Positions 1 through 64,000 of a DNA stretch of 64,000 nucleotides are shown here, one piece after another (position 1 is the stretch's first letter; every line of letters begins with the position of its first letter). Both the position numbers and the translations under genes were made by a program. Origin of the DNA: Leptobacterium flavescens (GTDB lineage: Bacteria; Bacteroidota; Bacteroidia; Flavobacteriales; Flavobacteriaceae); the NCBI RefSeq assembly GCF_010671605.1, contig NZ_JAABOO010000001.1, positions 620,001-684,000 on the forward strand, read 5' to 3'. The notes beneath the pieces are model-generated. The model ran no database searches. It saw nothing but the letters and a program-made list of their open reading frames with translations, and was not told the origin of the DNA.

Positions 1-8
1 AAAAATAA

Positions 9-16
9 TAACTTTG
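9..16 (+). promoter_or_regulatory. -7 promoter box of rsfS
   Basis: TAACTTTG matches the Bacteroidetes -7 consensus TAnnTTTG and lies 20 bases before the rsfS start codon. The -33 TTG would be outside the window, so it cannot be checked. Confidence 0.6.
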
Positions 17-35
17 CGTAAAATAAAAAAAATTA

Positions 36-407
36 ATGGCAATTAGCAAAAGTAGTTCAGATCAACTAATATCAGTCATTTTAAAGGGAATAGAAGAGGT
101 AAAGGGGAAGGATATCAGTATCTTGGATTTAAGAGAAATTGAAAATACGGTCTGTGACTATTTTGTAATCTGTAACGGTACTTCAAACACACAAGTAAAC
201 GCCATTGTTAATTCTATCCAGAAAACAGTTAGCAAACAAATAAGTGATAAGCCGTGGCATGTTGAAGGCTCCAATAACGGAGAGTGGGTACTATTAGATT
301 ATGTAAACGTTGTGGTACACGTATTTCAGAAACATATAAGAGAGTTTTATGATATAGAAGGCCTGTGGGGCGATGCTAAAGTAACTTCCATATCAACTAA
401 TTATTAA
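36..407 (+). CDS. rsfS: Ribosome silencing factor RsfS
   Basis: A 123-residue protein of the RsfS/YbeB/Iojap family. Family members bind ribosomal protein uL14 on the large subunit and block subunit joining, which lowers translation in starvation. The core block with CDYFVICNGTS lies at residues 40-50 and the PWHVEG...WVLLDY...VVHVF block at 73-97, with the usual FYDIEGLWGDA end at 104-114. Length is normal for the family. It lies 21 bases before ftsH on the same strand, a pairing common in Bacteroidetes, and a -7 box sits 20 bases upstream of the ATG. Assignment is secure; the operon link is inferred from spacing. Confidence 0.93.
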   Translation: MAISKSSSDQLISVILKGIEEVKGKDISILDLREIENTVCDYFVICNGTSNTQVNAIVNSIQKTVSKQISDKPWHVEGSNNGEWVLLDYVNVVVHVFQKHIREFYDIEGLWGDAKVTSISTNY

Positions 408-428
408 TATTATTTAAGACTTAAATTA

Positions 429-2372
429 ATGGCAAAAGAAAGCCCAAATACTAAAAAACCGAGGTTTAACTCCTATTGGATATATGCGGTGATCCTTATT
501 GTGATCATTGCAATGAATTATTTTTCCGGTAGCGGAGGTTGGCAAAAATTAAGTCCAACCACTCCTTCCGAGCTTCAGGAGTACCTTAAAAACGGTGATG
601 TAGAGAAAATTTTAATTATTACCAATACAAGACAGGCAAAAGTATTTTTAAAACCGGAAGCACTTGCTAAGGAAGCTCATAAAGGAGTTGAAAGCAAATC
701 CTTTATTCCTACCAGTGCGAAGACCCCTCATTACGAGTTAAAGTTCGGGGATCTTCAGAATTTTGAAAACGAGCTTAAGGAAACGGTTAAGGAAAACAAC
801 CTGGATACGGAGATCGAATTTACCTCAGAATCCAACTTACTGGGAGATCTCTTACTCACCTTATTACCTTTTATTCTGATTATTGGTATATGGATCTTTC
901 TGATGCGTCGTATGTCGGGCGGAGGCTCAGGCGGTGCCGGAGCACAGATCTTCAATATTGGAAAATCCAAAGCAAAACTTTTTGATGAAAAGATTAATAC
1001 CAGAGTAACATTTAAGGATGTTGCCGGTCTTGAAGGGGCTAAAGAAGAGGTTCAGGAGATTGTCGAATTCCTTAAGAGTCCTGAAAAATATACGTCCTTA
1101 GGAGGAAAAATACCTAAGGGAGCATTACTGGTAGGACCTCCGGGAACAGGAAAGACTTTATTGGCCAAGGCAGTAGCAGGCGAAGCAAAAGTACCTTTCT
1201 TCTCCCTGTCTGGATCTGATTTTGTTGAAATGTTTGTAGGTGTCGGAGCCTCCAGGGTAAGAGACCTTTTCAAACAGGCAAAAGACAAGTCGCCGGCCAT
1301 CATATTCATTGATGAGATCGATGCTATCGGTAGGGCCCGTGGTAAAAACAATTTTACCGGTTCTAATGACGAAAGAGAAAACACACTTAACCAGTTATTG
1401 ACCGAAATGGACGGTTTCGGAACCAATACCAATGTTATCGTACTTGCTGCAACCAACAGAGCTGATATCCTCGATAAAGCCCTGATGCGTGCGGGAAGGT
1501 TTGACAGGCAGATATATGTAGACCTGCCGGATCTGAGAGAACGTAAAGAGATCTTTGAGGTGCATTTAAGACCTATCAAGACATCAGAAACTCTCGATCT
1601 TGACTTCCTGGCAAAACAAACTCCCGGATTCTCCGGAGCTGATATAGCAAATGTTTGTAACGAAGCAGCGCTTATTGCGGCGAGAAACGGGAAAAAAGCA
1701 GTTGACAGACAGGATTTCCTCGATGCGGTAGACAGAATTGTAGGAGGTCTGGAGAAAAAGAATAAGATCATTACTCCCGAAGAGAAGAAAACCATTGCTT
1801 ATCACGAAGCAGGTCACGCAACCGTTAGCTGGATGCTGGAGCACGCAGCTCCCCTGGTTAAGGTAACTATTGTTCCAAGAGGACAATCCCTCGGAGCAGC
1901 CTGGTATTTGCCTGAAGAGCGTCTGATCGTCAGACCTGAGCAAATGCTGGACGAGATGTGCGCTACCCTTGGAGGGCGTGCCGCCGAAAAAGTTATTTTC
2001 GACAAGATCTCTACCGGAGCATTAAGTGACCTGGAAAAAGTTACCAAACAAGCCAAGGCAATGGTAACCATTTACGGACTTAATGATAAAATAGGGAATC
2101 TCACTTATTACGATTCCAGCGGACAGGGTGATTACGGCTTTACTAAACCTTATAGTGAAGAAACCGCTCTTGTCATAGATAAAGAAATATCTACCATTAT
2201 TGAAAAGCAGTATAAGAGAGCAATTTCATTACTGGAAGACAACAAAGATAAACTTACCGAATTAGCGGAGAGACTTCTGGATAAAGAGGTGATCTTTAAG
2301 GACGATCTTGAAAAGATCTTCGGAAAAAGACCCTTTGAAAAAGAGGAAGAGCAAGAGCTAACGGAAAATTGA
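429..2372 (+). CDS. ftsH: ATP-dependent zinc metalloprotease FtsH
   Basis: Membrane-anchored AAA+ protease that degrades misfolded membrane proteins and short-lived regulators. Two membrane segments are visible at about residues 17-32 and 138-159, with the periplasmic domain between. The AAA module has Walker A GPPGTGKT (236-243), Walker B IIFIDE (291-296) and the second region of homology with arginines near 357 and 360. The zinc protease motif HEAGH is at 459-463. At 647 residues it is full length, and the acidic, lysine-rich C-terminal tail is typical. Probably co-transcribed with rsfS. A long inverted repeat follows the stop codon and likely ends the transcript. Confidence 0.97.
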   Translation: MAKESPNTKKPRFNSYWIYAVILIVIIAMNYFSGSGGWQKLSPTTPSELQEYLKNGDVEKILIITNTRQAKVFLKPEALAKEAHKGVESKSFIPTSAKTPHYELKFGDLQNFENELKETVKENNLDTEIEFTSESNLLGDLLLTLLPFILIIGIWIFLMRRMSGGGSGGAGAQIFNIGKSKAKLFDEKINTRVTFKDVAGLEGAKEEVQEIVEFLKSPEKYTSLGGKIPKGALLVGPPGTGKTLLAKAVAGEAKVPFFSLSGSDFVEMFVGVGASRVRDLFKQAKDKSPAIIFIDEIDAIGRARGKNNFTGSNDERENTLNQLLTEMDGFGTNTNVIVLAATNRADILDKALMRAGRFDRQIYVDLPDLRERKEIFEVHLRPIKTSETLDLDFLAKQTPGFSGADIANVCNEAALIAARNGKKAVDRQDFLDAVDRIVGGLEKKNKIITPEEKKTIAYHEAGHATVSWMLEHAAPLVKVTIVPRGQSLGAAWYLPEERLIVRPEQMLDEMCATLGGRAAEKVIFDKISTGALSDLEKVTKQAKAMVTIYGLNDKIGNLTYYDSSGQGDYGFTKPYSEETALVIDKEISTIIEKQYKRAISLLEDNKDKLTELAERLLDKEVIFKDDLEKIFGKRPFEKEEEQELTEN

Positions 2373-2385
2373 TTTTTCGTTAATA

Positions 2386-2437
2386 AATACCCAATATTTT
2401 ATTTTTTGCCTATCAAAAATTTAAAATGTTGGGTATT
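2386..2437 (+). terminator. Long hairpin after ftsH
   Basis: AATACCCAA (2386-2394) pairs with TTGGGTATT (2429-2437), and ATTTT (2396-2400) with AAAAT (2423-2427), with one T.G pair between. This gives about 15 pairs around a 22-base loop, followed by an A/T-rich tract. It probably ends or protects the rsfS-ftsH mRNA. Confidence 0.6.
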
Positions 2438-2482
2438 ATTTTATAAATTTACCAGAATATGTATCATAGTCCCAAATTCTAG

Positions 2483-3091
2483 ATGAGTTTGTTCAAAAAG
2501 ATTTTCGGCCTAAAAAGCAAGAGGGATTCAACTGATGGCAAACCGGTTGAAAGGGGCAAATACATGCCGGAAATTAAACTCCCGGTGGACGAGAAATTCA
2601 CCATAAATTTCAAGAAAAACGGCGGAAAATTCATTTACTGTGATTCCATAGACGAGATCCTGGAAAGCTTCGATCTTATCCTCTCCGAAAATTCCTGGAA
2701 AAACACAAAATTATATTGCACGGATAAAGAGCTTCAACAGAAGTTCAAGGACTTTAAAATAAAGTTCTCAAAGAGCAGCAAGGACGCATCTGCCTTCCTG
2801 ACAAGTTGTGAAAACCTGGTTGCCGATGTGGGAGGTGTGCTCATCAGCTCTAATCAGATAGGGGAATTTAAACTACACGATCTTCCCGATAACTTTATTG
2901 TCTTTGCCGCCACCAGCCAGTTGGTGGATACTATCGGTGAAGGCCTCCGGAAAATCAAGAACAGGAATAAGAGTAAGATCCCCACAAATATCACTACTAT
3001 AAAGCATTTCAACATCAAGGAAGAAAAAGATTTTCTTTCATACGGAAGTAGTTCAAAAAACCTATATTTGCTGCTATTGGAAGATTTATAG
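2483..3091 (+). CDS. LUD-domain protein (LutC/YkgG-like)
   Basis: A 202-residue protein resembling the LUD (lactate utilization) family, to which LutC belongs. The recognisable part is the C-terminal half, with ENLVADVGGVLISSNQIGE (about 109-127) and a following block (FIVFAATSQLVDTIGEGL) that matches the family's sugar-isomerase-like fold. There is no signal peptide and no iron-sulfur cysteine cluster, and lutA/lutB partners are not next to it. The family is often annotated as lactate utilization, but in this context (first gene of a run with cdsA and psd, one base from cdsA) a direct role in lactate oxidation is unproven. Family assignment is fairly sure; function is not. Confidence 0.75.
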   Translation: MSLFKKIFGLKSKRDSTDGKPVERGKYMPEIKLPVDEKFTINFKKNGGKFIYCDSIDEILESFDLILSENSWKNTKLYCTDKELQQKFKDFKIKFSKSSKDASAFLTSCENLVADVGGVLISSNQIGEFKLHDLPDNFIVFAATSQLVDTIGEGLRKIKNRNKSKIPTNITTIKHFNIKEEKDFLSYGSSSKNLYLLLLEDL

Positions 3092-3092
3092 A

Positions 3093-3896
3093 ATGAGAGA
3101 ACTCCTCAAACGTTCCATTACTGGAATTTTATATGTTTTTTTATTACTTGCTGCCGTTTTCCTAAGCAATGATGCTTTCGATTTCCTATTCCTTATTTTC
3201 GGACTGGTATGCCTGTATGAGTTTAAAAAGATCATAAAATTAAGTGGCTACTATATTTTTATTGCCTTCCTGATCATCTGGTGGCTGTTCATATATCTCA
3301 TTAATGAAAGTGCGATCATCCGGGTATTCCTGGTAGCTTGCTGTACGGTGAATATCTTTCTGATCCTTCGCTTATTCTCCAATAACGATACGAAGTACAA
3401 CAACACTCAAAAATTCATTATCAGTTTATTTTATATCGGAGGGGGGTGTATTTTCCTGACAATGATCCCTTATTTGGGAAATCATTTTGCCAAATTTTTA
3501 ATTATGGGTATTTTTATAATGATTTGGGTAAATGATTCTTTTGCCTATCTGGTCGGGAAATCGATAGGAAAGACCAAATTATATGAAAGTGTATCCCCAA
3601 AGAAGACGGTTGAAGGCTTTGTGGGGGGATTTGTTTTTGCACTGCTGGCCGCTTTTCTTTTGTGGAAATACGATAAAGATCTTGAACTTAGTGAGTGGCT
3701 TATACTGGCAGTTATTGTTGTAGTAACAGGTAGCCTGGGCGATCTGATAGAATCTAAATTTAAACGAAGTGCCGGGATCAAAGACAGTGGCGCTATCTTA
3801 CCAGGGCACGGAGGATTACTGGATCGGCTGGATAGTTTGATCTTTGCAGCTCCATTTGCATATTTAACGCTTCAAATTTTTAATTATGTTTCATAA
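3093..3896 (+). CDS. cdsA: Phosphatidate cytidylyltransferase
   Basis: Makes CDP-diacylglycerol from phosphatidic acid and CTP, the branch point of phospholipid synthesis in the inner membrane. The 267-residue protein is almost all membrane helices. It carries the family signature at 221-248: S-K-F-K-R, then K-D-S-G, LPGHGG and LDRLD. The earlier SPKKTVEGFVGGF block (168-180) is also typical. The ATG follows the LUD stop by one base and the end overlaps psd by 11 bases, so the two lipid genes are probably translationally coupled. CDP-diacylglycerol leads to phosphatidylserine, which the next gene product decarboxylates. Confidence 0.95.
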   Translation: MRELLKRSITGILYVFLLLAAVFLSNDAFDFLFLIFGLVCLYEFKKIIKLSGYYIFIAFLIIWWLFIYLINESAIIRVFLVACCTVNIFLILRLFSNNDTKYNNTQKFIISLFYIGGGCIFLTMIPYLGNHFAKFLIMGIFIMIWVNDSFAYLVGKSIGKTKLYESVSPKKTVEGFVGGFVFALLAAFLLWKYDKDLELSEWLILAVIVVVTGSLGDLIESKFKRSAGIKDSGAILPGHGGLLDRLDSLIFAAPFAYLTLQIFNYVS

Positions 3897-4533
3897 AGAG
3901 GGATATATCATTATCTTATTCACCTTACTTTTTGTAATTAGTGGCGCTCTTCTTTCCGAATATTTTATCTCCCTTAACTGGGTAAAGATTACGGTTCAAA
4001 TAGCCCTTATCATTTTTCTTGTATTAATTCTGCAGTTCTTCAGGAACCCTAAACGCCCTGTAAGTATAGATGAAACCAGGATCGTTGCTCCTGTAGACGG
4101 AAAAGTGGTTGTAATAGAAGAGGTTTTCGAAAAAGAATATTTTAAAGATAAGCGTATTCAGGTGTCCATTTTTATGTCTCCTGTAAACGTTCATGTTACC
4201 CGATATCCTTTAAGCGGAGTTGTAAAGTTCAGTAAATACCATCCGGGCAAATACCTTGTGGCCTGGCATCCTAAAGCTTCCGAAGAGAACGAAAGGACAA
4301 CCATAGTGGTAGAGCATCGCAGGTTTGGAGACATCCTTTACCGGCAGATTGCAGGAGCAATGGCCAAGCGAATTGTCAACTACGCCAGGGAGGAGATGCA
4401 GGTGGTACAGGGAACCGATGCAGGTTTTATAAAATTTGGTTCCAGAGTTGATCTTTTTTTACCTTTGAATACTGATATTCATGTTAAGCTACATCAAAAA
4501 GTAAAAGGAGGAATTGATATTATTGCAGGCTGA
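3886..4533 (+). CDS. psd: Phosphatidylserine decarboxylase family protein
   Basis: Pyruvoyl-dependent enzyme that turns phosphatidylserine into phosphatidylethanolamine. At 215 residues it is the short form of the family. Two membrane segments lie at about 8-28 and 32-51. The core shows IVAPVDGKVV (66-75), FMSPVNVHVTRYP (96-108) and the C-terminal KFGSRVDLFLP; cleavage at Gly185-Ser186 would form the pyruvoyl group. The ATG is inside the last codons of cdsA, and the stop overlaps the next start by one base (TGATG type), so cdsA, psd and the acyl-CoA-binding protein look like one lipid operon. Confidence 0.92.
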   Translation: MFHKEGYIIILFTLLFVISGALLSEYFISLNWVKITVQIALIIFLVLILQFFRNPKRPVSIDETRIVAPVDGKVVVIEEVFEKEYFKDKRIQVSIFMSPVNVHVTRYPLSGVVKFSKYHPGKYLVAWHPKASEENERTTIVVEHRRFGDILYRQIAGAMAKRIVNYAREEMQVVQGTDAGFIKFGSRVDLFLPLNTDIHVKLHQKVKGGIDIIAG

Positions 4534-4808
4534 TGAAAGAAAAGGATACTTTAGATGAAAAATTCAGGGAAGCTGTAGAAAAGGTAAACAACTACACAGA
4601 TCCGCTTCCGGCAGATCTTTTGCTTCGTTTATACGCTTACTACAAGATTGCCAACAAAAACTATAGCAATCCGGCAAGTAAAAAACCGCTTATTAATGCT
4701 TTTAAGACGAATGCCCTGTTTCAGGCCAAGAATGTAGGCGAAACAGAAGCTAAAGAAAAGTATATAGAATTGGTAAATACCTATATCGATTCGCAGAAAA
4801 AAAGCTAA
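4533..4808 (+). CDS. Acyl-CoA-binding protein
   Basis: A 91-residue protein of the ACBP family, which binds long-chain acyl-CoA esters in the cytoplasm and keeps a soluble pool for lipid synthesis. The whole length matches the four-helix ACBP fold: FREAVEKVNNYTDPLPADLLLRLYAYYKIA at the N-terminus, then the conserved KYIELVNTYI near the end. The start codon shares its A with the psd stop codon. Its position after cdsA and psd fits a role in supplying acyl chains to phospholipid synthesis. One deviation is a longer, less conserved middle loop (NYSNPASKKPLINAFKTNA) where the usual W-DAW region is weak. Confidence 0.85.
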   Translation: MKEKDTLDEKFREAVEKVNNYTDPLPADLLLRLYAYYKIANKNYSNPASKKPLINAFKTNALFQAKNVGETEAKEKYIELVNTYIDSQKKS

Positions 4809-4830
4809 CCGGTCTTTTATTCAAGACCGG
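4809..4830 (-). terminator. Hairpin overlapping the valS stop codon
   Basis: CCGGTCTT (4809-4816) pairs with AAGACCGG (4823-4830). On the minus strand a T-run (seven T) follows four bases later, so this is best read as the valS terminator. It includes the last valS codons and the gap to the convergent acyl-CoA-binding gene, and may work in both directions. Confidence 0.6.
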
Positions 4831-7450
4831 CCAGACTCTCTTTAATTGTTTCTATTTTGGCAAGCGCATCTGCTTCTTTTTTGCGCTCTATAGCTACCAC
4901 TTTCTCAGGTGCATTATTTACAAAACGCTCATTAGACAGCTTACCTCTCACCGATTTAAGGAATCCTTCGGTATAGGATAACTCATCCTTAAGTTTTTTG
5001 ATCTCTTCTTCTACGTTGATGGCACCTCCTATCGGAATAAAATACTCATTAGATTTTACCCTGAAAGACATAGCTCCGTTTACCTTCTCATCAACATAAG
5101 TAATGCTATCCAGGTTTCCGAGTTTTGAAATAACACTATCGAAGGTTGCATCAATCTTGTCATTATTGATAACAAAAAGAGATAATACCTCCTTTTTAGC
5201 AATATTCTTTTTCTTTCTGATAGTCCTTATTCCGGCAACCACTTCCGTAACTCTATTAAACCCATTTATCAGTTCCGAATCATACTCTTTTAATTCCGGC
5301 CAGGTAGAAACTATCAAAGCTTCTTCCGGTGTTCTTTCCTCAATTCGTTGCCATATCTCCTCGGTAAGGAAAGGCATAAAAGGGTGCAATATTTTGAGGT
5401 TAGCTTCGAAAAACTCTATAACAGAAGCATAGGTTTTCGCATCTATTGACTCATTATATCCAGGTTTTGCCGTTTCCAGTAACCAGGAGCAGAAATCATC
5501 CCAAACCATTTTATAGATCGCCATCAAAGCATCGGAGATCCTGTATTTATCAAAATCCACCTCGATCTGAGCTAAAGTCTGCTGGAATTTAGCTTCGTAC
5601 CATTTAACACCTATTTTGGCCGATTCTGGTTGTACCTTATTCTCATCTATTTCCCATCCTTTTACCAGTCTGAAAGCATTCCATATTTTATTGGCAAACC
5701 CTGCTCCTTGCTGGCACAGGGCTTCATCAAACATCAGGTCATTACCCGCAGCAGCACTTAATAGCAAACCAACACGTACAGCCCCCGCTCCATAGTCTTC
5801 TATAAGTTTTAAAGCATCCGGGGAGTTCCCTAATTGTTTTGACATCTTTCTACGTTGCTTATCCCTTACCAGACCGGTTAGGTAAACATTGCTGAAAGGT
5901 TTGTCCTTTCTGTATTCATAACCGGAGATGATCATACGGGCCACCCAGAAAAACAGGATGTCCGGACCGGTTACAAGGTCGTTTGTCGGGTAGTAATAGT
6001 TTATTTCTTCATTTTCCGGCTCCAGGATCCCTCCAAAAACACTTATCGGCCATAGCCATGAAGAGAACCAGGTATCCAGAGTATCCCCGTCCTGATTCAG
6101 ATCTGTCAGGGAAAGTTCTTTATTTCCTGTTTTTTCGATAGCCAGCTTTAAAGCCTCTTCAGCAGATTCTGCCACTACAAAATCTTCTTTCCCTTCTCCG
6201 TAGTAGTAAGCCGGGATTCGCTGACCCCACCACAATTGTCTCGAGATATTCCAGTCGCGAATGTTTTCCATCCAGTGTCTGTAGGTATTCTCAAACTTTT
6301 TAGGGAATAATTTAATTTCTTCATCTTCCAGAACTGCCTTAAGTGCCGGCTTTACAAGATCTTCCATCTTCAGGAACCACTGATCCGAAAGTCTGGGCTC
6401 TATGACAGCCTTGGTCCTTTCTGAGGTTCCCACATTGTTGATATGGGTTTCGGTCTTAACCAGATATCCTTTTTCCTCTAATTCCTTAGCGATCTCCTTC
6501 CTTGCTACAAAACGGTCTTTCCCTTTGTAGTGAAGTCCGTAACTGTTTAAAGAAGCATCTTCGTTAAAAATATCTACAACCTCAAGTTTATGCTTCTCTC
6601 CCAGGGTCTTATCGTTAACATCATGGGCCGGTGTTACCTTCAGGCAACCCGTACCGAACTCCATATCCACATATTCATCTTCAATGATCGGGATAGACCT
6701 GTTACAAATAGGTACAATGGCCTTTTTTCCTCTTAAATGCCTGTATCTTTCATCATTCGGGTTGATACAAACAGCAGTATCTCCCAAAATGGTTTCCGGT
6801 CTTGTGGTCGCGATCGTTACTTTTTCATCGCTTCCCTCTATTTTATAGGACAAATAGTATAAAAGTCCTTGTTTTTCCTCATAATTAACCTCTTCATCGG
6901 AAAGGGTTGTTTTCGCTTCCGGATCCCAGTTTACCATTCTGTACCCCCTGTAAATAAGGCCTTTTTTGTATAGATCCACAAAAACCCTGATCACAGAAGC
7001 TGACATATCGTCATCCATCGTAAACTTTGTACGGTCCCAATCGCAGGAACAACCTAGCTTTTTTAGCTGTTCCAGGATAATTCCACCATGCTTATCGGTC
7101 CATTCCCAGGCGTGCTCCAGGAACTCTTCCCTGCTAAGATCTGACTTTTCTATGCCTTCCGACTTCAGTTTTGCCACAACTTTGGCCTCTGTGGCAATAG
7201 CTGCGTGATCGGTTCCGGGTACCCAGCAGGCGTTATATCCTCTTAAACGAGCCCTTCTGATCAATACATCCTGAATGGTATTATTAAGCATATGCCCCAT
7301 ATGTAAAACCCCTGTAACATTAGGAGGGGGAATAACAATGGTATAAGCCTCTCTTTCATCGGGTTGTGAATGAAAAAACTTATTATTCATCCAGTATGAA
7401 TACCACTTATCTTCTACCTCTAGCGCATTATATTTTGATGGAATTTCCAT
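4817..7450 (-). CDS. valS: Valyl-tRNA synthetase
   Basis: Class I aminoacyl-tRNA synthetase that charges tRNA-Val and edits mis-activated threonine. The 877-residue protein has the HIGH-type signature HMGH at 50-53 within [15 protein letters not shown], and KMSKQ at 535-539. The editing domain is recognisable by [14 protein letters not shown] and the GTG...TPAHD block. The end forms the coiled-coil arm typical of ValRS ([11 protein letters not shown]...). Length is normal. It is transcribed alone, with a -7 box 30 bases upstream and a hairpin at its stop codon. Confidence 0.97.
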
Positions 7451-7479
7451 AGTTTGGTCTAGTTTTTGACAATAATCTG

Positions 7480-7487
7480 CAAAAGTA
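7480..7487 (-). promoter_or_regulatory. -7 promoter box of valS
   Basis: On the minus strand the sequence reads TACTTTTG, matching TAnnTTTG, 30 bases before the valS start. A clear -33 TTG at the right distance was not seen. Confidence 0.5.
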
Positions 7488-7580
7488 GCTATATCCTGTT
7501 AGATTATAAAAGGATTATAGTTTATTTTGATTGTTGATTAAAAAGTAGTTATTTTTACAATTCATTAAAAATTAAAAACC

Positions 7581-7967
7581 ATGAAAAAATTTATTGCTTT
7601 AACACTTTTTGTTTTTATGGGTATGGCCCTGAACGCCCAGACAAAAGTTGCTAAAATCGAATTTAAAGAAGATACCATCGACTATGGTGAGATCGCCAAA
7701 GGTAGTGACGGGGTAAGGGTTTTTGAGTTTAAGAATACTGGTAACGCTCCATTGATTATTTCGAATGTAGCATCCAGCTGTGGTTGTACTATCCCGAAGA
7801 AACCTGAAGGACCTATTCAGCCAGGTGAAACCGGTATTATTGAAGTAAAGTACGACACCAACAGAGTTGGTCCTATTAGAAAGACCATTACGGTTACTTC
7901 TAATGCTGCAACGCCAAACATAGCGTTAAAAATTAAAGGAAAAGTTATGCCGGATAGCGGATATTAA
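7581..7967 (+). CDS. Secreted DUF1573 protein
   Basis: A 128-residue exported protein. Residues 1-20 form a signal peptide ending in ALNAQ. The rest is one DUF1573 domain, an immunoglobulin-like fold (ASH/MSP type): the pattern EFKNTGNAPLIIS followed by SCGCT and then a GETGIIEVKYDT...GPIRKTITVTSN block is diagnostic. The role of DUF1573 proteins is not known; many sit in the Bacteroidetes envelope. The gene is monocistronic, divergent from valS, and followed by a strong hairpin terminator. Confidence 0.88.
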   Translation: MKKFIALTLFVFMGMALNAQTKVAKIEFKEDTIDYGEIAKGSDGVRVFEFKNTGNAPLIISNVASSCGCTIPKKPEGPIQPGETGIIEVKYDTNRVGPIRKTITVTSNAATPNIALKIKGKVMPDSGY

Positions 7968-7992
7968 GATATTCCGGTATTAAAATTATAAG

Positions 7993-8020
7993 AGCTCCGA
8001 CAGCAATGTCGGGGCTTTTT
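7993..8020 (+). terminator. Terminator after the DUF1573 gene
   Basis: AGCTCCGACA (7993-8002) pairs with TGTCGGGGCT (8007-8016) around the loop GCAA, with one T.G pair, followed by six T. Confidence 0.85.
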
Positions 8021-8023
8021 TAT

Positions 8024-9361
8024 TTAAAGGACTCTTTTGAGCTCGAAGAAGAAACGCAGCTCCACCCCCTTGCGATCAATGGTAAGCCTGATCTTTTTAC
8101 CTACTCTTTCATTGAGAAGTTCATTTACTTCTTGAAGTGAATAACGATGCGTCTGTTTTCCGTTAATAGAGAGGAGTACATCCCCTATTTTCAACCCTGC
8201 CAGTGCCGCCGGGCTGTTTTCCCTTAATTCGGCTATTTCAAAAGAAGGGTGCAGGGAAAACTTAAACTGCTCTGTCAGTACTACTTTAACCGTACCGGTA
8301 GCATCAGATTCATTTCGGGCCACCACCCCATTAATATTGGAAGCCAGCTCTCTAACCAGGCGAATACCGTTATGCTGTACCTCTATCCCACTCATATTAT
8401 ATTTGAACGGGTCTTTAAAGTTAGAATTCTTCCGGAGGGTAACCTTATTAGACGAATAATCCAGGACCATGTGAAAACGCTTTAGTATTTCCGCACCTAC
8501 ACTTCCATTCCTGTTGTTCATATTCCTGACAAACTGTATAGAGAGAGAATCGGGAAAAGACACTTTTGCATCCTTAAGGCCAAAACTGCCCACCCGGAAA
8601 TTATCGACCCTGGAACGTTCCCCGAAAATACTTCCGCTCAGGCCTCTTCCGAGAAAATCCTCAAACTTCCTGGTCGGGATCTTTATACCTTTCTCCTCAT
8701 CTTTAAATAACCACAGCGCATCACTACTCCCGGTGTCGATCAATAATTTAACATCGATCTCCTCGGAGTTCTCTATGGTTACCTTGGATTTGAGATAGGG
8801 TTTATTCCTGAACAATTCCAGGTCAAATTCCTCGCATTTCTTACATTCCTTATATTCGTACTCTCCCTTGCGGTAAAATTTAATTTTTTTGGAAACATAA
8901 TTTATATCGAGGACAAAATCCTTGATCAGGTCATAGCCTATGATCCCATGAACGGGGATCCCCAGCTTTGGTGAGAAGTTAATTTCCTTATCCAGAACGA
9001 TATACAATTCCTGGTTAGGATTGTATATCCCGTCCATACGGAATTTATTCCCTTTGGAGCGGTAGGCTTTTATCGCCTCCCCTTCTCCCAGGCCTTTTAG
9101 ATAGATTTCCTCTACCTGCTTTACCTGCAGTGTATCACTGTCAAATAGGTTAAAAAGAATAGGTTTATTTACACCTGTATCCAGGATAAAAGACAATTCA
9201 ACTCCGTTAACCTCAATCGGAATAACCATGAGGTTATTAGCCAACTTAAACTTAATTACTTCTTTCTTTTGGTTGTCCGCCATTCTGAAACTGCCTTGTC
9301 CCCAGGCACTTGCCGTCACCAAAAAAAGTAGTATAAAACATATATTAAAAACCTTCTGCAC
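8024..9361 (-). CDS. Retropepsin-like aspartyl protease with C-terminal PDZ
   Basis: A 445-residue exported protein (signal peptide 1-22). It has two retropepsin-type lobes in one chain: the first aspartate is in FILDTG at residue 61, the second in LLIDTGSSD at 209. A PDZ domain follows at about 375-440 (ENSPAALAGLKIGDVLLSINGK). This layout is common in Flavobacteriaceae, where the substrate is unknown. Two lobes with one DTG each would allow a pepsin-like active site within one molecule. Residues 173-176 hold a CKKC pair between the lobes, which could bind metal or form a disulfide. The gene lies alone between convergent and divergent neighbours. Confidence 0.85.
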   Translation of the reverse strand: MQKVFNICFILLFLVTASAWGQGSFRMADNQKKEVIKFKLANNLMVIPIEVNGVELSFILDTGVNKPILFNLFDSDTLQVKQVEEIYLKGLGEGEAIKAYRSKGNKFRMDGIYNPNQELYIVLDKEINFSPKLGIPVHGIIGYDLIKDFVLDINYVSKKIKFYRKGEYEYKECKKCEEFDLELFRNKPYLKSKVTIENSEEIDVKLLIDTGSSDALWLFKDEEKGIKIPTRKFEDFLGRGLSGSIFGERSRVDNFRVGSFGLKDAKVSFPDSLSIQFVRNMNNRNGSVGAEILKRFHMVLDYSSNKVTLRKNSNFKDPFKYNMSGIEVQHNGIRLVRELASNINGVVARNESDATGTVKVVLTEQFKFSLHPSFEIAELRENSPAALAGLKIGDVLLSINGKQTHRYSLQEVNELLNERVGKKIRLTIDRKGVELRFFFELKRVL

Positions 9362-9515
9362 CTCGATATTAATTTAGTTTGGACCAATTACTAATATACT
9401 AATTGAATAGATTTTTATTTATTTTTTTAACACAATTTAACTCCAATTAATCCCCGGAATTCGGAAGATTTTCTGAAATTTATTTTGCAAATTTGCAGTG
9501 CTTAAAAACTAAATT

Positions 9516-10706
9516 ATGCCAGCAATATCAAATAAAGGCTTAAAAATGCCGGAATCTCCTATCCGTAAGTTAGTACCTTTTGCAGAAGATGCAAAGAAAA
9601 AAGGGATTAAAGTATACCATTTAAACATAGGACAACCCGATATCAGAACTCCCCAGGTGGCCCTGGATGCCATTAAAAACAACGATATAGCTGTACTGGA
9701 ATACAGCAGAAGTGAGGGGTCTGAAGTCTACAGAGAAAAAATAGCTGCCTATTACGACAGCAAGAATATAAAGGTTAGCGCTACCGATATTATTGTAACG
9801 ACCGGAGGGTCTGAAGCCTTGTTCTTTACCATGGGAACTATTGCAGATGCCGGGGATGAAATAATCATTCCGGAGCCTTTTTATGCAAATTACAACGGAT
9901 TTGCTACCGCATCGGGGGTGAATGTAGTACCTGTTGTGTCTAAGATCGATGATAATTTTGCCCTTCCTCCTATTGAGGAATTCGAAAAACTCATCAGCCC
10001 GAAAACAAAGGCTATTCTTATCTGTAATCCCGGAAACCCTACCGGTTACCTGTATTCCAGAGAGGAGATCCTGAAACTTGCAGAAATTGCTAAAAAACAC
10101 AACCTCTTCCTGATAGCAGATGAAGTATACAGGGAATTTGCTTATGACGGAGCTGAACATTACTCTATCATGCAGGTAGAAGGCCTGGAAGAGCACGCCA
10201 TTATGATCGATTCGGTTTCCAAGCGTTACAGTATGTGCGGAGCGAGGATCGGTTGTATCGTTTCCAGAAATAAAGAGGTGATCGCATCGGCGCTTAAATT
10301 TGCCCAGGCGAGGTTATCTCCTCCTACTTTTGCACAAATTGCCAGTGAGGCAGCATTAGATACCCCTCAAAGCTACTTTGACGAGGTAATTACGGAATAT
10401 GTGGCCAGAAGGAATACTTTGGTAAGTGAGCTTGAAAAAATAGAGAATGTAAAAGTAGCCAGGCCTAAAGGGGCATTTTACTGTATAGCTGAGCTTCCGG
10501 TAGACGATGCCGATGATTTTGCGCAGTGGTTACTGGAAAAATTCCATCTGAATAACGAAACCATCATGGTAGCTCCTGCCGCAGGATTCTATTCTACCAA
10601 AGGGATCGGAAAAAATCAGGTAAGGATCGCTTATGTTCTTAAAGAAGAAGACCTTATAAAATCGGTTGCAGTATTAAAAGCTGCCCTGGAAGCCTATAAA
10701 TCCTGA
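9516..10706 (+). CDS. PLP-dependent aminotransferase, class I/II
   Basis: A 396-residue fold-type I aminotransferase. NPGNPTG is at 171-177, the ADEVYREF block at 201-208, and the PLP-binding lysine is K236 in DSVSKRYSMCGARIG. The N-terminus (SPIRKLVPFAEDAKKKG) and the GQPDIRTP motif suggest the aspartate/aromatic/LL-DAP-like branch. The amino acid substrate cannot be read from the sequence. It differs from the aspartate aminotransferase at 56.3 kb. It lies 6 bases before murB, so the two are probably co-transcribed, as often seen in Bacteroidetes. Confidence 0.88.
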   Translation: MPAISNKGLKMPESPIRKLVPFAEDAKKKGIKVYHLNIGQPDIRTPQVALDAIKNNDIAVLEYSRSEGSEVYREKIAAYYDSKNIKVSATDIIVTTGGSEALFFTMGTIADAGDEIIIPEPFYANYNGFATASGVNVVPVVSKIDDNFALPPIEEFEKLISPKTKAILICNPGNPTGYLYSREEILKLAEIAKKHNLFLIADEVYREFAYDGAEHYSIMQVEGLEEHAIMIDSVSKRYSMCGARIGCIVSRNKEVIASALKFAQARLSPPTFAQIASEAALDTPQSYFDEVITEYVARRNTLVSELEKIENVKVARPKGAFYCIAELPVDDADDFAQWLLEKFHLNNETIMVAPAAGFYSTKGIGKNQVRIAYVLKEEDLIKSVAVLKAALEAYKS

Positions 10707-10712
10707 TATAAT

Positions 10713-11726
10713 TTGATCATTCAAGAAAATATATCGCTTAAGGCCTTTAATACTTTTGGCATCGATGTAAAAGCCAGGTATTTTACAGAGGTTACTACTC
10801 TGGAAGATCTGAAAGCAGTTCTGACCCAAAAGGAACATCCGGATAAATTTATCCTGGGTGGTGGTAGCAATATGCTTCTAACCCGTAACATTGATGCGCT
10901 TGTGGTTTATATTAACCTCAAGGGGATAGAAGTCATTTCCAGTACGGAGGAAGAGGTAGATATAGCTGTCAGAGCGGGAGAAAACTGGCATGAATTTGTT
11001 TGCTGGTGTATAGAAAACAATTACGGAGGACTGGAAAACCTTTCCCTTATCCCCGGAAATGTGGGCACTGCTCCCATTCAGAACATCGGAGCTTACGGAG
11101 TAGAGCTTAAGGATGTGTTTATTTCCTGTCATGCCTGGCATAAAGAAAATGCAGAAGAGCAGGTATTTTCACTGGAAGATTGCAAATTCGGGTACAGGGA
11201 TTCTGTTTTTAAGAATGAACTCAAGGGAAAATATATAATTACACAGGTTAATTTCCGTCTGAGCAGAAAAGATCACAAGCTGAATACCTCTTATGGAGCT
11301 ATACAACAGCATTTGGAGGATTCAAATATAAACTCCCCTACTATCCGGGATGTTTCAGAAGCCGTGATCGCTATCAGGAGGAGCAAACTTCCGGATCCTA
11401 AAGAAATAGGTAATAGCGGTAGTTTTTTCAAGAATCCGGTAATTTCCCGGCTTAAATTCGATAGTTTACTGGAAAAATACCCAAATATGCCGAGTTACAG
11501 GATCTCAGATACGGAGATCAAGGTTCCGGCCGGATGGCTCATAGAACAATGTGGATTTAAGGGTAAACGCTTCGGAGATGCGGGTATACACGAACGCCAG
11601 GCACTTGTACTGGTAAATCACGGCAATGCCAGCGGGAAGGAAATATGGCAATTAGCCACCGAGATCCGCGCCACCGTAAAAGATACTTTCGATATTGATA
11701 TTGAGCCCGAGGTAAATGTCATTTAA
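10713..11726 (+). CDS. murB: UDP-N-acetylenolpyruvoylglucosamine reductase
   Basis: Reduces UDP-GlcNAc-enolpyruvate to UDP-MurNAc with NADPH and FAD, the second committed step of peptidoglycan synthesis. FAD-contact motifs are ILGGGSNMLLT (45-55) and PGNVGTAPIQNIGAYGVE. The catalytic serine is in NSGSFFKNP and the C-terminal glutamate in EPEVNVI. At 337 residues it is the E. coli-like type I form. The start is TTG, 6 bases after the aminotransferase stop: no ATG or GTG exists in frame before the conserved NTFGID motif, so TTG is the only plausible start. Translational coupling may compensate for the weak start. Confidence 0.94.
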   Translation: MIIQENISLKAFNTFGIDVKARYFTEVTTLEDLKAVLTQKEHPDKFILGGGSNMLLTRNIDALVVYINLKGIEVISSTEEEVDIAVRAGENWHEFVCWCIENNYGGLENLSLIPGNVGTAPIQNIGAYGVELKDVFISCHAWHKENAEEQVFSLEDCKFGYRDSVFKNELKGKYIITQVNFRLSRKDHKLNTSYGAIQQHLEDSNINSPTIRDVSEAVIAIRRSKLPDPKEIGNSGSFFKNPVISRLKFDSLLEKYPNMPSYRISDTEIKVPAGWLIEQCGFKGKRFGDAGIHERQALVLVNHGNASGKEIWQLATEIRATVKDTFDIDIEPEVNVI

Positions 11727-11751
11727 AAGATAATTCCATCAGCTTAAAGAA

Positions 11752-11912
11752 TAAAAAAAACCCCCATCTCAAAAGATGAGGGTTTTTCGTCCCAAACTTA
11801 ACTAACCTAAACTAACCGCTATTACTTCGGTAACTAAACAGTCATCTCACGGATTGCTCCGCTATTTGCCCCAACAACTGTTTATCGTAATAGCAGAAGT
11901 TCCTTATTTTAA
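11752..11912 (-). ncRNA. Candidate structured small RNA, possibly 6S-like
   Basis: The 410-base gap between murB and the sigma factor holds nested complementary arms: 11816-11825 with 11887-11896, then 11835-11842 with 11877-11884, then the small hairpin 11850-11861. A second short hairpin (11822-11833) competes with the outer stem. At 11817/11895 the plus strand has a C-A mismatch but the minus strand has G.U, and the inner loop reads GCAA (a GNRA tetraloop) on the minus strand. The terminator at 11753-11787 is also better on the minus strand. The 5' end is a guess. The two-stem layout recalls 6S RNA; this is a hypothesis. Confidence 0.42.
11753..11787 (-). terminator. Bidirectional terminator between murB and the candidate RNA
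   Basis: CCCCCATC (11761-11768) pairs with GATGAGGG (11775-11782), flanked by eight A and five T. The single C-A mismatch on the plus strand becomes G.U on the minus strand, where eight T follow. It may end murB too, but is stronger for minus-strand transcription. Confidence 0.75.
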
Positions 11913-11930
11913 TCAGTCAAAGCGACATAG

Positions 11931-12136
11931 ATATATGGATACTATTACTTACTTAACTTAACAATATTTCAAAATGAACTTCGTTCTTATCACAGCTTTT
12001 ACTAAAACTTTTTCTTTTTCGCTGTTTTAATTTTTTAATTAATAAATTTGAATGTTTTTCGTTACAAGTATGTACGTCTGGTATTAAACTTTTGGACGTG
12101 CTTATCATCATAAATTTTTGTTAATCGTATTTTTTT
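11931..12136. other. Gene-free A/T-rich stretch before the ECF sigma gene
   Basis: Holds the upstream region of the sigma factor. ACGTC (12071-12075) and GACGT (12094-12098) form a short inverted repeat about 40 bases before the start codon, which may be an operator or part of an autoregulated promoter. No open reading frame and no clear TAnnTTTG box were seen. Confidence 0.35.
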
Positions 12137-12697
12137 ATGGCTGAATTACTGGAAAAACATATTATCCAGCTTTTAAGGGATCAGGACGAAAAAGGAATGA
12201 GCCTGTTATACGAGTACTATGGAGACACGCTTTTCGGGGTGGCCTTAAAGGTTACCAAGGATGAAGACCTCGCCAAAGATGTACTCCAGGAGAGTCTTAT
12301 TAAGGTCTGGAGAAAAATAAATAGCTACGATCCTAAAAAAGCCAAACTCTTTACCTGGCTGTTCAGGATCACACGAAATACAGCCATCGATAAAATAAGA
12401 AGTGTCAACACTAAAAGTGAGCAGGAAATCCAAGTTGAAGTTTCTAACGTATATAGTGTAGGGGTTAATAGCATAAGGCCCGAACACCTAGACGTAAAAC
12501 AGCATATTGATTCGCTTGATGAAAAATATCAGGTAGTGCTTGATGCGCTGTTTTTTAAGGGGATGACCCAGCAAGAGGCCAGTGAGGCTTTAGATATGCC
12601 CCTGGGAACTGTCAAGTCGAGATTAAAAATAGGCTTGAGAGAACTAAGAAAGATTTTTAATGCACCTATCGTGCTATTATTAATGTTTTGGATATGA
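12137..12697 (+). CDS. ECF RNA polymerase sigma factor
   Basis: A 186-residue sigma-70 family member of the extracytoplasmic function type. Region 2 is clear (LAKDVLQESLIKVWRKI..., then FTWLFRITRNTAIDKIR at about 73-89), and region 4 shows the helix-turn-helix MTQQEASEALDMPLGTVKSRL near the C-terminus. No zinc-binding or extra domain. Its stop codon overlaps the start of the following RskA-like anti-sigma gene (ATGA), the standard arrangement for a sigma factor and its own anti-sigma. The regulon is unknown; autoregulation from the long upstream region is likely for this type. Confidence 0.92.
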   Translation: MAELLEKHIIQLLRDQDEKGMSLLYEYYGDTLFGVALKVTKDEDLAKDVLQESLIKVWRKINSYDPKKAKLFTWLFRITRNTAIDKIRSVNTKSEQEIQVEVSNVYSVGVNSIRPEHLDVKQHIDSLDEKYQVVLDALFFKGMTQQEASEALDMPLGTVKSRLKIGLRELRKIFNAPIVLLLMFWI

Positions 12698-13467
12698 AAG
12701 ATAATGTAAAAATATTTTTAGAGAGCGATCTACTCGAGAAATATCTGATCGGCTCGACTACCGAAGAAGAAAGTATTCAGGTAGAGCATTATATTTCTAA
12801 ATATCCTGATGTGAGCAGGCAATATGAAGAATTACAGGATAATTTGGAAAATTATGCAAGATCTTTTTCCGTATCTGCACCACAGGAAGTTAAGGAACAA
12901 GTCCTTCAGGCTATAAACAAAAAAGCTACCAGTCACAGAATACATTGGTTTTCGGTGGCAGCAAGTGTGGCAGCTATCGTTTTCTGTACCACTACCATTA
13001 TGTTATGGTTACAGAATAATCTGTTGCTTGAAGAAAATTCTATGGTCTCTACCGAGATCAGGAACCTTAAGGAAGATGTACTTAGTACAAATACCAAATT
13101 AGAGGATATTAAAGATCAGTTTGTAGTCCTTAATAATCCCGAAACCAGGAAATATGTATTAAGAGGAAATCAAAGAGCAAAAAACCTTAGAACGGTTGCC
13201 TATATCAATCCCGTAGAAAGATTGTCTATGATTGATGTGGTTTCTCTTCCCGAACTACCTGAAGAACAGGTATATCAAATGTGGGCAGAAGTAGACGGAG
13301 TTATGATAAATTTAGGTGTCCTTAAAAAGAGGAATGAAGAAAAACTTATTTCTATTCCATTTAAGGAAAACGCCTCAGGTTACAATATTACGATAGAACC
13401 CAAAGGCGGTAATGAACAGGCTACAGCTGAAAATGTAGTAGCTAATATTTCATTTGAACAACAATAA
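12694..13467 (+). CDS. RskA-like anti-sigma factor
   Basis: Single-pass membrane protein expected to hold the upstream sigma factor inactive until an envelope signal arrives. The cytoplasmic N-terminus (FLESDLLEKYLIGSTTEEES...) is the anti-sigma helical domain. One membrane segment follows (IHWFSVAASVAAIVFCTTTIMLWL, about 88-110), then a coiled coil (NSMVSTEIRNLKEDVLSTNTKLEDI) and a periplasmic RskA domain (LPELPEEQVYQMWAEVDGVMINLGVL). I place the start at the ATG that overlaps the sigma stop codon (ATGA); a TTG two codons earlier is possible but less likely. Length is 257 residues. The zinc-binding HxxxCxxC motif of ZAS anti-sigmas is absent. Confidence 0.88.
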   Translation: MKDNVKIFLESDLLEKYLIGSTTEEESIQVEHYISKYPDVSRQYEELQDNLENYARSFSVSAPQEVKEQVLQAINKKATSHRIHWFSVAASVAAIVFCTTTIMLWLQNNLLLEENSMVSTEIRNLKEDVLSTNTKLEDIKDQFVVLNNPETRKYVLRGNQRAKNLRTVAYINPVERLSMIDVVSLPELPEEQVYQMWAEVDGVMINLGVLKKRNEEKLISIPFKENASGYNITIEPKGGNEQATAENVVANISFEQQ

Positions 13468-13490
13468 ATTTTAACTTAATATTATTCTAG

Positions 13491-13522
13491 TATAAAACTT
13501 AGTCTTTGGGCTAAGTTTTATA
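13491..13522 (+). terminator. Terminator after the anti-sigma gene
   Basis: TATAAAACTTAG (13491-13502) pairs with CTAAGTTTTATA (13511-13522) around an 8-base loop. The T-rich tail is at the same time the -7 box of the next gene. Confidence 0.8.
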
Positions 13523-13528
13523 TTTTTG
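13521..13528 (+). promoter_or_regulatory. -7 promoter box overlapping a terminator tail
   Basis: TATTTTTG matches TAnnTTTG, 18 bases before the start of the small cysteine-rich gene. It begins inside the last pairs of the preceding terminator. Confidence 0.5.
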
Positions 13529-13546
13529 TAGAAAGTTTATTTGTAA

Positions 13547-13753
13547 ATGAAATTAGTATTACTAACAATAGGATTAATAGGACTGGCTTTTGCCGGGATC
13601 GCTATAAAAATATGGGGCAAGAAGGACGGTAAATTTGCCGGCACTTGCGCCAGTCAGAGCCCTTTTCTTAATAAAGACGGACAAGCTTGCGGTTTTTGTG
13701 GAAAAATGCCGGATGAGCAATCTTGCGGAAGAGAAGAAATGCAAGGAAATTAA
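13547..13753 (+). CDS. Small cysteine-rich membrane protein
   Basis: A 68-residue protein I cannot assign to a named family beyond similar small flavobacterial membrane proteins. Residues 3-22 form one hydrophobic helix that would act as signal anchor. The remaining 46 residues contain four cysteines: C34, C48, C51 and C60, with C48-x2-C51 in ACGFCGK, in an otherwise polar segment. This could bind a metal ion or form disulfides outside the membrane. It has its own -7 box, so it is not simply part of the sigma operon, and lies 16 bases before the glycosyltransferase gene. The composition looks coding and the start has a good upstream region. Confidence 0.75.
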   Translation: MKLVLLTIGLIGLAFAGIAIKIWGKKDGKFAGTCASQSPFLNKDGQACGFCGKMPDEQSCGREEMQGN

Positions 13754-13769
13754 CCGGTAGAAAGCGCCT

Positions 13770-14882
13770 ATGCTTACACTACTACTCTACACTTATATCT
13801 CGATTATAGGTATTCAGCTTATTTACTTTTTGGGAATATTCAGGTCTTTTGCCTTTTACAAAGAAGAAAAAAAACGAAACCTGAAAAAACTCCCTCCCGT
13901 TTCGGTAATTATCTGTGCCAAGAACGAATCTGAAAACCTCAGAGAAAACCTTCCCAAAATAATAGATCAGAACTATCCCGAATTCCAGGTTGTCCTTATT
14001 AACGATGCTTCAAGTGATGACAGCCTCAAAATAATGGAAGATTTTGCTAAAAAACACGCTTTTATCAAAGTAGTGGATGTAAAGAGCAATGAGACTTTCT
14101 GGGGAAATAAAAAATACGCCTTAACCCTTGGTATCAAAGCAGCCAAATACGACCATCTCCTCTTTACGGATGCGGATTGCAAGGTCAATTCTGAGATCTG
14201 GATATCGGAAATGGCCGGGAAATTCAATGATCATCAAACCATCGTATTGGGGTACAGCCCCTATAAACGAATAAAAAAATCCTTTCTGAATGCCCTTATC
14301 AGGTTTGAGACCCTCTTAACGGCCATTCAGTATTTCTCTTATGCCAGGATCGGTATTCCCTATATGGGAGTAGGAAGGAACCTGGCCTATCACAAAAAGG
14401 AATTCTTTAACGCCAAAGGCTTTATCAAGCATATGCACGTTAAAAGCGGAGATGACGATCTGTTCATTAAAGAAGTGGCACACAAAGAAAATACGGCCCT
14501 GGCCTTCTCCGAAAGCAGTATTACCCTCTCAGAGGCCGAAAAAAGCTTCAAAAATTGGTTTTATCAGAAAAGAAGGCATATTTCTACTTCAAAGCATTAT
14601 AAATTTTTTCATAAGATGCTTTTAGGGCTTTTTTATATTTCCCAGTTTCTCTTCTGGCTGTTACTTATTATTCTCTTAGTGTATCAGTATCAGCTTATTC
14701 TGGTGATCTCTCTGGCGGTACTGAGGTTTTTAGTTCAATTCATTATTTACGGAAACTCCTTTAAAAAACTTCACGACACATCCCTTAAATGGTTCATTCC
14801 TGTGCTGGAGCTATTTCTAATTATGTTTCAATTTGTTATATTTATCGTAAATAGTTTTTCAAAAAAAGTACATTGGAGATAA
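13770..14882 (+). CDS. Membrane glycosyltransferase, family 2
   Basis: A 370-residue GT2 enzyme. An N-terminal membrane helix (about 3-25) is followed by the GT-A domain: PPVSVIICAKNESENL (about 42-57), VVLINDASSDDS, and the metal-binding DAD in LLFTDADCK. The acceptor region has GDDDLFI and the catalytic-type YQKRRH. Three or four membrane helices close the protein. This layout fits synthesis of a membrane lipid glycoside or a polysaccharide; the acceptor is unknown. Its end overlaps the next sigma factor gene by 10 bases, so the two are translationally coupled. Confidence 0.88.
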   Translation: MLTLLLYTYISIIGIQLIYFLGIFRSFAFYKEEKKRNLKKLPPVSVIICAKNESENLRENLPKIIDQNYPEFQVVLINDASSDDSLKIMEDFAKKHAFIKVVDVKSNETFWGNKKYALTLGIKAAKYDHLLFTDADCKVNSEIWISEMAGKFNDHQTIVLGYSPYKRIKKSFLNALIRFETLLTAIQYFSYARIGIPYMGVGRNLAYHKKEFFNAKGFIKHMHVKSGDDDLFIKEVAHKENTALAFSESSITLSEAEKSFKNWFYQKRRHISTSKHYKFFHKMLLGLFYISQFLFWLLLIILLVYQYQLILVISLAVLRFLVQFIIYGNSFKKLHDTSLKWFIPVLELFLIMFQFVIFIVNSFSKKVHWR

Positions 14883-15442
14883 CGCCCCAATTAATTGAGG
14901 ATAATATAGCAAAAGCTAAAACAGGAGACCAAAAGGCATTTAGTTTCCTGCTCGATCATTTCTGGAATGATGTATACGGATTTCAGCTTAGCAGGACCCA
15001 CAATGAAAATGATGCCGAAGACATTAGTATTCAGACTTTTTCCCGGGCTTTTGATAAAATAGACAGTTTTGATGAAAAATACGAATTCAGGACCTGGCTC
15101 ATTACGATCTCCAAAAACATTCATATAGACCTGATACGGAAGCAAAAATCCAATATTATTAATCAGGCTATTCAGGAGGAGGACAATGCCGTATACGATC
15201 TTGCCGATGATGCTCCTACCGCCGAAGATAAGCTCATTATAGAGCAAAACCTGGCAAAATTACTTCGTTATATCAAAAAATTAAAACCTCATTACCAGCA
15301 GGTCATCAACCTGAGGTATTTCCAGGAACTCAGCTATCAGGAGATTGCAAATGAGCTGGATGAGCCTTTGAATAACGTAAAAGTAAAGTTGCTGAGAGCT
15401 AAAAAATTATTGGCAGAGATCATTCAAAATAAAAAACAATGA
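14873..15442 (+). CDS. RNA polymerase sigma factor, sigma-70 family
   Basis: A 189-residue ECF-like sigma factor. Region 2 covers DVYGFQLSRTHNENDAEDISIQTFSRAFDKI and RTWLITISKNIHIDLIRKQK; region 4 is ELSYQEIANELDEPLNNVKVKLLRAKKLL. The start is TTG inside the end of the glycosyltransferase gene; no in-frame ATG or GTG occurs before region 2, so the non-ATG start is required. Its stop codon overlaps the next gene (ATGA). No anti-sigma gene is next to it, unlike the sigma factor at 12.1 kb, so its activity may be set by transcription or by a partner elsewhere. Confidence 0.9.
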   Translation: MEITPQLIEDNIAKAKTGDQKAFSFLLDHFWNDVYGFQLSRTHNENDAEDISIQTFSRAFDKIDSFDEKYEFRTWLITISKNIHIDLIRKQKSNIINQAIQEEDNAVYDLADDAPTAEDKLIIEQNLAKLLRYIKKLKPHYQQVINLRYFQELSYQEIANELDEPLNNVKVKLLRAKKLLAEIIQNKKQ

Positions 15443-16653
15443 GCAATCTTCTAAAAAAGCTTGGCCCCGGACTCTTATTTGCCGGAGCTGCTATAGGGGT
15501 GTCCCATCTGGTGCAGAGTACCAGGGCAGGCGCTGATTTCGGTTTCGGTCTGATCTGGGCTTTATTGCTTGTAAATTTGTTTAAATACCCCTTCTTTCAA
15601 TACGGTCCGAGATATGCCATGGCAACCGGAGAAAGTCTTCTTGACGGTTATAAAAAGATGGGGAAATGGGTGATCATCGCATATTTTATCCTCACATTCG
15701 CTACCATGTTTGCCATTCAAACTGCCGTTACCATTGTAACAGCCGGTCTGGCCGTAAATCTTTTCGGAATTACGGATAATGTTGTGGTCTGGAGTACGAT
15801 CATCACTTTTGTATGTCTCTTTATTCTCCTTGTCGGAAAGTACAAACTCCTGGATAATCTTATCAAATTCATCATCATAGCCCTGACCATCAGTACAATT
15901 ACCGCTGTAATTATAGCGGCTTTTAATTCGGATGCCGCTTACAGTTTTAAACAGGTATTGCCCGAAGGTGCTATAGAAGTCTCCTTTTTAATAGCATTTA
16001 TGGGCTGGATGCCGGCTCCTCTCGATATATCGGTATGGCACTCCTTATGGGCCATAGAAAAAAAGAAGACAGTAAAAAACTACGATATCAAAAGTTCCCT
16101 CCTCGATTTTAATATCGGTTATATCGGTACTATTATCCTGGGAGTATGTTTTGTATCGCTGGGAGCCCTTGTAATGTTTAATTCGGGAGAGACCTTTAGC
16201 AATAGTGCTTCGGCTTTTTCCGGTCAGCTGATCAGCCTTTATACCAGTAACCTGGGCGAAGGTACTTATATCTTTATTGCACTGGCAGCCTTTACCACCA
16301 TGTTCAGTACCACCATAACCACCCTGGATGCTTCTCCAAGGGCTATGGCACATATATCCAAACTGTTATTCGGAAAGCTCGTAAAACACAGTTTTATTTT
16401 CTGGATGATGGTATTGGTATTCGGAACCATTGCCATTTTTGTGTTTTTCCTCTCAGAAATGAAATTACTGGTAGATATTGCCACCATTCTGTCCTTTATA
16501 ACGGCACCTTTCTATGCCATCATCAATTACAAGCTTATTACTTCAAAGCATACACCAAAGGAGTGGAGACCCGGTCTTCTGCTAAAAACAATAAGTATTC
16601 TGGGAATACTGTTTTTATTGGTATTTAGTATTTGGTACATAACAACACTCTAG
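15439..16653 (+). CDS. Divergent Nramp-family transporter
   Basis: A 404-residue membrane protein with about 11 helices and an overall Nramp (SLC11) pattern. It opens with GPGLLFAGAAIGVSHLVQSTRAG, where classical metal transporters have a DPGN motif, and helix 6 has MGWMPAPLDISVWHS in place of the MPHN-type motif. Both motifs form the manganese/iron site in the classical family, so the substrate is probably not the usual divalent metals and cannot be named. The start overlaps the sigma factor stop by 4 bases, giving a three-gene coupled operon with the glycosyltransferase and sigma factor. Confidence 0.8.
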   Translation: MSNLLKKLGPGLLFAGAAIGVSHLVQSTRAGADFGFGLIWALLLVNLFKYPFFQYGPRYAMATGESLLDGYKKMGKWVIIAYFILTFATMFAIQTAVTIVTAGLAVNLFGITDNVVVWSTIITFVCLFILLVGKYKLLDNLIKFIIIALTISTITAVIIAAFNSDAAYSFKQVLPEGAIEVSFLIAFMGWMPAPLDISVWHSLWAIEKKKTVKNYDIKSSLLDFNIGYIGTIILGVCFVSLGALVMFNSGETFSNSASAFSGQLISLYTSNLGEGTYIFIALAAFTTMFSTTITTLDASPRAMAHISKLLFGKLVKHSFIFWMMVLVFGTIAIFVFFLSEMKLLVDIATILSFITAPFYAIINYKLITSKHTPKEWRPGLLLKTISILGILFLLVFSIWYITTL

Positions 16654-16676
16654 GCTTTTTTTAAGAGATTAGTTTG

Positions 16677-16684
16677 TATCTTTG
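16677..16684 (+). promoter_or_regulatory. -7 promoter box of lipA
   Basis: TATCTTTG matches TAnnTTTG, 18 bases before the lipA start. A -33 TTG at 17-19 bases was not clear. Confidence 0.5.
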
Positions 16685-16702
16685 CTTTTCTAAAAACATG
16701 CA

Positions 16703-17578
16703 ATGAGCGTAGAAACAGTTACAGCCAAAGAGCCTCTTAAGGGGAAACCCAAATGGTTAAGGGTTAAACTACCCACAGGTAAAAAATACACGGAATTAAG
16801 AGGATTGGTAGATAAATATAAGCTCCACACCATCTGTACTTCCGGAAGTTGCCCGAATATGGGAGAATGTTGGGGAGAAGGTACTGCAACTTTTATGATT
16901 CTGGGAAATATCTGTACCCGTTCCTGTGGTTTTTGCGGAGTTAAGACCGGAAGACCGGAAACGGTAGACTGGGAAGAACCGGAAAAAGTAGCGCGCTCTA
17001 TCAAAATAATGAATATCAAACACGCCGTGGTTACTTCGGTAGACAGAGATGATCTGAAAGACATGGGATCTATCATCTGGGCCGAAACGGTAAGGGCTAT
17101 CCGAAGAATGAATCCGAATACAACGCTGGAAACCCTTATTCCTGATTTTCAGGGAGTGGAACGCAATATAGACCGTATCGTGGAAGTTGCTCCCGAAGTG
17201 GTGTCTCACAATATGGAAACCGTAAGGCGTCTGACCCGTGAAGTAAGGATACAGGCCAAATACGATCGAAGCCTTGAGGTGTTAAGATATTTGAAAGATC
17301 AGGGGATAAACCGTACAAAATCGGGTATCATGCTCGGTTTAGGGGAACTGGAAGAAGAAGTTATACAGACCATGGAGGACCTGAGAAGCGTAAATGTAGA
17401 TGTGGTAACCATAGGTCAGTATCTTCAACCTTCGAAGAAACACCTGCCGGTAAAAGAGTTTATTACCCCCGATCAGTTTAAAAAATACGAAAACATCGGT
17501 TTGGAAATGGGATTCAGACATGTTGAAAGCGGTGCTCTGGTAAGATCTTCTTACAAAGCTCACAAACATATCGAATAA
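16703..17578 (+). CDS. lipA: Lipoyl synthase
   Basis: Radical SAM enzyme that inserts two sulfurs into octanoyl chains on lipoyl-dependent proteins. The auxiliary iron-sulfur cluster ligands are C45, C50 and C56 ([12 protein letters not shown]), and the radical SAM cluster ligands are C71, C75 and C78 (CTRSCGFC). The conserved R-S-S-Y near the end (281-284) supplies the serine ligand of the auxiliary cluster. Length (291 residues) is normal. It has its own -7 box and is followed 38 bases later by gap, with which it may be co-transcribed. Confidence 0.97.
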
Positions 17579-17616
17579 ACTTCCATTTACCGAGATCTGT
17601 TTACCTTACCTCCAAC

Positions 17617-18618
17617 ATGAAAAAAATCAAAATAGCCATTAATGGTTTCGGAAGGATCGGAAGAACCTTATTTCGTTTACTTATCGACCATCCGAATATA
17701 GAAGTCGTTGTTATCAATGACCTCGCAGATACAGCTACACTCAGTCACCTGTTAAAATACGACAGTATTCACGGAGTGCTGAAAAATGATATTGGTTTTG
17801 AAGCTGATGAAATAATTATCGGGGACCGGAAAGTAAAGGTCCTGAATGAAGATCATCCCAAAAACATAGATTGGACCCCCTTTGATATAGATATGGTAGT
17901 TGAAGCCTCCGGAAAATTCAAAACCCGGGAAGAACTGCAGCATCATGTTAAAAACGGTGGCGGAAAGGTGATCCTGAGTGTTCCACCGGCAGATGACAGC
18001 ATTAAAATGGTGGTTTTAGGGGTTAATGAGGACATTTTAACAGGAAATGAGGATATTATCTCCAATGCTTCCTGTACGACCAACAATGCAGCCCCTATGA
18101 TCAAGGTGATCGATGAGCTTTGCGGAATAGAGCAAGCTTATATTACAACCATACACTCCTATACCACAGATCAAAGCCTTCACGATCAGCCCCACAGGGA
18201 TCTCAGAAGGGCCAGAGCGGCTTCTTTATCGATAGTTCCCACCACTACGGGTGCGGCAAAGGCGCTGACAAAAATATTCCCTGAGTTGGGAGATGTTATC
18301 GGGGGATGCGGAATAAGAGTCCCCGTACCGGATGGTTCGCTCACCGATATTACATTTAATGTAAAAAACACCACCACCATAGAGGAAGTGAATTCGGCCT
18401 TTAAAAAAGCCTCAGAAGGACCGTTAAAAGACATTCTCGCTTATACAAAAGACCCCATTGTATCTATAGATATTATTAATAATAGTTATTCCTGTACCTT
18501 CGATTCTCAAATGACTTCGGTGATTGGAAAAATGGTGAAAATCATCGGTTGGTACGATAATGAGGTCGGATATAGTTGTAGAATTATCGATTTAATCGAC
18601 TACATTTCACAGAAATAA
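17617..18618 (+). CDS. gap: Glyceraldehyde-3-phosphate dehydrogenase, type I
   Basis: Converts glyceraldehyde-3-phosphate to 1,3-bisphosphoglycerate in glycolysis, and the reverse in gluconeogenesis. NAD-binding GFGRIGR is at 10-16; INDL (33-36) points to NAD rather than NADP. The active-site cysteine is C153 in SNASCTTN, with the partner histidine in TTIHSYT near 180. The 333-residue length is standard. It shares direction and a short 38-base gap with lipA. Other Bacteroidetes carry more than one gap gene, and whether this is the glycolytic or gluconeogenic copy cannot be decided here. Confidence 0.95.
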   Translation: MKKIKIAINGFGRIGRTLFRLLIDHPNIEVVVINDLADTATLSHLLKYDSIHGVLKNDIGFEADEIIIGDRKVKVLNEDHPKNIDWTPFDIDMVVEASGKFKTREELQHHVKNGGGKVILSVPPADDSIKMVVLGVNEDILTGNEDIISNASCTTNNAAPMIKVIDELCGIEQAYITTIHSYTTDQSLHDQPHRDLRRARAASLSIVPTTTGAAKALTKIFPELGDVIGGCGIRVPVPDGSLTDITFNVKNTTTIEEVNSAFKKASEGPLKDILAYTKDPIVSIDIINNSYSCTFDSQMTSVIGKMVKIIGWYDNEVGYSCRIIDLIDYISQK

Positions 18619-18644
18619 CTATATTTATGGATTAAACTTGACCT

Positions 18645-20852
18645 ATGAAACGTTGTCTCGCACATCTTTTATTGTTATTCGTGTGTTCTTCCGTGGCCCA
18701 TGCGCAAGACACTGATGCTATGAAAGATAGTATCAACGACCTTCTCCGGAAAGTGTATTATCAGAAGAATAAAGTAAAATTCGATAATGCAAAAAAACTT
18801 CTCGAAAAGGCCGAAGCTCTGGCAGATTCCCTGGACGATGATATGTATCGTGTAGACTGCTACAATCTGAATGCGCAGCTGGATATCAGTTTTGAAAAAT
18901 ACAATTTCGCAGATCAGTACCTCAACATTTCCGATCTCAGACTCACAAGGCAGAAATACCCCAGGGGTAATGTTATTGCCAAAGGCCTTAGATCCGAACT
19001 GCTTGCAGAACGGAAACAGTTCTATGAAGCTATTACCCTTCTGAGGGAAACAAAGGGGGAGCTGAAGAAAAGGGATAAGGCCGCATTGAACAGGCTGGCT
19101 TTTTATGAAGGGATAGTGCATTTTAAGAGAAAAGACTTCGAACAGGCAAAAAATATCTTTGAAAACCTCTCCCCTTTTGCAGACAAATACGAAAAGTATT
19201 ATCTCCGGTCGCGTGTACTGACCTATTTATCGGAGATCTACTTTAACGAGGGAGAGTACGAAGAAGCAGGCACTTATGCCGCAAATTCATTAAAGATCAG
19301 TAATTCAAGGGATTTTCCGAAGTTAAAAAAGGAGAATCACCGTATGCTTTCGAATATATTTGAGGCGGAAGGCGATTTTAAAAAGGCTTTTTACCATCTT
19401 ACGGAAGCTGAGAAAATAGAACATAATATTTTAAATCCCGGAAGGATTGTCCTTGCTAATACGGCTGAAACAGAAAATCAGGAGCTGGCTTTCTTAAAGC
19501 GTATGACAAGGCAACTGCAAAACGAAAATGCAGAACAGCAGCAGCAGGTAAATATGTCTAAACTAACCTCTGTATTGAGTTCGGCCTTACTGATCATTAT
19601 TTCGTTACTGACCATCTCTCTGTACAGAAACAACCAGATCAAGTTCAAGACCAACGATCTTTTGTTAAAGAAGAACCTGGAGCTTGAAACGGCAAGAGAT
19701 GAAGCGGAAAGGGCCATGCAGGCCAAGGGTCAGTTCCTTTCTACCGTGAGTCACGAGTTAAGGACTCCGCTCTACGCGGTTACAGGGCTTACTCACCTCC
19801 TGCTCGAAGAAAATCCGAGTGAGAGTCAGAAAGAGCATTTAAAATCCTTAAAGTTCTCAGGGGAATACTTGTTGAACTTTATTAACGATATCCTTCAGAT
19901 CAACAAGATAGAAGCCAAAAAGCTTTCTGTTCAGAAAATACCTTTCAACTTGAAGAAGGTATTGAAAGATGTGGTCGATTCTCTTCATCAGACCGCCAAG
20001 GAGAACAACAATACTATTGATCTGAATATAGACAGGAAATTACCTAAGGAACTCCTGGGAGATCCGCTTAAACTATCTCAGATCCTGATCAACCTTATCG
20101 GGAACGCTTCGAAATTCACCCATAACGGGAAAATTAATGTAGCAGCCGGGCTGGTTAACAATGAAGATGAAAAAGTGGGTATTCATTTTGAGGTACAGGA
20201 CAACGGAATAGGTATTTCCAAGGAATTACAGGACACTATTTTTGAAAGTTTTGCTCAGGGATCTATTCAGATCAACAGAAAATACGGTGGTACCGGACTT
20301 GGACTAACGATCGTAAAAAGCCTGCTCAGTCTTTTCGATTCTGAGATCAAGCTTGAAAGTGAGTTAGGTAAAGGAAGTACCTTTATGTTCGATATTTACT
20401 TCGATATTCCTGCAATTGAAGAAAAACCTCCTGTAGAGGAAACCAAGATAGAAGTAAAAGACGAATTCTTCGAGAACATGCATTTACTGGTTGTTGAGGA
20501 TAACAAGATTAACCAGGTGATCACCAAAAAGATGCTGGTGAAGAAAGGAATGACCTGCGATATCGCCAATGATGGTTACGAAGCTATAGAAAAGGCAAAA
20601 AGCCCTGTGTACAACGCTATCCTGATGGATATTCATATGCCGGGTATAAGCGGACTTACAACCACCAAAGAGATCAGAAAGTTCAATAAAAAGGTTCCGA
20701 TCATTGCCCTTACGGCAATTTCCCTGGATGAGAATACAGACGATTTCTACGAAGCAGGATGTAATGATGTAATTACCAAACCTTTCAAACCGGAAACTTT
20801 TTACGAAAAGATCGGAAATAACATTCTAAAAAATATAGAAGTAAACATATAA
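18645..20852 (+). CDS. Hybrid sensor histidine kinase with TPR sensor and receiver
   Basis: A 735-residue hybrid two-component protein. After a signal peptide (1-21) comes a periplasmic TPR-like helical region (about 25-285), then one membrane helix near 308-328. The kinase core has the phospho-accepting H370 in STVSHELRTPLYAV, N-box NLIGNASKF, G1 DNGIGI and G2 GGTGLGLTI. A receiver domain closes it, with LLVVEDNKINQ and phospho-acceptor D662 in ILMDIHMPG. There is no DNA-binding output, so signal must pass to a phosphotransfer partner not visible here. Sigma-54-like promoter and candidate small RNA lie just after its stop codon. Confidence 0.92.
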   Translation: MKRCLAHLLLLFVCSSVAHAQDTDAMKDSINDLLRKVYYQKNKVKFDNAKKLLEKAEALADSLDDDMYRVDCYNLNAQLDISFEKYNFADQYLNISDLRLTRQKYPRGNVIAKGLRSELLAERKQFYEAITLLRETKGELKKRDKAALNRLAFYEGIVHFKRKDFEQAKNIFENLSPFADKYEKYYLRSRVLTYLSEIYFNEGEYEEAGTYAANSLKISNSRDFPKLKKENHRMLSNIFEAEGDFKKAFYHLTEAEKIEHNILNPGRIVLANTAETENQELAFLKRMTRQLQNENAEQQQQVNMSKLTSVLSSALLIIISLLTISLYRNNQIKFKTNDLLLKKNLELETARDEAERAMQAKGQFLSTVSHELRTPLYAVTGLTHLLLEENPSESQKEHLKSLKFSGEYLLNFINDILQINKIEAKKLSVQKIPFNLKKVLKDVVDSLHQTAKENNNTIDLNIDRKLPKELLGDPLKLSQILINLIGNASKFTHNGKINVAAGLVNNEDEKVGIHFEVQDNGIGISKELQDTIFESFAQGSIQINRKYGGTGLGLTIVKSLLSLFDSEIKLESELGKGSTFMFDIYFDIPAIEEKPPVEETKIEVKDEFFENMHLLVVEDNKINQVITKKMLVKKGMTCDIANDGYEAIEKAKSPVYNAILMDIHMPGISGLTTTKEIRKFNKKVPIIALTAISLDENTDDFYEAGCNDVITKPFKPETFYEKIGNNILKNIEVNI

Positions 20853-20859
20853 ACTAACT

Positions 20860-20876
20860 TTGGCACGGATATTGAT
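20860..20876 (+). promoter_or_regulatory. Sigma-54-like promoter with no gene downstream
   Basis: TTGGCACGGATATTGAT agrees with the sigma-54 consensus YTGGCACGrNNNTTGCW at every fixed position but one (A for C in the -12 element), and spacing is exact. It points away from the histidine kinase gene into the convergent lpxK end. Confidence 0.5.
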
Positions 20877-20886
20877 AAGAGCTAAG

Positions 20887-20979
20887 TAACGTGTAAACAA
20901 CGTTCTTATAGATAAAAGTTTTGAGTTAGTTAGTTAGAATTAAAAGCGGGGTTCTCAACTCCGCTTTTATCTTTTATAA
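20887..20979 (+). ncRNA. Candidate sigma-54-dependent small RNA
   Basis: Predicted from the promoter at 20860-20876 and the terminator at 20941-20979, so about 85-92 nt. It would have a small hairpin (AACG at 20888-20891 with CGTT at 20901-20904), a single-stranded stretch with three TTAG repeats (20926-20937), then the terminator. The terminator covers the end of lpxK, so the RNA would be antisense to the last lpxK codons. The TTAG repeats are complementary over 11 nt to the fba mRNA leader. No expression evidence. Confidence 0.4.
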
Positions 20980-21970
20980 ACCCGGCTACAAGGGTTGTAA
21001 ACTCCTGTTCTTCCCCGAAGAGAAAATCTACTTTTATAGGTAAGTAATAAAGCCTGTCCACCCTGCCGGACAGCCGCACATAATCTTTTTCGGTAGTAAT
21101 GATCATTTCCTTTTTATTGAGTTCATCTATCTCTTTATCTGAAAAGTGGTGGTGATCATTAAAATTCAGGTGTTCAAACTTTAATCCCCGGCTTTTGAGG
21201 TACTTTACCAGGTAAGAGGGCCTGGCAATACCCGTTACAAGACTGAAGTTCTTTTCGGTCAGCGAATCAAAGCTCAGGCTTCTGTCTCCTGAAATAACCT
21301 CTTTTTCATAACGGATCCCTGTAAAAAAGACCTTTTGTCCCTTTTCAGGCTTTATTTTCCTTAAAACCCTTTCTTTTTGCTCAGGTGAAAAATCTGCAGG
21401 GCATTTGGTTACAATAATAATATCGGCTCTGGCAGATTCCTTGCGCGAATCCCTTAAATTCCCCATGGGTAGCATCCAATCGTCTGTATACAGCTCATCA
21501 AAGACCGTAAGCATGATGTTCAGGCCTGCTTTTACCCTCCTGTGCTGAAATGCATCATCCAGTAAAATTACTTCCGGAGGGTCCTGCAATTTCATCAGTT
21601 CTGAGATCCCGTTAACCCGGTCGGCATCTACCGCCACTCGGATATTGTTGTACTTGTGATGATATTGAAAGGGTTCATCCCCTATATCTTCCATTCTCGT
21701 ATCCGGATCCGCCAGTAAAAATCCTTTGGTCTTTCGTTTATACCCCCTGCTCAGGCTTGCTACTTTGTGTTCGTCTTTCAGCAAACGGATAAGATATTCT
21801 ATCATAGGGGTCTTTCCGGTTCCTCCCACACTGAGGTTCCCCACACATATAAGCGGAAAATCATATGTAACAGATTTAAAGATCCCGTAATCGTACATAA
21901 GGTTCCTCACCCGGACTATCAATGCATACAGGAATGAAAAGGGGAAAAGTAATTTTCGAACAACCGACAT
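20930..21970 (-). CDS. lpxK: Tetraacyldisaccharide 4'-kinase
   Basis: Phosphorylates the lipid A disaccharide at the 4' position on the inner membrane, the sixth step of lipid A synthesis. The N-terminal hydrophobic segment (KLLFPFSFLYALIVRVRN) anchors it. The P-loop is GNLSVGGTGKTP (about 46-57), with SRGYKRKTKG, GDEPFQY and LLDDAFQHRR following, all typical of LpxK. I set the start at the ATG encoding MSVVRKLL (346 residues). The frame stays open upstream for 221 codons, but that part is antisense to the next gene and lacks family features. The gene is divergent from the Nif3-like gene with 45 bases between. Confidence 0.94.
   Translation of the reverse strand: MSVVRKLLFPFSFLYALIVRVRNLMYDYGIFKSVTYDFPLICVGNLSVGGTGKTPMIEYLIRLLKDEHKVASLSRGYKRKTKGFLLADPDTRMEDIGDEPFQYHHKYNNIRVAVDADRVNGISELMKLQDPPEVILLDDAFQHRRVKAGLNIMLTVFDELYTDDWMLPMGNLRDSRKESARADIIIVTKCPADFSPEQKERVLRKIKPEKGQKVFFTGIRYEKEVISGDRSLSFDSLTEKNFSLVTGIARPSYLVKYLKSRGLKFEHLNFNDHHHFSDKEIDELNKKEMIITTEKDYVRLSGRVDRLYYLPIKVDFLFGEEQEFTTLVAGFIKDKSGVENPAFNSN
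20941..20979 (+). terminator. Strong hairpin inside the 3' end of lpxK
   Basis: 13 pairs from 20941 to 20969 around the loop CTC, followed by a T-rich tail. One pair is G.T on the plus strand and would be a C-A mismatch on the minus strand, so the plus direction is favoured. On the minus strand it lies within coding sequence. Confidence 0.65.
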
Positions 21971-21991
21971 AAAGGCGAAAGTATAATATTT

Positions 21992-21999
21992 TATCTTTG
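21992..21999 (+). promoter_or_regulatory. -7 promoter box of the Nif3-like gene
   Basis: TATCTTTG matches TAnnTTTG, 16 bases before the start codon, in the 45-base gap to lpxK. Confidence 0.55.
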
Positions 22000-22015
22000 A
22001 ATAAAAATTATATAA

Positions 22016-23110
22016 ATGATAGTTAAAGATGTCATTGAACTCATAGAAGAGTTCTCTCCCCTCTCCTATGCCGAAGATTTCGATAATGTAGGTCTGCTGG
22101 TAGGTAATTCCGGCACAAAGGTCACCAATGTACTGGTTAGCCTGGATACCCTGGAAAATGTAGTAGATGAGGCTATAAAAAAAGATTGCAATATGATCGT
22201 TAGCTTCCATCCCATTATTTTTTCGGGCCTTAAGAAAATAACAGGGCGCAACTATGTTGAGAGGGTGGTCATCAAAGCTATTCAGAACAATATTGCCATT
22301 TACGCCATGCATACGGCCCTCGACAATTCTTTTAAGGGTGTAAATGCACGCATCTGTGACGAGCTCAACCTCATTAACCGAAAAATACTTATCCCTCAAA
22401 AAGGAACGATCAAAAAGCTTGTAACTTTTGTCCCGGAAAAAGATGCCGAAACCCTTCGTGCTGCACTCTTTGAAGCGGGTGCCGGGAATATCGGTAATTA
22501 CGATCAATGCAGCTTTAACGTAAGCGGAACAGGAACCTTTAAAGGAAATGAAGATTCCAATCCGGTAGTGGGCTCCAAAGGAGTTACCCAATATGAAAAT
22601 GAGGTCCGTATTGGTATTACCTTCCCGAAACACAGCGAAAGTAGGGTTTTAAAGGCATTATCGGACCATCATCCCTATGAGGAAGTAGCGTATGAAGTGA
22701 CGACACTGGAAAATACGAATCAGCATATAGGAATGGGAATGATCGGAGAACTGAGTGAGGCGATGAATGAAAAGGATTTTATGAAATTCCTCAAAGAGAA
22801 AATGAATGCAGGAGGTATCAGGCATTCGGCCTTCCTTGGCAAAGACATTAAAAAGGTAGCAGTTCTGGGAGGCAGCGGGGCTTTTGCCATTGAGAATGCA
22901 AAGGGTGCCGGTGCAGATATTTTTGTTACTGCAGATGTGAAATATCATCAGTTTTTTCAGGCGGAAAACAGAATGATCATTGCCGATATTGGCCACTTCG
23001 AGACAGAGCAGTTTACAAAAAACCTTTTAGTTGAGTATCTTAAGGAAAAAATTCATAATTTTGCAATCATTTTATCAGACAGCATAACGAATCCTATCAA
23101 GTATTTTTAA
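22016..23110 (+). CDS. Nif3-like dinuclear metal-center protein
   Basis: A 364-residue member of the Nif3/DUF34 family, hexameric proteins with a two-metal site and no settled function (some link to GTP cyclohydrolase I activity). Metal ligands are visible in SFHPIIFSGLKK (about 64-75), HTALDNS (about 99-105) and the C-terminal GHFETEQF. The middle insert (about 130-245) resembles the PII-like domain found in long family members. It lies 3 bases before the coiled-coil zinc-ribbon-family gene, a pairing conserved in many bacteria, which suggests a shared role. Confidence 0.9.
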   Translation: MIVKDVIELIEEFSPLSYAEDFDNVGLLVGNSGTKVTNVLVSLDTLENVVDEAIKKDCNMIVSFHPIIFSGLKKITGRNYVERVVIKAIQNNIAIYAMHTALDNSFKGVNARICDELNLINRKILIPQKGTIKKLVTFVPEKDAETLRAALFEAGAGNIGNYDQCSFNVSGTGTFKGNEDSNPVVGSKGVTQYENEVRIGITFPKHSESRVLKALSDHHPYEEVAYEVTTLENTNQHIGMGMIGELSEAMNEKDFMKFLKEKMNAGGIRHSAFLGKDIKKVAVLGGSGAFAIENAKGAGADIFVTADVKYHQFFQAENRMIIADIGHFETEQFTKNLLVEYLKEKIHNFAIILSDSITNPIKYF

Positions 23111-23113
23111 TAT

Positions 23114-23893
23114 ATGGCAAAGAAAACAGAAGCTACCGTTGAAGAGAAGTTAAGAGCATTATACGATCTGCAATTAATAGATTCTAGAGTAGACGAAATA
23201 CGAAATGTGAGAGGTGAATTACCTTTAGAAGTAGAAGACCTTGAAGATGAAGTGGAAGGTTTAAAAACCCGTTTGGATAAATTAGTTGATGATTTAGACA
23301 ATCTTAATCACGAAATTGCCAGTAAAAAGAATTTAATAGAAGAAGCAAAAGCGCTGATCAAAAAATATACTGAGCAGCAGAAGAATGTTCGAAACAACAG
23401 AGAATTCAATTCTTTGAGCAAGGAGATCGAATATCAGGAACTTGAGATCCAGTTAGCAGAAAAGAACATCAAGGAATACAAAGTTCAGATCGAGCAGAAA
23501 AAAGAAGTTATTGCGCAAACCAAAGAACGTTTATCAGAGCGTGAAAGTCATCTAAAACACAAAAAAGGTGAATTAGATGCTATTATGGCCGAAACTGAAA
23601 AGGAAGAGAAGGCACTGATGGACAAATCTGAAGAGTTTGAAAAGCTTATCGAGGAAAGACTGGTTTCCGCTTATAAGCGTATCAGACAGAACGTAAAGAA
23701 CGGACTTGCAGTTGTAGCTATTGAGCGTGGTGCATCCGGAGGATCTTTCTTTACCATCCCACCTCAGATACAAATGGAAATTGCCGCAAGGAAAAAGATC
23801 ATTACCGACGAGCATAGCGGAAGGATCCTTGTAGATCCTATCCTTGCTGATGAGGAAAAGGAAAAAATGGAACAATTATTTTCTTCGCTATAA
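23114..23893 (+). CDS. Coiled-coil protein of the CT398/zinc-ribbon family
   Basis: A 259-residue cytoplasmic protein. Residues about 10-185 form a long helical hairpin rich in E, K and L. The C-terminal part corresponds to the C4 zinc-ribbon domain of this family, but here the four cysteines are gone: the first pair position reads GASGGSF and the second pair reads DEHSGRI, where family members have CxxC-type pairs. The surrounding IPPQIQMEI and GRILVDP are still conserved. The product would keep the fold without zinc. It is coupled to the Nif3-like gene, and a strong bidirectional hairpin follows. Confidence 0.85.
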   Translation: MAKKTEATVEEKLRALYDLQLIDSRVDEIRNVRGELPLEVEDLEDEVEGLKTRLDKLVDDLDNLNHEIASKKNLIEEAKALIKKYTEQQKNVRNNREFNSLSKEIEYQELEIQLAEKNIKEYKVQIEQKKEVIAQTKERLSERESHLKHKKGELDAIMAETEKEEKALMDKSEEFEKLIEERLVSAYKRIRQNVKNGLAVVAIERGASGGSFFTIPPQIQMEIAARKKIITDEHSGRILVDPILADEEKEKMEQLFSSL

Positions 23894-23916
23894 GCAGTCG
23901 AAAAGCATAAAAAATA

Positions 23917-23946
23917 AAAACCCTGACAACATTGTCAGGGTTTTTT
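23917..23946. terminator. Bidirectional terminator
   Basis: AAAACCCTGACAA (23917-23929) pairs with TTGTCAGGGTTTT (23932-23944), with A and T runs on both sides. It separates the convergent coiled-coil and KMO genes. Confidence 0.88.
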
Positions 23947-23947
23947 A

Positions 23948-25297
23948 TTAATCTGATATCTTAACTAGTTCCAGTATCTTTTCTTCTACCTCTCTGCTGT
24001 TCCAATTATCCTCTATTTCCGGGATCTTCATTATCTCATCCATGATCTTTGCCTGACGGTCTCCTATCTGCAAAGCTTCTGAATAAGGCTGATCTGAAAA
24101 TGTTACCCTGCTGTACACAGGTAACCATTTATCCGGATGTTTTCCGGAAAACCACTTTTCTATCTTCTTTCTCAGCAAAAATTCTTTATCGGCCGTCTTA
24201 CTGCTCATCTCCACAAAGTTCCTGTAGCTCAGCTCAGCTATCGCATCTGTATTGGGTTTTCTCTGTAATTCGTATTGCCTGAAGATGGTTTCCCAATCGT
24301 CTCCGTAAATATCGATCAGATCGTCCAACACACTTATATCTTCAAAGCCAGCATTCATTCCCTGTCCGTAGAACGGAATAATAGCATGGGCAGAATCGCC
24401 TACCAGGGCTACTTTATCCCAATAGGTCCAGGGAAAACATTTCATAGTTACCAACGAACTCGTGGGGTTTTTAAAGAAATCCTTCATCAGGTTGGGAATA
24501 TCCTCCAGGATGATCGGAAAATGCTTTTCAAAGAAGCTTTGTACTTCTTCTTCTGTTTTCAGGCTTTCAAAGGAATTCTCTCCTTCAAAAGGCATAAACA
24601 GCGTACAGGTAAAGCTTCCGTCCAGATTAGGCAGGGCAATGAGCATAAACCTTCCCCGTGGCCAGATATGAAGTGAGTTCTTCTCCAGTTTATGGCTTCC
24701 ATCGGTATTGGGAGGGATTGTCAGCTCTTTATAGCCTGTATCCAGGAATTTCTGGGAATAATCGAAGCGGCTTCTTCTCTGCATCCTGTGACGTACGCGA
24801 GAGAAAGCCCCATCGGCACCAAAGATCATATCGTATTGATGGTTTTCCCAGGCCTCTTTAGGTCCGTCGCCCACATGAAGTGTAGCTTCGGGAAGTGTAA
24901 CATCCCAAACCTTGGACTCAAAAATAAACCGGGCACCTTCCTGCTCAGCCAGGTCGATCATCTTTCTGTTCAGCATACCCCTCGAGGTCGAATAGATTGC
25001 TTCGCCTTCCTTTCCGTAAAACTGAAAATACATGGGTTCATCGAGAACATGAATAGCCCTCTTATTCATCGGGATGGCAATTTTTCGGATCTCATCCCCG
25101 ATTCCAACCCTATCTAAGGCCTTCCAGCCCCGGGTAGAAATAGCCAGGTTGATGGACCTTCCTGAAAATTCTATGTTCCTGATATCGGGTCTTCTGTCGA
25201 ATATATCTACTTCGTGCCCCCGTTTTCTGAGGTAAACCGCAAGCAGAGAACCAACCAATCCGCTACCTACTATTGCAATTTTTTTAGGTGTATGCAT
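23948..25297 (-). CDS. kmo: Kynurenine 3-monooxygenase
   Basis: FAD- and NADPH-dependent hydroxylase that makes 3-hydroxykynurenine from kynurenine in tryptophan breakdown. The 449-residue protein opens with the Rossmann motif IVGSGLVGSLLAVYLRKRGHEVDIFDRR (about 8-35). The second FAD motif is ALVGDSAHAIIPFYGQGMNAGFED (about 303-326), where family members keep the GQGMN stretch. The start has a -7 box 44 bases upstream. Kynureninase is at 33.3 kb, so both pathway steps are in the window but not in one operon. Other flavin hydroxylases are possible in principle, but the presence of kynU supports KMO. Confidence 0.9.
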   Translation of the reverse strand: MHTPKKIAIVGSGLVGSLLAVYLRKRGHEVDIFDRRPDIRNIEFSGRSINLAISTRGWKALDRVGIGDEIRKIAIPMNKRAIHVLDEPMYFQFYGKEGEAIYSTSRGMLNRKMIDLAEQEGARFIFESKVWDVTLPEATLHVGDGPKEAWENHQYDMIFGADGAFSRVRHRMQRRSRFDYSQKFLDTGYKELTIPPNTDGSHKLEKNSLHIWPRGRFMLIALPNLDGSFTCTLFMPFEGENSFESLKTEEEVQSFFEKHFPIILEDIPNLMKDFFKNPTSSLVTMKCFPWTYWDKVALVGDSAHAIIPFYGQGMNAGFEDISVLDDLIDIYGDDWETIFRQYELQRKPNTDAIAELSYRNFVEMSSKTADKEFLLRKKIEKWFSGKHPDKWLPVYSRVTFSDQPYSEALQIGDRQAKIMDEIMKIPEIEDNWNSREVEEKILELVKISD

Positions 25298-25340
25298 AAG
25301 ATGTAAAAAAGAGTCTCGCCACGGCGGGAACTGACTGTAT

Positions 25341-25348
25341 CAAAAATA
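25341..25348 (-). promoter_or_regulatory. -7 promoter box of KMO
   Basis: On the minus strand the sequence reads TATTTTTG, matching TAnnTTTG, 44 bases before the KMO start. The leader between contains a short GC-rich inverted repeat (25314-25329). Confidence 0.5.
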
Positions 25349-25657
25349 AGAAATTTAAACCAGAAGTAACCGGCATTTTACCCTCTTATTAGGGCAATTT
25401 GTACCTTCTTTTGGTTTTCAAAATAGCTTTCGCTTTTGTCTGGGCGTAAACAAAAAAATCATTTTTCGATGTAATGAAATCCAAAGTAAATCGTCTTACC
25501 GTATATAAGATAAAGGACAATCCGCATAATGCGTCTATATATTTTCACTACTCGCCCTTTGCTTCACGGCAAAGGGTTTTTTTATGGAACCTTCCGAAAG
25601 AGGTATTATCTTATAACTAATTTGTAATTTTAACTTGTTAAAGCGGACTGATATAAC
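25349..25657. other. Gap between KMO and the AraC gene with an orphan terminator
   Basis: No recognised gene. It holds a terminator (25555-25583) that no annotated plus-strand gene could use, and an open frame of 48 codons from ATG 25474 to TAA 25618-25620 that runs through that hairpin. A one-mismatch -7 box, TAGCTTTC, is at 25424-25431. The stretch may make a short plus-strand RNA of about 150 nt or hold a decayed gene. Confidence 0.4.
25555..25583 (+). terminator. Orphan terminator
   Basis: CCCTTTGC (25555-25562) pairs perfectly with GCAAAGGG (25569-25576), followed by seven T. No T-run exists on the other strand, so it works in the plus direction. Confidence 0.8.
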
Positions 25658-26506
25658 ATGACGAAAACCTTCACCGAATTTACAACACAGGCAATTCTCA
25701 AAATCGGAAATGAGGAATTACTGGAACCCTATTCAAAATCCAGTCAATTAGACCTTTTTACCTTTATCTGGGCTAAAGACGAGCCTATAGAGATCATCGT
25801 AGACAGTATCCCGTTTACAGTGCAACCCAATCAAATTATCGCCCTTACCAATATACAGTACTTTAAATATCTGAGTGGTGGTAATGCCACCGTTTACCAA
25901 TTTAACCGGGAGTTTTACTGCATTAAGGATCACGACAAAGAAGTAAGTTGTGTAGGGATCCTTTTTTACGGGAATTCGGTGATACCTATTATCGATCTCA
26001 ATAAGGACGAGATAGAGAGTTTCCAGACGCTACACAAAGTTTTTCTGGAGGAACTGGAGACCGCAGACAATATACAGGCAGAAATGCTCAGAATGTTGAT
26101 GGCCAGGTTTATTATTAAAACCACAAGGATCGTAAAATCCAAGGCAGGCCTGGGGAAAACCTACGATGCCAAAACAGAAACGATCCGGCAGTTTAATTTA
26201 CTGGTCGATACTCATTATAAAGAATCGCATAACGTGGCTTTCTATGCCGGGAAGATGAACAAATCTCCCAAAACCCTTTCCAACAGTTTTTCGGGTTATG
26301 GTAAGAGTCCGTTACAGATCATTCATGACCGCATTATCCTCGAGGCTAAGCGTCTTTTGTTCTATACGGAAAAATCGGCCAAGGAAATTGCATTCGAGCT
26401 TGGCTTTGAAGATGCTTCCCATTTCAGCAGGCTATTTAAAAAACATTCGGGCGTATCCCCGGTAGAATTCAAAGGGAGCCTTCAGAAGGAAGCTATTGAG
26501 AACTAA
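25658..26506 (+). CDS. AraC-family transcriptional regulator
   Basis: A 282-residue regulator. The N-terminal 150 residues form a cupin-like sensing domain (IEIIVDSIPFTVQPNQIIALT). The C-terminal 90 residues hold two helix-turn-helix motifs; the second shows the AraC signature SAKEIAFELGFEDASHFSRLFKKHSGVSPVEF. The gene lies 57-87 bases before doxX and the following SDR, AhpD-like and cupredoxin genes run in the same direction, so it may control them. The ligand is not known. A -7 box was not recognised. Confidence 0.9.
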   Translation: MTKTFTEFTTQAILKIGNEELLEPYSKSSQLDLFTFIWAKDEPIEIIVDSIPFTVQPNQIIALTNIQYFKYLSGGNATVYQFNREFYCIKDHDKEVSCVGILFYGNSVIPIIDLNKDEIESFQTLHKVFLEELETADNIQAEMLRMLMARFIIKTTRIVKSKAGLGKTYDAKTETIRQFNLLVDTHYKESHNVAFYAGKMNKSPKTLSNSFSGYGKSPLQIIHDRIILEAKRLLFYTEKSAKEIAFELGFEDASHFSRLFKKHSGVSPVEFKGSLQKEAIEN

Positions 26507-26592
26507 AACATTAGAAAGTTTTTTTAACAGGGCAGAAATGATTTTAACATATTGTCGACTAAGTGTTAGAAAAACATTCAAAACAAATGATC

Positions 26593-26976
26593 ATGAAGAA
26601 ATACTTTCCATTAATTCTAAGAATCGTAGTAGCAGTTATCCTTATTCAGACCCTTCGTTTTAAGTTTACAGCACATCCCGACAGTGTTTTTATTTTCAGT
26701 CAGGTAGGTTTGGAACCGGTAGGTAGAATAGGTATTGGTGTTACAGAACTGATCGCAGCCATCTTATTACTTATTCCAAGAACCGTTTGGTTAGGAGCAA
26801 CTCTGGTAATAGGGATCCTTGCAGGAGCTATTATCATGCACCTTACCTCCATCGGTATTGAGGTTAAAGGAGACGGAGGAACTTTATTCGGAATGGCGAT
26901 AGGAACCTTTATTATGGGGGCTATCCTTCTCTGGCTATACAGAAAACAAATTCCCGTAATCGGTGAAAAATTGTAA
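26593..26976 (+). CDS. DoxX-family membrane protein
   Basis: A 127-residue protein with four membrane helices, of the DoxX/DoxD-like family. The pattern RIVVAVILIQTLRFKFTAHPDSVFIFSQVGLEPVGRIGIGVTELIAAILLL is typical. Some family members take part in thiosulfate or quinone-linked redox reactions, but most have no known role. I start at the ATG of MKKYFPLIL; an ATG two codons upstream or a GTG ten codons upstream would only add hydrophilic residues. It follows the AraC gene and is ended by a good hairpin. Confidence 0.82.
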   Translation: MKKYFPLILRIVVAVILIQTLRFKFTAHPDSVFIFSQVGLEPVGRIGIGVTELIAAILLLIPRTVWLGATLVIGILAGAIIMHLTSIGIEVKGDGGTLFGMAIGTFIMGAILLWLYRKQIPVIGEKL

Positions 26977-27003
26977 AATATTAGAATAATAATATATATC
27001 TTG

Positions 27004-27034
27004 AGTGCCTTTTGAAATCGAAAGGCACTTTTTT
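27004..27034 (+). terminator. Terminator after doxX
   Basis: AGTGCCTTT (27004-27012) pairs with AAAGGCACT (27021-27029) around an 8-base loop, followed by T-rich sequence. Only about 17 bases separate it from the next start codon. Confidence 0.82.
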
Positions 27035-27051
27035 ATTTAAAGCTCTATCTT

Positions 27052-27810
27052 ATGTGGAATCTGAAAAATAAAACCGCCCTGGTAACGGGTGGGACTAAAG
27101 GCATTGGGAAGGCTACCGTACTGGAGTTCCTGTCGCTTGGAGCCAATGTTATTTTTACGGCCAGAAATGAAAACGATATACAATCTTTTGAAGAAGAATT
27201 GCAGAACAGCGGTTTTCAGGCCATGGGTGTTAAAGGTGATGTTTCCAGCAGTGAAGATCAGGACCGGCTTGTAAAAGCTGTAACGGAAAAATATCCTGCT
27301 CTGGATATTGTTGTTCACAATGCAGGAATAAATATCAGGAAAGATGCTACGGACTATTCGGAAGATGAATACCGAAAGATCCTCAATATTAACCTGATTG
27401 CGCCATTCGAGCTTAACAGGAAGCTCTATCCGCTTCTTTTAAAGGGTAAAAATGTATCTATCATTAATGTTGCATCAGTAGCGGCAAGTCAGGATGTGCG
27501 TTCGGGAAGTCCCTATGCCATGGCCAAGGCCGGTCTTTTACAACAGACCCGAAGTCTGGCTGTTGAATGGGCAAAGCACAATATCAGGGTTAATGCAATT
27601 TCGCCCTGGTATACCAGGACTCCCCTGGCCGCTCCGGTTTTTGAACAAAAAGAACGTATAGAACACATTATAAACAGAACACCGCTTCAACGGGTTGCTG
27701 AAGCAGAAGAAATGGCAAATATCATAGCATTTCTGGCTATGGATCGCTCTTCTTATATTACAGGACAGAATATTGTTGCCGACGGCGGGATCAGTATCAG
27801 CGCTTTATAG
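27052..27810 (+). CDS. Short-chain dehydrogenase/reductase
   Basis: A 252-residue classical SDR. The cofactor loop is TGGTKGIG (12-19), the HNAG motif is at 89-92 (usual NNAG), and the catalytic serine (S142), Y155 and K159 are in place (YAMAK). The loop residues TARNE at 36-40 suggest NADP(H). The C-terminal block NIIAFLAMDRSSYITGQNIVADGGI is typical. It resembles tropinone-reductase-like SDRs; the substrate is unknown. It lies between two terminators, so it is probably transcribed alone. Confidence 0.9.
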   Translation: MWNLKNKTALVTGGTKGIGKATVLEFLSLGANVIFTARNENDIQSFEEELQNSGFQAMGVKGDVSSSEDQDRLVKAVTEKYPALDIVVHNAGINIRKDATDYSEDEYRKILNINLIAPFELNRKLYPLLLKGKNVSIINVASVAASQDVRSGSPYAMAKAGLLQQTRSLAVEWAKHNIRVNAISPWYTRTPLAAPVFEQKERIEHIINRTPLQRVAEAEEMANIIAFLAMDRSSYITGQNIVADGGISISAL

Positions 27811-27833
27811 GCAGTAAAAAATATAAAAACAAG

Positions 27834-27862
27834 GCCTTTACCTCCCGGTAAGGGCTTTTTTT
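27834..27862 (+). terminator. Terminator after the SDR gene
   Basis: GCCTTTACC (27834-27842) pairs with GGTAAGGGC (27847-27855), with one T.G pair, around the loop TCCC, followed by seven T. Confidence 0.85.
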
Positions 27863-28019
27863 ATTGAGTTTTTCTTCCAAAGGGAAAAATTGACAAGTGG
27901 TCGGGAAAAAGATACATTTTCTCAGGCTTGTATTGGTCGCATCTTTGTACCATCAATTTGAAACAAGTAAGATTCAAATTAAAAAATAAAGATCATTAAC
28001 AATTTTAAAGAAATAAATT

Positions 28020-28565
28020 ATGAGCACATTTAATGTTCCAACAAGAGAAGAAGTAAGCGCAAATAATCAGCAAATTTTTGACAACCTTGAAAAAGGTCTT
28101 GGTTTCGTACCAAATATCTACGCTACTTATGCGTATTCTGAAACTGCACTTGAAAACTATTTAAACTTTGCCAACGCAAAGACTTCACTTTCTACTAAAG
28201 AAAAAGAAGTAGTAAACTTAGCCGTTAGCCAGGTTAACAACTGTGTGTACTGTCTTTCTGCTCATACTGCGATCGGAAAAATGAACGGTTTTACAGATGA
28301 GCAAATCCTTGAACTAAGAGGAGGACAAGCTTCATTCGACAACAAACTTGACGCTTTGGCTAAACTAGCTAAAAATGTTACTGAAAACAGAGGAGCAACT
28401 GAAGCATCTGTAATCGAGAATTTCTTCAATGCAGGTTACTCTAAAGGAAACCTTGTTGATGTAATTTCATTGGTAGGTGATAAAACTATCAGCAACTACC
28501 TGCACAGAACAACTCAGGTTCCTGTTGACTTCCCGGAAGCTCAACCATTGGCACAAACTGTTTAA
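28020..28565 (+). CDS. AhpD-like carboxymuconolactone decarboxylase-family protein
   Basis: A 181-residue protein of the CMD/AhpD family. The redox-active motif C75-x2-C78 with H82 is present (NNCVYCLSAH), and an upstream acidic residue (E61 or E63) completes the proton relay described for AhpD. Such proteins work as alkylhydroperoxidases or thiol-disulfide partners. It lies 64 bases before the cupredoxin gene in the same direction, and the gap has no terminator, so the two are probably one transcript. The 157-base upstream stretch holds TTGACA at 27888-27893 but no clear -7 box. Confidence 0.88.
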   Translation: MSTFNVPTREEVSANNQQIFDNLEKGLGFVPNIYATYAYSETALENYLNFANAKTSLSTKEKEVVNLAVSQVNNCVYCLSAHTAIGKMNGFTDEQILELRGGQASFDNKLDALAKLAKNVTENRGATEASVIENFFNAGYSKGNLVDVISLVGDKTISNYLHRTTQVPVDFPEAQPLAQTV

Positions 28566-28629
28566 TCAGATTTACGCCGCTTAATTCAATTGACAATTAA
28601 ATATAAATATCTAAAATTCTAAAATTAAA

Positions 28630-28992
28630 ATGAGAAAATTATTAGTAGTTATCGCTTTTGTATTTGCTTTTGCAAGTAATGTATCTGCACAGGAAATAAA
28701 AACTGTTTCCTTAGAACAAACTAAAGGAGAGTTCACTCAGAAACAAATCACTCTTTCCGAAGGAACTTATGTTTTTGAAATTTCTAACACAGGTGTAGGT
28801 CACAATGTAGGTTTTGTATTAGCGCCAAAAGGTAAAACTGATCAGGCGAACCACATTAAGAATGCTTATGTAACAAAGCCAGTAGCTACAGGAAAAACCG
28901 AGTCTACTAAGAAGGTGACGTTGAAAAAAGGAGAGTATGTTTATTTCTGCCCTCTAAACCCAACCCCTCAATATACATTGATCGTTAAGTAA
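28630..28992 (+). CDS. Secreted cupredoxin-like protein
   Basis: A 120-residue exported protein. Signal peptide 1-21 ends in SAQ. The body is a plastocyanin-type beta sandwich (EGTYVFEISNTGVGHNVGFVLAPKG...KKVTLKKGEYVYFCPLNP). Of the type I copper ligands, H58 and C107 are present, but the C-terminal loop CPLNPTPQYTLIVK has neither the second histidine nor the methionine. Copper binding is therefore doubtful or uses other residues. It follows the AhpD-like gene and is ended by a strong hairpin. Confidence 0.83.
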   Translation: MRKLLVVIAFVFAFASNVSAQEIKTVSLEQTKGEFTQKQITLSEGTYVFEISNTGVGHNVGFVLAPKGKTDQANHIKNAYVTKPVATGKTESTKKVTLKKGEYVYFCPLNPTPQYTLIVK

Positions 28993-29015
28993 GAATGTTT
29001 TTCATGATTAATGGC

Positions 29016-29046
29016 AAAAAGCCCTGACAATGTCAGGGCTTTTTTG
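29016..29046. terminator. Bidirectional terminator
   Basis: AAAAAGCCCTGAC (29016-29028) pairs with GTCAGGGCTTTTTT around a 3-base loop. It serves the cupredoxin gene and the convergent clpP gene. Confidence 0.88.
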
Positions 29047-29067
29047 CTTTTAAATATATTTTTCTCT

Positions 29068-29616
29068 TTAAGACAGGATACCGTCTACAATTCCGTATTC
29101 TACAGATTCCTCCGCTCCCATCCAGTAATCCCGGTCAAAATCTTTCATCACCTTCTCAGCACTTTGTCCGCAGTTCTCCGACAGGATCTTTGCTCCCAGT
29201 TCACGGGTCTTTACGATCTCCCGGGCCTGGATCTCAATATTGGATGCCTGTCCTCTGGCTCCGCCACTCGGCTGATGGATCATTACTCTCGCATGAGGGT
29301 AGATAAAACGTCTTCCCTTCTTCCCTACAGACAGTAAAATAGATCCCATAGAAGCGGCCAGACCTGTACAAATGGTAGAAACCGGGCTTTTTAAGGATTT
29401 AATAGTGTCGTAAATGGCAAAACCCGAAGTTACATATCCTCCCGGGCTGTTTATGATCAACTGTATTTCATCATTACTGACCATATCCAGATACAATAAC
29501 CTGTCGATAACGTGTTTTGCAGAATCATCATCAACCTGCCCCCAAAGGAACACCTTGCGTTCCTCCAGAAGTTTTTCATCTATTTTATCCTGGATTTTAT
29601 TTTTTTTGACTTTCAT
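29068..29616 (-). CDS. clpP: ClpP-family serine protease
   Basis: A 182-residue ClpP-type peptidase, the proteolytic barrel that works with ClpX/ClpA-type unfoldases. The catalytic triad is S89 (GLAASMGS), H114 (VMIHQP) and D163 (DRDYW). The oligomer-forming block INSPGGYVTSGFAIYDTI is conserved. It is not next to clpX or tig, so it is probably a second clpP copy rather than the main one, and the short, lysine-rich N-terminus differs from the usual MIPMVVE start. An imperfect inverted repeat lies just upstream of the start. Confidence 0.9.
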   Translation of the reverse strand: MKVKKNKIQDKIDEKLLEERKVFLWGQVDDDSAKHVIDRLLYLDMVSNDEIQLIINSPGGYVTSGFAIYDTIKSLKSPVSTICTGLAASMGSILLSVGKKGRRFIYPHARVMIHQPSGGARGQASNIEIQAREIVKTRELGAKILSENCGQSAEKVMKDFDRDYWMGAEESVEYGIVDGILS

Positions 29617-29619
29617 AAG

Positions 29620-29641
29620 TTCGTATTTGTTTACAAACGAA
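29620..29641. promoter_or_regulatory. Imperfect inverted repeat upstream of clpP
   Basis: TTCGT and TTGT (29620-29630, with a 2-base bulge) pair with ACAA and ACGAA (29633-29641). It lies 3 bases upstream of the clpP start codon, between it and a TATATTTC near-match of the -7 box. It could be an operator or a leader hairpin. Confidence 0.35.
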
Positions 29642-29756
29642 ATATAGAAATTTATTTGATTAAAATATTCACAATATTCCCATAAAATATAAAAAAAGCG
29701 TATTTATTTTAACAACAGCAGCTTAATGCTGTATCTTTATTCAAAAATAAATTCTC

Positions 29757-30425
29757 ATGAAAAGAGTAGCAGCCATCTTTGTTTTATCGGTTTTATTTTT
29801 CAGCTGTAAAACAGAAACCAAAAACGAAGAAAAAAAGGTAGAAAAAGAACTTACTATCCTGGAAAAAGTAGCGTATGCCCACGGGTATGAGAACTGGAAA
29901 AATGTTGAAGAGATCCAATTCTCTTTCAATGTTGATCGCGATTCTTCTCATTTTGAGAGAAACTGGACCTGGAAACCAAAAACCAACGATGTGATCCTGA
30001 AAACCGCTCAGGATACCGTTTCCTATAACAGAGCTAATGTTGACAGTCTGACCACCAATGCCGACAGAGGTTTTATAAATGATAAATACTGGTTACTGGC
30101 TCCTTTTAACCTGATCTGGGACAAAGGGATTACCCATGAATACACAGAAGAGGCAGAAGCGCCTATCGCCAAGACAACTATGCATAAGTTAACCATCGTT
30201 TACAATAATGAAGGTGGGTATACCCCCGGTGATGCTTATGATTTTTACTTCGGAGATGATTACCTTCTAAAGGAATGGGTTTTCAGAAAAGGGAATGCTC
30301 CAGAGCCTTCTCTTACCACTACCTGGGAAAACTATGAAGAGCACAACGGATTAAAACTGGCTACGGTTTATAATCGCGAAAGCGGGAACTGGAAACTTTA
30401 CTTTACCAATATTCAGGTAAAGTAG
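29757..30425 (+). CDS. Lipoprotein, DUF6503-like
   Basis: A 222-residue lipoprotein. The lipobox is FFSC with C17, followed by KTETKNEEKK, which is charged but not clearly a surface-export signal. The mature part (from about 38) reads KVAYAHGYENWKNVEEIQFSFNVDRD and continues with repeated short beta strands such as NRANVDSLT, KYWLLAPFNLIWD and YDFYFGDDYLLKEWVFR, consistent with a LolA/VioE-like beta half-barrel seen in flavobacterial proteins of this kind. The function is unknown. TATCTTTA at 29731-29738 is a one-mismatch -7 box. Only 2 bases separate it from the convergent MFS gene. Confidence 0.75.
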   Translation: MKRVAAIFVLSVLFFSCKTETKNEEKKVEKELTILEKVAYAHGYENWKNVEEIQFSFNVDRDSSHFERNWTWKPKTNDVILKTAQDTVSYNRANVDSLTTNADRGFINDKYWLLAPFNLIWDKGITHEYTEEAEAPIAKTTMHKLTIVYNNEGGYTPGDAYDFYFGDDYLLKEWVFRKGNAPEPSLTTTWENYEEHNGLKLATVYNRESGNWKLYFTNIQVK

Positions 30426-30427
30426 TT

Positions 30428-31585
30428 TTACTTTCTTTTTCTGATCATAAATGTGGTGATCATAGCAATCGCCGCAGCAACAAGCAGTGCCGAAAAACTA
30501 AGCCGGAGGCTGGATAATTCTGATAAAAACCCTAGAATAACAGGGCCTGACAAAAATCCTATATAGCCAAAACCGGCAACAAAAGATATCCCTTCGGATG
30601 AGGAAACTCCGTCTGTCTTTCCTGCCAGGCGGAACAATTCCGGGATAATTACCGAAAAGCCGAGGCCAACCATTCCGAAACCAAATAAGCTAAAATACAA
30701 TGCTTCGGTAAGGACAAAGCCATATCCCAGCATTGCAATAAGGCAACCCGCTATTATTATTTTGAACGCTCCGTAGTTTTTACTCACCATATCACCCAGA
30801 AAACGTCCGGTGGTCATCGTAGCAGAAAAAGCCACAAACCCGAAACCTGCTGTTTTCTCCGAAGAGACCTGTACAATATCCAGCAGATACAGTTTACTCC
30901 AGTGCTCTATTGCTCCCTCACTTCCCATAATTATCAGCGCAATGATCATCAAGCCCACCAAAGGTCTCAGTAATTTAAATTGAAAAGGATTCTTTTCCCG
31001 TTCCACTTCCCTACTCCGTATTTTGATATAGGCTTTGCATACCAGCAGGTTTGTGAGTACCACAAAAATTGCAGCATAGAGCATATGAATAAAAGGGATC
31101 CTGAAATTAAGAATAAGCAAACTCCCTATTCCAGCTCCCAACACTCCTCCTAGGCTGAAAAAACCATGAGATGCCGACATAAAACTAACTTCGTCTTCCT
31201 GTTCAATATCAGAAACCAGGGCATTCATAGCAATATCGGTAAATCCGGAAGCGCCGCCGGTCAGAAAAAGGGAAACACATAAAAGAAAGTAGTTGTTTGC
31301 AAGTACAGGTAACAGAAATATCAGTGCATAGAACACAACTCCTACAGCGGTAGCCCTTCCTACTCCCGCTTTTGAGATAATACGGGAAGCAAAAGGAATC
31401 AGTGTTAATGTTCCCAGAGCAAAGCAAAAAAGAGCTATCCCCAGCTGCCCGTCATCGATTGCCAGTTTGTTTTTGATCTCAGGAATATAAAGTACCCAGG
31501 TACCGGTCATAATATTCAGAGAAGCAAAAACCCAGGCCGGAGCAAAATACCGCAGACGGGTAAGTATAAGTTTTAACGCATTCAT
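30428..31585 (-). CDS. MFS transporter
   Basis: A 385-residue major facilitator with about 12 membrane helices. The first half has NIMTGTWVLYIPEIKNKLAIDDGQLGIALFCFALGTL and the second has GFVAFSATMTTGRFLGDMV, typical of the fucose-permease-like (FHS) and related MFS groups. The substrate cannot be told. It is divergent from an AraC regulator gene (131 bases between), the usual layout for a transporter and its regulator, so its expression is probably set by that protein. Confidence 0.88.
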   Translation of the reverse strand: MNALKLILTRLRYFAPAWVFASLNIMTGTWVLYIPEIKNKLAIDDGQLGIALFCFALGTLTLIPFASRIISKAGVGRATAVGVVFYALIFLLPVLANNYFLLCVSLFLTGGASGFTDIAMNALVSDIEQEDEVSFMSASHGFFSLGGVLGAGIGSLLILNFRIPFIHMLYAAIFVVLTNLLVCKAYIKIRSREVEREKNPFQFKLLRPLVGLMIIALIIMGSEGAIEHWSKLYLLDIVQVSSEKTAGFGFVAFSATMTTGRFLGDMVSKNYGAFKIIIAGCLIAMLGYGFVLTEALYFSLFGFGMVGLGFSVIIPELFRLAGKTDGVSSSEGISFVAGFGYIGFLSGPVILGFLSELSSLRLSFSALLVAAAIAMITTFMIRKRK

Positions 31586-31716
31586 ATAACTATCTGTCGT
31601 ACAATAAACAAAGTAAAAGATTATCGGGTGGGGATATTAGAGTTATTTATTCCAAGATTAAGACTAATTATTCAAAATTTATGAATTTCTCTCTTTTTTA
31701 GGTTAAATTTACCTAA

Positions 31717-32577
31717 GTGAAACCGGAATTTGAGAAAATAGAGCTTACCGAAGACACTTCTTTTAAACTACGTGTTTTCGATATTCATTCGGATTGTTAC
31801 AGTGTAGACTGGCATATTCATCCGGAGTATGAGATCGTGTACATTAAAAACGGTCGCGGGAACCTGCAGATCGATAAGTACAATTCCGATTATGAGGACG
31901 GGGTATTGCTCTTTCTGGGGCCCAATACTCCGCATATGCCGTTCGGGAATACCGATTTTAAGGATCGGCTGGAAGTAGTGATACAGTTTGGAGAGGATTT
32001 TATAAAAGATAAGATCATGCTCTTTCCCGAATTCTCTTGTATCCCTGATCTGATGGAGCGTTCCCGCAGGGGAATTATTTTTCATCCGTCGGTTAAGGAG
32101 GAACTTACAGAGTGTTTTGAAGGCCTTAGAACAGCTTCCCATGCAGAAAGGCTTATCGGTTTTTTCGGGATCCTGCACACCCTCTCGAAAAGTACCGCCT
32201 TTGAAGCGGTTAAGGAAGAAGATATTATCGCTTCCTATAAACGCAGGGATGCGGAACGAATCAACAAAGCTTTTGAATATGTAAACACTGCCTATCACAA
32301 AGAGATCAGTACGGCAGAAATAGCAAAGATCGTCGGGCTGACCACCAATTCGTTTTGCAGGTTATTTAAAAAGACCACTCATAAAACCTTCACCCAGTTT
32401 ATCAATGAATTCAGGATCAGAAAAGCTGCAGCTTTCTTTGACAAAGGCGGATGCACCGTATCTGAAGTAATGTATAAATGCGGATATAACGACCCCTCCT
32501 ATTTTACAAAGCAATTCCGGAGGAATAAGGGAGTCTCTCCCTCAGAATATCTAAAAAATCAGGTCAAAGCAATTTAA
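31717..32577 (+). CDS. AraC-family regulator with cupin domain
   Basis: A 286-residue regulator. The N-terminal cupin has DWHIHPEYEIVYIKNGRGNLQI and GPNTPHMPFG, which form a small-molecule pocket. The C-terminal AraC domain has STAEIAKIVGLTTNSFCRLFKKTT and SEVMYKCGYNDPSYFTKQFRRNKGVSPSEY. The start is GTG at 31717; there is no earlier in-frame start and the protein begins directly with the conserved KPEFEKIEL block. The pirin gene follows after 11 bases and the MFS gene is divergent, so this regulator may control both. Confidence 0.9.
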   Translation: MKPEFEKIELTEDTSFKLRVFDIHSDCYSVDWHIHPEYEIVYIKNGRGNLQIDKYNSDYEDGVLLFLGPNTPHMPFGNTDFKDRLEVVIQFGEDFIKDKIMLFPEFSCIPDLMERSRRGIIFHPSVKEELTECFEGLRTASHAERLIGFFGILHTLSKSTAFEAVKEEDIIASYKRRDAERINKAFEYVNTAYHKEISTAEIAKIVGLTTNSFCRLFKKTTHKTFTQFINEFRIRKAAAFFDKGGCTVSEVMYKCGYNDPSYFTKQFRRNKGVSPSEYLKNQVKAI

Positions 32578-32588
32578 ATTAAAACAAA

Positions 32589-33299
32589 ATGAAAACCGTA
32601 ATACACAAGGCAGACAGCAGAGGGAACGTAAATTTTGGCTGGCTTCAAAGCAGGCACAGCTTTAGTTTTGGCAACTATTATAATCCGGAAAGAATGAGTT
32701 TCGGCTTGTTAAGGGTATTGAATGACGACATCGTGGCACCGGGTATGGGTTTCGGGAAACACCCTCATGATAATATGGAGATCATTTCCATTCCGCTTCA
32801 CGGCGACCTCGAACATAAAGACAGTCTTGGGAACACTACCGTTATAAAAGAAGGTGATGTACAGGCCATGACTGCCGGTAGTGGTATCTATCATAGTGAG
32901 TACAACAAAAACAAAGATAAAGAAGTACGTTTTCTGCAGATCTGGGTATTTCCCAAAGAAAGGGATGTAACTCCTTCCTATGACCAGATCAGCCTACGGG
33001 TGGAAGACCGTCATAATAAGTTACAGCAGATCGTATCTCCCGATAAAAACGAGAGCGGGGTAACCATTAATCAGGATGCCTGGTTTCACCTTTCGGAAAT
33101 CGATAAAGGTGTGGAAATTAAATACGAACTAAAAGGCAGGGATACCGGAGTTTATATTTTTGTCCTTGAAGGTGATCTCAGCATCGATCAGCAGCAACTG
33201 AACAAAAGAGATGGAATGGGCATAAGCGGGATCAGTTCCTTACATATCAAGGCAGATACCGACAGTCAGGTATTGCTTATGGAAGTTCCGATGAATTAG
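32589..33299 (+). CDS. Pirin-family protein
   Basis: A 236-residue bicupin of the pirin (YhhW) family. Metal ligands in the first cupin are the H-x-H pair in GKHPHDNMEIIS and the H and E of YHSEYN. The N-terminal HKADSRGNVNFGWLQSRHSFSFG is a pirin signature. Some pirins have quercetinase activity and others regulate redox-linked transcription. It is probably in an operon with the AraC regulator. Its end lies 14 bases from the convergent kynureninase gene. Confidence 0.9.
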   Translation: MKTVIHKADSRGNVNFGWLQSRHSFSFGNYYNPERMSFGLLRVLNDDIVAPGMGFGKHPHDNMEIISIPLHGDLEHKDSLGNTTVIKEGDVQAMTAGSGIYHSEYNKNKDKEVRFLQIWVFPKERDVTPSYDQISLRVEDRHNKLQQIVSPDKNESGVTINQDAWFHLSEIDKGVEIKYELKGRDTGVYIFVLEGDLSIDQQQLNKRDGMGISGISSLHIKADTDSQVLLMEVPMN

Positions 33300-33313
33300 T
33301 CCGGTGCTTTCCT

Positions 33314-34585
33314 CTATTTTCCGGAAATTATCCCCTCTTTCAGGATCTGGCCAAAACGATACATATCCTCAAAAGAACAGTAAAAAGGTGCCGGCGCCAG
33401 CCGTATTACGTTAGGTTCCCTCCAGTCTGTAATTACGCCTTGCTTCATCAGGTAATCAAAAAGCGGCCTTCCTTCTCCGTGGAGGAAAACTGAAAGCTGA
33501 CAGGCCCTGTCTGCAGGAGTGATCACTTCAAAACTACTGCTTACCTCCTTATCTATTTCCCGAAGAACGAATTCCAGATAAGCTGTGAGGCGATCTCTTT
33601 TCTGAACCAGCGCATCCATTCCTACCTCGTCAAAAAGCTCGAGGGATGCCAGATAAGGTGCAATAGCCATTACAGGGGCATTACTTAATTGCCAGGCCTC
33701 TACATTCGGCATAGGATCAAACTCGGGTTCCATTAAAAAGCGCCTTTCTTTATTATGGCCCCACCAGCCTTCAAAGCGCGGGATATCTTTTTTTCCCAGG
33801 TGTTTTTCGTGTACAAAAGCCCCGGAAACATTCCCGGGCCCCGAATTCATATATTTATAACTGCACCAGGCAGCAAAATCGACATTCCAGTCGTGAAGTT
33901 CCATTTTAATATTTCCGGCAGCATGGGCCAGGTCCCAGCCTACCATAGCTCCGGCCTTATGCCCGGCTTCGGTAACGGTTTTCATGTCAAAAACCTGCCC
34001 GTTATAATAATTCACTCCCCCTATGAGTACAAGGGCAAGTTCATCTCCTATTTCTTCAATTTTAGCCAGGATATCTTCGGTTCTCCAGAAATTCTCCCCT
34101 TCTCTTTTTTTAACTTCCACGATCGCATCTTTAGGGTCAAATCCGTGAAAACGCACCTGACTGGCTAACATATACTGATCTGAAGGAAACGCTTTCTCTT
34201 CACAAAGGATCTTATACCGCTTCCCTTCCGGGCGGTAAAAGGAAACCATAAGCAAATGAAGGTTTACCGTAAGTGTATTCATTACCGTTACTTCTTCGGT
34301 CTTTGCCCCTACTACTCTTGACAGGGGTGCAGCCAGACGCTCGTGATAATCCCACCAGGGTTTATCTGCATAAAAATGCCCTTCCACTGCCAGTTCTTTC
34401 CAATCCCTCATAATATCGGTTACGAAAGCTTCGGTACGTTTGGGTTGCAGCCCAAGGGAATTACCTGTAAAATAAATAACCTGTTTATCGTTTACTTTTG
34501 GAAAGTGAAATTCATCTCTGTATTTGTGTAGTATATCTTCCTGATCCAGTTCTCTGGCAAATTGAAGCGTATTTTGAAATTGCAT
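33314..34585 (-). CDS. kynU: Kynureninase
   Basis: PLP enzyme that cleaves 3-hydroxykynurenine (or kynurenine) to 3-hydroxyanthranilate (or anthranilate) and alanine. The PLP lysine is K244 in WCSYKYMNSGPG, with D218 and H221 of VGWDLAHAAGN contacting the cofactor. I start at the ATG encoding MQFQNTLQFA (423 residues): the frame extends 17 codons further but a -7 box sits there. This is the second step after the KMO at 24 kb. A dedicated regulator is not obvious. The promoter is face to face with that of the O-methyltransferase. Confidence 0.94.
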   Translation of the reverse strand: MQFQNTLQFARELDQEDILHKYRDEFHFPKVNDKQVIYFTGNSLGLQPKRTEAFVTDIMRDWKELAVEGHFYADKPWWDYHERLAAPLSRVVGAKTEEVTVMNTLTVNLHLLMVSFYRPEGKRYKILCEEKAFPSDQYMLASQVRFHGFDPKDAIVEVKKREGENFWRTEDILAKIEEIGDELALVLIGGVNYYNGQVFDMKTVTEAGHKAGAMVGWDLAHAAGNIKMELHDWNVDFAAWCSYKYMNSGPGNVSGAFVHEKHLGKKDIPRFEGWWGHNKERRFLMEPEFDPMPNVEAWQLSNAPVMAIAPYLASLELFDEVGMDALVQKRDRLTAYLEFVLREIDKEVSSSFEVITPADRACQLSVFLHGEGRPLFDYLMKQGVITDWREPNVIRLAPAPFYCSFEDMYRFGQILKEGIISGK

Positions 34586-34600
34586 TCCTTCATTTTTTTT

Positions 34601-34608
34601 CAAAAATA
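34601..34608 (-). promoter_or_regulatory. -7 promoter box of kynU
   Basis: On the minus strand TATTTTTG matches TAnnTTTG, 16 bases before the kynU start. Only 17 bases separate it from the -7 box of the divergent methyltransferase gene. Confidence 0.5.
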
Positions 34609-34625
34609 AGCAATCAAAAATTAAG

Positions 34626-34633
34626 TAGATTTG
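34626..34633 (+). promoter_or_regulatory. -7 promoter box of the O-methyltransferase
   Basis: TAGATTTG matches TAnnTTTG, 14 bases before the start codon. Confidence 0.5.
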
Positions 34634-34647
34634 CAAAAAATATCACT

Positions 34648-35292
34648 ATGCATTTTTTATCTGAAACTCTTGAAAAATATGTAACCGACCATACGGAAGA
34701 CGAACCGGAGATCCTCAGGGAACTATCGAGGGAAACTCATTTAAAGGTCCTCAGACCAAGGATGTTAAGCGGTCATTTTCAGGGAAGGGCTCTGAGTATC
34801 CTTTCCAAGATCATCTATCCGAAAACAGTATTGGAAATAGGAACCTATACGGGTTATTCTACTATTTGTCTTGCCGAAGGCCTGCAGGCGGGAGGTAAGA
34901 TCCACACTATAGATATAAATGAAGAGCTTGAAAATATACAGCAGAAATATTTTAAAAAAAGCGGATATGCAGATCAGATCGTTTCGTATGTAGGAGACGC
35001 AACTGAGATCATTCCCAACATGGATGCTAAGTTTGACCTGGTATTTATCGACGCCGACAAGCCCAATTATTGTATTTATTTTGATCTGATCATTGAAAAG
35101 ATGAATCCGGGCGGCGTTATTTTATCGGATAATGTACTATGGAGTGGAAAGGTGATAGAAAAAGATCTAGATCCCAACGATATAAGTGCGCTCACCCTAA
35201 TAGAATACAATAAAAAGATCAAGGAAGATCCAAGAGTAGAAACCGTACTCTTTCCCATCAGGGACGGACTGACAATAAGCAGGGTTTTATAG
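34648..35292 (+). CDS. SAM-dependent O-methyltransferase
   Basis: A 214-residue class I methyltransferase of the catechol/caffeoyl-CoA O-methyltransferase-like family. SAM-binding motif I is VLEIGTYTGYSTICLAEGL (about 62-80), and the metal/substrate block is LVFIDADKPNY (about 132-142), followed by GGVILSDNVLW. The start is the ATG giving MHFLSETLEKY; an upstream ATG would add 50 residues antisense to kynU and without family features. Divergence from kynU may hint at methylation of a kynurenine-pathway hydroxy-aromatic, but this is only a guess. Confidence 0.9.
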   Translation: MHFLSETLEKYVTDHTEDEPEILRELSRETHLKVLRPRMLSGHFQGRALSILSKIIYPKTVLEIGTYTGYSTICLAEGLQAGGKIHTIDINEELENIQQKYFKKSGYADQIVSYVGDATEIIPNMDAKFDLVFIDADKPNYCIYFDLIIEKMNPGGVILSDNVLWSGKVIEKDLDPNDISALTLIEYNKKIKEDPRVETVLFPIRDGLTISRVL

Positions 35293-35847
35293 GTTCCGCC
35301 GGGGTTTTAACCTCTGGAAGAGTTTATAGAAAGTAATCCCTATAAGAGTTCCGGCCAGGGCTCCGGTAAGAATATCGGACGGGTAATGGACCCCTGCATA
35401 TATCCTGCTAAAACTAAAGAGGAGCGGCCAGAGAAAAAACAGATAGCTCCATTTAAAGTGCTTCCTTATAAACAATATCAAAATTACCGTTACCGTAAAG
35501 GAACTGGAGGCATGCCCGGAAAAAAAGCTGTAACTGGAAGGTTCTATAAGAATACGAAGTAAAGTATTGATGGACGGGTCATTGTTAGGCCGTATCCGCA
35601 TTACAGATTCTTTAATTATTTCCGTAAAGATCAGGTTAAAGGCCAGGGCTCCCAGAACAAATCCCGTAACCAACCAGGCTTCCTTTTTGGGGTAGCTTTT
35701 AAGCACGAGGATCAAAAATAACAGAAAAAGAGGCGTCCAGCTGACGCTATTGGTAATGGTTATCCAAAAAGAATCGTAAGTATCCGCTCCTAACCCGTTG
35801 AGATATAAAAGAAGGTCTCTATCGTATTCAAGAAGCTTATCTATCAT
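35287..35847 (-). CDS. PAP2-family phosphatase
   Basis: A 186-residue integral membrane phosphatase with the three PAP2 motifs: KESVMRIRPN (about 96-105), SFFSGHASSSF (about 112-122) with the catalytic histidine, and SRIYAGVHYPSDI (about 148-160). It may act on undecaprenyl pyrophosphate, phosphatidic acid or lipid A-type phosphates. Its start overlaps the tatA stop by one base (TAATG), so it is coupled to tatA. The 3' end overlaps the convergent methyltransferase by 6 bases. Confidence 0.9.
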   Translation of the reverse strand: MIDKLLEYDRDLLLYLNGLGADTYDSFWITITNSVSWTPLFLLFLILVLKSYPKKEAWLVTGFVLGALAFNLIFTEIIKESVMRIRPNNDPSINTLLRILIEPSSYSFFSGHASSSFTVTVILILFIRKHFKWSYLFFLWPLLFSFSRIYAGVHYPSDILTGALAGTLIGITFYKLFQRLKPRRNL

Positions 35848-36119
35848 TAAAATTTACGTTTTATCGGCCCCGTAAAATCGTCAATTTCATCTTTAACTTT
35901 GTTTATTTCTTCGTTAATCTCTTTGGTAATATCGGTATCTATCCCTTGTTTTTCAGCACTTTTCTGTATCTCGTATTTTATTTCATTGGTTGCATCTTTC
36001 AACTGCCGCATTCCTTTCCCTAGGCCCCTGGCAATTTCAGGGATCTTATCGGCTCCAAACACCATAACTACGATAAAAAGTATAAAAACTATTTCCGCAC
36101 CACTAATGAATAAAAACAT
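35847..36119 (-). CDS. tatA: Twin-arginine translocase subunit TatA
   Basis: A 90-residue TatA/TatE-type protein. One N-terminal helix (GAEIVFILFIVVMVFGADKIPEIARGLGKGMRQLKDA, 8-44) with the FG hinge and following amphipathic helix is diagnostic, and a charged tail follows. TatA oligomers form the pore of the Sec-independent export of folded proteins. The tatC partner is not adjacent. It lies downstream of pnp with a terminator between, and overlaps the PAP2 start by one base. Confidence 0.9.
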   Translation of the reverse strand: MFLFISGAEIVFILFIVVMVFGADKIPEIARGLGKGMRQLKDATNEIKYEIQKSAEKQGIDTDITKEINEEINKVKDEIDDFTGPIKRKF

Positions 36120-36151
36120 AACTATTCAAATTACTCTATACAAAACTACAT

Positions 36152-36180
36152 AAAAAAACCGACCATTTGGCCGGTTTTTA
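36152..36180 (-). terminator. Terminator after pnp
   Basis: AACCG and CC (36157-36164) pair with GG and CGGTT (36169-36176), flanked by A and T runs. The one internal mismatch on the plus strand is a T.G pair on the minus strand, so it fits pnp. Confidence 0.75.
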
Positions 36181-36189
36181 AAAAGTCTC

Positions 36190-38358
36190 TTACTGTCTTG
36201 CCTTATTATTTTCATGCCTAGGCTTTCTTTCCTCTCTAGGCGGTCTTGGCAACAATGCTTTTCTCGATACTTTTTCCTTTCTGGTCTTAGGATCAACACC
36301 GAAGTATTTTACTTCCATAACGTCTCCGATGTTCACAACATCGGTTACATTATTGGTGCGTTCCCATGCCAGTTCGGAAATATGTAGCAGTACTTCGTTT
36401 CCTGGTGCATCTACATATTCTACCACTGCTCCGAAATCAAGTAATTTGATCACTTTTACGGTGTAAGTACTACCTCTTTCCGGTTTAAAGGTGATGGCAT
36501 CGATCTTTTTAAGAACCATTTCAATTCCTTCCGGATCCGTACCAAGGATCTCAACAACTCCCTGCTCATCCACTTCTTCGATAACGATAGTGGTATTGGA
36601 AGCTTTCTGAAGTTCCTGGATCACTTTTCCACCAGGACCGATAAGAGCTCCGATAAAGTCACCCGGAATTGTTCTTGTAATGATCTTAGGTGCGTGTGGT
36701 TTAACTTCGGCTGCAGGTTCTGAAATAGTATCTGTCAGCTTTTCAAGAATATGAAGGCGGCCTTCTTTAGCCTGATTTAACGCATTTACAAGGATCTCAT
36801 AAGACAATCCTTTTATTTTAATATCCATCTGGCAGGCAGTAATACCTTCGGCAGTACCGGTTACTTTAAAGTCCATATCTCCCAGGTGATCTTCATCTCC
36901 GAGGATATCAGACAATACTGCGTACTTTCCTGTTTCAGGATCTGAGATCAATCCCATGGCAATACCGGAAACTGGTTTTTTAAGTTGTACCCCTGCATCC
37001 ATAAGGGCCATAGTTCCGGAACAAACAGTAGCCATAGAAGAAGAACCGTTAGATTCCAATACTTCAGATACTACTCTTACGGTATAAGGGCAGTCTTCCG
37101 GGATCATTCCCTTAAGTGCTCTTTGTGCCAGGTTTCCGTGCCCTACTTCCCTACGTGAAGTTCCTCTTAAAGGGCGTGCTTCTCCTGTAGAGAACGGAGG
37201 AAAGTTATAGTGAAGATAAAACTTCTCTTCTCCCTGTTCTGTCGGAAGGTCAATAACATTGGCCTCACGGGAAGTTCCCAGTGTTACCGTAGCAAGTGCC
37301 TGAGTTTCCCCACGTGTAAAGATAGACGAACCATGTGTTGATGGCAGATAATCTACCTCACACCAGATAGGACGTATATCTGTGGTCTTTCTTCCATCCA
37401 GACGAACTCCTTCGTTCAATACGAGGTCACGTACGGCTTCTTTATGTGCTTTTCCAAAATATTTGGAGATCAGATCGCCATCCTCCTCAATTTCTTCTTC
37501 AGAGAACATTGCTTCCACCTCTTCTTTTACCTTGGCAAAAGCTTCACCACGCTCCTGCTTAGAGCTGGCCTCTTTAGCTATGTCGTAGCATTTCTGATAA
37601 GCAGCATCATGGATCTTTTGCTGCATATCTTCATCAGATTTCTCCTCTTCGTACTCGCGTGTTTCTTTCTTTCCAACTGCTTCAGCCAATCTTACCTGAG
37701 CAGCACACTGAGCTTTAATAGCTTCGTGAGCCACCTTGATAGCATCTGCCATTTCTTCTTCGGAAACTTCTTTCATCTCTCCTTCTACCATGGCAACGGA
37801 ATCTTCAGAAGCACCAACCATCAGGTCTATATCTGCTTCTGCCAGTTGAGTTCTGCTCGGGTTAACGATGTATTCTCCGTTAACTCTGGCAACCCTTACC
37901 TCAGAGATAGGGTATTCAAAAGGAATATCGGATAACTGAATAGCTGCAGATGCGGCTAAACCGGCCAATGCATCGGGCATTACGTTATCGTCATGAGACA
38001 TCAACTGTATCATCACCTGAGTTTCGGCGTGATAATCTTTAGGGAACAATGGTCTTAGTACCCTGTCTACCAATCTCATGGTTAGAATCTCTTCATTACT
38101 CGGTCTGGCTTCTCTTTTAAAGAATCCGCCTGGGAAACGACCTGCAGCAGCAAATTTCTCTCTGTAATCTACTGTTAAGGGTAAAAAGTCTATTCCTGGG
38201 CTTGCAGACCTTGCAGATACTACAGTTGCCAGTAACATGGCATCACCCATACGCACAACAACAGAACCATCTGCCTGTTTTGCGAGCTTTCCTGTTTCCA
38301 GGGAGATCGTTCTTCCGTCTCCCAAATCAATAATTTCTTGTTTTACTTCAGGAATCAT
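36190..38358 (-). CDS. pnp: Polyribonucleotide nucleotidyltransferase
   Basis: PNPase degrades RNA 3' to 5' by phosphorolysis and is part of the RNA-decay machinery. The 722-residue protein has two RNase PH-like domains; the second contains [21 protein letters not shown] and [19 protein letters not shown] domain (about 555-615, [19 protein letters not shown]) and an S1 domain (about 625-695) follow. Length is normal. It sits 208 bases downstream of rpsO on the same strand, the conserved rpsO-pnp pairing, though a terminator lies between. The leader is unusually CA-rich. Confidence 0.97.
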
Positions 38359-38520
38359 AAATTTTTTTAATTAATTAAACAATGGGCGTTGTGTTGTTGT
38401 AGTTGTTGTGTTCCCCAATGAAAAACTAATTTTACAGCTTTTTATAATTGAAGCTTCTTGCTTCTTTATTTGTATTGATACTGAGCTTACCTCAGCAAAA
38501 CTCTCCGGGAATGATCCTTT
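38359..38520 (-). promoter_or_regulatory. Leader region of pnp
   Basis: Between the rpsO terminator and pnp. On the minus strand it holds a CA-rich, G-poor run (complement of 38390-38411) just before the start, which would stay unstructured in the mRNA. No -7 box was found. Confidence 0.35.
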
Positions 38521-38542
38521 TGAGTATATTGTATTAATAAAA

Positions 38543-38563
38543 AAAGAGGCACGAAGCCTCTTT
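38543..38563 (-). terminator. Terminator after rpsO
   Basis: AAAGAGGC (38543-38550) pairs with GCCTCTTT (38556-38563) around a 5-base loop. On the minus strand seven T follow. Confidence 0.85.
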
Positions 38564-38566
38564 CTT

Positions 38567-38836
38567 TTACTTTCTTAACTTTAATTCTTTAACGATAGCT
38601 CGGTATCTCTCAATGTCTTTCTTCTTTAAATAGTTCAAAAGACTTCTTCTCTTACCTACAAGCTTTACCAGCGAACGCTCCGTGTTAAAATCTTTGCGGT
38701 TCTTTTTAAGATGCTCCGTTAAGTGGTTAATTCTGTGCGTGAACAATGCGATCTGTCCTTCAGCAGAACCGGTGTCCTTCTCTGAACTACCGTGTTTTTT
38801 GAAAATTTCTTCTTTAACTTCTTTTGTTAAATACAT
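38567..38836 (-). CDS. rpsO: 30S ribosomal protein S15
   Basis: An 89-residue protein matching S15 throughout: KEEIFKKHGSSEKDTGSAEGQIALFTHRINHLTEHLKKNRKDF, then the conserved RSLVKLVGKRRSLLNYLKKKD. It binds the central domain of 16S rRNA early in 30S assembly. It is followed by a terminator and then pnp, as in most bacteria. A strong -7 box lies 54 bases upstream of the ATG, leaving room for a regulatory leader; whether S15 controls its own mRNA here cannot be seen. Confidence 0.98.
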   Translation of the reverse strand: MYLTKEVKEEIFKKHGSSEKDTGSAEGQIALFTHRINHLTEHLKKNRKDFNTERSLVKLVGKRRSLLNYLKKKDIERYRAIVKELKLRK

Positions 38837-38889
38837 GCCAATATTATTTAAATGATTTTTATGTACCTGATAGTTTTTCTATCAAGGCG

Positions 38890-38897
38890 CAAATATA
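38890..38897 (-). promoter_or_regulatory. -7 promoter box of rpsO
   Basis: On the minus strand TATATTTG matches TAnnTTTG, 54 bases before the rpsO start. Confidence 0.55.
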
Positions 38898-39001
38898 GAC
38901 ATATTTTTACAATCGGGCAGCATTACATCTTTTTTTCTTACCGAATTAAACCTTTTATTCTCAGGTCAGTCTTAAGCTATATAACATAAAACCATAAGAT
39001 T

Positions 39002-39853
39002 ATGAAAAACTATCTCAAAAAGCTGGCAGCGTTAAGCATTATTGGTTTAGGAGTGCTTAGCTGTGACAGTGAACAGGCCGATGTGATCGAAGTACAGGAA
39101 AGCAGCATCTCGGTAGAGGAAATTCAATTAAGTGATGAGGCCGACCTCATCTCTGAAGAAGTTACCAATATCGTTGAAGATGTATATGCTTCGGATGAAA
39201 TTTCGGCTTTATCACGAGGTCCTTACAATTCGGATTACCTTCCGGACTGTGTGACCATTACTACTGTGGTTACCGATACTACAGTAGAAAAAACGATCGA
39301 GTTTGAAGACGGATGTGAACTTCCGAACGGGAATGTTGTAAGCGGAACCATTAAACTGAGCTATGCCAGGGACATGGAACTTATGACAAAGACCCTGAAT
39401 TTCTCATTGGAAAATTTTGTTTTTAACGATGTAAGCATTGAAGGATCTTCATCTATCATTCGTACCCGCTCCAACGGAAACGGAAATCCTCAGTCTGAGG
39501 CTACTGCCAATTTTGAAGCCGAATGGCCTGACGGAACTTCTGCAAGCTTCTCCGGAACCCGCACCAGGGAATGGATAGAAGGCTACGGAACAGGTTTCTG
39601 GGGAGACAATGTTTTCCTGATCACAGGAAACAGGACCTTTACCAACAGGGAAGGTACTACTTACAGTAAGGAAATACTGGTTCCTCTAAGACGTGAACTT
39701 GCATGCAGGTTTATCGTTAGTGGGGTACTGGAAATTTCGAGAGGGGATGTTACGGCAACTCTGGATTTTGGTGACGGTACTTGCGACAGCAAAGGTATCC
39801 TGACCAATGCGGACGGAGAATCCCAGGAGATCAATCTCAGAAGATTCAGATAA
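39002..39853 (+). CDS. Lipoprotein of unknown function
   Basis: A 283-residue lipoprotein. The signal peptide ends in the lipobox GVLSC with C21, followed by DSEQAD. The next 50 residues are acidic and rich in E, S and V and probably unstructured. The rest (about 80-283) is beta-rich, with SGTIKLSY, FVFNDVSIEGSSSIIRT and FSGTRTREW, and an alternating-strand pattern that resembles flavobacterial envelope proteins without a named family. Four cysteines (C82, C104, C232 and C259) may pair. It is transcribed alone and ended by a hairpin. I cannot name a function. Confidence 0.7.
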   Translation: MKNYLKKLAALSIIGLGVLSCDSEQADVIEVQESSISVEEIQLSDEADLISEEVTNIVEDVYASDEISALSRGPYNSDYLPDCVTITTVVTDTTVEKTIEFEDGCELPNGNVVSGTIKLSYARDMELMTKTLNFSLENFVFNDVSIEGSSSIIRTRSNGNGNPQSEATANFEAEWPDGTSASFSGTRTREWIEGYGTGFWGDNVFLITGNRTFTNREGTTYSKEILVPLRRELACRFIVSGVLEISRGDVTATLDFGDGTCDSKGILTNADGESQEINLRRFR

Positions 39854-39875
39854 TAAGTAGGGTAATTATTATAAA

Positions 39876-39915
39876 GAAATCCCGAGTCGGTTTAATTAAA
39901 AACCGCTCGGGATTT
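39876..39915. terminator. Terminator after the lipoprotein gene
   Basis: AAATCCCGAG and CGGTTTT pair with AAAACCG and CTCGGGATTTT around a 5-base loop, with one bulged base. It is nearly symmetric and could act on both strands. Confidence 0.82.
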
Positions 39916-40086
39916 TGATCAATGTTACCCCTAAGATTCTGAAATCAATTTAGGATCAGAGCTACCCCCGTATACTCATCTTCTAAATTTTCTATGCGTT
40001 GAAATCCCAGGAATTAACATCTTAAGTTTCGATTAATAGCCGATTTTCCCGTAATGAGGTTATTGTTGACACGCATAGAATTCTTT

Positions 40087-40734
40087 TTAATTTTTATCGG
40101 GATCTGAGAACAACTTTATCCCGTCTTTGCTAATATTTAGAGTTTTAACATCGATTTCGATCTCTCCTTCAATATCTTCTCTGACTATTTCAGGTCGGGA
40201 AATATCCGGATTATACCAGCCCGATCCTTTTGCTCTTATCTTCATCGTTCCGTCTACTCCTATCTTTTCTACTACTGCCTCTCCCTTAAAAAAGGTAAAT
40301 ACTCCCCTAACACCTTCCTTTACGAACTGAGTAGAGAGTGTTGCATACCCATCTTCGGAATAATTTAACGGAAAGGATCCTGAGATCTCTTCCATACGGG
40401 CCTCCTCTCCGTGCAGGGTAAAGGAAACATTCATATCGGGCGTCACTCCCCTGATCACTCCCATTACTTCAGGGTTCTCAGTAAACCAGTCCAGGTAAAC
40501 TGCTCCGTTGGGGTTAAAGTAATCTATCAGGAACCTGTCTGTACTGCAACTAAGTCCTTCCATTTTAAACTCCACAGTTCCCAACCGGGCACAGTTATTT
40601 GAGCTTTCCTCGTCTTCTACTATTTCCCGGTACGTTATAATATCTTCTGCTCTGCTTTCTCTCAATAATTGTTTACAACTCCAAAGAGAAAAAACAGCAA
40701 ATAAGATGATCGTATATTTCAGATAATTTATCAT
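40087..40734 (-). CDS. Lipoprotein of unknown function
   Basis: A 215-residue lipoprotein. The signal peptide has the lipobox SLWSC with C20, then KQLLRESRAED. The mature part contains beta-rich segments (GAVYLDWFTENPEVMGVIRGV, VSFTLHGEEARMEEI, YATLSTQFVKEGVRGVFTFF) and two further cysteines (C48, C58). No known domain is recognised. Its lipobox arrangement resembles that of the lipoprotein at 39.0 kb, to which it is convergent with a hairpin between, but the proteins are not clearly related. Function unknown. Confidence 0.7.
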   Translation of the reverse strand: MINYLKYTIILFAVFSLWSCKQLLRESRAEDIITYREIVEDEESSNNCARLGTVEFKMEGLSCSTDRFLIDYFNPNGAVYLDWFTENPEVMGVIRGVTPDMNVSFTLHGEEARMEEISGSFPLNYSEDGYATLSTQFVKEGVRGVFTFFKGEAVVEKIGVDGTMKIRAKGSGWYNPDISRPEIVREDIEGEIEIDVKTLNISKDGIKLFSDPDKN

Positions 40735-41049
40735 TTCAGCATCTTATTTTATGATATTCTAAAGCATTCCGGAAAAGTTGTTTGTGAAGATCGGAGGGCT
40801 GTAACAATATAATTAAGAGCGTATGATTGTATGCATTCCAAATTTAACCATGAACTCCGTCTGTTCGGGCCCGGAATGTATCATTGGTCAAAAAAACTGT
40901 ACAAATTGCATTTGAATAACAGCTGTTTTCCCCGTTGCAGGTTATAATCAAGTCCGGTTATTCCATACATTCTTTTATACCTTTTACACCTTATTTTGAA
41001 CCTTTAGCTATAAAAAAGTTATCTTTAACATTCTATAAATGTCCTTATT
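40735..41049. other. 315-base gap between a lipoprotein gene and the LytTR regulator
   Basis: No gene seen. GAATGTAT (40874-40881) and ATACATTC (40965-40972) are exact reverse complements 83 bases apart, and short GC-rich palindromes are nearby (CGGGCCCG at 40866-40873). TATCTTTA at about 41021-41028 is a one-mismatch -7 box for the LytTR gene. Confidence 0.35.
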
Positions 41050-41787
41050 ATGATCCGTGCCATTATCATAGATGATGAGGAAAAAGCCATAAAAAGCCTG
41101 GCCTGGGAACTGGAAAGTTTCTGCAAGGATGTGGAAGTGGTAAAATACTTTACAGACCCCGGTGAAGCTATTGGTTTTCTGGAAAACCAGGATATAGACT
41201 GTGTATTCCTGGATATAGAAATGCCTAAAATGGACGGACTTCAATTCCTGAACCGCTTCCCGGAAAGGAATTTTTTAGTGGTTATTACCACTGCTTACGA
41301 TCATTATGCCATCAACGCACTAAAGCAGCACGTTTTCGATTATCTCCTGAAACCTATCGATTCTGACGATCTGATAAAGACCATTGATAAAGTGTCCAAA
41401 CACTTGCTGAAGAACAATCTGAAGGACAGTCTGGAGGAAAGGCTCAAAAGCATGCTCAATCAACAGGTAATCGAGAAAAAAATAAGTTTTAATGTAGACG
41501 GAAAGATCATCTTTTTACAAACGGGAGAGATCATTTATTGTAAAAGCGATGGTAATTACTGCGATATTTTCCTTGAGAACGGCAAAAAGATCACCATCAC
41601 TCAAAAACTCAAATACGTGGAAGAAATTCTCCCCGATTCTACTTTTTTAAGGGTACATAATTCCTATGTGGTAAACCTCAACAAGGTAAGAGCCTATGAT
41701 AAGGGAGAAGGTTATATTACCCTGACCAATCAGAAAAATATTCCCGTTTCAAGACAGCGCAAAGCCACATTCCTTAATAAGCTATAA
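41050..41787 (+). CDS. LytTR response regulator
   Basis: A 245-residue regulator. The receiver domain (1-120) has the acidic pocket IIDDE and the phospho-acceptor D55 in CVFLDIEMPKMDG. The C-terminal LytTR DNA-binding domain (about 145-245) reads KISFNVDGKIIFLQTGEIIYCKSDGNYCDIFLENGK and LRVHNSYVVNLNKVRAY. It is followed after 4 bases by the LytS-type kinase, a typical cognate pair. The target genes are unknown; the inverted repeat upstream could be an autoregulatory site. Confidence 0.93.
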   Translation: MIRAIIIDDEEKAIKSLAWELESFCKDVEVVKYFTDPGEAIGFLENQDIDCVFLDIEMPKMDGLQFLNRFPERNFLVVITTAYDHYAINALKQHVFDYLLKPIDSDDLIKTIDKVSKHLLKNNLKDSLEERLKSMLNQQVIEKKISFNVDGKIIFLQTGEIIYCKSDGNYCDIFLENGKKITITQKLKYVEEILPDSTFLRVHNSYVVNLNKVRAYDKGEGYITLTNQKNIPVSRQRKATFLNKL

Positions 41788-41791
41788 CACG

Positions 41792-43726
41792 ATGAGGATC
41801 AAAGAAAATATTATTTGTCTTATTTTTTCCCTTTTTTGTTTCTGCGGATTTTCTCAGCAACCGGAAATAAAACAAATACTCACCGAAAAAGCCGATAGCC
41901 TGCTTAAGATCAGGCCGGTTAATTACAACGATATTAATCAGACTTTCAGAAGGTATCAGAGAGATTCTTCAAACCTGCGTTTCCTGGCAGACTATTTTGC
42001 AGAAAACAAATATGCGGCCGGAGAGAGTTACGCTTTAAACCATCTGGGAGTACACAACAGGAATGTTTCTCAATACCAAAAGGCTATTGAGTTGCATAAA
42101 AAGGCCATTGAAAAGGCACAAGAAGGCAAGAGTGTTGAGCTCGAGATCCTCAATTACAATATGCTGGGAGTGGTATACCGAAGATTGGATGCCCTCAGAA
42201 CGGCATTGGACAATCATTACGAAGCACTGAGCCTGGCAGAAAATATCCCCAACCCAAGTATGTCGGTCAAAAGAAGTCTTGCAGTCTCGTCCAATAGTAT
42301 CGGAAATATTTATTTAAGCCTGAAGCAATACGAGCTGGCCATAGAGCAATTCTCAAAATCGCTTGAAATAGAAACATCCATAGACAATAAACTCGGGTTG
42401 GCCATTAACTATCACAATACAGGTGCAGCCAAAGAGTATCTCGGAAGAATGGATGAAGCTCTGGAAGATTATCAGAAATCTCTGTTGTACAACCTGCAGA
42501 TCAACTCAAAACTGGGAGAAGTGATCTGTAAGAACAGCATCGGGCAGATCTATATCAAGCAAAAGAATTTTGTGGAGGCCGAAAAACTTATCCAGTCTTC
42601 TCTCAGTATTGCCAAAACCCTGAAAGATGCTTTTCATCTGGCCGGGGTGTATATTAACCTGGGATGGGTACAGACAGAACTAAAGCAATACGAAGAAGCC
42701 GAAAAGAACCTGATGGAAGGCCTTGCCATTAGTGAGGAACACGATTTTACCAGCAGCATTTCGGAAGCTTACCGACTGTTGTCGGCACTGCATGAGGTAA
42801 GAGGAAGGTTTCCTCAGGCGCTCGAATATCACAAAAAATACCAGGCGTTTAATGAGGAAATAGCCAATGAAAAAAATTCCCAGTATGTAAACGACCTCAT
42901 TATAAAATACGATGCCGAAAAGAAAAATACTCAGATAAAACTTCTGGCTCAGGAGAACGAGATCGTAAAACTTAAATACAGGAGAAATCAGAGTGTCTGG
43001 ATCGTTAGCCTTATCGTTACATCGCTTATGGCTATCCTGCTCTATATCCTTTACAGGCAACGCATGCTGAAAAAGGAGAAAAGGATACTTACCCTGCAGC
43101 AAAAAATGCTCAGCAGTCAGATGAATCCGCATTTTATCTTTAATTCTCTCAACTCCATCAAACTTTATATCATAAATAATGAAAAGGAGAATGCGGTTTA
43201 TTATCTGAATAAATTCTCAAAACTGATAAGGCTTATACTTTCTAATTCCAATAAACAGGAGGCCTCCCTGGCGGAAGAGCTGGAATTTCTAAAGCTCTAT
43301 GTCGATATAGAGAACATTCGGTTTGACAACCAACTGAATTTTGAAATATCTGTAGAAGCCGATACCGATATCAACCTCATCAAGATCCCGCCCCTGGTAT
43401 TGCAACCCTTTATTGAGAATGCCATTTGGCATGGCCTCTCATCTAAAGAAGGTGAAAAAAATATTCACTTATTCATCAAGTCGGATGAAAAGGATTATAT
43501 AACTATTTCCGTAGTAGATAATGGAATAGGGAGAGAAAAGGCACAGCAGATCAAAGCTTCTAAAATTGTCAAGGACGAGTCTGTGGGGGTTATGCTTTCC
43601 ATCAGCAGGTTACAACATTTCTCGAATAACCTCAATCACAAAGCAGCCTTGCTATTCAATGATCTTTTCGACAAGCAAAAAGGCCCCTCAGGTACAGAAG
43701 TTATTATAAAACTCCCCTTAACGTAA
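41792..43726 (+). CDS. LytS-type sensor histidine kinase with TPR sensor
   Basis: A 644-residue membrane kinase. A signal peptide (1-22) is followed by at least six TPR repeats (about 60-370; for example AIEQFSKSLEIETSIDNKLGLAINYHNTG). One membrane helix spans about 403-422. The His kinase domain has the phospho-accepting H447 in SSQMNPHFIFNSLNSIKLY, and the ATPase domain shows PPLVLQPFIENAIWHGLSS and VDNGIGREK. This is the HisKA_3-independent LytS class, partner of the LytTR regulator just upstream. The signal sensed by the TPR region is unknown. Confidence 0.92.
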   Translation: MRIKENIICLIFSLFCFCGFSQQPEIKQILTEKADSLLKIRPVNYNDINQTFRRYQRDSSNLRFLADYFAENKYAAGESYALNHLGVHNRNVSQYQKAIELHKKAIEKAQEGKSVELEILNYNMLGVVYRRLDALRTALDNHYEALSLAENIPNPSMSVKRSLAVSSNSIGNIYLSLKQYELAIEQFSKSLEIETSIDNKLGLAINYHNTGAAKEYLGRMDEALEDYQKSLLYNLQINSKLGEVICKNSIGQIYIKQKNFVEAEKLIQSSLSIAKTLKDAFHLAGVYINLGWVQTELKQYEEAEKNLMEGLAISEEHDFTSSISEAYRLLSALHEVRGRFPQALEYHKKYQAFNEEIANEKNSQYVNDLIIKYDAEKKNTQIKLLAQENEIVKLKYRRNQSVWIVSLIVTSLMAILLYILYRQRMLKKEKRILTLQQKMLSSQMNPHFIFNSLNSIKLYIINNEKENAVYYLNKFSKLIRLILSNSNKQEASLAEELEFLKLYVDIENIRFDNQLNFEISVEADTDINLIKIPPLVLQPFIENAIWHGLSSKEGEKNIHLFIKSDEKDYITISVVDNGIGREKAQQIKASKIVKDESVGVMLSISRLQHFSNNLNHKAALLFNDLFDKQKGPSGTEVIIKLPLT

Positions 43727-43756
43727 TGCGCTAGGCGATATGCAAAGTGCATAAAA

Positions 43757-43798
43757 AAATCCCGGGTGTATTGACGGCATTCAGCAACCCGGGATTTT
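43757..43798. terminator. Bidirectional terminator
   Basis: AAAATCCCGGGT pairs with ACCCGGGATTTT around a loop of about 18 bases. It separates the kinase gene from accD. Confidence 0.75.
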
Positions 43799-43816
43799 GA
43801 ATTCTATTTTTTTATC

Positions 43817-44674
43817 CTAAGCCCTTAACCGCTGATTCAGGATAAGGTCCAGATAATGGTTTACCTTGTCCTTCAGGTCTCTTCTGTGAGTGATAAAATC
43901 CAGGAACCCGTGCTCCAACAGGAATTCGGAAGTTTGAAAATCCTCAGGAAGGTCTTTTCCGGTAGTATCTTTTACTACCCTCGGACCTGCAAAACCGATA
44001 AGTGCTCCCGGTTCTCCGATATTAATATCTCCCAGCATGGCGTATGATGCCGTTGTTCCTCCGGTAGTCGGATCGGTACAAAGAGAGATATAAGGAATAT
44101 TGGCTTCTGCCAGTTGCGCAAGTTTAGCCGATGTTTTAGCAAGCTGCATTAACGACAGTGCTGCTTCCATCATTCTGGCACCTCCCGATTTGGAGATCAT
44201 TAAAAAAGGGATCTTTTTTTCTATAGAATGATCTATAGCTCTGGCGATCTTTTCTCCTACCACACTTCCCATAGATCCTCCGATAAAAGAAAAATCCATA
44301 CATGCCACAACCAGGTTCTTTCCTTTGGATTTACCTACGGCAGTACGGACAGCATCTTTTAATCCGGTTTTGGCCTTAGCATCTTTCAGCCTGTCCACAT
44401 ACTTCTTGGTGTCTTCAAAACGCAAGGGGTCCTTAGAGGTAAGGTTAGGATGCAATTCCTTAAACTTATTGTCATCAAACAGGATCTCGAAATATTCCTT
44501 ACTTCCGATCCTTACGTGATAATCGTCCTCCGGACTTACATAAAAGTTTTTAGCCAGTTCCTCCGACTCAACAATCTTACCCGTTGGTGATTTATACCAC
44601 AATCCTTTCGGGGTATCTTTCTTTTCTTCTGTGGAAGTCTGAATTCCTTTTTCTTTTCTTTTAAACCAAGCCAT
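43817..44674 (-). CDS. accD: Acetyl-CoA carboxylase carboxyltransferase subunit beta
   Basis: Transfers carboxyl from carboxybiotin to acetyl-CoA with AccA, making malonyl-CoA for fatty acid synthesis. The 285-residue chain has the carboxyltransferase block ([49 protein letters not shown]). The N-terminal zinc finger has lost all four cysteines: they correspond to S29, G32, S47 and D50 here, although the flanking residues still align. The gene may work without zinc. It is transcribed toward the LytTR kinase terminator and followed upstream by fba. Confidence 0.95.
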
Positions 44675-44700
44675 TATTTTGATTTCAGGTTATTACAAAT

Positions 44701-44720
44701 AAACAGATTTTCATCTGTTT
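44701..44720 (-). terminator. Hairpin between accD and fba
   Basis: AAACAGAT (44701-44708) pairs with ATCTGTTT (44713-44720) around TTTC. On the minus strand the tail reads ATTTGTAAT, so it is a modest terminator for fba. Confidence 0.6.
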
Positions 44721-44751
44721 GTCAATACATTCTTTATGATTTTGAATTTGA

Positions 44752-45819
44752 CTAGAGCGTATTTACGTTGTTAAGATCTTCGAAGGCTTTCTTAAGGCGC
44801 TCTATAAAAGTAGCTTCACCCAGTCTTAGCCATTTTCTCGGATCGTAGTATTTTTTATTAGGTTGATCTTCTCCTTCAGGATTTCCAATCTGAGACATCA
44901 GGTAATCTTTACTACCCAGCATATAATCTCTTATCCCTTCCATAAAGGCATACTGAAGATCGGTATCTATATTCATTTTGATCACCCCATAGCCTATTGC
45001 TTCGCGAATTTCTTCGAGAGTAGATCCCGATCCGCCGTGAAAGACAAAATCTATATGATTAGGTCCCACTCCGTATTTTTCAGAGATATATTCTTGGGAA
45101 TTCTTAAGGATCTTAGGAGTTAATTTCACATTTCCGGGTTTGTAAACCCCGTGAACATTTCCAAAAGCAGCAGCAACGGTAAACTGATCACTTACCTTGC
45201 TCAATTCTTCATAAGCATAGGCTACTTCTTCCGGTTGTGTGTAAAGTTTGGAATCGTCTACATCGGTATTATCAACTCCGTCTTCTTCTCCTCCGGTAAT
45301 ACCCAATTCGATTTCCAGGGTCATCCCCATCTTGCTCATTCTCTCCAGATACTTTTTACATATCTCGATATTCTCTTCTATAGGTTCTTCGGAGAGATCT
45401 ATCATATGAGAACTATACAGAGGCTTTCCTGTTTCCTTAAAGTGTTCCTCACTGGCATCCAGTAATCCGTCTATCCAGGGAAGTAGTTTTTTAGCACAGT
45501 GATCTGTATGAAGAATAACAGTAGCTCCGTATTCCTTTGCAAGCTGATGAATGTGTTTTGCACCTGCAACAGCACCTGCAACAGCAGCACGCTGATCTTC
45601 GTTAGACAGTCCTTTACCTGCATTAAACTGGGCTCCCCCATTTGAAAACTGTATGATTACCGGAGAATTTAAGGTGGCGGCCGTTTCTAAAACTCCGTTA
45701 ATACTACTGGATCCAACTACGTTTACAGCTGGTAATGCAAAACCTTTGCTTTTAGCATATGCAAAGATCTCCTGTACTTCTCTTCCGGTGGCTACACCGG
45801 GTTTAATGTTATGATTCAT
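44752..45819 (-). CDS. fba: Fructose-bisphosphate aldolase, class II
   Basis: Zinc-dependent enzyme that splits fructose-1,6-bisphosphate into two triose phosphates in glycolysis, and joins them in gluconeogenesis. The 355-residue protein matches the E. coli FbaA type: VILHTDHCAKK carries zinc ligands, with NHIDFVFHGGSGS and the NIDTDLQYA block following. A -7 box lies 25 bases before the start. The leader has CTAACTAACTTAG, close to the start codon and complementary to the TTAG repeats of the candidate small RNA at 20.9 kb. Together with gap it is a central glycolysis gene. Confidence 0.95.
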   Translation of the reverse strand: MNHNIKPGVATGREVQEIFAYAKSKGFALPAVNVVGSSSINGVLETAATLNSPVIIQFSNGGAQFNAGKGLSNEDQRAAVAGAVAGAKHIHQLAKEYGATVILHTDHCAKKLLPWIDGLLDASEEHFKETGKPLYSSHMIDLSEEPIEENIEICKKYLERMSKMGMTLEIELGITGGEEDGVDNTDVDDSKLYTQPEEVAYAYEELSKVSDQFTVAAAFGNVHGVYKPGNVKLTPKILKNSQEYISEKYGVGPNHIDFVFHGGSGSTLEEIREAIGYGVIKMNIDTDLQYAFMEGIRDYMLGSKDYLMSQIGNPEGEDQPNKKYYDPRKWLRLGEATFIERLKKAFEDLNNVNTL

Positions 45820-45843
45820 ATTTTCTAAGTTAGTTAGAGGCTA

Positions 45844-45851
45844 CAAAAGTA
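45844..45851 (-). promoter_or_regulatory. -7 promoter box of fba
   Basis: On the minus strand TACTTTTG matches TAnnTTTG, 25 bases before the start codon, so the leader is only about 20 nt long. Confidence 0.55.
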
Positions 45852-45866
45852 ATAAATTTATAAAGC

Positions 45867-48398
45867 TTAAAAAGGATAATTTATACCGATATTATATACG
45901 GCATTTCTAAAATTAAATTCTCTGAACCATCTTCTTCCCGCAGGATTCGCCGGATTATGGGTTTTAAAGCCCACATCGAACCTCAGTACAAAGAAATTAA
46001 AATCGTATCTGAGACCGAAACCGGTACCCAGTGCCAGTTCTCCCAGCGATCGGAAGTCATCAAAAGTAGCCTGCTCGTTCTCCACATCATCCAGGGCATT
46101 CCAGATATTCCCCGCATCGGCAAATAAAGCTCCTTTAAAACTTCCGAAAACATTAAAGCGGTATTCGAGATTAAAGGCAATTTTTAAGTTCGCCTCATTA
46201 AAATCGTTAATATTATCGGTTGTTCCGGGTCCCAGGGTGTAGACTTCCCAGGCCCTGTTATCATTAGATCCTCCTCCAAAGTAACTCTGAGAGAAAGGAA
46301 TGTTGTCTGCATTTCCGAAAGGAACGGCAAAGCCGAAGAAACTCCTGAATGCCAGCACGTCATTTCCCAGATCCCAGTATTTTATATAATCGATCTCCGT
46401 CTTAACATATTGAGAGTATCGCACCCCGAAAACCAGGTTATTGCCTTCATCATCTTTATTAAAATCGATAATCCTGGCAATTCCCGATAACAGATTTCCT
46501 GCCGATTCGAGTTTTATCCTGAACTGAGAAAAACTATTATCATCAAAGCCTTGCCTGTTGTTCCGGGTATGAGTGAAACTTGAGGCAAAGATCAGGTTGT
46601 CTGCGGTAAGACGTCGCTGAAGCTCATCGATACTTCTTACTTCCCTGAAATCATCTGAGTCCTGAGGTACTCCCGGAACCTGATTACTGAGAACATCACT
46701 TATAAACTGATCTGCTTCCGTAGGAATGACAAGATCATCGCCCGCAGGATAGCCAACCTCTCTCGCGATCCGGTTCAGGCGGTTAAAAGTATTGTCGTAT
46801 ACATTAAAGAAGTTGTCAATGTTTACATTTCGTATAAATTCGAGATTTACCAGTTCCAGGGTATTTCTCTTAAAGGCGTTAGGGCGCCAGTTATAGCTAA
46901 GGATATTATTAAAACTCTGCCTGTCCAGACCTATATTGTTCTGAAAACTGGTTCCTATGGAGATCCTGGTTTCCGGTAACATATATTTCGGGATGAGTTT
47001 ATCGGTATTTAACGGAAAGAATATCCTTGGAAAATTCAATCTTATATCCCCACCCACTTCCGAAATATTAAAAAGCTGGTTCTCCGTTTCTCCCGTAAGG
47101 TCTGAAGAGGAACCTAAGGACCCTCTGACTGCAAACTCCAAAGTTTCCGCTCCCTTAAAGACATTTCTGGTAATAAGGGAGGTACTGAAAGATATTCCGA
47201 AATCCTGGATATTCGAATGCGAAACATCGGTATCGAATCCGAGAGAGAATTTAGGCCGGGGGGATAAATAAATATTGGCACTCAACTGATTGTCCGTGCT
47301 ATCAACATAAGTATAATTGATGTTGGGATATTTAAAAGTACGAAGGTTACTTATCTGCTGGGTGGTCAGCGACCTGTCTGATTCCTTATAGACGTCTCCC
47401 GGATTGATGGCCACCACATCGGTAAGGGCCTTGGGTTTATACTTCAGCTCATCCTTATAATAGATCCGGTAATTATCGTAATCTACATAATTAAGGGTAT
47501 CCCGTCCTTCACTAAAGATATTCACCTTTTTAACGGTATGCACCTTATATTCTATTTCCTTTAAGCTATCCCCGTCCCGTTCGTAAAAATTATCGATCTC
47601 CAGCTCTACCGGCATTAAAAAATCTTTGTTTGCCGCAACCGTATCTCTTTCAATATTAAAATTGATGGAGGTATTGGGTTGAAACCTGTAGATCCCGGAA
47701 TTAGCAAAAATATTGGCCAGTCGTGTACGCTCGGCCTCAAAATTAACTCTCCTGAACCGATTCCCCTGTTTTATAAAGGAACCATCTTTATGAAGCTGAT
47801 AAATAGAGTCCAGTTCTTTGGAGGCAATATTAGAGCTAATGGTATCGAGGTAATACGCATTTCCTTTTTCAACAAAATAATTTACCTGCGCTCTTTTGGC
47901 TTTTTTTCCGACCGTATCTATACTGTAATGCGCCTTGTTATTAAAATAGCCTTCAAAATTAAAATACTGCTGTAAACGCTGCGTAGATTTAAGGGTCCTT
48001 CCCCTGTCTATAATTACCGGGGCTTCCCCTGTTCTTTTCAACCAGTTACTAAAACCTTTTTTATACCGGCCCAGTTCATTCACCTGCTTTTCCGAATAAC
48101 GTCTGTTTAAACGCGCTCTTCGCTTAGGATTACGGTCCAGCCAAGCATTATAAGTACTATCGGGGTTTTCTTCCGCCAGGTTATAGATATGCAATCGCAA
48201 CGGAATACTTAAAACAGAAGTATTGGGCTGTTGAAGTAAGAGATTTGAGATCACCTCATCGTTCTCCTTCTTATCGTCTATGGTAATTGTATTTTTCGTC
48301 AATAATAACTCACCATCTTTAACTCTTTTTACCGCATTACATGATGATAAAAGAAGGATTATTAAGAATACAGTTATTTTTGCAGAAAAATTTCTCAA
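45867..48398 (-). CDS. BamA/TamA-family outer-membrane protein
   Basis: An 843-residue lipoprotein-like outer-membrane protein. The signal peptide ends in the lipobox LLSSC with C20, which is unusual for a BamA-type barrel but seen in Bacteroidetes. Residues about 25-330 contain POTRA-like segments (VKDGELLLTKNTITIDDK, RTLKSTQRLQQYFNFEGYFNNKAHYSID, YKESDRSLTTQQISNLRTF). The C-terminal half (about 390-843) is a 16-strand surface-antigen barrel, ending in YNIGINYPF. It is likely a TamA- or BamA-like assembly factor; the main BamA is probably elsewhere. It shares a gap of 39 bases with the divergent TrmH-family gene. Confidence 0.88.
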   Translation of the reverse strand: MRNFSAKITVFLIILLLSSCNAVKRVKDGELLLTKNTITIDDKKENDEVISNLLLQQPNTSVLSIPLRLHIYNLAEENPDSTYNAWLDRNPKRRARLNRRYSEKQVNELGRYKKGFSNWLKRTGEAPVIIDRGRTLKSTQRLQQYFNFEGYFNNKAHYSIDTVGKKAKRAQVNYFVEKGNAYYLDTISSNIASKELDSIYQLHKDGSFIKQGNRFRRVNFEAERTRLANIFANSGIYRFQPNTSINFNIERDTVAANKDFLMPVELEIDNFYERDGDSLKEIEYKVHTVKKVNIFSEGRDTLNYVDYDNYRIYYKDELKYKPKALTDVVAINPGDVYKESDRSLTTQQISNLRTFKYPNINYTYVDSTDNQLSANIYLSPRPKFSLGFDTDVSHSNIQDFGISFSTSLITRNVFKGAETLEFAVRGSLGSSSDLTGETENQLFNISEVGGDIRLNFPRIFFPLNTDKLIPKYMLPETRISIGTSFQNNIGLDRQSFNNILSYNWRPNAFKRNTLELVNLEFIRNVNIDNFFNVYDNTFNRLNRIAREVGYPAGDDLVIPTEADQFISDVLSNQVPGVPQDSDDFREVRSIDELQRRLTADNLIFASSFTHTRNNRQGFDDNSFSQFRIKLESAGNLLSGIARIIDFNKDDEGNNLVFGVRYSQYVKTEIDYIKYWDLGNDVLAFRSFFGFAVPFGNADNIPFSQSYFGGGSNDNRAWEVYTLGPGTTDNINDFNEANLKIAFNLEYRFNVFGSFKGALFADAGNIWNALDDVENEQATFDDFRSLGELALGTGFGLRYDFNFFVLRFDVGFKTHNPANPAGRRWFREFNFRNAVYNIGINYPF

Positions 48399-48419
48399 GT
48401 CGTCTTACGGATTTCGAGT

Positions 48420-48427
48420 CAAAAATA
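48420..48427 (-). promoter_or_regulatory. -7 promoter box of the BamA/TamA-like gene
   Basis: On the minus strand TATTTTTG matches TAnnTTTG, 22 bases before the start. Confidence 0.5.
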
Positions 48428-48437
48428 CATTATTTGT

Positions 48438-49166
48438 ATGGTTAGCAAAAACCAAATCAAGCTTATAACGAGCTTACAGCAAAAAAAGTACCGAAATAAA
48501 CACGGATTGTTTGTAGCGGAGGGGCCTAAGGTGGTAAATGAGTTCCTGAATTCAGGACTGAAACTCCACAGCGCCTTTGTTACTGAGGCTTCGGTCTTCG
48601 AAGATCAAAATATTGACTATCAGTTAATTTCGGAAAATGAGCTGAAAAAAATTAGTTTTTTAAGTACTCCCAACAAAGTTCTGGCTCTTTTCAGCATCCC
48701 GCAGGCAAAGGAAATACAGACCGACGATCTTATTCTGGCCCTGGACGATATCAGGGATCCGGGAAATCTGGGAACCATTATCCGCTTATGCGATTGGTTT
48801 GGTTTGAAGGAACTGGTATGCAGTACCGCCACCGTAGATTGTTTTAATCCGAAAACCGTGCAGGCAAGTATGGGATCATTAGCAAGGATAAATATCAGCT
48901 ATACCGATCTTGAGAATTTTGTTCGGACCACTCCCCTTCCCACTTTTGCTGCCAATATGAACGGTACGAATGTATACAAGGCAAAACTCCCTAAATCGGG
49001 TATCCTAGTCATGGGGAATGAAGCAAACGGAATATCTCCTGCCCTGGAAGAACTGGTAAAGCATCAGATCACCATCCCGAGATTCGGAGATATACAGAAA
49101 ACAGAAAGCCTTAACGTAGCTACCGCTACTGCTATCCTTTTAAGTGAATTCAGAAAATTGCTCTGA
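48438..49166 (+). CDS. TrmH/SpoU-family RNA methyltransferase
   Basis: A 242-residue SPOUT methyltransferase. The N-terminal substrate-binding segment (KYRNKHGLFVAEGPKVVNEFL) is like RlmB/TrmH partners that act on rRNA or tRNA 2'-O positions. The knotted SAM-binding domain has ALDDIRDPGNLGTIIRLCDWFG, LVMGNEANGISPALEE and TESLNVATATAILLSEF. The exact target RNA is unknown. It is divergent from the BamA-like gene and ends 3 bases before the convergent PorT gene. Confidence 0.9.
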   Translation: MVSKNQIKLITSLQQKKYRNKHGLFVAEGPKVVNEFLNSGLKLHSAFVTEASVFEDQNIDYQLISENELKKISFLSTPNKVLALFSIPQAKEIQTDDLILALDDIRDPGNLGTIIRLCDWFGLKELVCSTATVDCFNPKTVQASMGSLARINISYTDLENFVRTTPLPTFAANMNGTNVYKAKLPKSGILVMGNEANGISPALEELVKHQITIPRFGDIQKTESLNVATATAILLSEFRKLL

Positions 49167-49168
49167 TC

Positions 49169-49864
49169 TTATTCGAAAGTAAAATTGATAAAAACCCCGC
49201 GGCTGAAAATACTATTGAGGTTTCCTGTCCATGGGCTGTTCGGATCGGCATCGGGTACCAATTCATCACTAAATGCAAAGACACCTCTTATAGAAGGTGA
49301 GAACTTAAAGTAGAAAAGATAGAAATCTATTCCGAAACCTATTTCATAGTAGTAGGTAGAGCGCTTGGTCCTGAAAGTCCCGTTACTGTTATCGTCCGGA
49401 CTGTCCTCATTACTCCCCAGGTTAATGGAAGTTGATACCCCTCCCACTATATAGGGTTTAAAATTCCCCAGGCGTTTGGTACTTATTTTAAGTAAAAGCG
49501 GAAAATGAATATAGGTAGATCTTACTTCTCTTAAAAAGTCGCGTTCCTCGGAGAATCCGGGAAATCCAAGATTCCTTTGTGTATAATACAGACCGGGTTC
49601 CAGGCGAAGATCGAAATGATCGCTCAATCTGAGGTTTCCTATCAGCCCCACATTAAAACCTATACTTTTAGCCACCTGAATATCGCCGGTATTCTCATTG
49701 GCATCAAACTTAAAATCGTATTGATTGAAACCAAGGAAGTACCCCCAGTGAACTCTTTGTTTATCGAAGTTCTCCAGGTTAATAATAGGGTTCTCATTAA
49801 ATTGCGCATGATTCTTCTGAACCAATAAAAGGCTAATGAGGGCTAAAAGAAACAGTTTCTTCAT
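49169..49864 (-). CDS. porT: PorT-like outer-membrane protein (T9SS)
   Basis: A 231-residue exported protein. Signal peptide 1-20 ends in NHAQ. The mature part begins with NLENFDKQRVHWGYFLGFNQYDFKF, the motif that marks the PorT/SprT proteins of the type IX secretion and gliding system, and continues as an eight-strand barrel (LRLEPGLYYTQRNL, GVSTSINLG, YYYEIGFGIDFYLFYFKFSPSIRG). PorT is needed for T9SS function in Porphyromonas. It lies 4 bases after ubiE, as in several flavobacterial genomes. Other small-barrel porins are possible, but the N-terminal motif is specific. Confidence 0.85.
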   Translation of the reverse strand: MKKLFLLALISLLLVQKNHAQFNENPIINLENFDKQRVHWGYFLGFNQYDFKFDANENTGDIQVAKSIGFNVGLIGNLRLSDHFDLRLEPGLYYTQRNLGFPGFSEERDFLREVRSTYIHFPLLLKISTKRLGNFKPYIVGGVSTSINLGSNEDSPDDNSNGTFRTKRSTYYYEIGFGIDFYLFYFKFSPSIRGVFAFSDELVPDADPNSPWTGNLNSIFSRGVFINFTFE

Positions 49865-49868
49865 ACAA

Positions 49869-50600
49869 TTATTTTGATGCTACATAAATGGAGGCCACCC
49901 CAAAAGTCTGAGGCTTATCTTCCACATTTATAAACCCGATTTTGCGCAAAATATTGTTGAAGTTTTCACCATATGGAAAAATGGATGCTGATTCCGATAA
50001 ATATTTGTAGGCGGAACGGTCTTTGGAGAAGATCTTTCCGATGGTTGGTAATATCCAGTTACAATATGCCTTATACCCCTGTTTAAAGGGAGTTTTTGTC
50101 GGTACCGAAGTTTCCAGCACCACAAATAACCCACCCGGTTTAAGTACTCTGTATATCTCGCCCAGCCCTTTCTCAAGGTTTTCAAAATTCCGTACTCCGA
50201 AGGCAACGGTTATGGCATCAAAAGATTCGTCATCAAACGGAAGTTGCTCACTGTCGCCAATGATCATTTTTACAGTATCACTAAGGCCCGCAGAAGCTAC
50301 TTTTTGCTTTCCTACTTCCAGCATTCCTGGAGAGATATCCAGACCGGTAATATTTCCTGCCTCCGTATTATTGGCAATATTAATGGCAAGATCTCCCGTT
50401 CCGGTAGCAATGTCAAGAACCGAATCGGCTCCGGCCTCCTTAATAAGCTGTACTACTTTTTTTCTCCATTTTACATCTATCCCAAAAGAAATAACCCGGT
50501 TTAAACCGTCATAATTCTCCGATATGGTATCAAACATACGGGTAACCTGTTCTTTCTTCCCCAATTCCGAATCCTTATATGGAGTAACCTTTTTTGACAT
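49869..50600 (-). CDS. ubiE: Demethylmenaquinone/ubiquinone C-methyltransferase
   Basis: A 243-residue SAM methyltransferase that converts demethylmenaquinone to menaquinone, the quinone of the Bacteroidetes respiratory chain. Motif I is VLDIATGTGDLAI (about 59-71), then MIIGDSEQLPFDDESFDAITVAFGVRNF, a UbiE signature. The start has a -7 box 16 bases upstream. It is followed after 4 bases by porT, giving a two-gene operon. Ubiquinone activity is unlikely because the pathway is absent in this group. Confidence 0.94.
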   Translation of the reverse strand: MSKKVTPYKDSELGKKEQVTRMFDTISENYDGLNRVISFGIDVKWRKKVVQLIKEAGADSVLDIATGTGDLAINIANNTEAGNITGLDISPGMLEVGKQKVASAGLSDTVKMIIGDSEQLPFDDESFDAITVAFGVRNFENLEKGLGEIYRVLKPGGLFVVLETSVPTKTPFKQGYKAYCNWILPTIGKIFSKDRSAYKYLSESASIFPYGENFNNILRKIGFINVEDKPQTFGVASIYVASK

Positions 50601-50615
50601 CTAAAAAATTTTTGG

Positions 50616-50623
50616 CAAAGATA
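50616..50623 (-). promoter_or_regulatory. -7 promoter box of ubiE
   Basis: On the minus strand TATCTTTG matches TAnnTTTG, 16 bases before the start. Confidence 0.5.
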
Positions 50624-50695
50624 CTATAATGTACCATTTATTACAGCTTTCGTTTTATCTTCTCGTTCTGAGACAGGAATAATTTAATTTTGCCC

Positions 50696-50703
50696 TATAT
50701 TTG
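50696..50703 (+). promoter_or_regulatory. -7 promoter box of trkA
   Basis: TATATTTG matches TAnnTTTG, 26 bases before the trkA ATG. Its place rules out the longer start codon at 50690. Confidence 0.55.
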
Positions 50704-50728
50704 TATTCGGAAATATCTTATTTTTTTC

Positions 50729-52078
50729 ATGAAAATAATAATTGCAGGTGCCGGTGAGGTGGGATTTCATTTAGCAAAACTTCTTTCTTATGAATCCCAG
50801 GATATCATTCTCATAGACACAGATAAGGAAAGCCTGGGCTACGCAGATACTCATTTAGATATTAAAGTATTAAAGGGAGATGCCACTTCTGTAAGTATTC
50901 TGAAGGAGGCCAATGTTGCTAATTCCGATCTGGTTATCGGGGTTACTTCTTCCGAAACTACCAATATCACTCTTTGTCTCCTGGCAAAGCAACTGGGATG
51001 TAAAAGAACCATTGCACGTATCTCCAATACAGAATTTATCGATAAGAAAGAGGAGATCCGTTTTGCAGATCTGGGAATTGATGAACTTATCTCTCCCGAA
51101 GAGCTTGCAGCCGAAGAGATCCAGTTATTATTAGATCAGTCTGCCTTTAACGACAGTTATGAATTCGAGAACGGAGCCCTAATTATGGTGGGGACTTCCC
51201 TTCAGCGAACCGCGCCTTTTGTCGGGAAATCTGTAAAAGATGCAGCCAGTATTTTTCCGGAATTACATTTTGTACCTATTGCTATTCAACGATTCGGAAC
51301 TCAATACACGCTTATTCCCAGAGGAGATACCATCTTTAAGGAAGGAGATCAGGCTTATTTTGTAACCTCTAAGGAAGGAGTGGACGAACTTTATAAGCTT
51401 ATTGGTAAAACCAGGGAAGAGATCAAGGATGTTATGATCCTTGGCGGGAGTAAGATCGGGTTTAAAGCTACCCGTGACCTTTGCTGCAATAAGTTTAAGG
51501 TTAAGCTTATAGAGATTAACAGGAACAAGGCTTTCGATCTTGCCGATGAACTTCCGAATGCACTGATCATCAATGGAGACGGGCGTAATGTAGAACTGCT
51601 GGAAGAAGAGAATATAGAAGAAATGGATGCCTTTATTGCGGTAACCGGAAATTCAGAAACCAATATCATGTCATGCCTGGTAGCCAAATCGAAGAATATA
51701 AAAAAGACCATAGCCCTGGTGGAGAATATGGACTATTTTCAACTGTCCCACTCCATTGGTATTGATACACTCATAAACAAAAAGCTACTGGCGGCGAACA
51801 ATATATTCAGGCATATCAGAAAAGGAGAAGTAGTGGCTCTTACCCGCCTGAATAATCTGAATGCTGAGATCCTGGAGTTTATCGTTAAGCCGTCATCAGC
51901 AGTAACAGGCAAGAAAATAAAAAATATCGATTTCCCCAGATCGGCTATTATCGGTGGGGTTATACGAGACAACGTAGGGATCATTGCCCTGGGTGATTTT
52001 GAAATTAGGGCCGGCGATCGTGTGGTTGTCTGCAGCCTTCCCCGCTCTATCTCAAAAGTTGAAAAATTATTCCTCTAA
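50729..52078 (+). CDS. trkA: Trk potassium-uptake regulator TrkA
   Basis: Cytoplasmic regulatory subunit that binds TrkH and controls potassium uptake. It is a 449-residue protein with two RCK_N Rossmann domains (IIAGAGEVGFHLAKLLS at 3-19, and IMILGGSKIGFKATRDLC-like repeat near 233-250) each followed by an RCK_C domain. This two-unit layout is the TrkA rather than the KtrA type. I start at the ATG giving MKIIIAG: it fits the -7 box and the family start. A 6-base gap to trkH makes one operon, probably co-translated. Confidence 0.93.
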   Translation: MKIIIAGAGEVGFHLAKLLSYESQDIILIDTDKESLGYADTHLDIKVLKGDATSVSILKEANVANSDLVIGVTSSETTNITLCLLAKQLGCKRTIARISNTEFIDKKEEIRFADLGIDELISPEELAAEEIQLLLDQSAFNDSYEFENGALIMVGTSLQRTAPFVGKSVKDAASIFPELHFVPIAIQRFGTQYTLIPRGDTIFKEGDQAYFVTSKEGVDELYKLIGKTREEIKDVMILGGSKIGFKATRDLCCNKFKVKLIEINRNKAFDLADELPNALIINGDGRNVELLEEENIEEMDAFIAVTGNSETNIMSCLVAKSKNIKKTIALVENMDYFQLSHSIGIDTLINKKLLAANNIFRHIRKGEVVALTRLNNLNAEILEFIVKPSSAVTGKKIKNIDFPRSAIIGGVIRDNVGIIALGDFEIRAGDRVVVCSLPRSISKVEKLFL

Positions 52079-52084
52079 GACCTC

Positions 52085-53575
52085 ATGAAACTTAACACCA
52101 AAATCATTTTTCATATCATGGGGCTTTTGCTCCTCTTTAACGGGGGGTTTATGCTGATCTCAGCTCTGATCAGCGGGATCTATAAAGACGGAGTGACCTT
52201 CGATATCTTTCTGGCAGGGATCACAACTATTTTTTCCGGGATCCTGCTTATGTTCGTAACCCGGGACCATAAAAGAGAGGTAAAGAAAAAAGAAGGATAT
52301 ATCATTGTTACCTTCGGATGGCTGATCATGTCATTATCCGGTACCCTCCCCTATATTTTTTCGGACAGTATTCCCGATCTGACCAATGCTTTTTTTGAGA
52401 CCATGTCGGGTTATACCACCACGGGAGCTTCCATTCTTAACGATATTGAATCCCTTCCCGAAGGGATATTGTTTTGGAGGAGTACCACACACTGGATTGG
52501 CGGGATGGGGATCATTGTACTTGCCATTGCCATTTTACCACTTCTGGGAATCGGAGGAATGCAGCTGTTTACTGCAGAAGCTCCCGGACCCAGTGCAGAT
52601 AAGCTTCACCCCAGAATTACGGATACGGCTAAAAGATTATGGCTCATCTATTTCGGTTATACGGCTGCAGAGACCATTCTGCTGAAAATTGCAGGAATGT
52701 CTTTTTTCGATGCTATAAACCATTCGATGGCCACGCTTTCTACCGGAGGTTTTTCTACAAAGAATGCCAGTGTAGCCTATTGGAATGACAACCCGGCCAT
52801 TCAATATATCATTATCGTATTTATGTTCCTTGCGGGAAGTAACTTTATTCTGAGTTATTTTGCTTTTAAAGGCAAAGTTCAGAAAGTCCTGAGGGATGAT
52901 GAATTTAAATTTTACTTTCGCGGAATAGCTGCTTTTACGGTTATTGCCGCCGTATTTATCTTTTTTCAGGCCAATGTACCTGTTTCAGATTACCACCCAA
53001 TGGTACTCGGTAAATTTGAGAGCGCCGTACGCCACGCCCTGTTTCAGGTGGTAGCTATTACAACTACCACAGGTTTTGTTACCGCCGATTTTACCGCCTG
53101 GACCCCTTTGCTAACCGTTCTCTTTTTCGGGATCATGTTTATGGGAGGTTCGGCCGGATCTACAGCCGGAGGTGTTAAAGTTGTAAGGCATATGCTTATG
53201 ATTAGGAACGGTCTGCTCGAATTTAAAAGGACCTTGCATCCGAATGCGGTTATCCCTGTACGTTATAACAACAAATCGGTTTCCGGAGAGATCGTATATA
53301 CTATCCTGGCCTTTTTTATCCTGTATATGCTGATGTTTATCATCGGGGCTTTGGTTCTTGGTTTTCTGGGACTGGATTTTGAATCGGCTATCGGAGGAGC
53401 AGCATCTTCTATTGGAAATGTAGGGCCTGCCCTCGGAGATCTAGGGCCTCTCGACAACTATAACTCACTGCCTTCTGCCGGAAAATGGTGGTGTTCATTC
53501 TTAATGCTTATCGGAAGGCTGGAATTATTTACCGTACTTATCTTGTTAACTCCTTATTTCTGGAAAAAATCCTGA
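52085..53575 (+). CDS. trkH: TrkH-family potassium channel subunit
   Basis: A 496-residue ion-translocating membrane protein. It holds the four M1-P-M2 repeats of the SKT family, with selectivity-filter segments visible as SGYTTTGASI (about 113-122), STGGFS, TTTTGFVTAD and the SIGNVGPALG region near the end. The conserved GGSAGSTAGG also appears. Together with TrkA it imports potassium, driven by membrane potential or ATP binding. It is placed right after trkA and ended by a weak hairpin. Confidence 0.93.
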   Translation: MKLNTKIIFHIMGLLLLFNGGFMLISALISGIYKDGVTFDIFLAGITTIFSGILLMFVTRDHKREVKKKEGYIIVTFGWLIMSLSGTLPYIFSDSIPDLTNAFFETMSGYTTTGASILNDIESLPEGILFWRSTTHWIGGMGIIVLAIAILPLLGIGGMQLFTAEAPGPSADKLHPRITDTAKRLWLIYFGYTAAETILLKIAGMSFFDAINHSMATLSTGGFSTKNASVAYWNDNPAIQYIIIVFMFLAGSNFILSYFAFKGKVQKVLRDDEFKFYFRGIAAFTVIAAVFIFFQANVPVSDYHPMVLGKFESAVRHALFQVVAITTTTGFVTADFTAWTPLLTVLFFGIMFMGGSAGSTAGGVKVVRHMLMIRNGLLEFKRTLHPNAVIPVRYNNKSVSGEIVYTILAFFILYMLMFIIGALVLGFLGLDFESAIGGAASSIGNVGPALGDLGPLDNYNSLPSAGKWWCSFLMLIGRLELFTVLILLTPYFWKKS

Positions 53576-53593
53576 TATATAAAAAGGAGAAGA

Positions 53594-53614
53594 CCCTGAC
53601 ATTTATTGCCAGGG
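53594..53614. terminator. Weak hairpin after trkH
   Basis: CCCTG (53594-53598) pairs with CAGGG (53610-53614) around an 11-base loop. Only a short T-rich tail on the minus strand, so weaker than the others. Confidence 0.35.
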
Positions 53615-53658
53615 CCTGTAATTAACATGAAACACCCCTATAAAAAGTTTAGCTTTTA

Positions 53659-56016
53659 TTAAAAGTTAGAGCCTATATTTCCCTGTCCGATCAGGTTAGC
53701 AAGGTTCTGTGTACTTTCGTGAACGTTGATGTAACCGTCAAAATCCAATAACTGCTCATAGTTGATAGGAGTTCCGTCATTTAATGCATTTACGGAAGTA
53801 CGGCTTAGTCCGTTATCGCCATTTACATCCGTAAGGCTGATTACGATAGGGCCTGTTGTAATCGCATCATTCATATGAATATGAGATGGGCTCAATACAC
53901 CAGGAATAGTGTTCTCTAACTGAAGCGTTACCAAAGTATATCCGTTGTTACGTTGTGCAAAAGTTGCTGTTCCGGAAATAGCAGGATTATCAATACTGTT
54001 TAGCGGGTAAACGATGGACTCTCCTGTTAAGGCATTTTGTCCTATATCTCCCTGTCCGATTAAGTTAGCAAGGTTCTGCGCACTTTCGTGAACGTTGATG
54101 TAACCATTAAAATCCAATAGCTGCTCGTAGTTGATAGGAGTTCCGTCATTTAAAGCGTTTACTGAAGTACGGCTTAATCCGTTATCACCGTTTACATCCG
54201 TAAGGCTGATCACGATCTCTCCACCTTCAGCAGCAGTATTCATATGAATATGTGAAGGACTTAATACGCCTGGAATAGTGTTCTCTAACTGAAGTGTTAC
54301 CAAAGTATATCCGTTGTTACGCTGTGCAAAAGTTGCAACACCTGAAATAGCTGGGTTATCCACACTGTTTAGTGGGTATTCGACAGATTCTCCGGTTAAG
54401 GCATTTTGTCCTATATCTCCCTGTCCGATAAGATTAGCAAGATTCTGCGCACTTTCGTGAACATTGATGTAACCATTAAAATCCAATAGTTGCTCGTAGT
54501 TGATAGGAGTTCCATCATTTAAAGCGTTTACTGAAGTACGGCTTAATCCGTTATCCCCGTTTACATCGGTAAGACTGATCACGATCTCTCCACCTTCAGC
54601 AGCAGTATTCATATGAATATGTGAAGGGCTTAATACGCCTGGAATAGTGTTCTCTAACTGAAGCGTTACCAAAGTATATCCGTTATTACGTTGTGCAAAA
54701 GTTGCAACACCTGAGATAGAAGGATTATCCACACTATTTAGTGGGTATTCGATAGATTCTCCGGTTAAGGCATTCTGTCCTATGTCTCCCTGTCCGATCA
54801 GGTTAGCAAGATTCTGTGCACTTTCGTGAACATTGATGTAACCATTAAAATCCAATAGTTGCTCGTAATTGATAGGAGTTCCGTCATTCAATGCATTTAC
54901 AGAAGTACGGCTTAATCCGTTATCCCCATTTACATCGGTAAGACTGATTACGATATCTCCACCTTCGGCAGCAGTATTCATATGAATGTGTGAAGGACTT
55001 AATACGCCTGGAATAGTGTTTTCAAGCTGAAGTGTTACCAAAGTATATCCGTTGTTACGTTGTGCAAAGGTTGCAACACCTGAAATAGCAGGATTATCAA
55101 CGCTGTTTAACGGGTATTCGATAGATTCTCCAGTTAAGGCATTTTGTCCTATATCTCCCTGTCCGATAAGGTTAGCAAGGTTTTCTGTACTTTCGTGAAC
55201 GTTGATGTAACCGTTAAAGTCCAATAGTTGCTCATAGTTGATAGGAGTTCCGTCATTCAACTCTCTAACAGAGGTACGGCTTAATCCGTTATCCCCGTTT
55301 ACATCGGTAAGACTGATCACGATATCCCCACCTTCGGCAGCAGTATTCATATGAATATGAGAAGGACTCAATACACCTGGAATCGTGTTTTCTAACTGAA
55401 GTGTTACCAGCGTATTTCCATTGTTACGCTCTGCAAAGGTTGCAACACCTGAGATAGCAGGGTTGTCAACACTGTTAAGCGGGTACTCAATAAATTCTCC
55501 GGTTAAAGCATTCTGTCCTACATCTCCCTGAGCTATTAGAGTAGCCAGGTTTTCTTCACTTTCATGAACATTGATGTAACCGTTAAAGTTCAGAATTTCT
55601 TCATAAGTAACAGGCGTCCCGTCATCTAAAGTTGTAAACGTGGTTGTACTATAACCCGAATCTCCGTCTACAGATTCAAGAGAAATTACAATATCTCCGC
55701 CTTCTGCTGCAGTACCCATATGAATATGAGCCGGACTGATTACCCCTTCTATCGTATTGGTAAGTGCCAGTCTTACAGTTACGGAATTATCGTCGTTTTC
55801 CAGGAAAGTAGCGGTTCCGTAAATTCTTTCGTTACTTACAGATCCAAGCTGGAAGACACCGGCTTCTCCGGTAGGTACAGGATCTGCTGTATCCTCTAAT
55901 TCAGGTTCCGGTTCGGTCAGTATTTCTTCATCATCATTACTACAGTTGGTTAAGCTCAGAGACAGTACCATGATAAGGCTTAGGAACATACCCCTTTTTA
56001 GTTTTAATTTTTTCAT
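53659..56016 (-). CDS. Lipoprotein with six CHRD modules
   Basis: A 785-residue lipoprotein. The signal peptide ends in the lipobox SLTNC with C25. SNDDEE follows, which resembles the flavobacterial surface-export signal, so the protein is probably displayed outside. A short acidic, proline-rich linker (30-50) precedes six CHRD (chordin-like) modules of 123 residues. Module 1 is divergent; modules 2-6 (from residues 178, 301, 424, 547 and 670) are nearly identical. Each has SPSHIHMNTAAEGG and INVHES motifs. Module 6 differs at the GG loop (DAITTGPIV). CHRD function in bacteria is unknown; adhesion or copper or calcium binding are guesses. Confidence 0.9.
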   Translation of the reverse strand: MKKLKLKRGMFLSLIMVLSLSLTNCSNDDEEILTEPEPELEDTADPVPTGEAGVFQLGSVSNERIYGTATFLENDDNSVTVRLALTNTIEGVISPAHIHMGTAAEGGDIVISLESVDGDSGYSTTTFTTLDDGTPVTYEEILNFNGYINVHESEENLATLIAQGDVGQNALTGEFIEYPLNSVDNPAISGVATFAERNNGNTLVTLQLENTIPGVLSPSHIHMNTAAEGGDIVISLTDVNGDNGLSRTSVRELNDGTPINYEQLLDFNGYINVHESTENLANLIGQGDIGQNALTGESIEYPLNSVDNPAISGVATFAQRNNGYTLVTLQLENTIPGVLSPSHIHMNTAAEGGDIVISLTDVNGDNGLSRTSVNALNDGTPINYEQLLDFNGYINVHESAQNLANLIGQGDIGQNALTGESIEYPLNSVDNPSISGVATFAQRNNGYTLVTLQLENTIPGVLSPSHIHMNTAAEGGEIVISLTDVNGDNGLSRTSVNALNDGTPINYEQLLDFNGYINVHESAQNLANLIGQGDIGQNALTGESVEYPLNSVDNPAISGVATFAQRNNGYTLVTLQLENTIPGVLSPSHIHMNTAAEGGEIVISLTDVNGDNGLSRTSVNALNDGTPINYEQLLDFNGYINVHESAQNLANLIGQGDIGQNALTGESIVYPLNSIDNPAISGTATFAQRNNGYTLVTLQLENTIPGVLSPSHIHMNDAITTGPIVISLTDVNGDNGLSRTSVNALNDGTPINYEQLLDFDGYINVHESTQNLANLIGQGNIGSNF
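53662..55485 (-). repeat. Five tandem 369-bp CHRD repeats
   Basis: Units of 369 bp (123 codons): 55117-55485, 54748-55116, 54379-54747, 54010-54378, and a last partial unit 53662-54009 (116 codons). Compared stretches are about 90% identical at DNA level, so the repeats arose or were homogenised recently. Confidence 0.92.
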
Positions 56017-56246
56017 AACATTAATTTTTTTTTACGTCAGCACTTACGAGGAATAAATTCTATCAGTTTTAAAAAATCAATATTGCTGTTAGGAGAGGTA
56101 TTCTTAAAAATCGGTCGATCCTTGCTATTTATTGATGGATTTTCATAAAAATTTAAAAATATTTTAATTCAATTGAGAGTTTGTGTAAAAGATCAAATAT
56201 TTTTTAAGACTTAACATTTTGTTGGTTTTAACACTTTTTAACAAAA

Positions 56247-56272
56247 AAACCGGAAGTATCGACTTCCGGTTT
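56247..56272 (-). terminator. Terminator after the aspartate aminotransferase gene
   Basis: AAACCGGAAGT (56247-56257) pairs with ACTTCCGGTTT (56262-56272) around ATCG. A perfect stem; on the minus strand a run of seven T follows. Confidence 0.88.
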
Positions 56273-56300
56273 CTCATTATAAATGTTTTTGATCTTCGTA

Positions 56301-57485
56301 TTAAAGTACTGTTTTGATCCTCCTGATCGCTTCTCTAAGCTCTTCTTCAGAGGCTGCATAGGAGATCCTGATACAGTTCGGGTTTCCGAATGCTTCTCCG
56401 GTAACCGTGGCTACATTTGCTTCTTCCAGTAAATACATAGAAAAGTCTGAAGCATTTTCTATTTTCTTCCCGTTCAGGCTTTTTCCGAAGAAAGAAGAAA
56501 TATCAGGAAAAATATAGAATGCGCCTTCAGGAAGGTTCAGTTTAAAGCCTTCTATCTCTCCAAGAAGCTGAAGTACCATATCCCTTCGTTTATGGAATTC
56601 ATCTATCATGTACTGGATCTTACTTTTCGGAGCTTCTAATGCAGCAATGGTAGCGCGTTGTCCTATGGCATTGGCTCCACTGGTAATTTGTCCCTGTATC
56701 TTATTACAGGCCCTGGCAATCCACGCGGGAGCTCCGATATATCCGATACGCCATCCGGTCATTGCAAATGCTTTGGACACCCCATTAACGGTAACCGTCC
56801 TGTCGTACATTCCGTCTATAGCCGCAATGCTCACATGGCCGTCCGCAAAATTAATATGCTCGTAGATCTCATCGGAAACCACATAGATATTCGGGTGTTT
56901 CTTAAGCACCTCAGCTAAGGCCTCCAGTTCCTCTTTACTGTAAACAGAACCACTTGGGTTGCAAGGAGAGCTATACCAAAGCATTTTTGTTTTTGGTGTA
57001 ATCGCTGCTTCCAGCTGCTCCGGAGTCATCTTAAAATCGTTTTCAATAGAAGTCGGTACTTCTACCGGTACTCCTTCAGCTATTTTAACGATATCCGAAT
57101 AACTCACCCAGTAAGGTGCGGGTAATATAACTTCATCGCCCGGATTGATCATTACCATAGCCACATTGGCCAGGGATTGTTTGGCTCCTGTAGATACTAC
57201 GATCTGGTCTGCCTTATAATCAAGTCCGTTATCTCTTTTAAACTTATGAATGATGGCCTCTTTCAAGTCGCCGTATCCGTCTACCGGAGGATAACTGCTA
57301 TAGTTATCATGAATAGCCTGAATGGCTGCTTCTTTTATAAATTCGGGAATATTAAAATCGGGCTCTCCTAAACTAAGTCCGATAATATCTTTTCCCTGCC
57401 CTCTTAATTCTCTGGCTTTTGCGGCCATAGCAAGAGTGGCCGAAGTAGACATGTTTACAATCCTTTCAGATAATTGATCATTCAT
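56301..57485 (-). CDS. aspC: Aspartate aminotransferase family protein
   Basis: A 394-residue PLP aminotransferase. The PLP lysine is K238 in VNGVSKAFAMTGWRIGYI, with YSSPCNPSGSVYS (171-183) and SDEIYEHI (204-211) also typical. The N-terminus (ATLAMAAKARELRGQGKDIIGLSLGEPDF) fits the AspC/prephenate aminotransferase subgroup Ib. It probably interconverts aspartate and oxaloacetate; glutamate-prephenate activity is also possible. It is transcribed after the desaturase gene with a 21-base gap, so the two may form one operon. Confidence 0.92.
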   Translation of the reverse strand: MNDQLSERIVNMSTSATLAMAAKARELRGQGKDIIGLSLGEPDFNIPEFIKEAAIQAIHDNYSSYPPVDGYGDLKEAIIHKFKRDNGLDYKADQIVVSTGAKQSLANVAMVMINPGDEVILPAPYWVSYSDIVKIAEGVPVEVPTSIENDFKMTPEQLEAAITPKTKMLWYSSPCNPSGSVYSKEELEALAEVLKKHPNIYVVSDEIYEHINFADGHVSIAAIDGMYDRTVTVNGVSKAFAMTGWRIGYIGAPAWIARACNKIQGQITSGANAIGQRATIAALEAPKSKIQYMIDEFHKRRDMVLQLLGEIEGFKLNLPEGAFYIFPDISSFFGKSLNGKKIENASDFSMYLLEEANVATVTGEAFGNPNCIRISYAASEEELREAIRRIKTVL

Positions 57486-57506
57486 TTTGGTTGATTAATT
57501 AATAGT

Positions 57507-58610
57507 TTACGAAAACTGAATTGCCGGTTTTCTTCCCAATTCCTTTAGATGTTTAAAATGTGAGGCTATTGCTTTTCTTGTTGTCTTATATTCATTATAA
57601 GGCAAATTGAATTCCTTAGCCGTTTCCTTCACAATTTTAGAGATTTTCGTATAGTGAATATGACTGATATTCGGGAAAATATGATGTTCAACCTGATGAT
57701 TTAATCCCCCGGTAAACCAGTTTACAACCTTGTTTTTGGTAGAGAAATTCACCGTGGTAAACAACTGGTGAACCGCCCAGGTATTCTTCATTGTACCTGT
57801 TTCGTCCGGGATCATCGTATCTACTTCCTCAACCACATGTGCCAATTGAAATACGACGCTCAAAATTAATCCTGCCGTATAATGCATTGCAAAAAATCCT
57901 ATTAAGATCTTCCACCATGCGATATCAAGGAAAACCATGGGTATTACTATCCAGATTGATATATAAATAAGTTTTGTTACGATCAATAAACTCCACTCTT
58001 TGGCCGGATTCGGGAATTTCCCATAAGAGAGTTTTCTCTTGAGGTATCCTCTCATCTGCTTGAAATCTGTGGTTATTGCCCAGTTAATGGTCAACAAGCC
58101 ATATAGCAGAACCGAGTAGAAATGTTGAAACCTGTGAAAACGGTACCATTTTGCATGCCTTGAAAAGCGCATAACCCTACCCGCATCAAGATCTTCATCA
58201 TGACCGTGAATATTTGTATAGGTATGGTGCAACACATTGTGCTGTACTTTCCAGTTGTATACATTTCCTGCCAGGATATAGATACTGGCTCCCATTAATC
58301 TGTTGATCCAAGGTTTGGATGAATAGGAACCGTGATTTCCATCGTGCATAACGTTCATTCCCACTCCTGCCATTCCAACACCAATAATTACCGTAAACAG
58401 TAATTTGATCCATTCATTTACATCAAGGGTAAGGATTAAAAAATAGGGAGTAAGGAAAATGGAAAACATTACAATCGTTTTCAGATATAGTTTCCAGTTT
58501 CCGGTTTTCTTTATTTTATTTTCTTTAAAATACGCATTTACTCTTTGGTTAAGCGTCTTGAAGAATTGGGCTGTATCTCTTCTAGAGAATCTTATAGTTG
58601 TGTCAGACAT
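57507..58610 (-). CDS. Membrane fatty acid desaturase
   Basis: A 367-residue diiron desaturase. The three histidine boxes are HDGNH (89-93), HNVLHH (124-129) and HQVEHH (305-310), the last with glutamine in front, as in front-end (Delta-5/6, linoleoyl-CoA-type) desaturases. There is no cytochrome b5 domain, so electrons must come from a separate carrier. Several membrane segments surround the boxes. Flavobacteriaceae use such enzymes for membrane adaptation; the exact double-bond position is unknown. It is followed by aspC. Confidence 0.92.
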   Translation of the reverse strand: MSDTTIRFSRRDTAQFFKTLNQRVNAYFKENKIKKTGNWKLYLKTIVMFSIFLTPYFLILTLDVNEWIKLLFTVIIGVGMAGVGMNVMHDGNHGSYSSKPWINRLMGASIYILAGNVYNWKVQHNVLHHTYTNIHGHDEDLDAGRVMRFSRHAKWYRFHRFQHFYSVLLYGLLTINWAITTDFKQMRGYLKRKLSYGKFPNPAKEWSLLIVTKLIYISIWIVIPMVFLDIAWWKILIGFFAMHYTAGLILSVVFQLAHVVEEVDTMIPDETGTMKNTWAVHQLFTTVNFSTKNKVVNWFTGGLNHQVEHHIFPNISHIHYTKISKIVKETAKEFNLPYNEYKTTRKAIASHFKHLKELGRKPAIQFS

Positions 58611-58650
58611 ATATTTTTTCTCTTTTTATAACTTAAAATTTATTTCCCGC

Positions 58651-58658
58651 CAAAGGTA
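58651..58658 (-). promoter_or_regulatory. -7 promoter box of the desaturase gene
   Basis: On the minus strand TACCTTTG matches TAnnTTTG, about 41 bases before the start. Confidence 0.5.
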
Positions 58659-58721
58659 CATATTTATACTATCATGGCTCTGTTAAGATCTATTAAATAT
58701 TCAATAAGTGCTTAAAAAGAT

Positions 58722-58729
58722 TACTTTTG
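58722..58729 (+). promoter_or_regulatory. -7 promoter box of rsmG
   Basis: TACTTTTG matches TAnnTTTG, 20 bases before the rsmG start. Confidence 0.55.
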
Positions 58730-58748
58730 TCAAAAATAACGCAGGTTA

Positions 58749-59378
58749 ATGGAAGAAATTATAAGATATTTCCCTTTTCTCAGCCAGGATCAGCAGGAAA
58801 AATTTGCAAAACTGGAGTCTCTTTACACAGAATGGAACTCTAAGATCAATGTAATTTCCCGCAAGGACATTGACCAGTTATACCTCAGACATGTACTTCA
58901 TTCACTGGGCGTTGCAAAAGTTGTCGATTTTCTTCCGGGCTCTTCCATCCTGGATGTGGGAACCGGAGGTGGTTTCCCCGGAATCCCTTTAGCCATCCTG
59001 TTTCCGGAAAGTCGTTTTTACCTGATAGACGCCATCGGAAAAAAGATAAAAGTAGTTAATGAAGTGGCTGAAGCCCTGGAACTGAAGAATGTAAAAGCAG
59101 AACATATACGTGCGGAAAAGGTAAAGGAATCTTTCGATTTTATCGTGAGCAGAGCGGTGACCAATATGCCCGATTTTGTAAAATGGGTGCGTAAAAAAAT
59201 AAAAAAAGAATCTCGTCACGATATCAGAAACGGAATTCTTTATCTAAAGGGAGGCGATCTGGATGAAGAATTGAAAAGTTTTGTAAATGCGCAGCAATTT
59301 AAGCTTTCCGACCATTTTGAAGATGAGTTCTTTGAAACCAAGAAAGTAGTATACCTTCCGTTAAAGTACCGGCCTTAA
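58749..59378 (+). CDS. rsmG: 16S rRNA (guanine-527-N7)-methyltransferase
   Basis: Methylates G527 of 16S rRNA, near the streptomycin site. The 209-residue protein has the GidB pattern: KLESLYTEWNSKINVISRKDIDQLYLRHVLHSL, then SAM motif ILDVGTGGGFPGIPLAILFPE and FYLIDAIGKKIKVVNEV, then FDFIVSRAVTNMPDF. Its own -7 box is 20 bases upstream. It lies convergent to the radical SAM gene; 65 bases lie between the stop codons as annotated, or 2 bases if the latter reads through its TGA. Confidence 0.95.
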   Translation: MEEIIRYFPFLSQDQQEKFAKLESLYTEWNSKINVISRKDIDQLYLRHVLHSLGVAKVVDFLPGSSILDVGTGGGFPGIPLAILFPESRFYLIDAIGKKIKVVNEVAEALELKNVKAEHIRAEKVKESFDFIVSRAVTNMPDFVKWVRKKIKKESRHDIRNGILYLKGGDLDEELKSFVNAQQFKLSDHFEDEFFETKKVVYLPLKYRP

Positions 59379-59443
59379 ATTTAGAGTATCTCCTCTTTCA
59401 GATATCCGTTACTTATCAATTCGCCTTTGGAGTTCAGTGCATG

Positions 59444-60349
59444 TCATTTATCCGATGCAGCTATAAGAATGGTATCGTTTAGCTGGTATTCAGTACAGAG
59501 CTCTTTCATTTTTTTGTAAAAAGCATTCCGGTAATACGCAGGCATTTCATTGCTATACTTAAAAAATTTATGGTACCTGGCTTCGAGTTCCGGATAGTGT
59601 TTTTTAATAGCCCTTAGCATTAAAGTTTTGCTATCGGCTTTGTCATTTCCGTACAATCCCAGCGTTGCCGGCAGCACATATTTAACATCGAGCGCCCTGA
59701 AAGTTGAAAAGAGTTTATGGAGTTGTTCCGTAGTATCGGAAATATATGGCAATAAAGGCATTAAACTTATCCCGGTAAAGAAACCTTCCTTCAGGGTTTT
59801 TTCTACGGCTTTTAGCCTTTTGGAGGGTCGGGTTGCGCCCGACTCAAATATTTTAGCCACTTCGTCCTCCAGGGTAGAAAAGGAGAAAGATATCAACACC
59901 CCACCCTTTAATTTCCCGTTTAGATCTGCAGGGAGGATGGCTCTCTTGTCTATCTCATGAAGGATATCGAAATCCCGCTCCAGAAGATCGGATTTGGTAA
60001 TAATATGTACCGGAAACCTGTGTTTTGCGATCACCTGAAGCGCCTTTCTGGTAAGCTGGTATTTTTCCTCTACCTGAAGATACGGATCCGTAGCCGATGA
60101 GAGTACTATAAATCCGTATTCTCCTTTCTTAGCACGATTAGCCAACTGCCGGTCCAGCAGGTCTATGGCATTTATCTTAACAGACAGGCTTTTTTCAAGG
60201 TTGGTTCCGTATTTACTTCCGCGGATATAGCAATAAAGGCAGTTAAAGGAACAACTGCTATACAGGTTTACCGTATAATTATCTAAAAACCAGGAATCCC
60301 TTTTTTTGGCTTTGTTTAAAATAGATTTAACTTCTATTTCTATTGACAT
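59444..60349 (-). CDS. SPL-family radical SAM protein
   Basis: A 301-residue radical SAM protein of the SPL (spore photoproduct lyase-like) or Rv2578c-type family. The cluster ligands are C33, C37 and C40 in CSFNCLYCYIRGSKYG. The rest of the TIM barrel has SATDPYLQVEEKYQLTRKAL and the GVLISFSFSTLEDEVAKIFE block. The gene ends with TGA at 59444-59446, but the same frame runs on for 20 more codons to TAA at 59381-59383, leaving only 2 bases to rsmG. It overlaps the AlkD-like gene by 23 bases, so the pair may be a DNA repair operon. Substrate unknown. Confidence 0.85.
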   Translation of the reverse strand: MSIEIEVKSILNKAKKRDSWFLDNYTVNLYSSCSFNCLYCYIRGSKYGTNLEKSLSVKINAIDLLDRQLANRAKKGEYGFIVLSSATDPYLQVEEKYQLTRKALQVIAKHRFPVHIITKSDLLERDFDILHEIDKRAILPADLNGKLKGGVLISFSFSTLEDEVAKIFESGATRPSKRLKAVEKTLKEGFFTGISLMPLLPYISDTTEQLHKLFSTFRALDVKYVLPATLGLYGNDKADSKTLMLRAIKKHYPELEARYHKFFKYSNEMPAYYRNAFYKKMKELCTEYQLNDTILIAASDK

Positions 60350-61058
60350 ATTCGTAACGCTCCAGGCCGATCCTTACCTTGGTCCTGAACCAGCTGGATA
60401 CTACTCTTTTATTTTGAATTTCTTTCTGGTAGGTTTCAATAATATCCGGGTGAAACTTTGCCGTAGTTTTGGCGGCCCACCCTATTCCCTGCCTTATTTG
60501 CTGGTCTTTCCTGTTTGCCATGGAAAGAAGGATCTCAAAAACAGGTTTTACCTCCTCTTTTCCGAGTCCCTTTTTTATTGCGTAATGACAGGCAGGCCCT
60601 AATGATCTTACCACCCAGTTGTTTTCATGAACGGATAAGCGTTTTAGCTCCAGCAGTGTCCGGTAAGGTTCGTTTAAAAGGGAATAGCCGAAAACGCGTT
60701 CCCCTATAATATCGCACACATACCATTCAGCTCCCTGAATAATGTATTCTGTGGCTTTTTCTATGGATTCTTCAAAATGATTAGGAAGTCTCTTCTGGAG
60801 GATGATCCCGATAATTACGTTCCCGCCAATGGTTCCGAGTGCTGCTATCTGGTCGCAGAAGGGAATTTGCTGATCTTCCGGCAGGTTCTCAAAAAAAGTA
60901 GTTCCGCAAAACTCCAGTAACGGAAACTTTACCTTATGCTGCAACAAATAAGAATTGAGAGTATCTACACAGCACTGCAAGCTGTTATTCTCATTATAAG
61001 CCTGAAAACATTTCCTGACTTCCTCTGTAATCTCTCCTTTTCTTGTAATTATTCTCAT
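60327..61058 (-). CDS. AlkD-like DNA alkylation repair protein
   Basis: A 243-residue all-helical protein with HEAT-like repeats, similar to the AlkC/AlkD family of DNA glycosylases that remove positively charged alkylated bases such as 3-methyladenine and 7-methylguanine. Evident family blocks are EKATEYIIQGAEWYVCDIIGERVFGYSL and NWVVRSLGPACHYAIKKGLGKEEVKPVFEIL, then RQGIGWAAKTTAKFHPDIIETY. The first 60 residues are less conserved. It overlaps the downstream radical SAM gene. A catalytic acidic residue cannot be named with certainty from this sequence. Confidence 0.8.
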   Translation of the reverse strand: MRIITRKGEITEEVRKCFQAYNENNSLQCCVDTLNSYLLQHKVKFPLLEFCGTTFFENLPEDQQIPFCDQIAALGTIGGNVIIGIILQKRLPNHFEESIEKATEYIIQGAEWYVCDIIGERVFGYSLLNEPYRTLLELKRLSVHENNWVVRSLGPACHYAIKKGLGKEEVKPVFEILLSMANRKDQQIRQGIGWAAKTTAKFHPDIIETYQKEIQNKRVVSSWFRTKVRIGLERYEYVNRNRS

Positions 61059-61213
61059 CTAAACTAAATCAGCACATAGGTTTCTTTTCGTCGTCTTTTA
61101 CTTTCAGGGTTCAAAGAAGCAAAAAATTAAATCCTCTCCCTCCCAAAATTTCTTTAAAATTCCGATGCCCAAACGTAAAATTTACATAAAAATAGATCGG
61201 GAAAACCCTGATC

Positions 61214-62446
61214 TCAGAATCTGTATTCGGGTAAGGATACTTTTTGCAACAGGATAAGAGCATCAAACTTCTTGGATAAGTTCATCGTATTTTTCTTGTA
61301 TAAATTGATAAACGTATCATTTACAATTATATCCTCAAAAAGCCATTCGCTACCGCTATAAGCTTGTTCCGGAACCGGAAGGTAATGAGCAAACCCACTG
61401 AGGGACTGTATGATATGTTTTATATCCAAACGATCGGAATCCGGTGGTGAAAGCGTTTCTTCCCTCCTGAAATTATCTGCAGACACACCGCTTCCGGCAA
61501 AAACACCGATAGCATAGATCTCGTCTTTAAACTCGTCTTTCAGCAATTCTCCCATGACGAGCTCCACCTGGTTAAATTTTGAAATATGAAAATTATGGGC
61601 CACGATAATCACCTTCTTTCCCGGGTATATATTTTTCAGCAGCCAATTGATATTTTCGTACATCTGAGTATCTCTGGCCGCCCATCTTTTACTCCAATCT
61701 CCATCTGATTTAAACTGAAGCATATAATCCAGAAAAGCGATCCTGTTCATCAAGGTCTTTCTTATCAGTTTGGCTTCTTTTGAGTTTTCCGTTCCGTTTC
61801 CCAGTATATTATAGAGGTCGTTGTAATCGCTTCTCAAAGCACTTACTTCTCCTTTAATATCATCATAAGTGGTTTTTCTGTTCCTCAAAAGGCTCGCTGC
61901 CTTTCCATATCTGTTTTCCAGGTTTAAAAAACGATCTGTGTTTTCCAGGTTCTTCAGCAGAAAGACCGACAGGGCTTCCTCAAACCCCTTTCCGGTTCGC
62001 TGAACATCAAAGCCGGCTATCTCCAGGTTCTCGGCCTTCACATATTGCATCAGAAGGTCAAACTCCCGGGTAATCCAGGGTCCCATAAGTCGTGAGGTAA
62101 TATGCCTGGAATTCAAATGGTCTTTTTGAAGGTTTGGTGCTATGAGTTCTCCCAGTCCCGATTCAAATAATATTACATCGAACCCCAATTTTTTATGGAG
62201 TTTTTGAATAAGACTGTACCGGAGGTCGAATACTTCCCTGGATCCGTGGTTAAATTCCCCTATGGAAACAATGCGCTTGTCTTTTACTTTTTCGAGTAGC
62301 AGATCCCATTTACTGTTTTCAAAATTACTGTCGCTATCAATTAAGGCAGAAGCATCATTGATAAATTTCCTTTGTTCTTCACTTAGCTTTTGAGCCGAGG
62401 TAAGGGTAGAAAAAAGCAGAAGGATCAAATTTAATTTTAGTCTCAT
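61214..62446 (-). CDS. Erythromycin-esterase-family protein
   Basis: A 410-residue exported protein (signal peptide 1-19, ending in TSAQ). Active-site residues of the family are visible: E64 and H67 in SIGEFNHGSREVFDLR, and E95 in VILFESGLGE; the later KVIIVAHNFHIS holds another conserved histidine. Family members include esterases that cleave macrolide lactones, but most, such as succinoglycan-synthesis proteins, have other roles. The gene is single, so drug resistance should not be assumed. No promoter box was recognised upstream. Confidence 0.87.
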   Translation of the reverse strand: MRLKLNLILLLFSTLTSAQKLSEEQRKFINDASALIDSDSNFENSKWDLLLEKVKDKRIVSIGEFNHGSREVFDLRYSLIQKLHKKLGFDVILFESGLGELIAPNLQKDHLNSRHITSRLMGPWITREFDLLMQYVKAENLEIAGFDVQRTGKGFEEALSVFLLKNLENTDRFLNLENRYGKAASLLRNRKTTYDDIKGEVSALRSDYNDLYNILGNGTENSKEAKLIRKTLMNRIAFLDYMLQFKSDGDWSKRWAARDTQMYENINWLLKNIYPGKKVIIVAHNFHISKFNQVELVMGELLKDEFKDEIYAIGVFAGSGVSADNFRREETLSPPDSDRLDIKHIIQSLSGFAHYLPVPEQAYSGSEWLFEDIIVNDTFINLYKKNTMNLSKKFDALILLQKVSLPEYRF

Positions 62447-62638
62447 TTCAGTATTTTTTAACCGTCCTAAATATTTTGTTGAACATCAATAGGAAAACAC
62501 ACTAACGAACGTATTTACGACCATTTCAAACCTGTGGTTTTATTCTGTCATATCCTGTCCGTACGAACACTTTTTAAAGATACTTAAAAACATTATGACA
62601 ATCAACCGTTTAGCCCGAGATTAGCCGTAAAACAAAAA

Positions 62639-62665
62639 AAGCCTGTCAGTAACACTAACAGGCTT
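62639..62665 (-). terminator. Terminator after pruA
   Basis: AAGCCTGT (62639-62646) pairs with ACAGGCTT (62658-62665) around an 11-base loop. On the minus strand a T-run follows. Confidence 0.8.
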
Positions 62666-62686
62666 CCTATTAAAATTTCATTTTAT

Positions 62687-64000
62687 TTATCCTAAGAAGG
62701 GATATCTGTAATCTGTCGGACTTACAAAAGTTTCTTTAATAAGTCTCGGAGACACCCAACGTAACAGGTTCTGTGCAGAACCAGCCTTATCATTGGTTCC
62801 TGAAGCTCTTGCTCCTCCAAAAGGCTGTTGTCCTACTACTGCTCCCGTAGGTTTATCGTTGATGTAGAAATTCCCCGCACAGTTCTCAAGTGCTTTAGTT
62901 GCTTCATCTATAGCATAACGATCTGTAGAGAATACAGCACCGGTTAAAGCATATTCCGAAGTACCATCTACCATTTTTAAAGTCTCAGACCATTTGTCAT
63001 CCTCATAAACATACAAGGTAACTACAGGTCCGAATAACTCGGTAGTCATCGTTTTATATTGAGGATCGGTAGTAAGGATCACGGTAGGCTCTATAAAATA
63101 ACCTTTTGATTTATCGTAATTCCCTCCGGCTACGATCTCTGCATCATTATCTGCTTTAGCCTGATCAATATAACTCGATAGCTTATCAAAAGACCCCTCG
63201 TGAATAACAGCAGTAATAAAATTACTCATATCTTCAGGAGATCCTGGCTTGTTAAAGGATGTGATATCTTCTTTTACATATTCTATCACTTCATTTGCAA
63301 TAGATTTAGGAAGGTACACACGGGAAGCCGCACTACATTTTTGTCCCTGGAACTCAAAAGCACCACGGGTAATCCCTGTAGCTACCTGCTTGGCATTCGC
63401 AGAAGGGTGTGCAACGATAAAATCTTTTCCTCCGGTCTCTCCTACGATTCGCGGATATGTTTTATAGTTGTGAATATTGTTTCCAATTTTTTTCCAGAGC
63501 TCCTTAAATACGAAAGTAGATCCCGTAAAGTGGATTCCTGAAAAATCAGGACTTGCCAAAACAGTATCGGTAATCATTACCGGATCTCCGTAAACCACAT
63601 TGATCACGCCATCCGGAAGTCCTGCTTCCTTGAATACATCAACGATTACCTTGGCAGAGAATATCTGGCTGTCACTAGGTTTCCACACTACCACATTCCC
63701 CATCATTGCAGCACTGGCCGGAAGGTTTCCTGCAATAGCCGTAAAGTTAAACGGGGTAATGGCATATACAAATCCTTCTAACGGACGATATTCCACCCTG
63801 TTCCAGATCCCTTCGGCAGAATCGGGTTGCTCCTCATAGATCTGCGACATAAATTCTACATTAAATCTAAGGAAGTCTATTAATTCGCAAGCAGCATCAA
63901 TTTCTGCCTGATGAATGGTTTTCGACTGTGCGATCATAGTTGCCGCATTGATCTTTGCCCTGTAAGGACCGGCAATTAATTCTGCTGCTTTTAAGAATAT
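62687..64000 (-). CDS. pruA: 1-Pyrroline-5-carboxylate dehydrogenase (partial)
   Basis: Oxidises glutamate-gamma-semialdehyde to glutamate with NAD, the second step of proline breakdown. The 438 visible codons cover most of the aldehyde dehydrogenase fold: FNFTAIAGNLPASAAMMGN, GDPVMITDTVLASPDFSGIHFTGST, the active-site glutamate of VGETGGKDF and the catalytic cysteine in GQKCSAASRVYLP. The C-terminus matches the P5CDH subfamily (FYINDKPTGAVVGQQPFGGARASGTNDKAG). The frame stays open to the right edge, so about 100 N-terminal residues are missing; the ATG at 63935-63937 is internal. Confidence 0.94.
   Translation of the reverse strand: MFLKAAELIAGPYRAKINAATMIAQSKTIHQAEIDAACELIDFLRFNVEFMSQIYEEQPDSAEGIWNRVEYRPLEGFVYAITPFNFTAIAGNLPASAAMMGNVVVWKPSDSQIFSAKVIVDVFKEAGLPDGVINVVYGDPVMITDTVLASPDFSGIHFTGSTFVFKELWKKIGNNIHNYKTYPRIVGETGGKDFIVAHPSANAKQVATGITRGAFEFQGQKCSAASRVYLPKSIANEVIEYVKEDITSFNKPGSPEDMSNFITAVIHEGSFDKLSSYIDQAKADNDAEIVAGGNYDKSKGYFIEPTVILTTDPQYKTMTTELFGPVVTLYVYEDDKWSETLKMVDGTSEYALTGAVFSTDRYAIDEATKALENCAGNFYINDKPTGAVVGQQPFGGARASGTNDKAGSAQNLLRWVSPRLIKETFVSPTDYRYPFLG

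Follow-up and report, generated by a model that had tools for sequence, protein, structure and literature searches.

A predicted ECF-sigma-controlled small RNA between murB and a sigma/RskA gene pair in Leptobacterium flavescens, with a possible fasciclin counterpart in related Flavobacteriaceae

Sigma factors activate transcription, and sigma-dependent small RNAs supply the repressing arm of the response. In enteric bacteria, this non-coding side of an ECF sigma response is provided by MicA and RybB. FoxI and FoxJ of Fusobacterium nucleatum are Sigma-E-dependent small RNAs that repress a porin (PMC11005410). The ECF-type motif SM6 of Flavobacterium psychrophilum has CGT as its -10 box; under its control stand a sigma/anti-sigma operon, T9SS genes and the small RNA Rfp11 (PMC9723704). 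In mycobacteria, SigK-RskA governs the genes mpt83 and mpt70, whose M. kansasii counterparts bear a fasciclin-domain annotation (PMC9861118).

The RNA described here, from Leptobacterium flavescens, can be set beside each of these systems. Like FoxI and FoxJ, it would serve an ECF sigma response as its non-coding arm, a likeness drawn from role (PMC11005410); unlike them, and unlike MicA and RybB, it and the sigma gene stand head to head. Its promoter motif and SM6, the latter taken from its description, both contain a CGT box; Rfp11, likewise compared by description, is a structured and conserved small RNA under an ECF CGT-box motif, but it starts at 182564, a long way from the sigma operon listed in that work (2057098) (PMC9723704). 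FopS and GibS of Bacteroides also carry an unpaired seed stretch right before the terminator, whereas the RNA here has an extra stem domain, belongs to a genome in which we found no RRM_1 protein, and shows weak Rfam likeness only (PMC11697453). With the mycobacterial system it would share an RskA-type anti-sigma factor and fasciclin genes under the sigma factor, but the part of that work drawn on here mentions no small RNA (PMC9861118). 6S-Flavo (RF01685) is another Bacteroidota small RNA with a long stem; it has a separate locus in the genome and its model is unmatched at the RNA here. We found no report of an RNA at the murB-sigma locus in the literature searched, which did not extend to the supplement of PMC9723704, where an equivalent may be listed.

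The locus lies in a 64-kb stretch of the genome, hereafter the window, to which positions without a contig name refer. The gap is bracketed by the stop of murB at 11726 and the start of an ECF sigma factor gene at 12137. The murB gene (10713-11726, plus strand; MurB_C, 106.2 bits) is convergent with the RNA, and the sigma gene (12137-12697, plus strand; Sigma70_r2 and r4) is divergent from it and followed by an RskA-type anti-sigma gene (12688-13467, plus strand; PF10099 RskA_C, 53.1 bits). On the minus strand the gap holds, from 5' to 3', a promoter motif, a leader, nested stems, a 26-nt G/U-rich linker and a terminator. The motif, TCCAAA-N14-CGTACAT, is of ECF type; it occupies 12096-12070, which places it 41-67 nt before the start codon of the sigma gene, and faces the RNA, a layout that is the same in the sister genome R38 introduced below. 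A scan for sigma-70-type promoters returned none. Placing the 5' end from the motif gives a predicted transcript of about 310 nt (11753-12062, minus strand). Its conserved leader, CAAATTTATTAATTAAA (12034-12050), is identical at 17/17 positions in the window, R38, an uncultured Flavobacteriaceae locus (L020) and Spongiivirga citrea (L029). The linker, TAGTTTAGGTTAGTTAAGTTTGGGAC (11789-11814), is the proposed seed and is identical in R38 at 26/26 positions; the intrinsic terminator called by a terminator scan (11753-11787) may also serve murB from the opposite strand. As closed ATG frames reach three codons at most here and five in R38 (GTG and TTG starts uncounted), the unit is very likely non-coding. 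A search of a phage collection gave no match, and a phage origin was rejected on that ground.

Our best reading, held with slightly better than even confidence and built on sequence, is that of an ECF-sigma-controlled small RNA that gives the sigma/RskA response its non-coding arm and most likely acts by base pairing through its linker. The RNA would be transcribed on the minus strand from the ECF-type promoter, most likely read by the head-to-head ECF sigma factor. Once the RskA-type anti-sigma factor releases sigma, RNA polymerase would start near 12062, read through the leader, the nested stems and the G/U-rich linker, and stop at the terminator beside murB. The stems may stabilise the RNA and expose the unpaired linker, which would then pair with target mRNAs and repress them. 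The promoter motif, the terminator, the absence of an ORF, the compensatory stems, the conserved linker and the linkage to the sigma gene are the elements of this scheme that the sequence supports; transcription, recognition by this sigma factor, linker pairing and repression are the steps that we infer.

That the element folds, and does so on the minus strand, is clear. The minus-strand fold reaches -60.6 kcal/mol with a z-score of -5.9 and is equalled by 0/200 shuffles; the plus strand is also equalled by 0/200, at z -3.1, and once the terminator is removed the minus strand keeps z -3.7 (0/300 shuffles) versus -1.6 (22/300) for the plus strand. The details given by an initial annotation of this DNA are borne out at this level: the nested minus-strand stems exist, with an outer stem of 11887-11896 paired to 11816-11825 and an inner stem of 12 pairs (11873-11884 with 11835-11846), a helix length found in 3/1000 shuffles; the outer-stem mismatch 11895/11817 becomes a U.G pair and the terminator-stem mismatch 11764/11779 a G.U pair on that strand; the apical hairpin (11849-11862) bears a GCAA loop; and the terminator, described there as stronger on the minus strand, is called on that strand only. 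The same annotation took 11752-11912 as the RNA, but this interval is only the 3' part of a predicted transcript whose promoter motif lies at 12096-12070. It also proposed that a competing hairpin at 11822-11833 could swap with the outer stem. The hairpin is present, but in R38 it has lost a C-G pair whereas every pair of the outer stem is retained, so the switch is unsupported. Nor do we claim a pairing between leader and linker that appears in the long fold, because shuffled sequences can pair as well (22 and 23/500 shuffles here, 24 to 330/500 in six relatives).

The two-stem layout had further been likened to 6S RNA, an identity that the Rfam searches do not sustain. At gathering scores, Rfam finds no 6S RNA in the window; the sole match there is an S15-Flavobacteria ribosomal protein leader (RF03161, 38834-38897, minus strand, 77.7 bits). 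With E up to 10, the interval 11400-12300 returns 17 weak matches, from which the 6S families are absent. These likenesses (BTnc049, rnk leader, BTnc201, PyrR and others) all stay below gathering and mostly end in the terminator: BTnc049 scores 29.6 bits against a gathering score of 81.9, and BTnc201 27.2 bits against 105. We take BTnc201 to be GibS, and both to be RNAs of the FopS/GibS type. The RNA reaches the gathering score of no family in Rfam 15; ECF-dependent small RNAs are a known kind. The genome's own single 6S-Flavo RNA scores 103 bits (cut-off 85) on another contig (C2:1006202-1006309), and among 20 more sources, namely this 6S locus (L001) and 19 related loci, it is again the sole match. 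An RNA of 6S type that binds RNA polymerase would account for a nested long stem with internal loops, a single copy found and a terminator; with the 6S-Flavo RNA located elsewhere and no 6S match up to E 10 in the gap, we regard it as very improbable. The linker, the ECF-type motif and the fasciclin exchange discussed below do not point to 6S either. The element is very probably not 6S RNA.

Within the genus, the comparison is with one other genome, equal to that of Flavobacteriaceae bacterium R38 over the tested stretch (loci L003 and L014). Its gap carries all the parts: motif, leader, stems, linker and terminator. The outer stem keeps 10/10 pairs, two of them with both partners substituted and two with one. 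A shuffle control, passed by 135/500, is uninformative with two sequences; all pairs were kept in 22215/200000 trials of a transitions-only null and in 424/200000 trials allowing any substitution. The R38 inner stem has 10 pairs (119/1000 shuffles by length, 40/1000 by score), and the inner stems of the two species have no pair-by-pair alignment. The minimum-energy fold of R38 lacks the outer stem, and its body alone does not fold significantly (z -1.3, 29/300 shuffles). Two sequences make too small a set for genuine covariation analysis. The terminator sequences differ between the two species, and the best conserved part is the linker together with the internal-loop strand GTTACCGAA (11826-11834), which is identical in R38.

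A wider view came from the same slot in related genomes: the best 80 of 136 relatives found by a search with the sigma protein, a sample that is uneven and holds many Maribacter. Gaps were compared in the 73 of these 80 where murB precedes the sigma gene by less than about 420 nt; seven were left out, two with murB unmatched (L020, L076) and five with longer gaps (L029, L045, L046, L066, L071), and two of the loci, L049 and L050, are places on one contig with the same gap. The 73 fall into 45 long gaps (at least 180 nt) and 28 short ones. In this sample from the best 80 of 136, the pattern TCYAAA-N12-15-CGTA occurs on the minus strand in 37/45 long gaps and 0/28 short ones, against 0/73 gaps on the plus strand and 3/3650 shuffled gaps; by eye, near matches are present in six of the eight long gaps that lack it. 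A minus-strand terminator near the murB end follows the same partition (40/45 long, 0/28 short). Motif and terminator occur together in 36/45 long gaps and are both missing from 4/45 (L021, L077, L084 and L088), counts that suggest that the unit is present or missing mostly as a whole. Mangrovimonas is split in this respect, with the unit in L049 and L052 and short gaps in L047 and L048.

A covariance model built from the two genus members gave 21 non-training matches with E up to 0.53 in 67 sources; in 17 cases the match was on the minus strand and in the interval that precedes the sigma gene. Run on 299 genomes, it returned 17 places with E up to 0.1: the two training places, one further instance of the same slot (L104), two that resemble RNA units (L101, L106), two gene 3' ends (L110, L112), and ten in or beside coding sequence that look like chance. 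The units at L101 (position 1478) and L106 (1484), both on the plus strand, comprise, in this order, the promoter motif, a TTTATTTAGTTTAGTTAGGG linker and a terminator, and stand behind a gene whose product presumably resembles MazG. Among the 19 Maribacter/Cellulophaga-type sequences, nine were aligned after near duplicates had been dropped. Their hairpin before the linker has 94.2% of its cells paired versus 80.5% in shuffled alignments (0/500 as high), and 6/10 pairs are changed on both sides. Compensatory changes, which the initial annotation had named as supporting evidence, are thus seen both in the R38 outer stem and in this hairpin.

Away from the stems, a tail core GGTTAGTT-N2-GTT is common to all eight sequences chosen for comparison, and many Maribacter have GGTTGGTT instead. 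Most Gelidibacter, Psychroserpens and Winogradskyella loci keep the promoter motif with another body, and by eye the G/U linker is missing. Structured-looking bodies of other kinds, with a near or exact promoter motif, also occupy the long murB-sigma gaps of Sinomicrobium (L019, L021) and long-gap loci among L049-L085 (Gelidibacter, Psychroserpens, Winogradskyella and others); one of them is a long stem around TTGATTAATAGC. They are possibly diverged forms of the same RNA.

Base pairing via the linker is the weakest step of the proposed mechanism. Across 649 start regions, called in 864 kb with a simple ORF rule, the complementarity of the linker was no better than that of 60 shuffled linkers; with no excess of this kind, a general target rule for the linker was dropped. 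One site, at the gene starting at C1:1304122 (-21.0 kcal/mol), was set aside in turn since it is not kept in R38. No partner of Hfq or RbpB-like type was found: searches of the genome returned no Hfq protein and no RRM_1 (PF00076) protein, of which a control Bacteroides genome has one. The linker and terminator could instead be a general 3'-end signal for termination or RNA stability, the function of the RNA residing in the stems or the leader. Similar linkers do stand before terminators after coding genes (L095 in this genome, L110 and L112 in others), and a similar linker-terminator follows two fasciclin genes; but the linker pattern, with up to three mismatches, occurs at only six places in 4.2 Mb, one of them the RNA locus, versus seven in a backward control. 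We consider a general 3'-end signal unlikely.

Does the promoter motif mark a wider regulon? Exact matches to TCCAAA-N12-15-CGTANAT number nine in this genome versus five in a backward control, and ten versus five in R38, so that the genome-wide count hardly exceeds the control. The nine comprise two intergenic matches (the murB-sigma locus and a unit at 25480 of the window), six inside genes on either strand, and one (L117) at the end of an upstream gene just before a small lipoprotein-type gene. In R38, four matches lie inside genes and six are intergenic: the murB-sigma locus, L165 (the ortholog of the 25480 unit), L174, where the motif precedes a fasciclin gene (Pfam Fasciclin, 138.7 bits), L168 and L169, where it precedes genes that by eye are of lipoprotein type, and L172.

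The place at 25480-25583 (plus strand) is a second RNA-like unit, in which the motif (25480-25506) is followed by GGACAATCCGCATAATGCGTCTATATATTTTCACTACT (25515-25552), identical at 38/38 positions in R38, and then by a terminator; searched against Rfam up to E 1 it gives one weak CRISPR-repeat match (16.3 bits versus 39), and it probably belongs to the same regulon as a further small RNA. L172 of R38, away from the sigma gene, assembles within about 130 nt the motif (at 1501, reverse complement), a TTTAGTTAGTTTGGTT linker and a terminator, and appears to be a further linker RNA. Loci L118 and L170, one in each genus genome, share a motif of spacing 14 (at 1501) that overlaps the start of an opposite-strand gene and lies upstream of another gene, a possible further target promoter.

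The motif also recurs, with one mismatch (TCCAAG-N13-CGTATAT, 12429-12454, plus strand), inside the sigma gene itself. Among the best 80 of 136 relatives, 73/80 have TCYAAA-N12-15-CGTA within the sigma gene, R38 being among the seven without an exact match; controls gave 0 for the gene read backward and 0 on the other strand. The codons at this place are frozen. In the 45 of these 80 sequences that read N-V-Y at the motif (the window included, L050 left out), asparagine is AAC in 45/45 versus 108/371 elsewhere in the same sigma genes, valine GTA in 45/45 versus 90/340, and tyrosine TAT in 45/45 versus 177/316; still within the best 80 of 136, isoleucine before Q at the motif is ATC in 20/20 versus 120/668 elsewhere, and in 34 other sequences, which read D-V-Y, the site is written as GACGTATAT in 34/34. 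These sequences are related and do not count as independent events. The frozen synonymous codons suggest a constraint at the DNA level and thereby support the motif as functional; it may act as an internal promoter that serves the anti-sigma gene.

The slot of the RNA is not always filled by an RNA. In L020 and in Spongiivirga citrea (L029), it holds a fasciclin gene divergent from the sigma gene, preceded by the same motif and the leader CAAATTTATTAATTAAA and followed by TTTAGGTTAGTTTAGTT and a terminator; in L020, murB is unmatched within the stretch examined. A third locus, L046, has a fasciclin gene in the slot without the leader or the tail. Fasciclin-like genes thus occur in 3/80 sigma loci among the best 80 of 136 relatives, and the Pfam domain is found in 3/3. 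The same unit would then hold a fasciclin gene, not an RNA body, in at least two relatives. The only fasciclin match of the L. flavescens genome lies elsewhere, with motif and linker missing by eye. A literature search combining fasciclin with anti-sigma and ECF factors in flavobacteria found no paper.

Such a distribution could mean decay: the promoter and the 3' end would have outlasted a lost surface-protein gene, what lies between being a relic or a structured 3' UTR with no function in trans. Fasciclin genes fill the slot in these three loci, two of them sharing the leader and carrying a closely similar tail, and the genome's sole fasciclin match, elsewhere, lacks both by eye. However, the stems of the body still pair in both groups tested, the linker and the GTTACCGAA strand are the parts best conserved in R38, and motif and terminator mostly come and go jointly, all of which speak against a relic; we judge decay improbable. 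There is also a bolder reading, one we advance tentatively and with more doubt than belief. Flavobacteriaceae might have one sigma-controlled unit with two interchangeable fillings, a fasciclin gene or a structured regulatory RNA, between a retained promoter, leader, linker and terminator, the RNA having arisen from the mRNA by loss of its coding part; together with the other motif-linker-terminator units and the RNA at 25480, it might belong to a group of small RNAs that one ECF sigma factor controls and that work without Hfq or RRM proteins.

Few studies have dealt with the regulatory RNAs of Flavobacteriaceae, and the RNA here is one without an Rfam match. A small RNA beside its own sigma and anti-sigma genes would offer a compact and testable model for the repressing arm of an ECF stress response in a genome that yielded no Hfq on searching. 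The fasciclin exchange, if true, would clearly exemplify the conversion of an mRNA into a regulatory RNA, or the opposite change, within fixed transcription signals.
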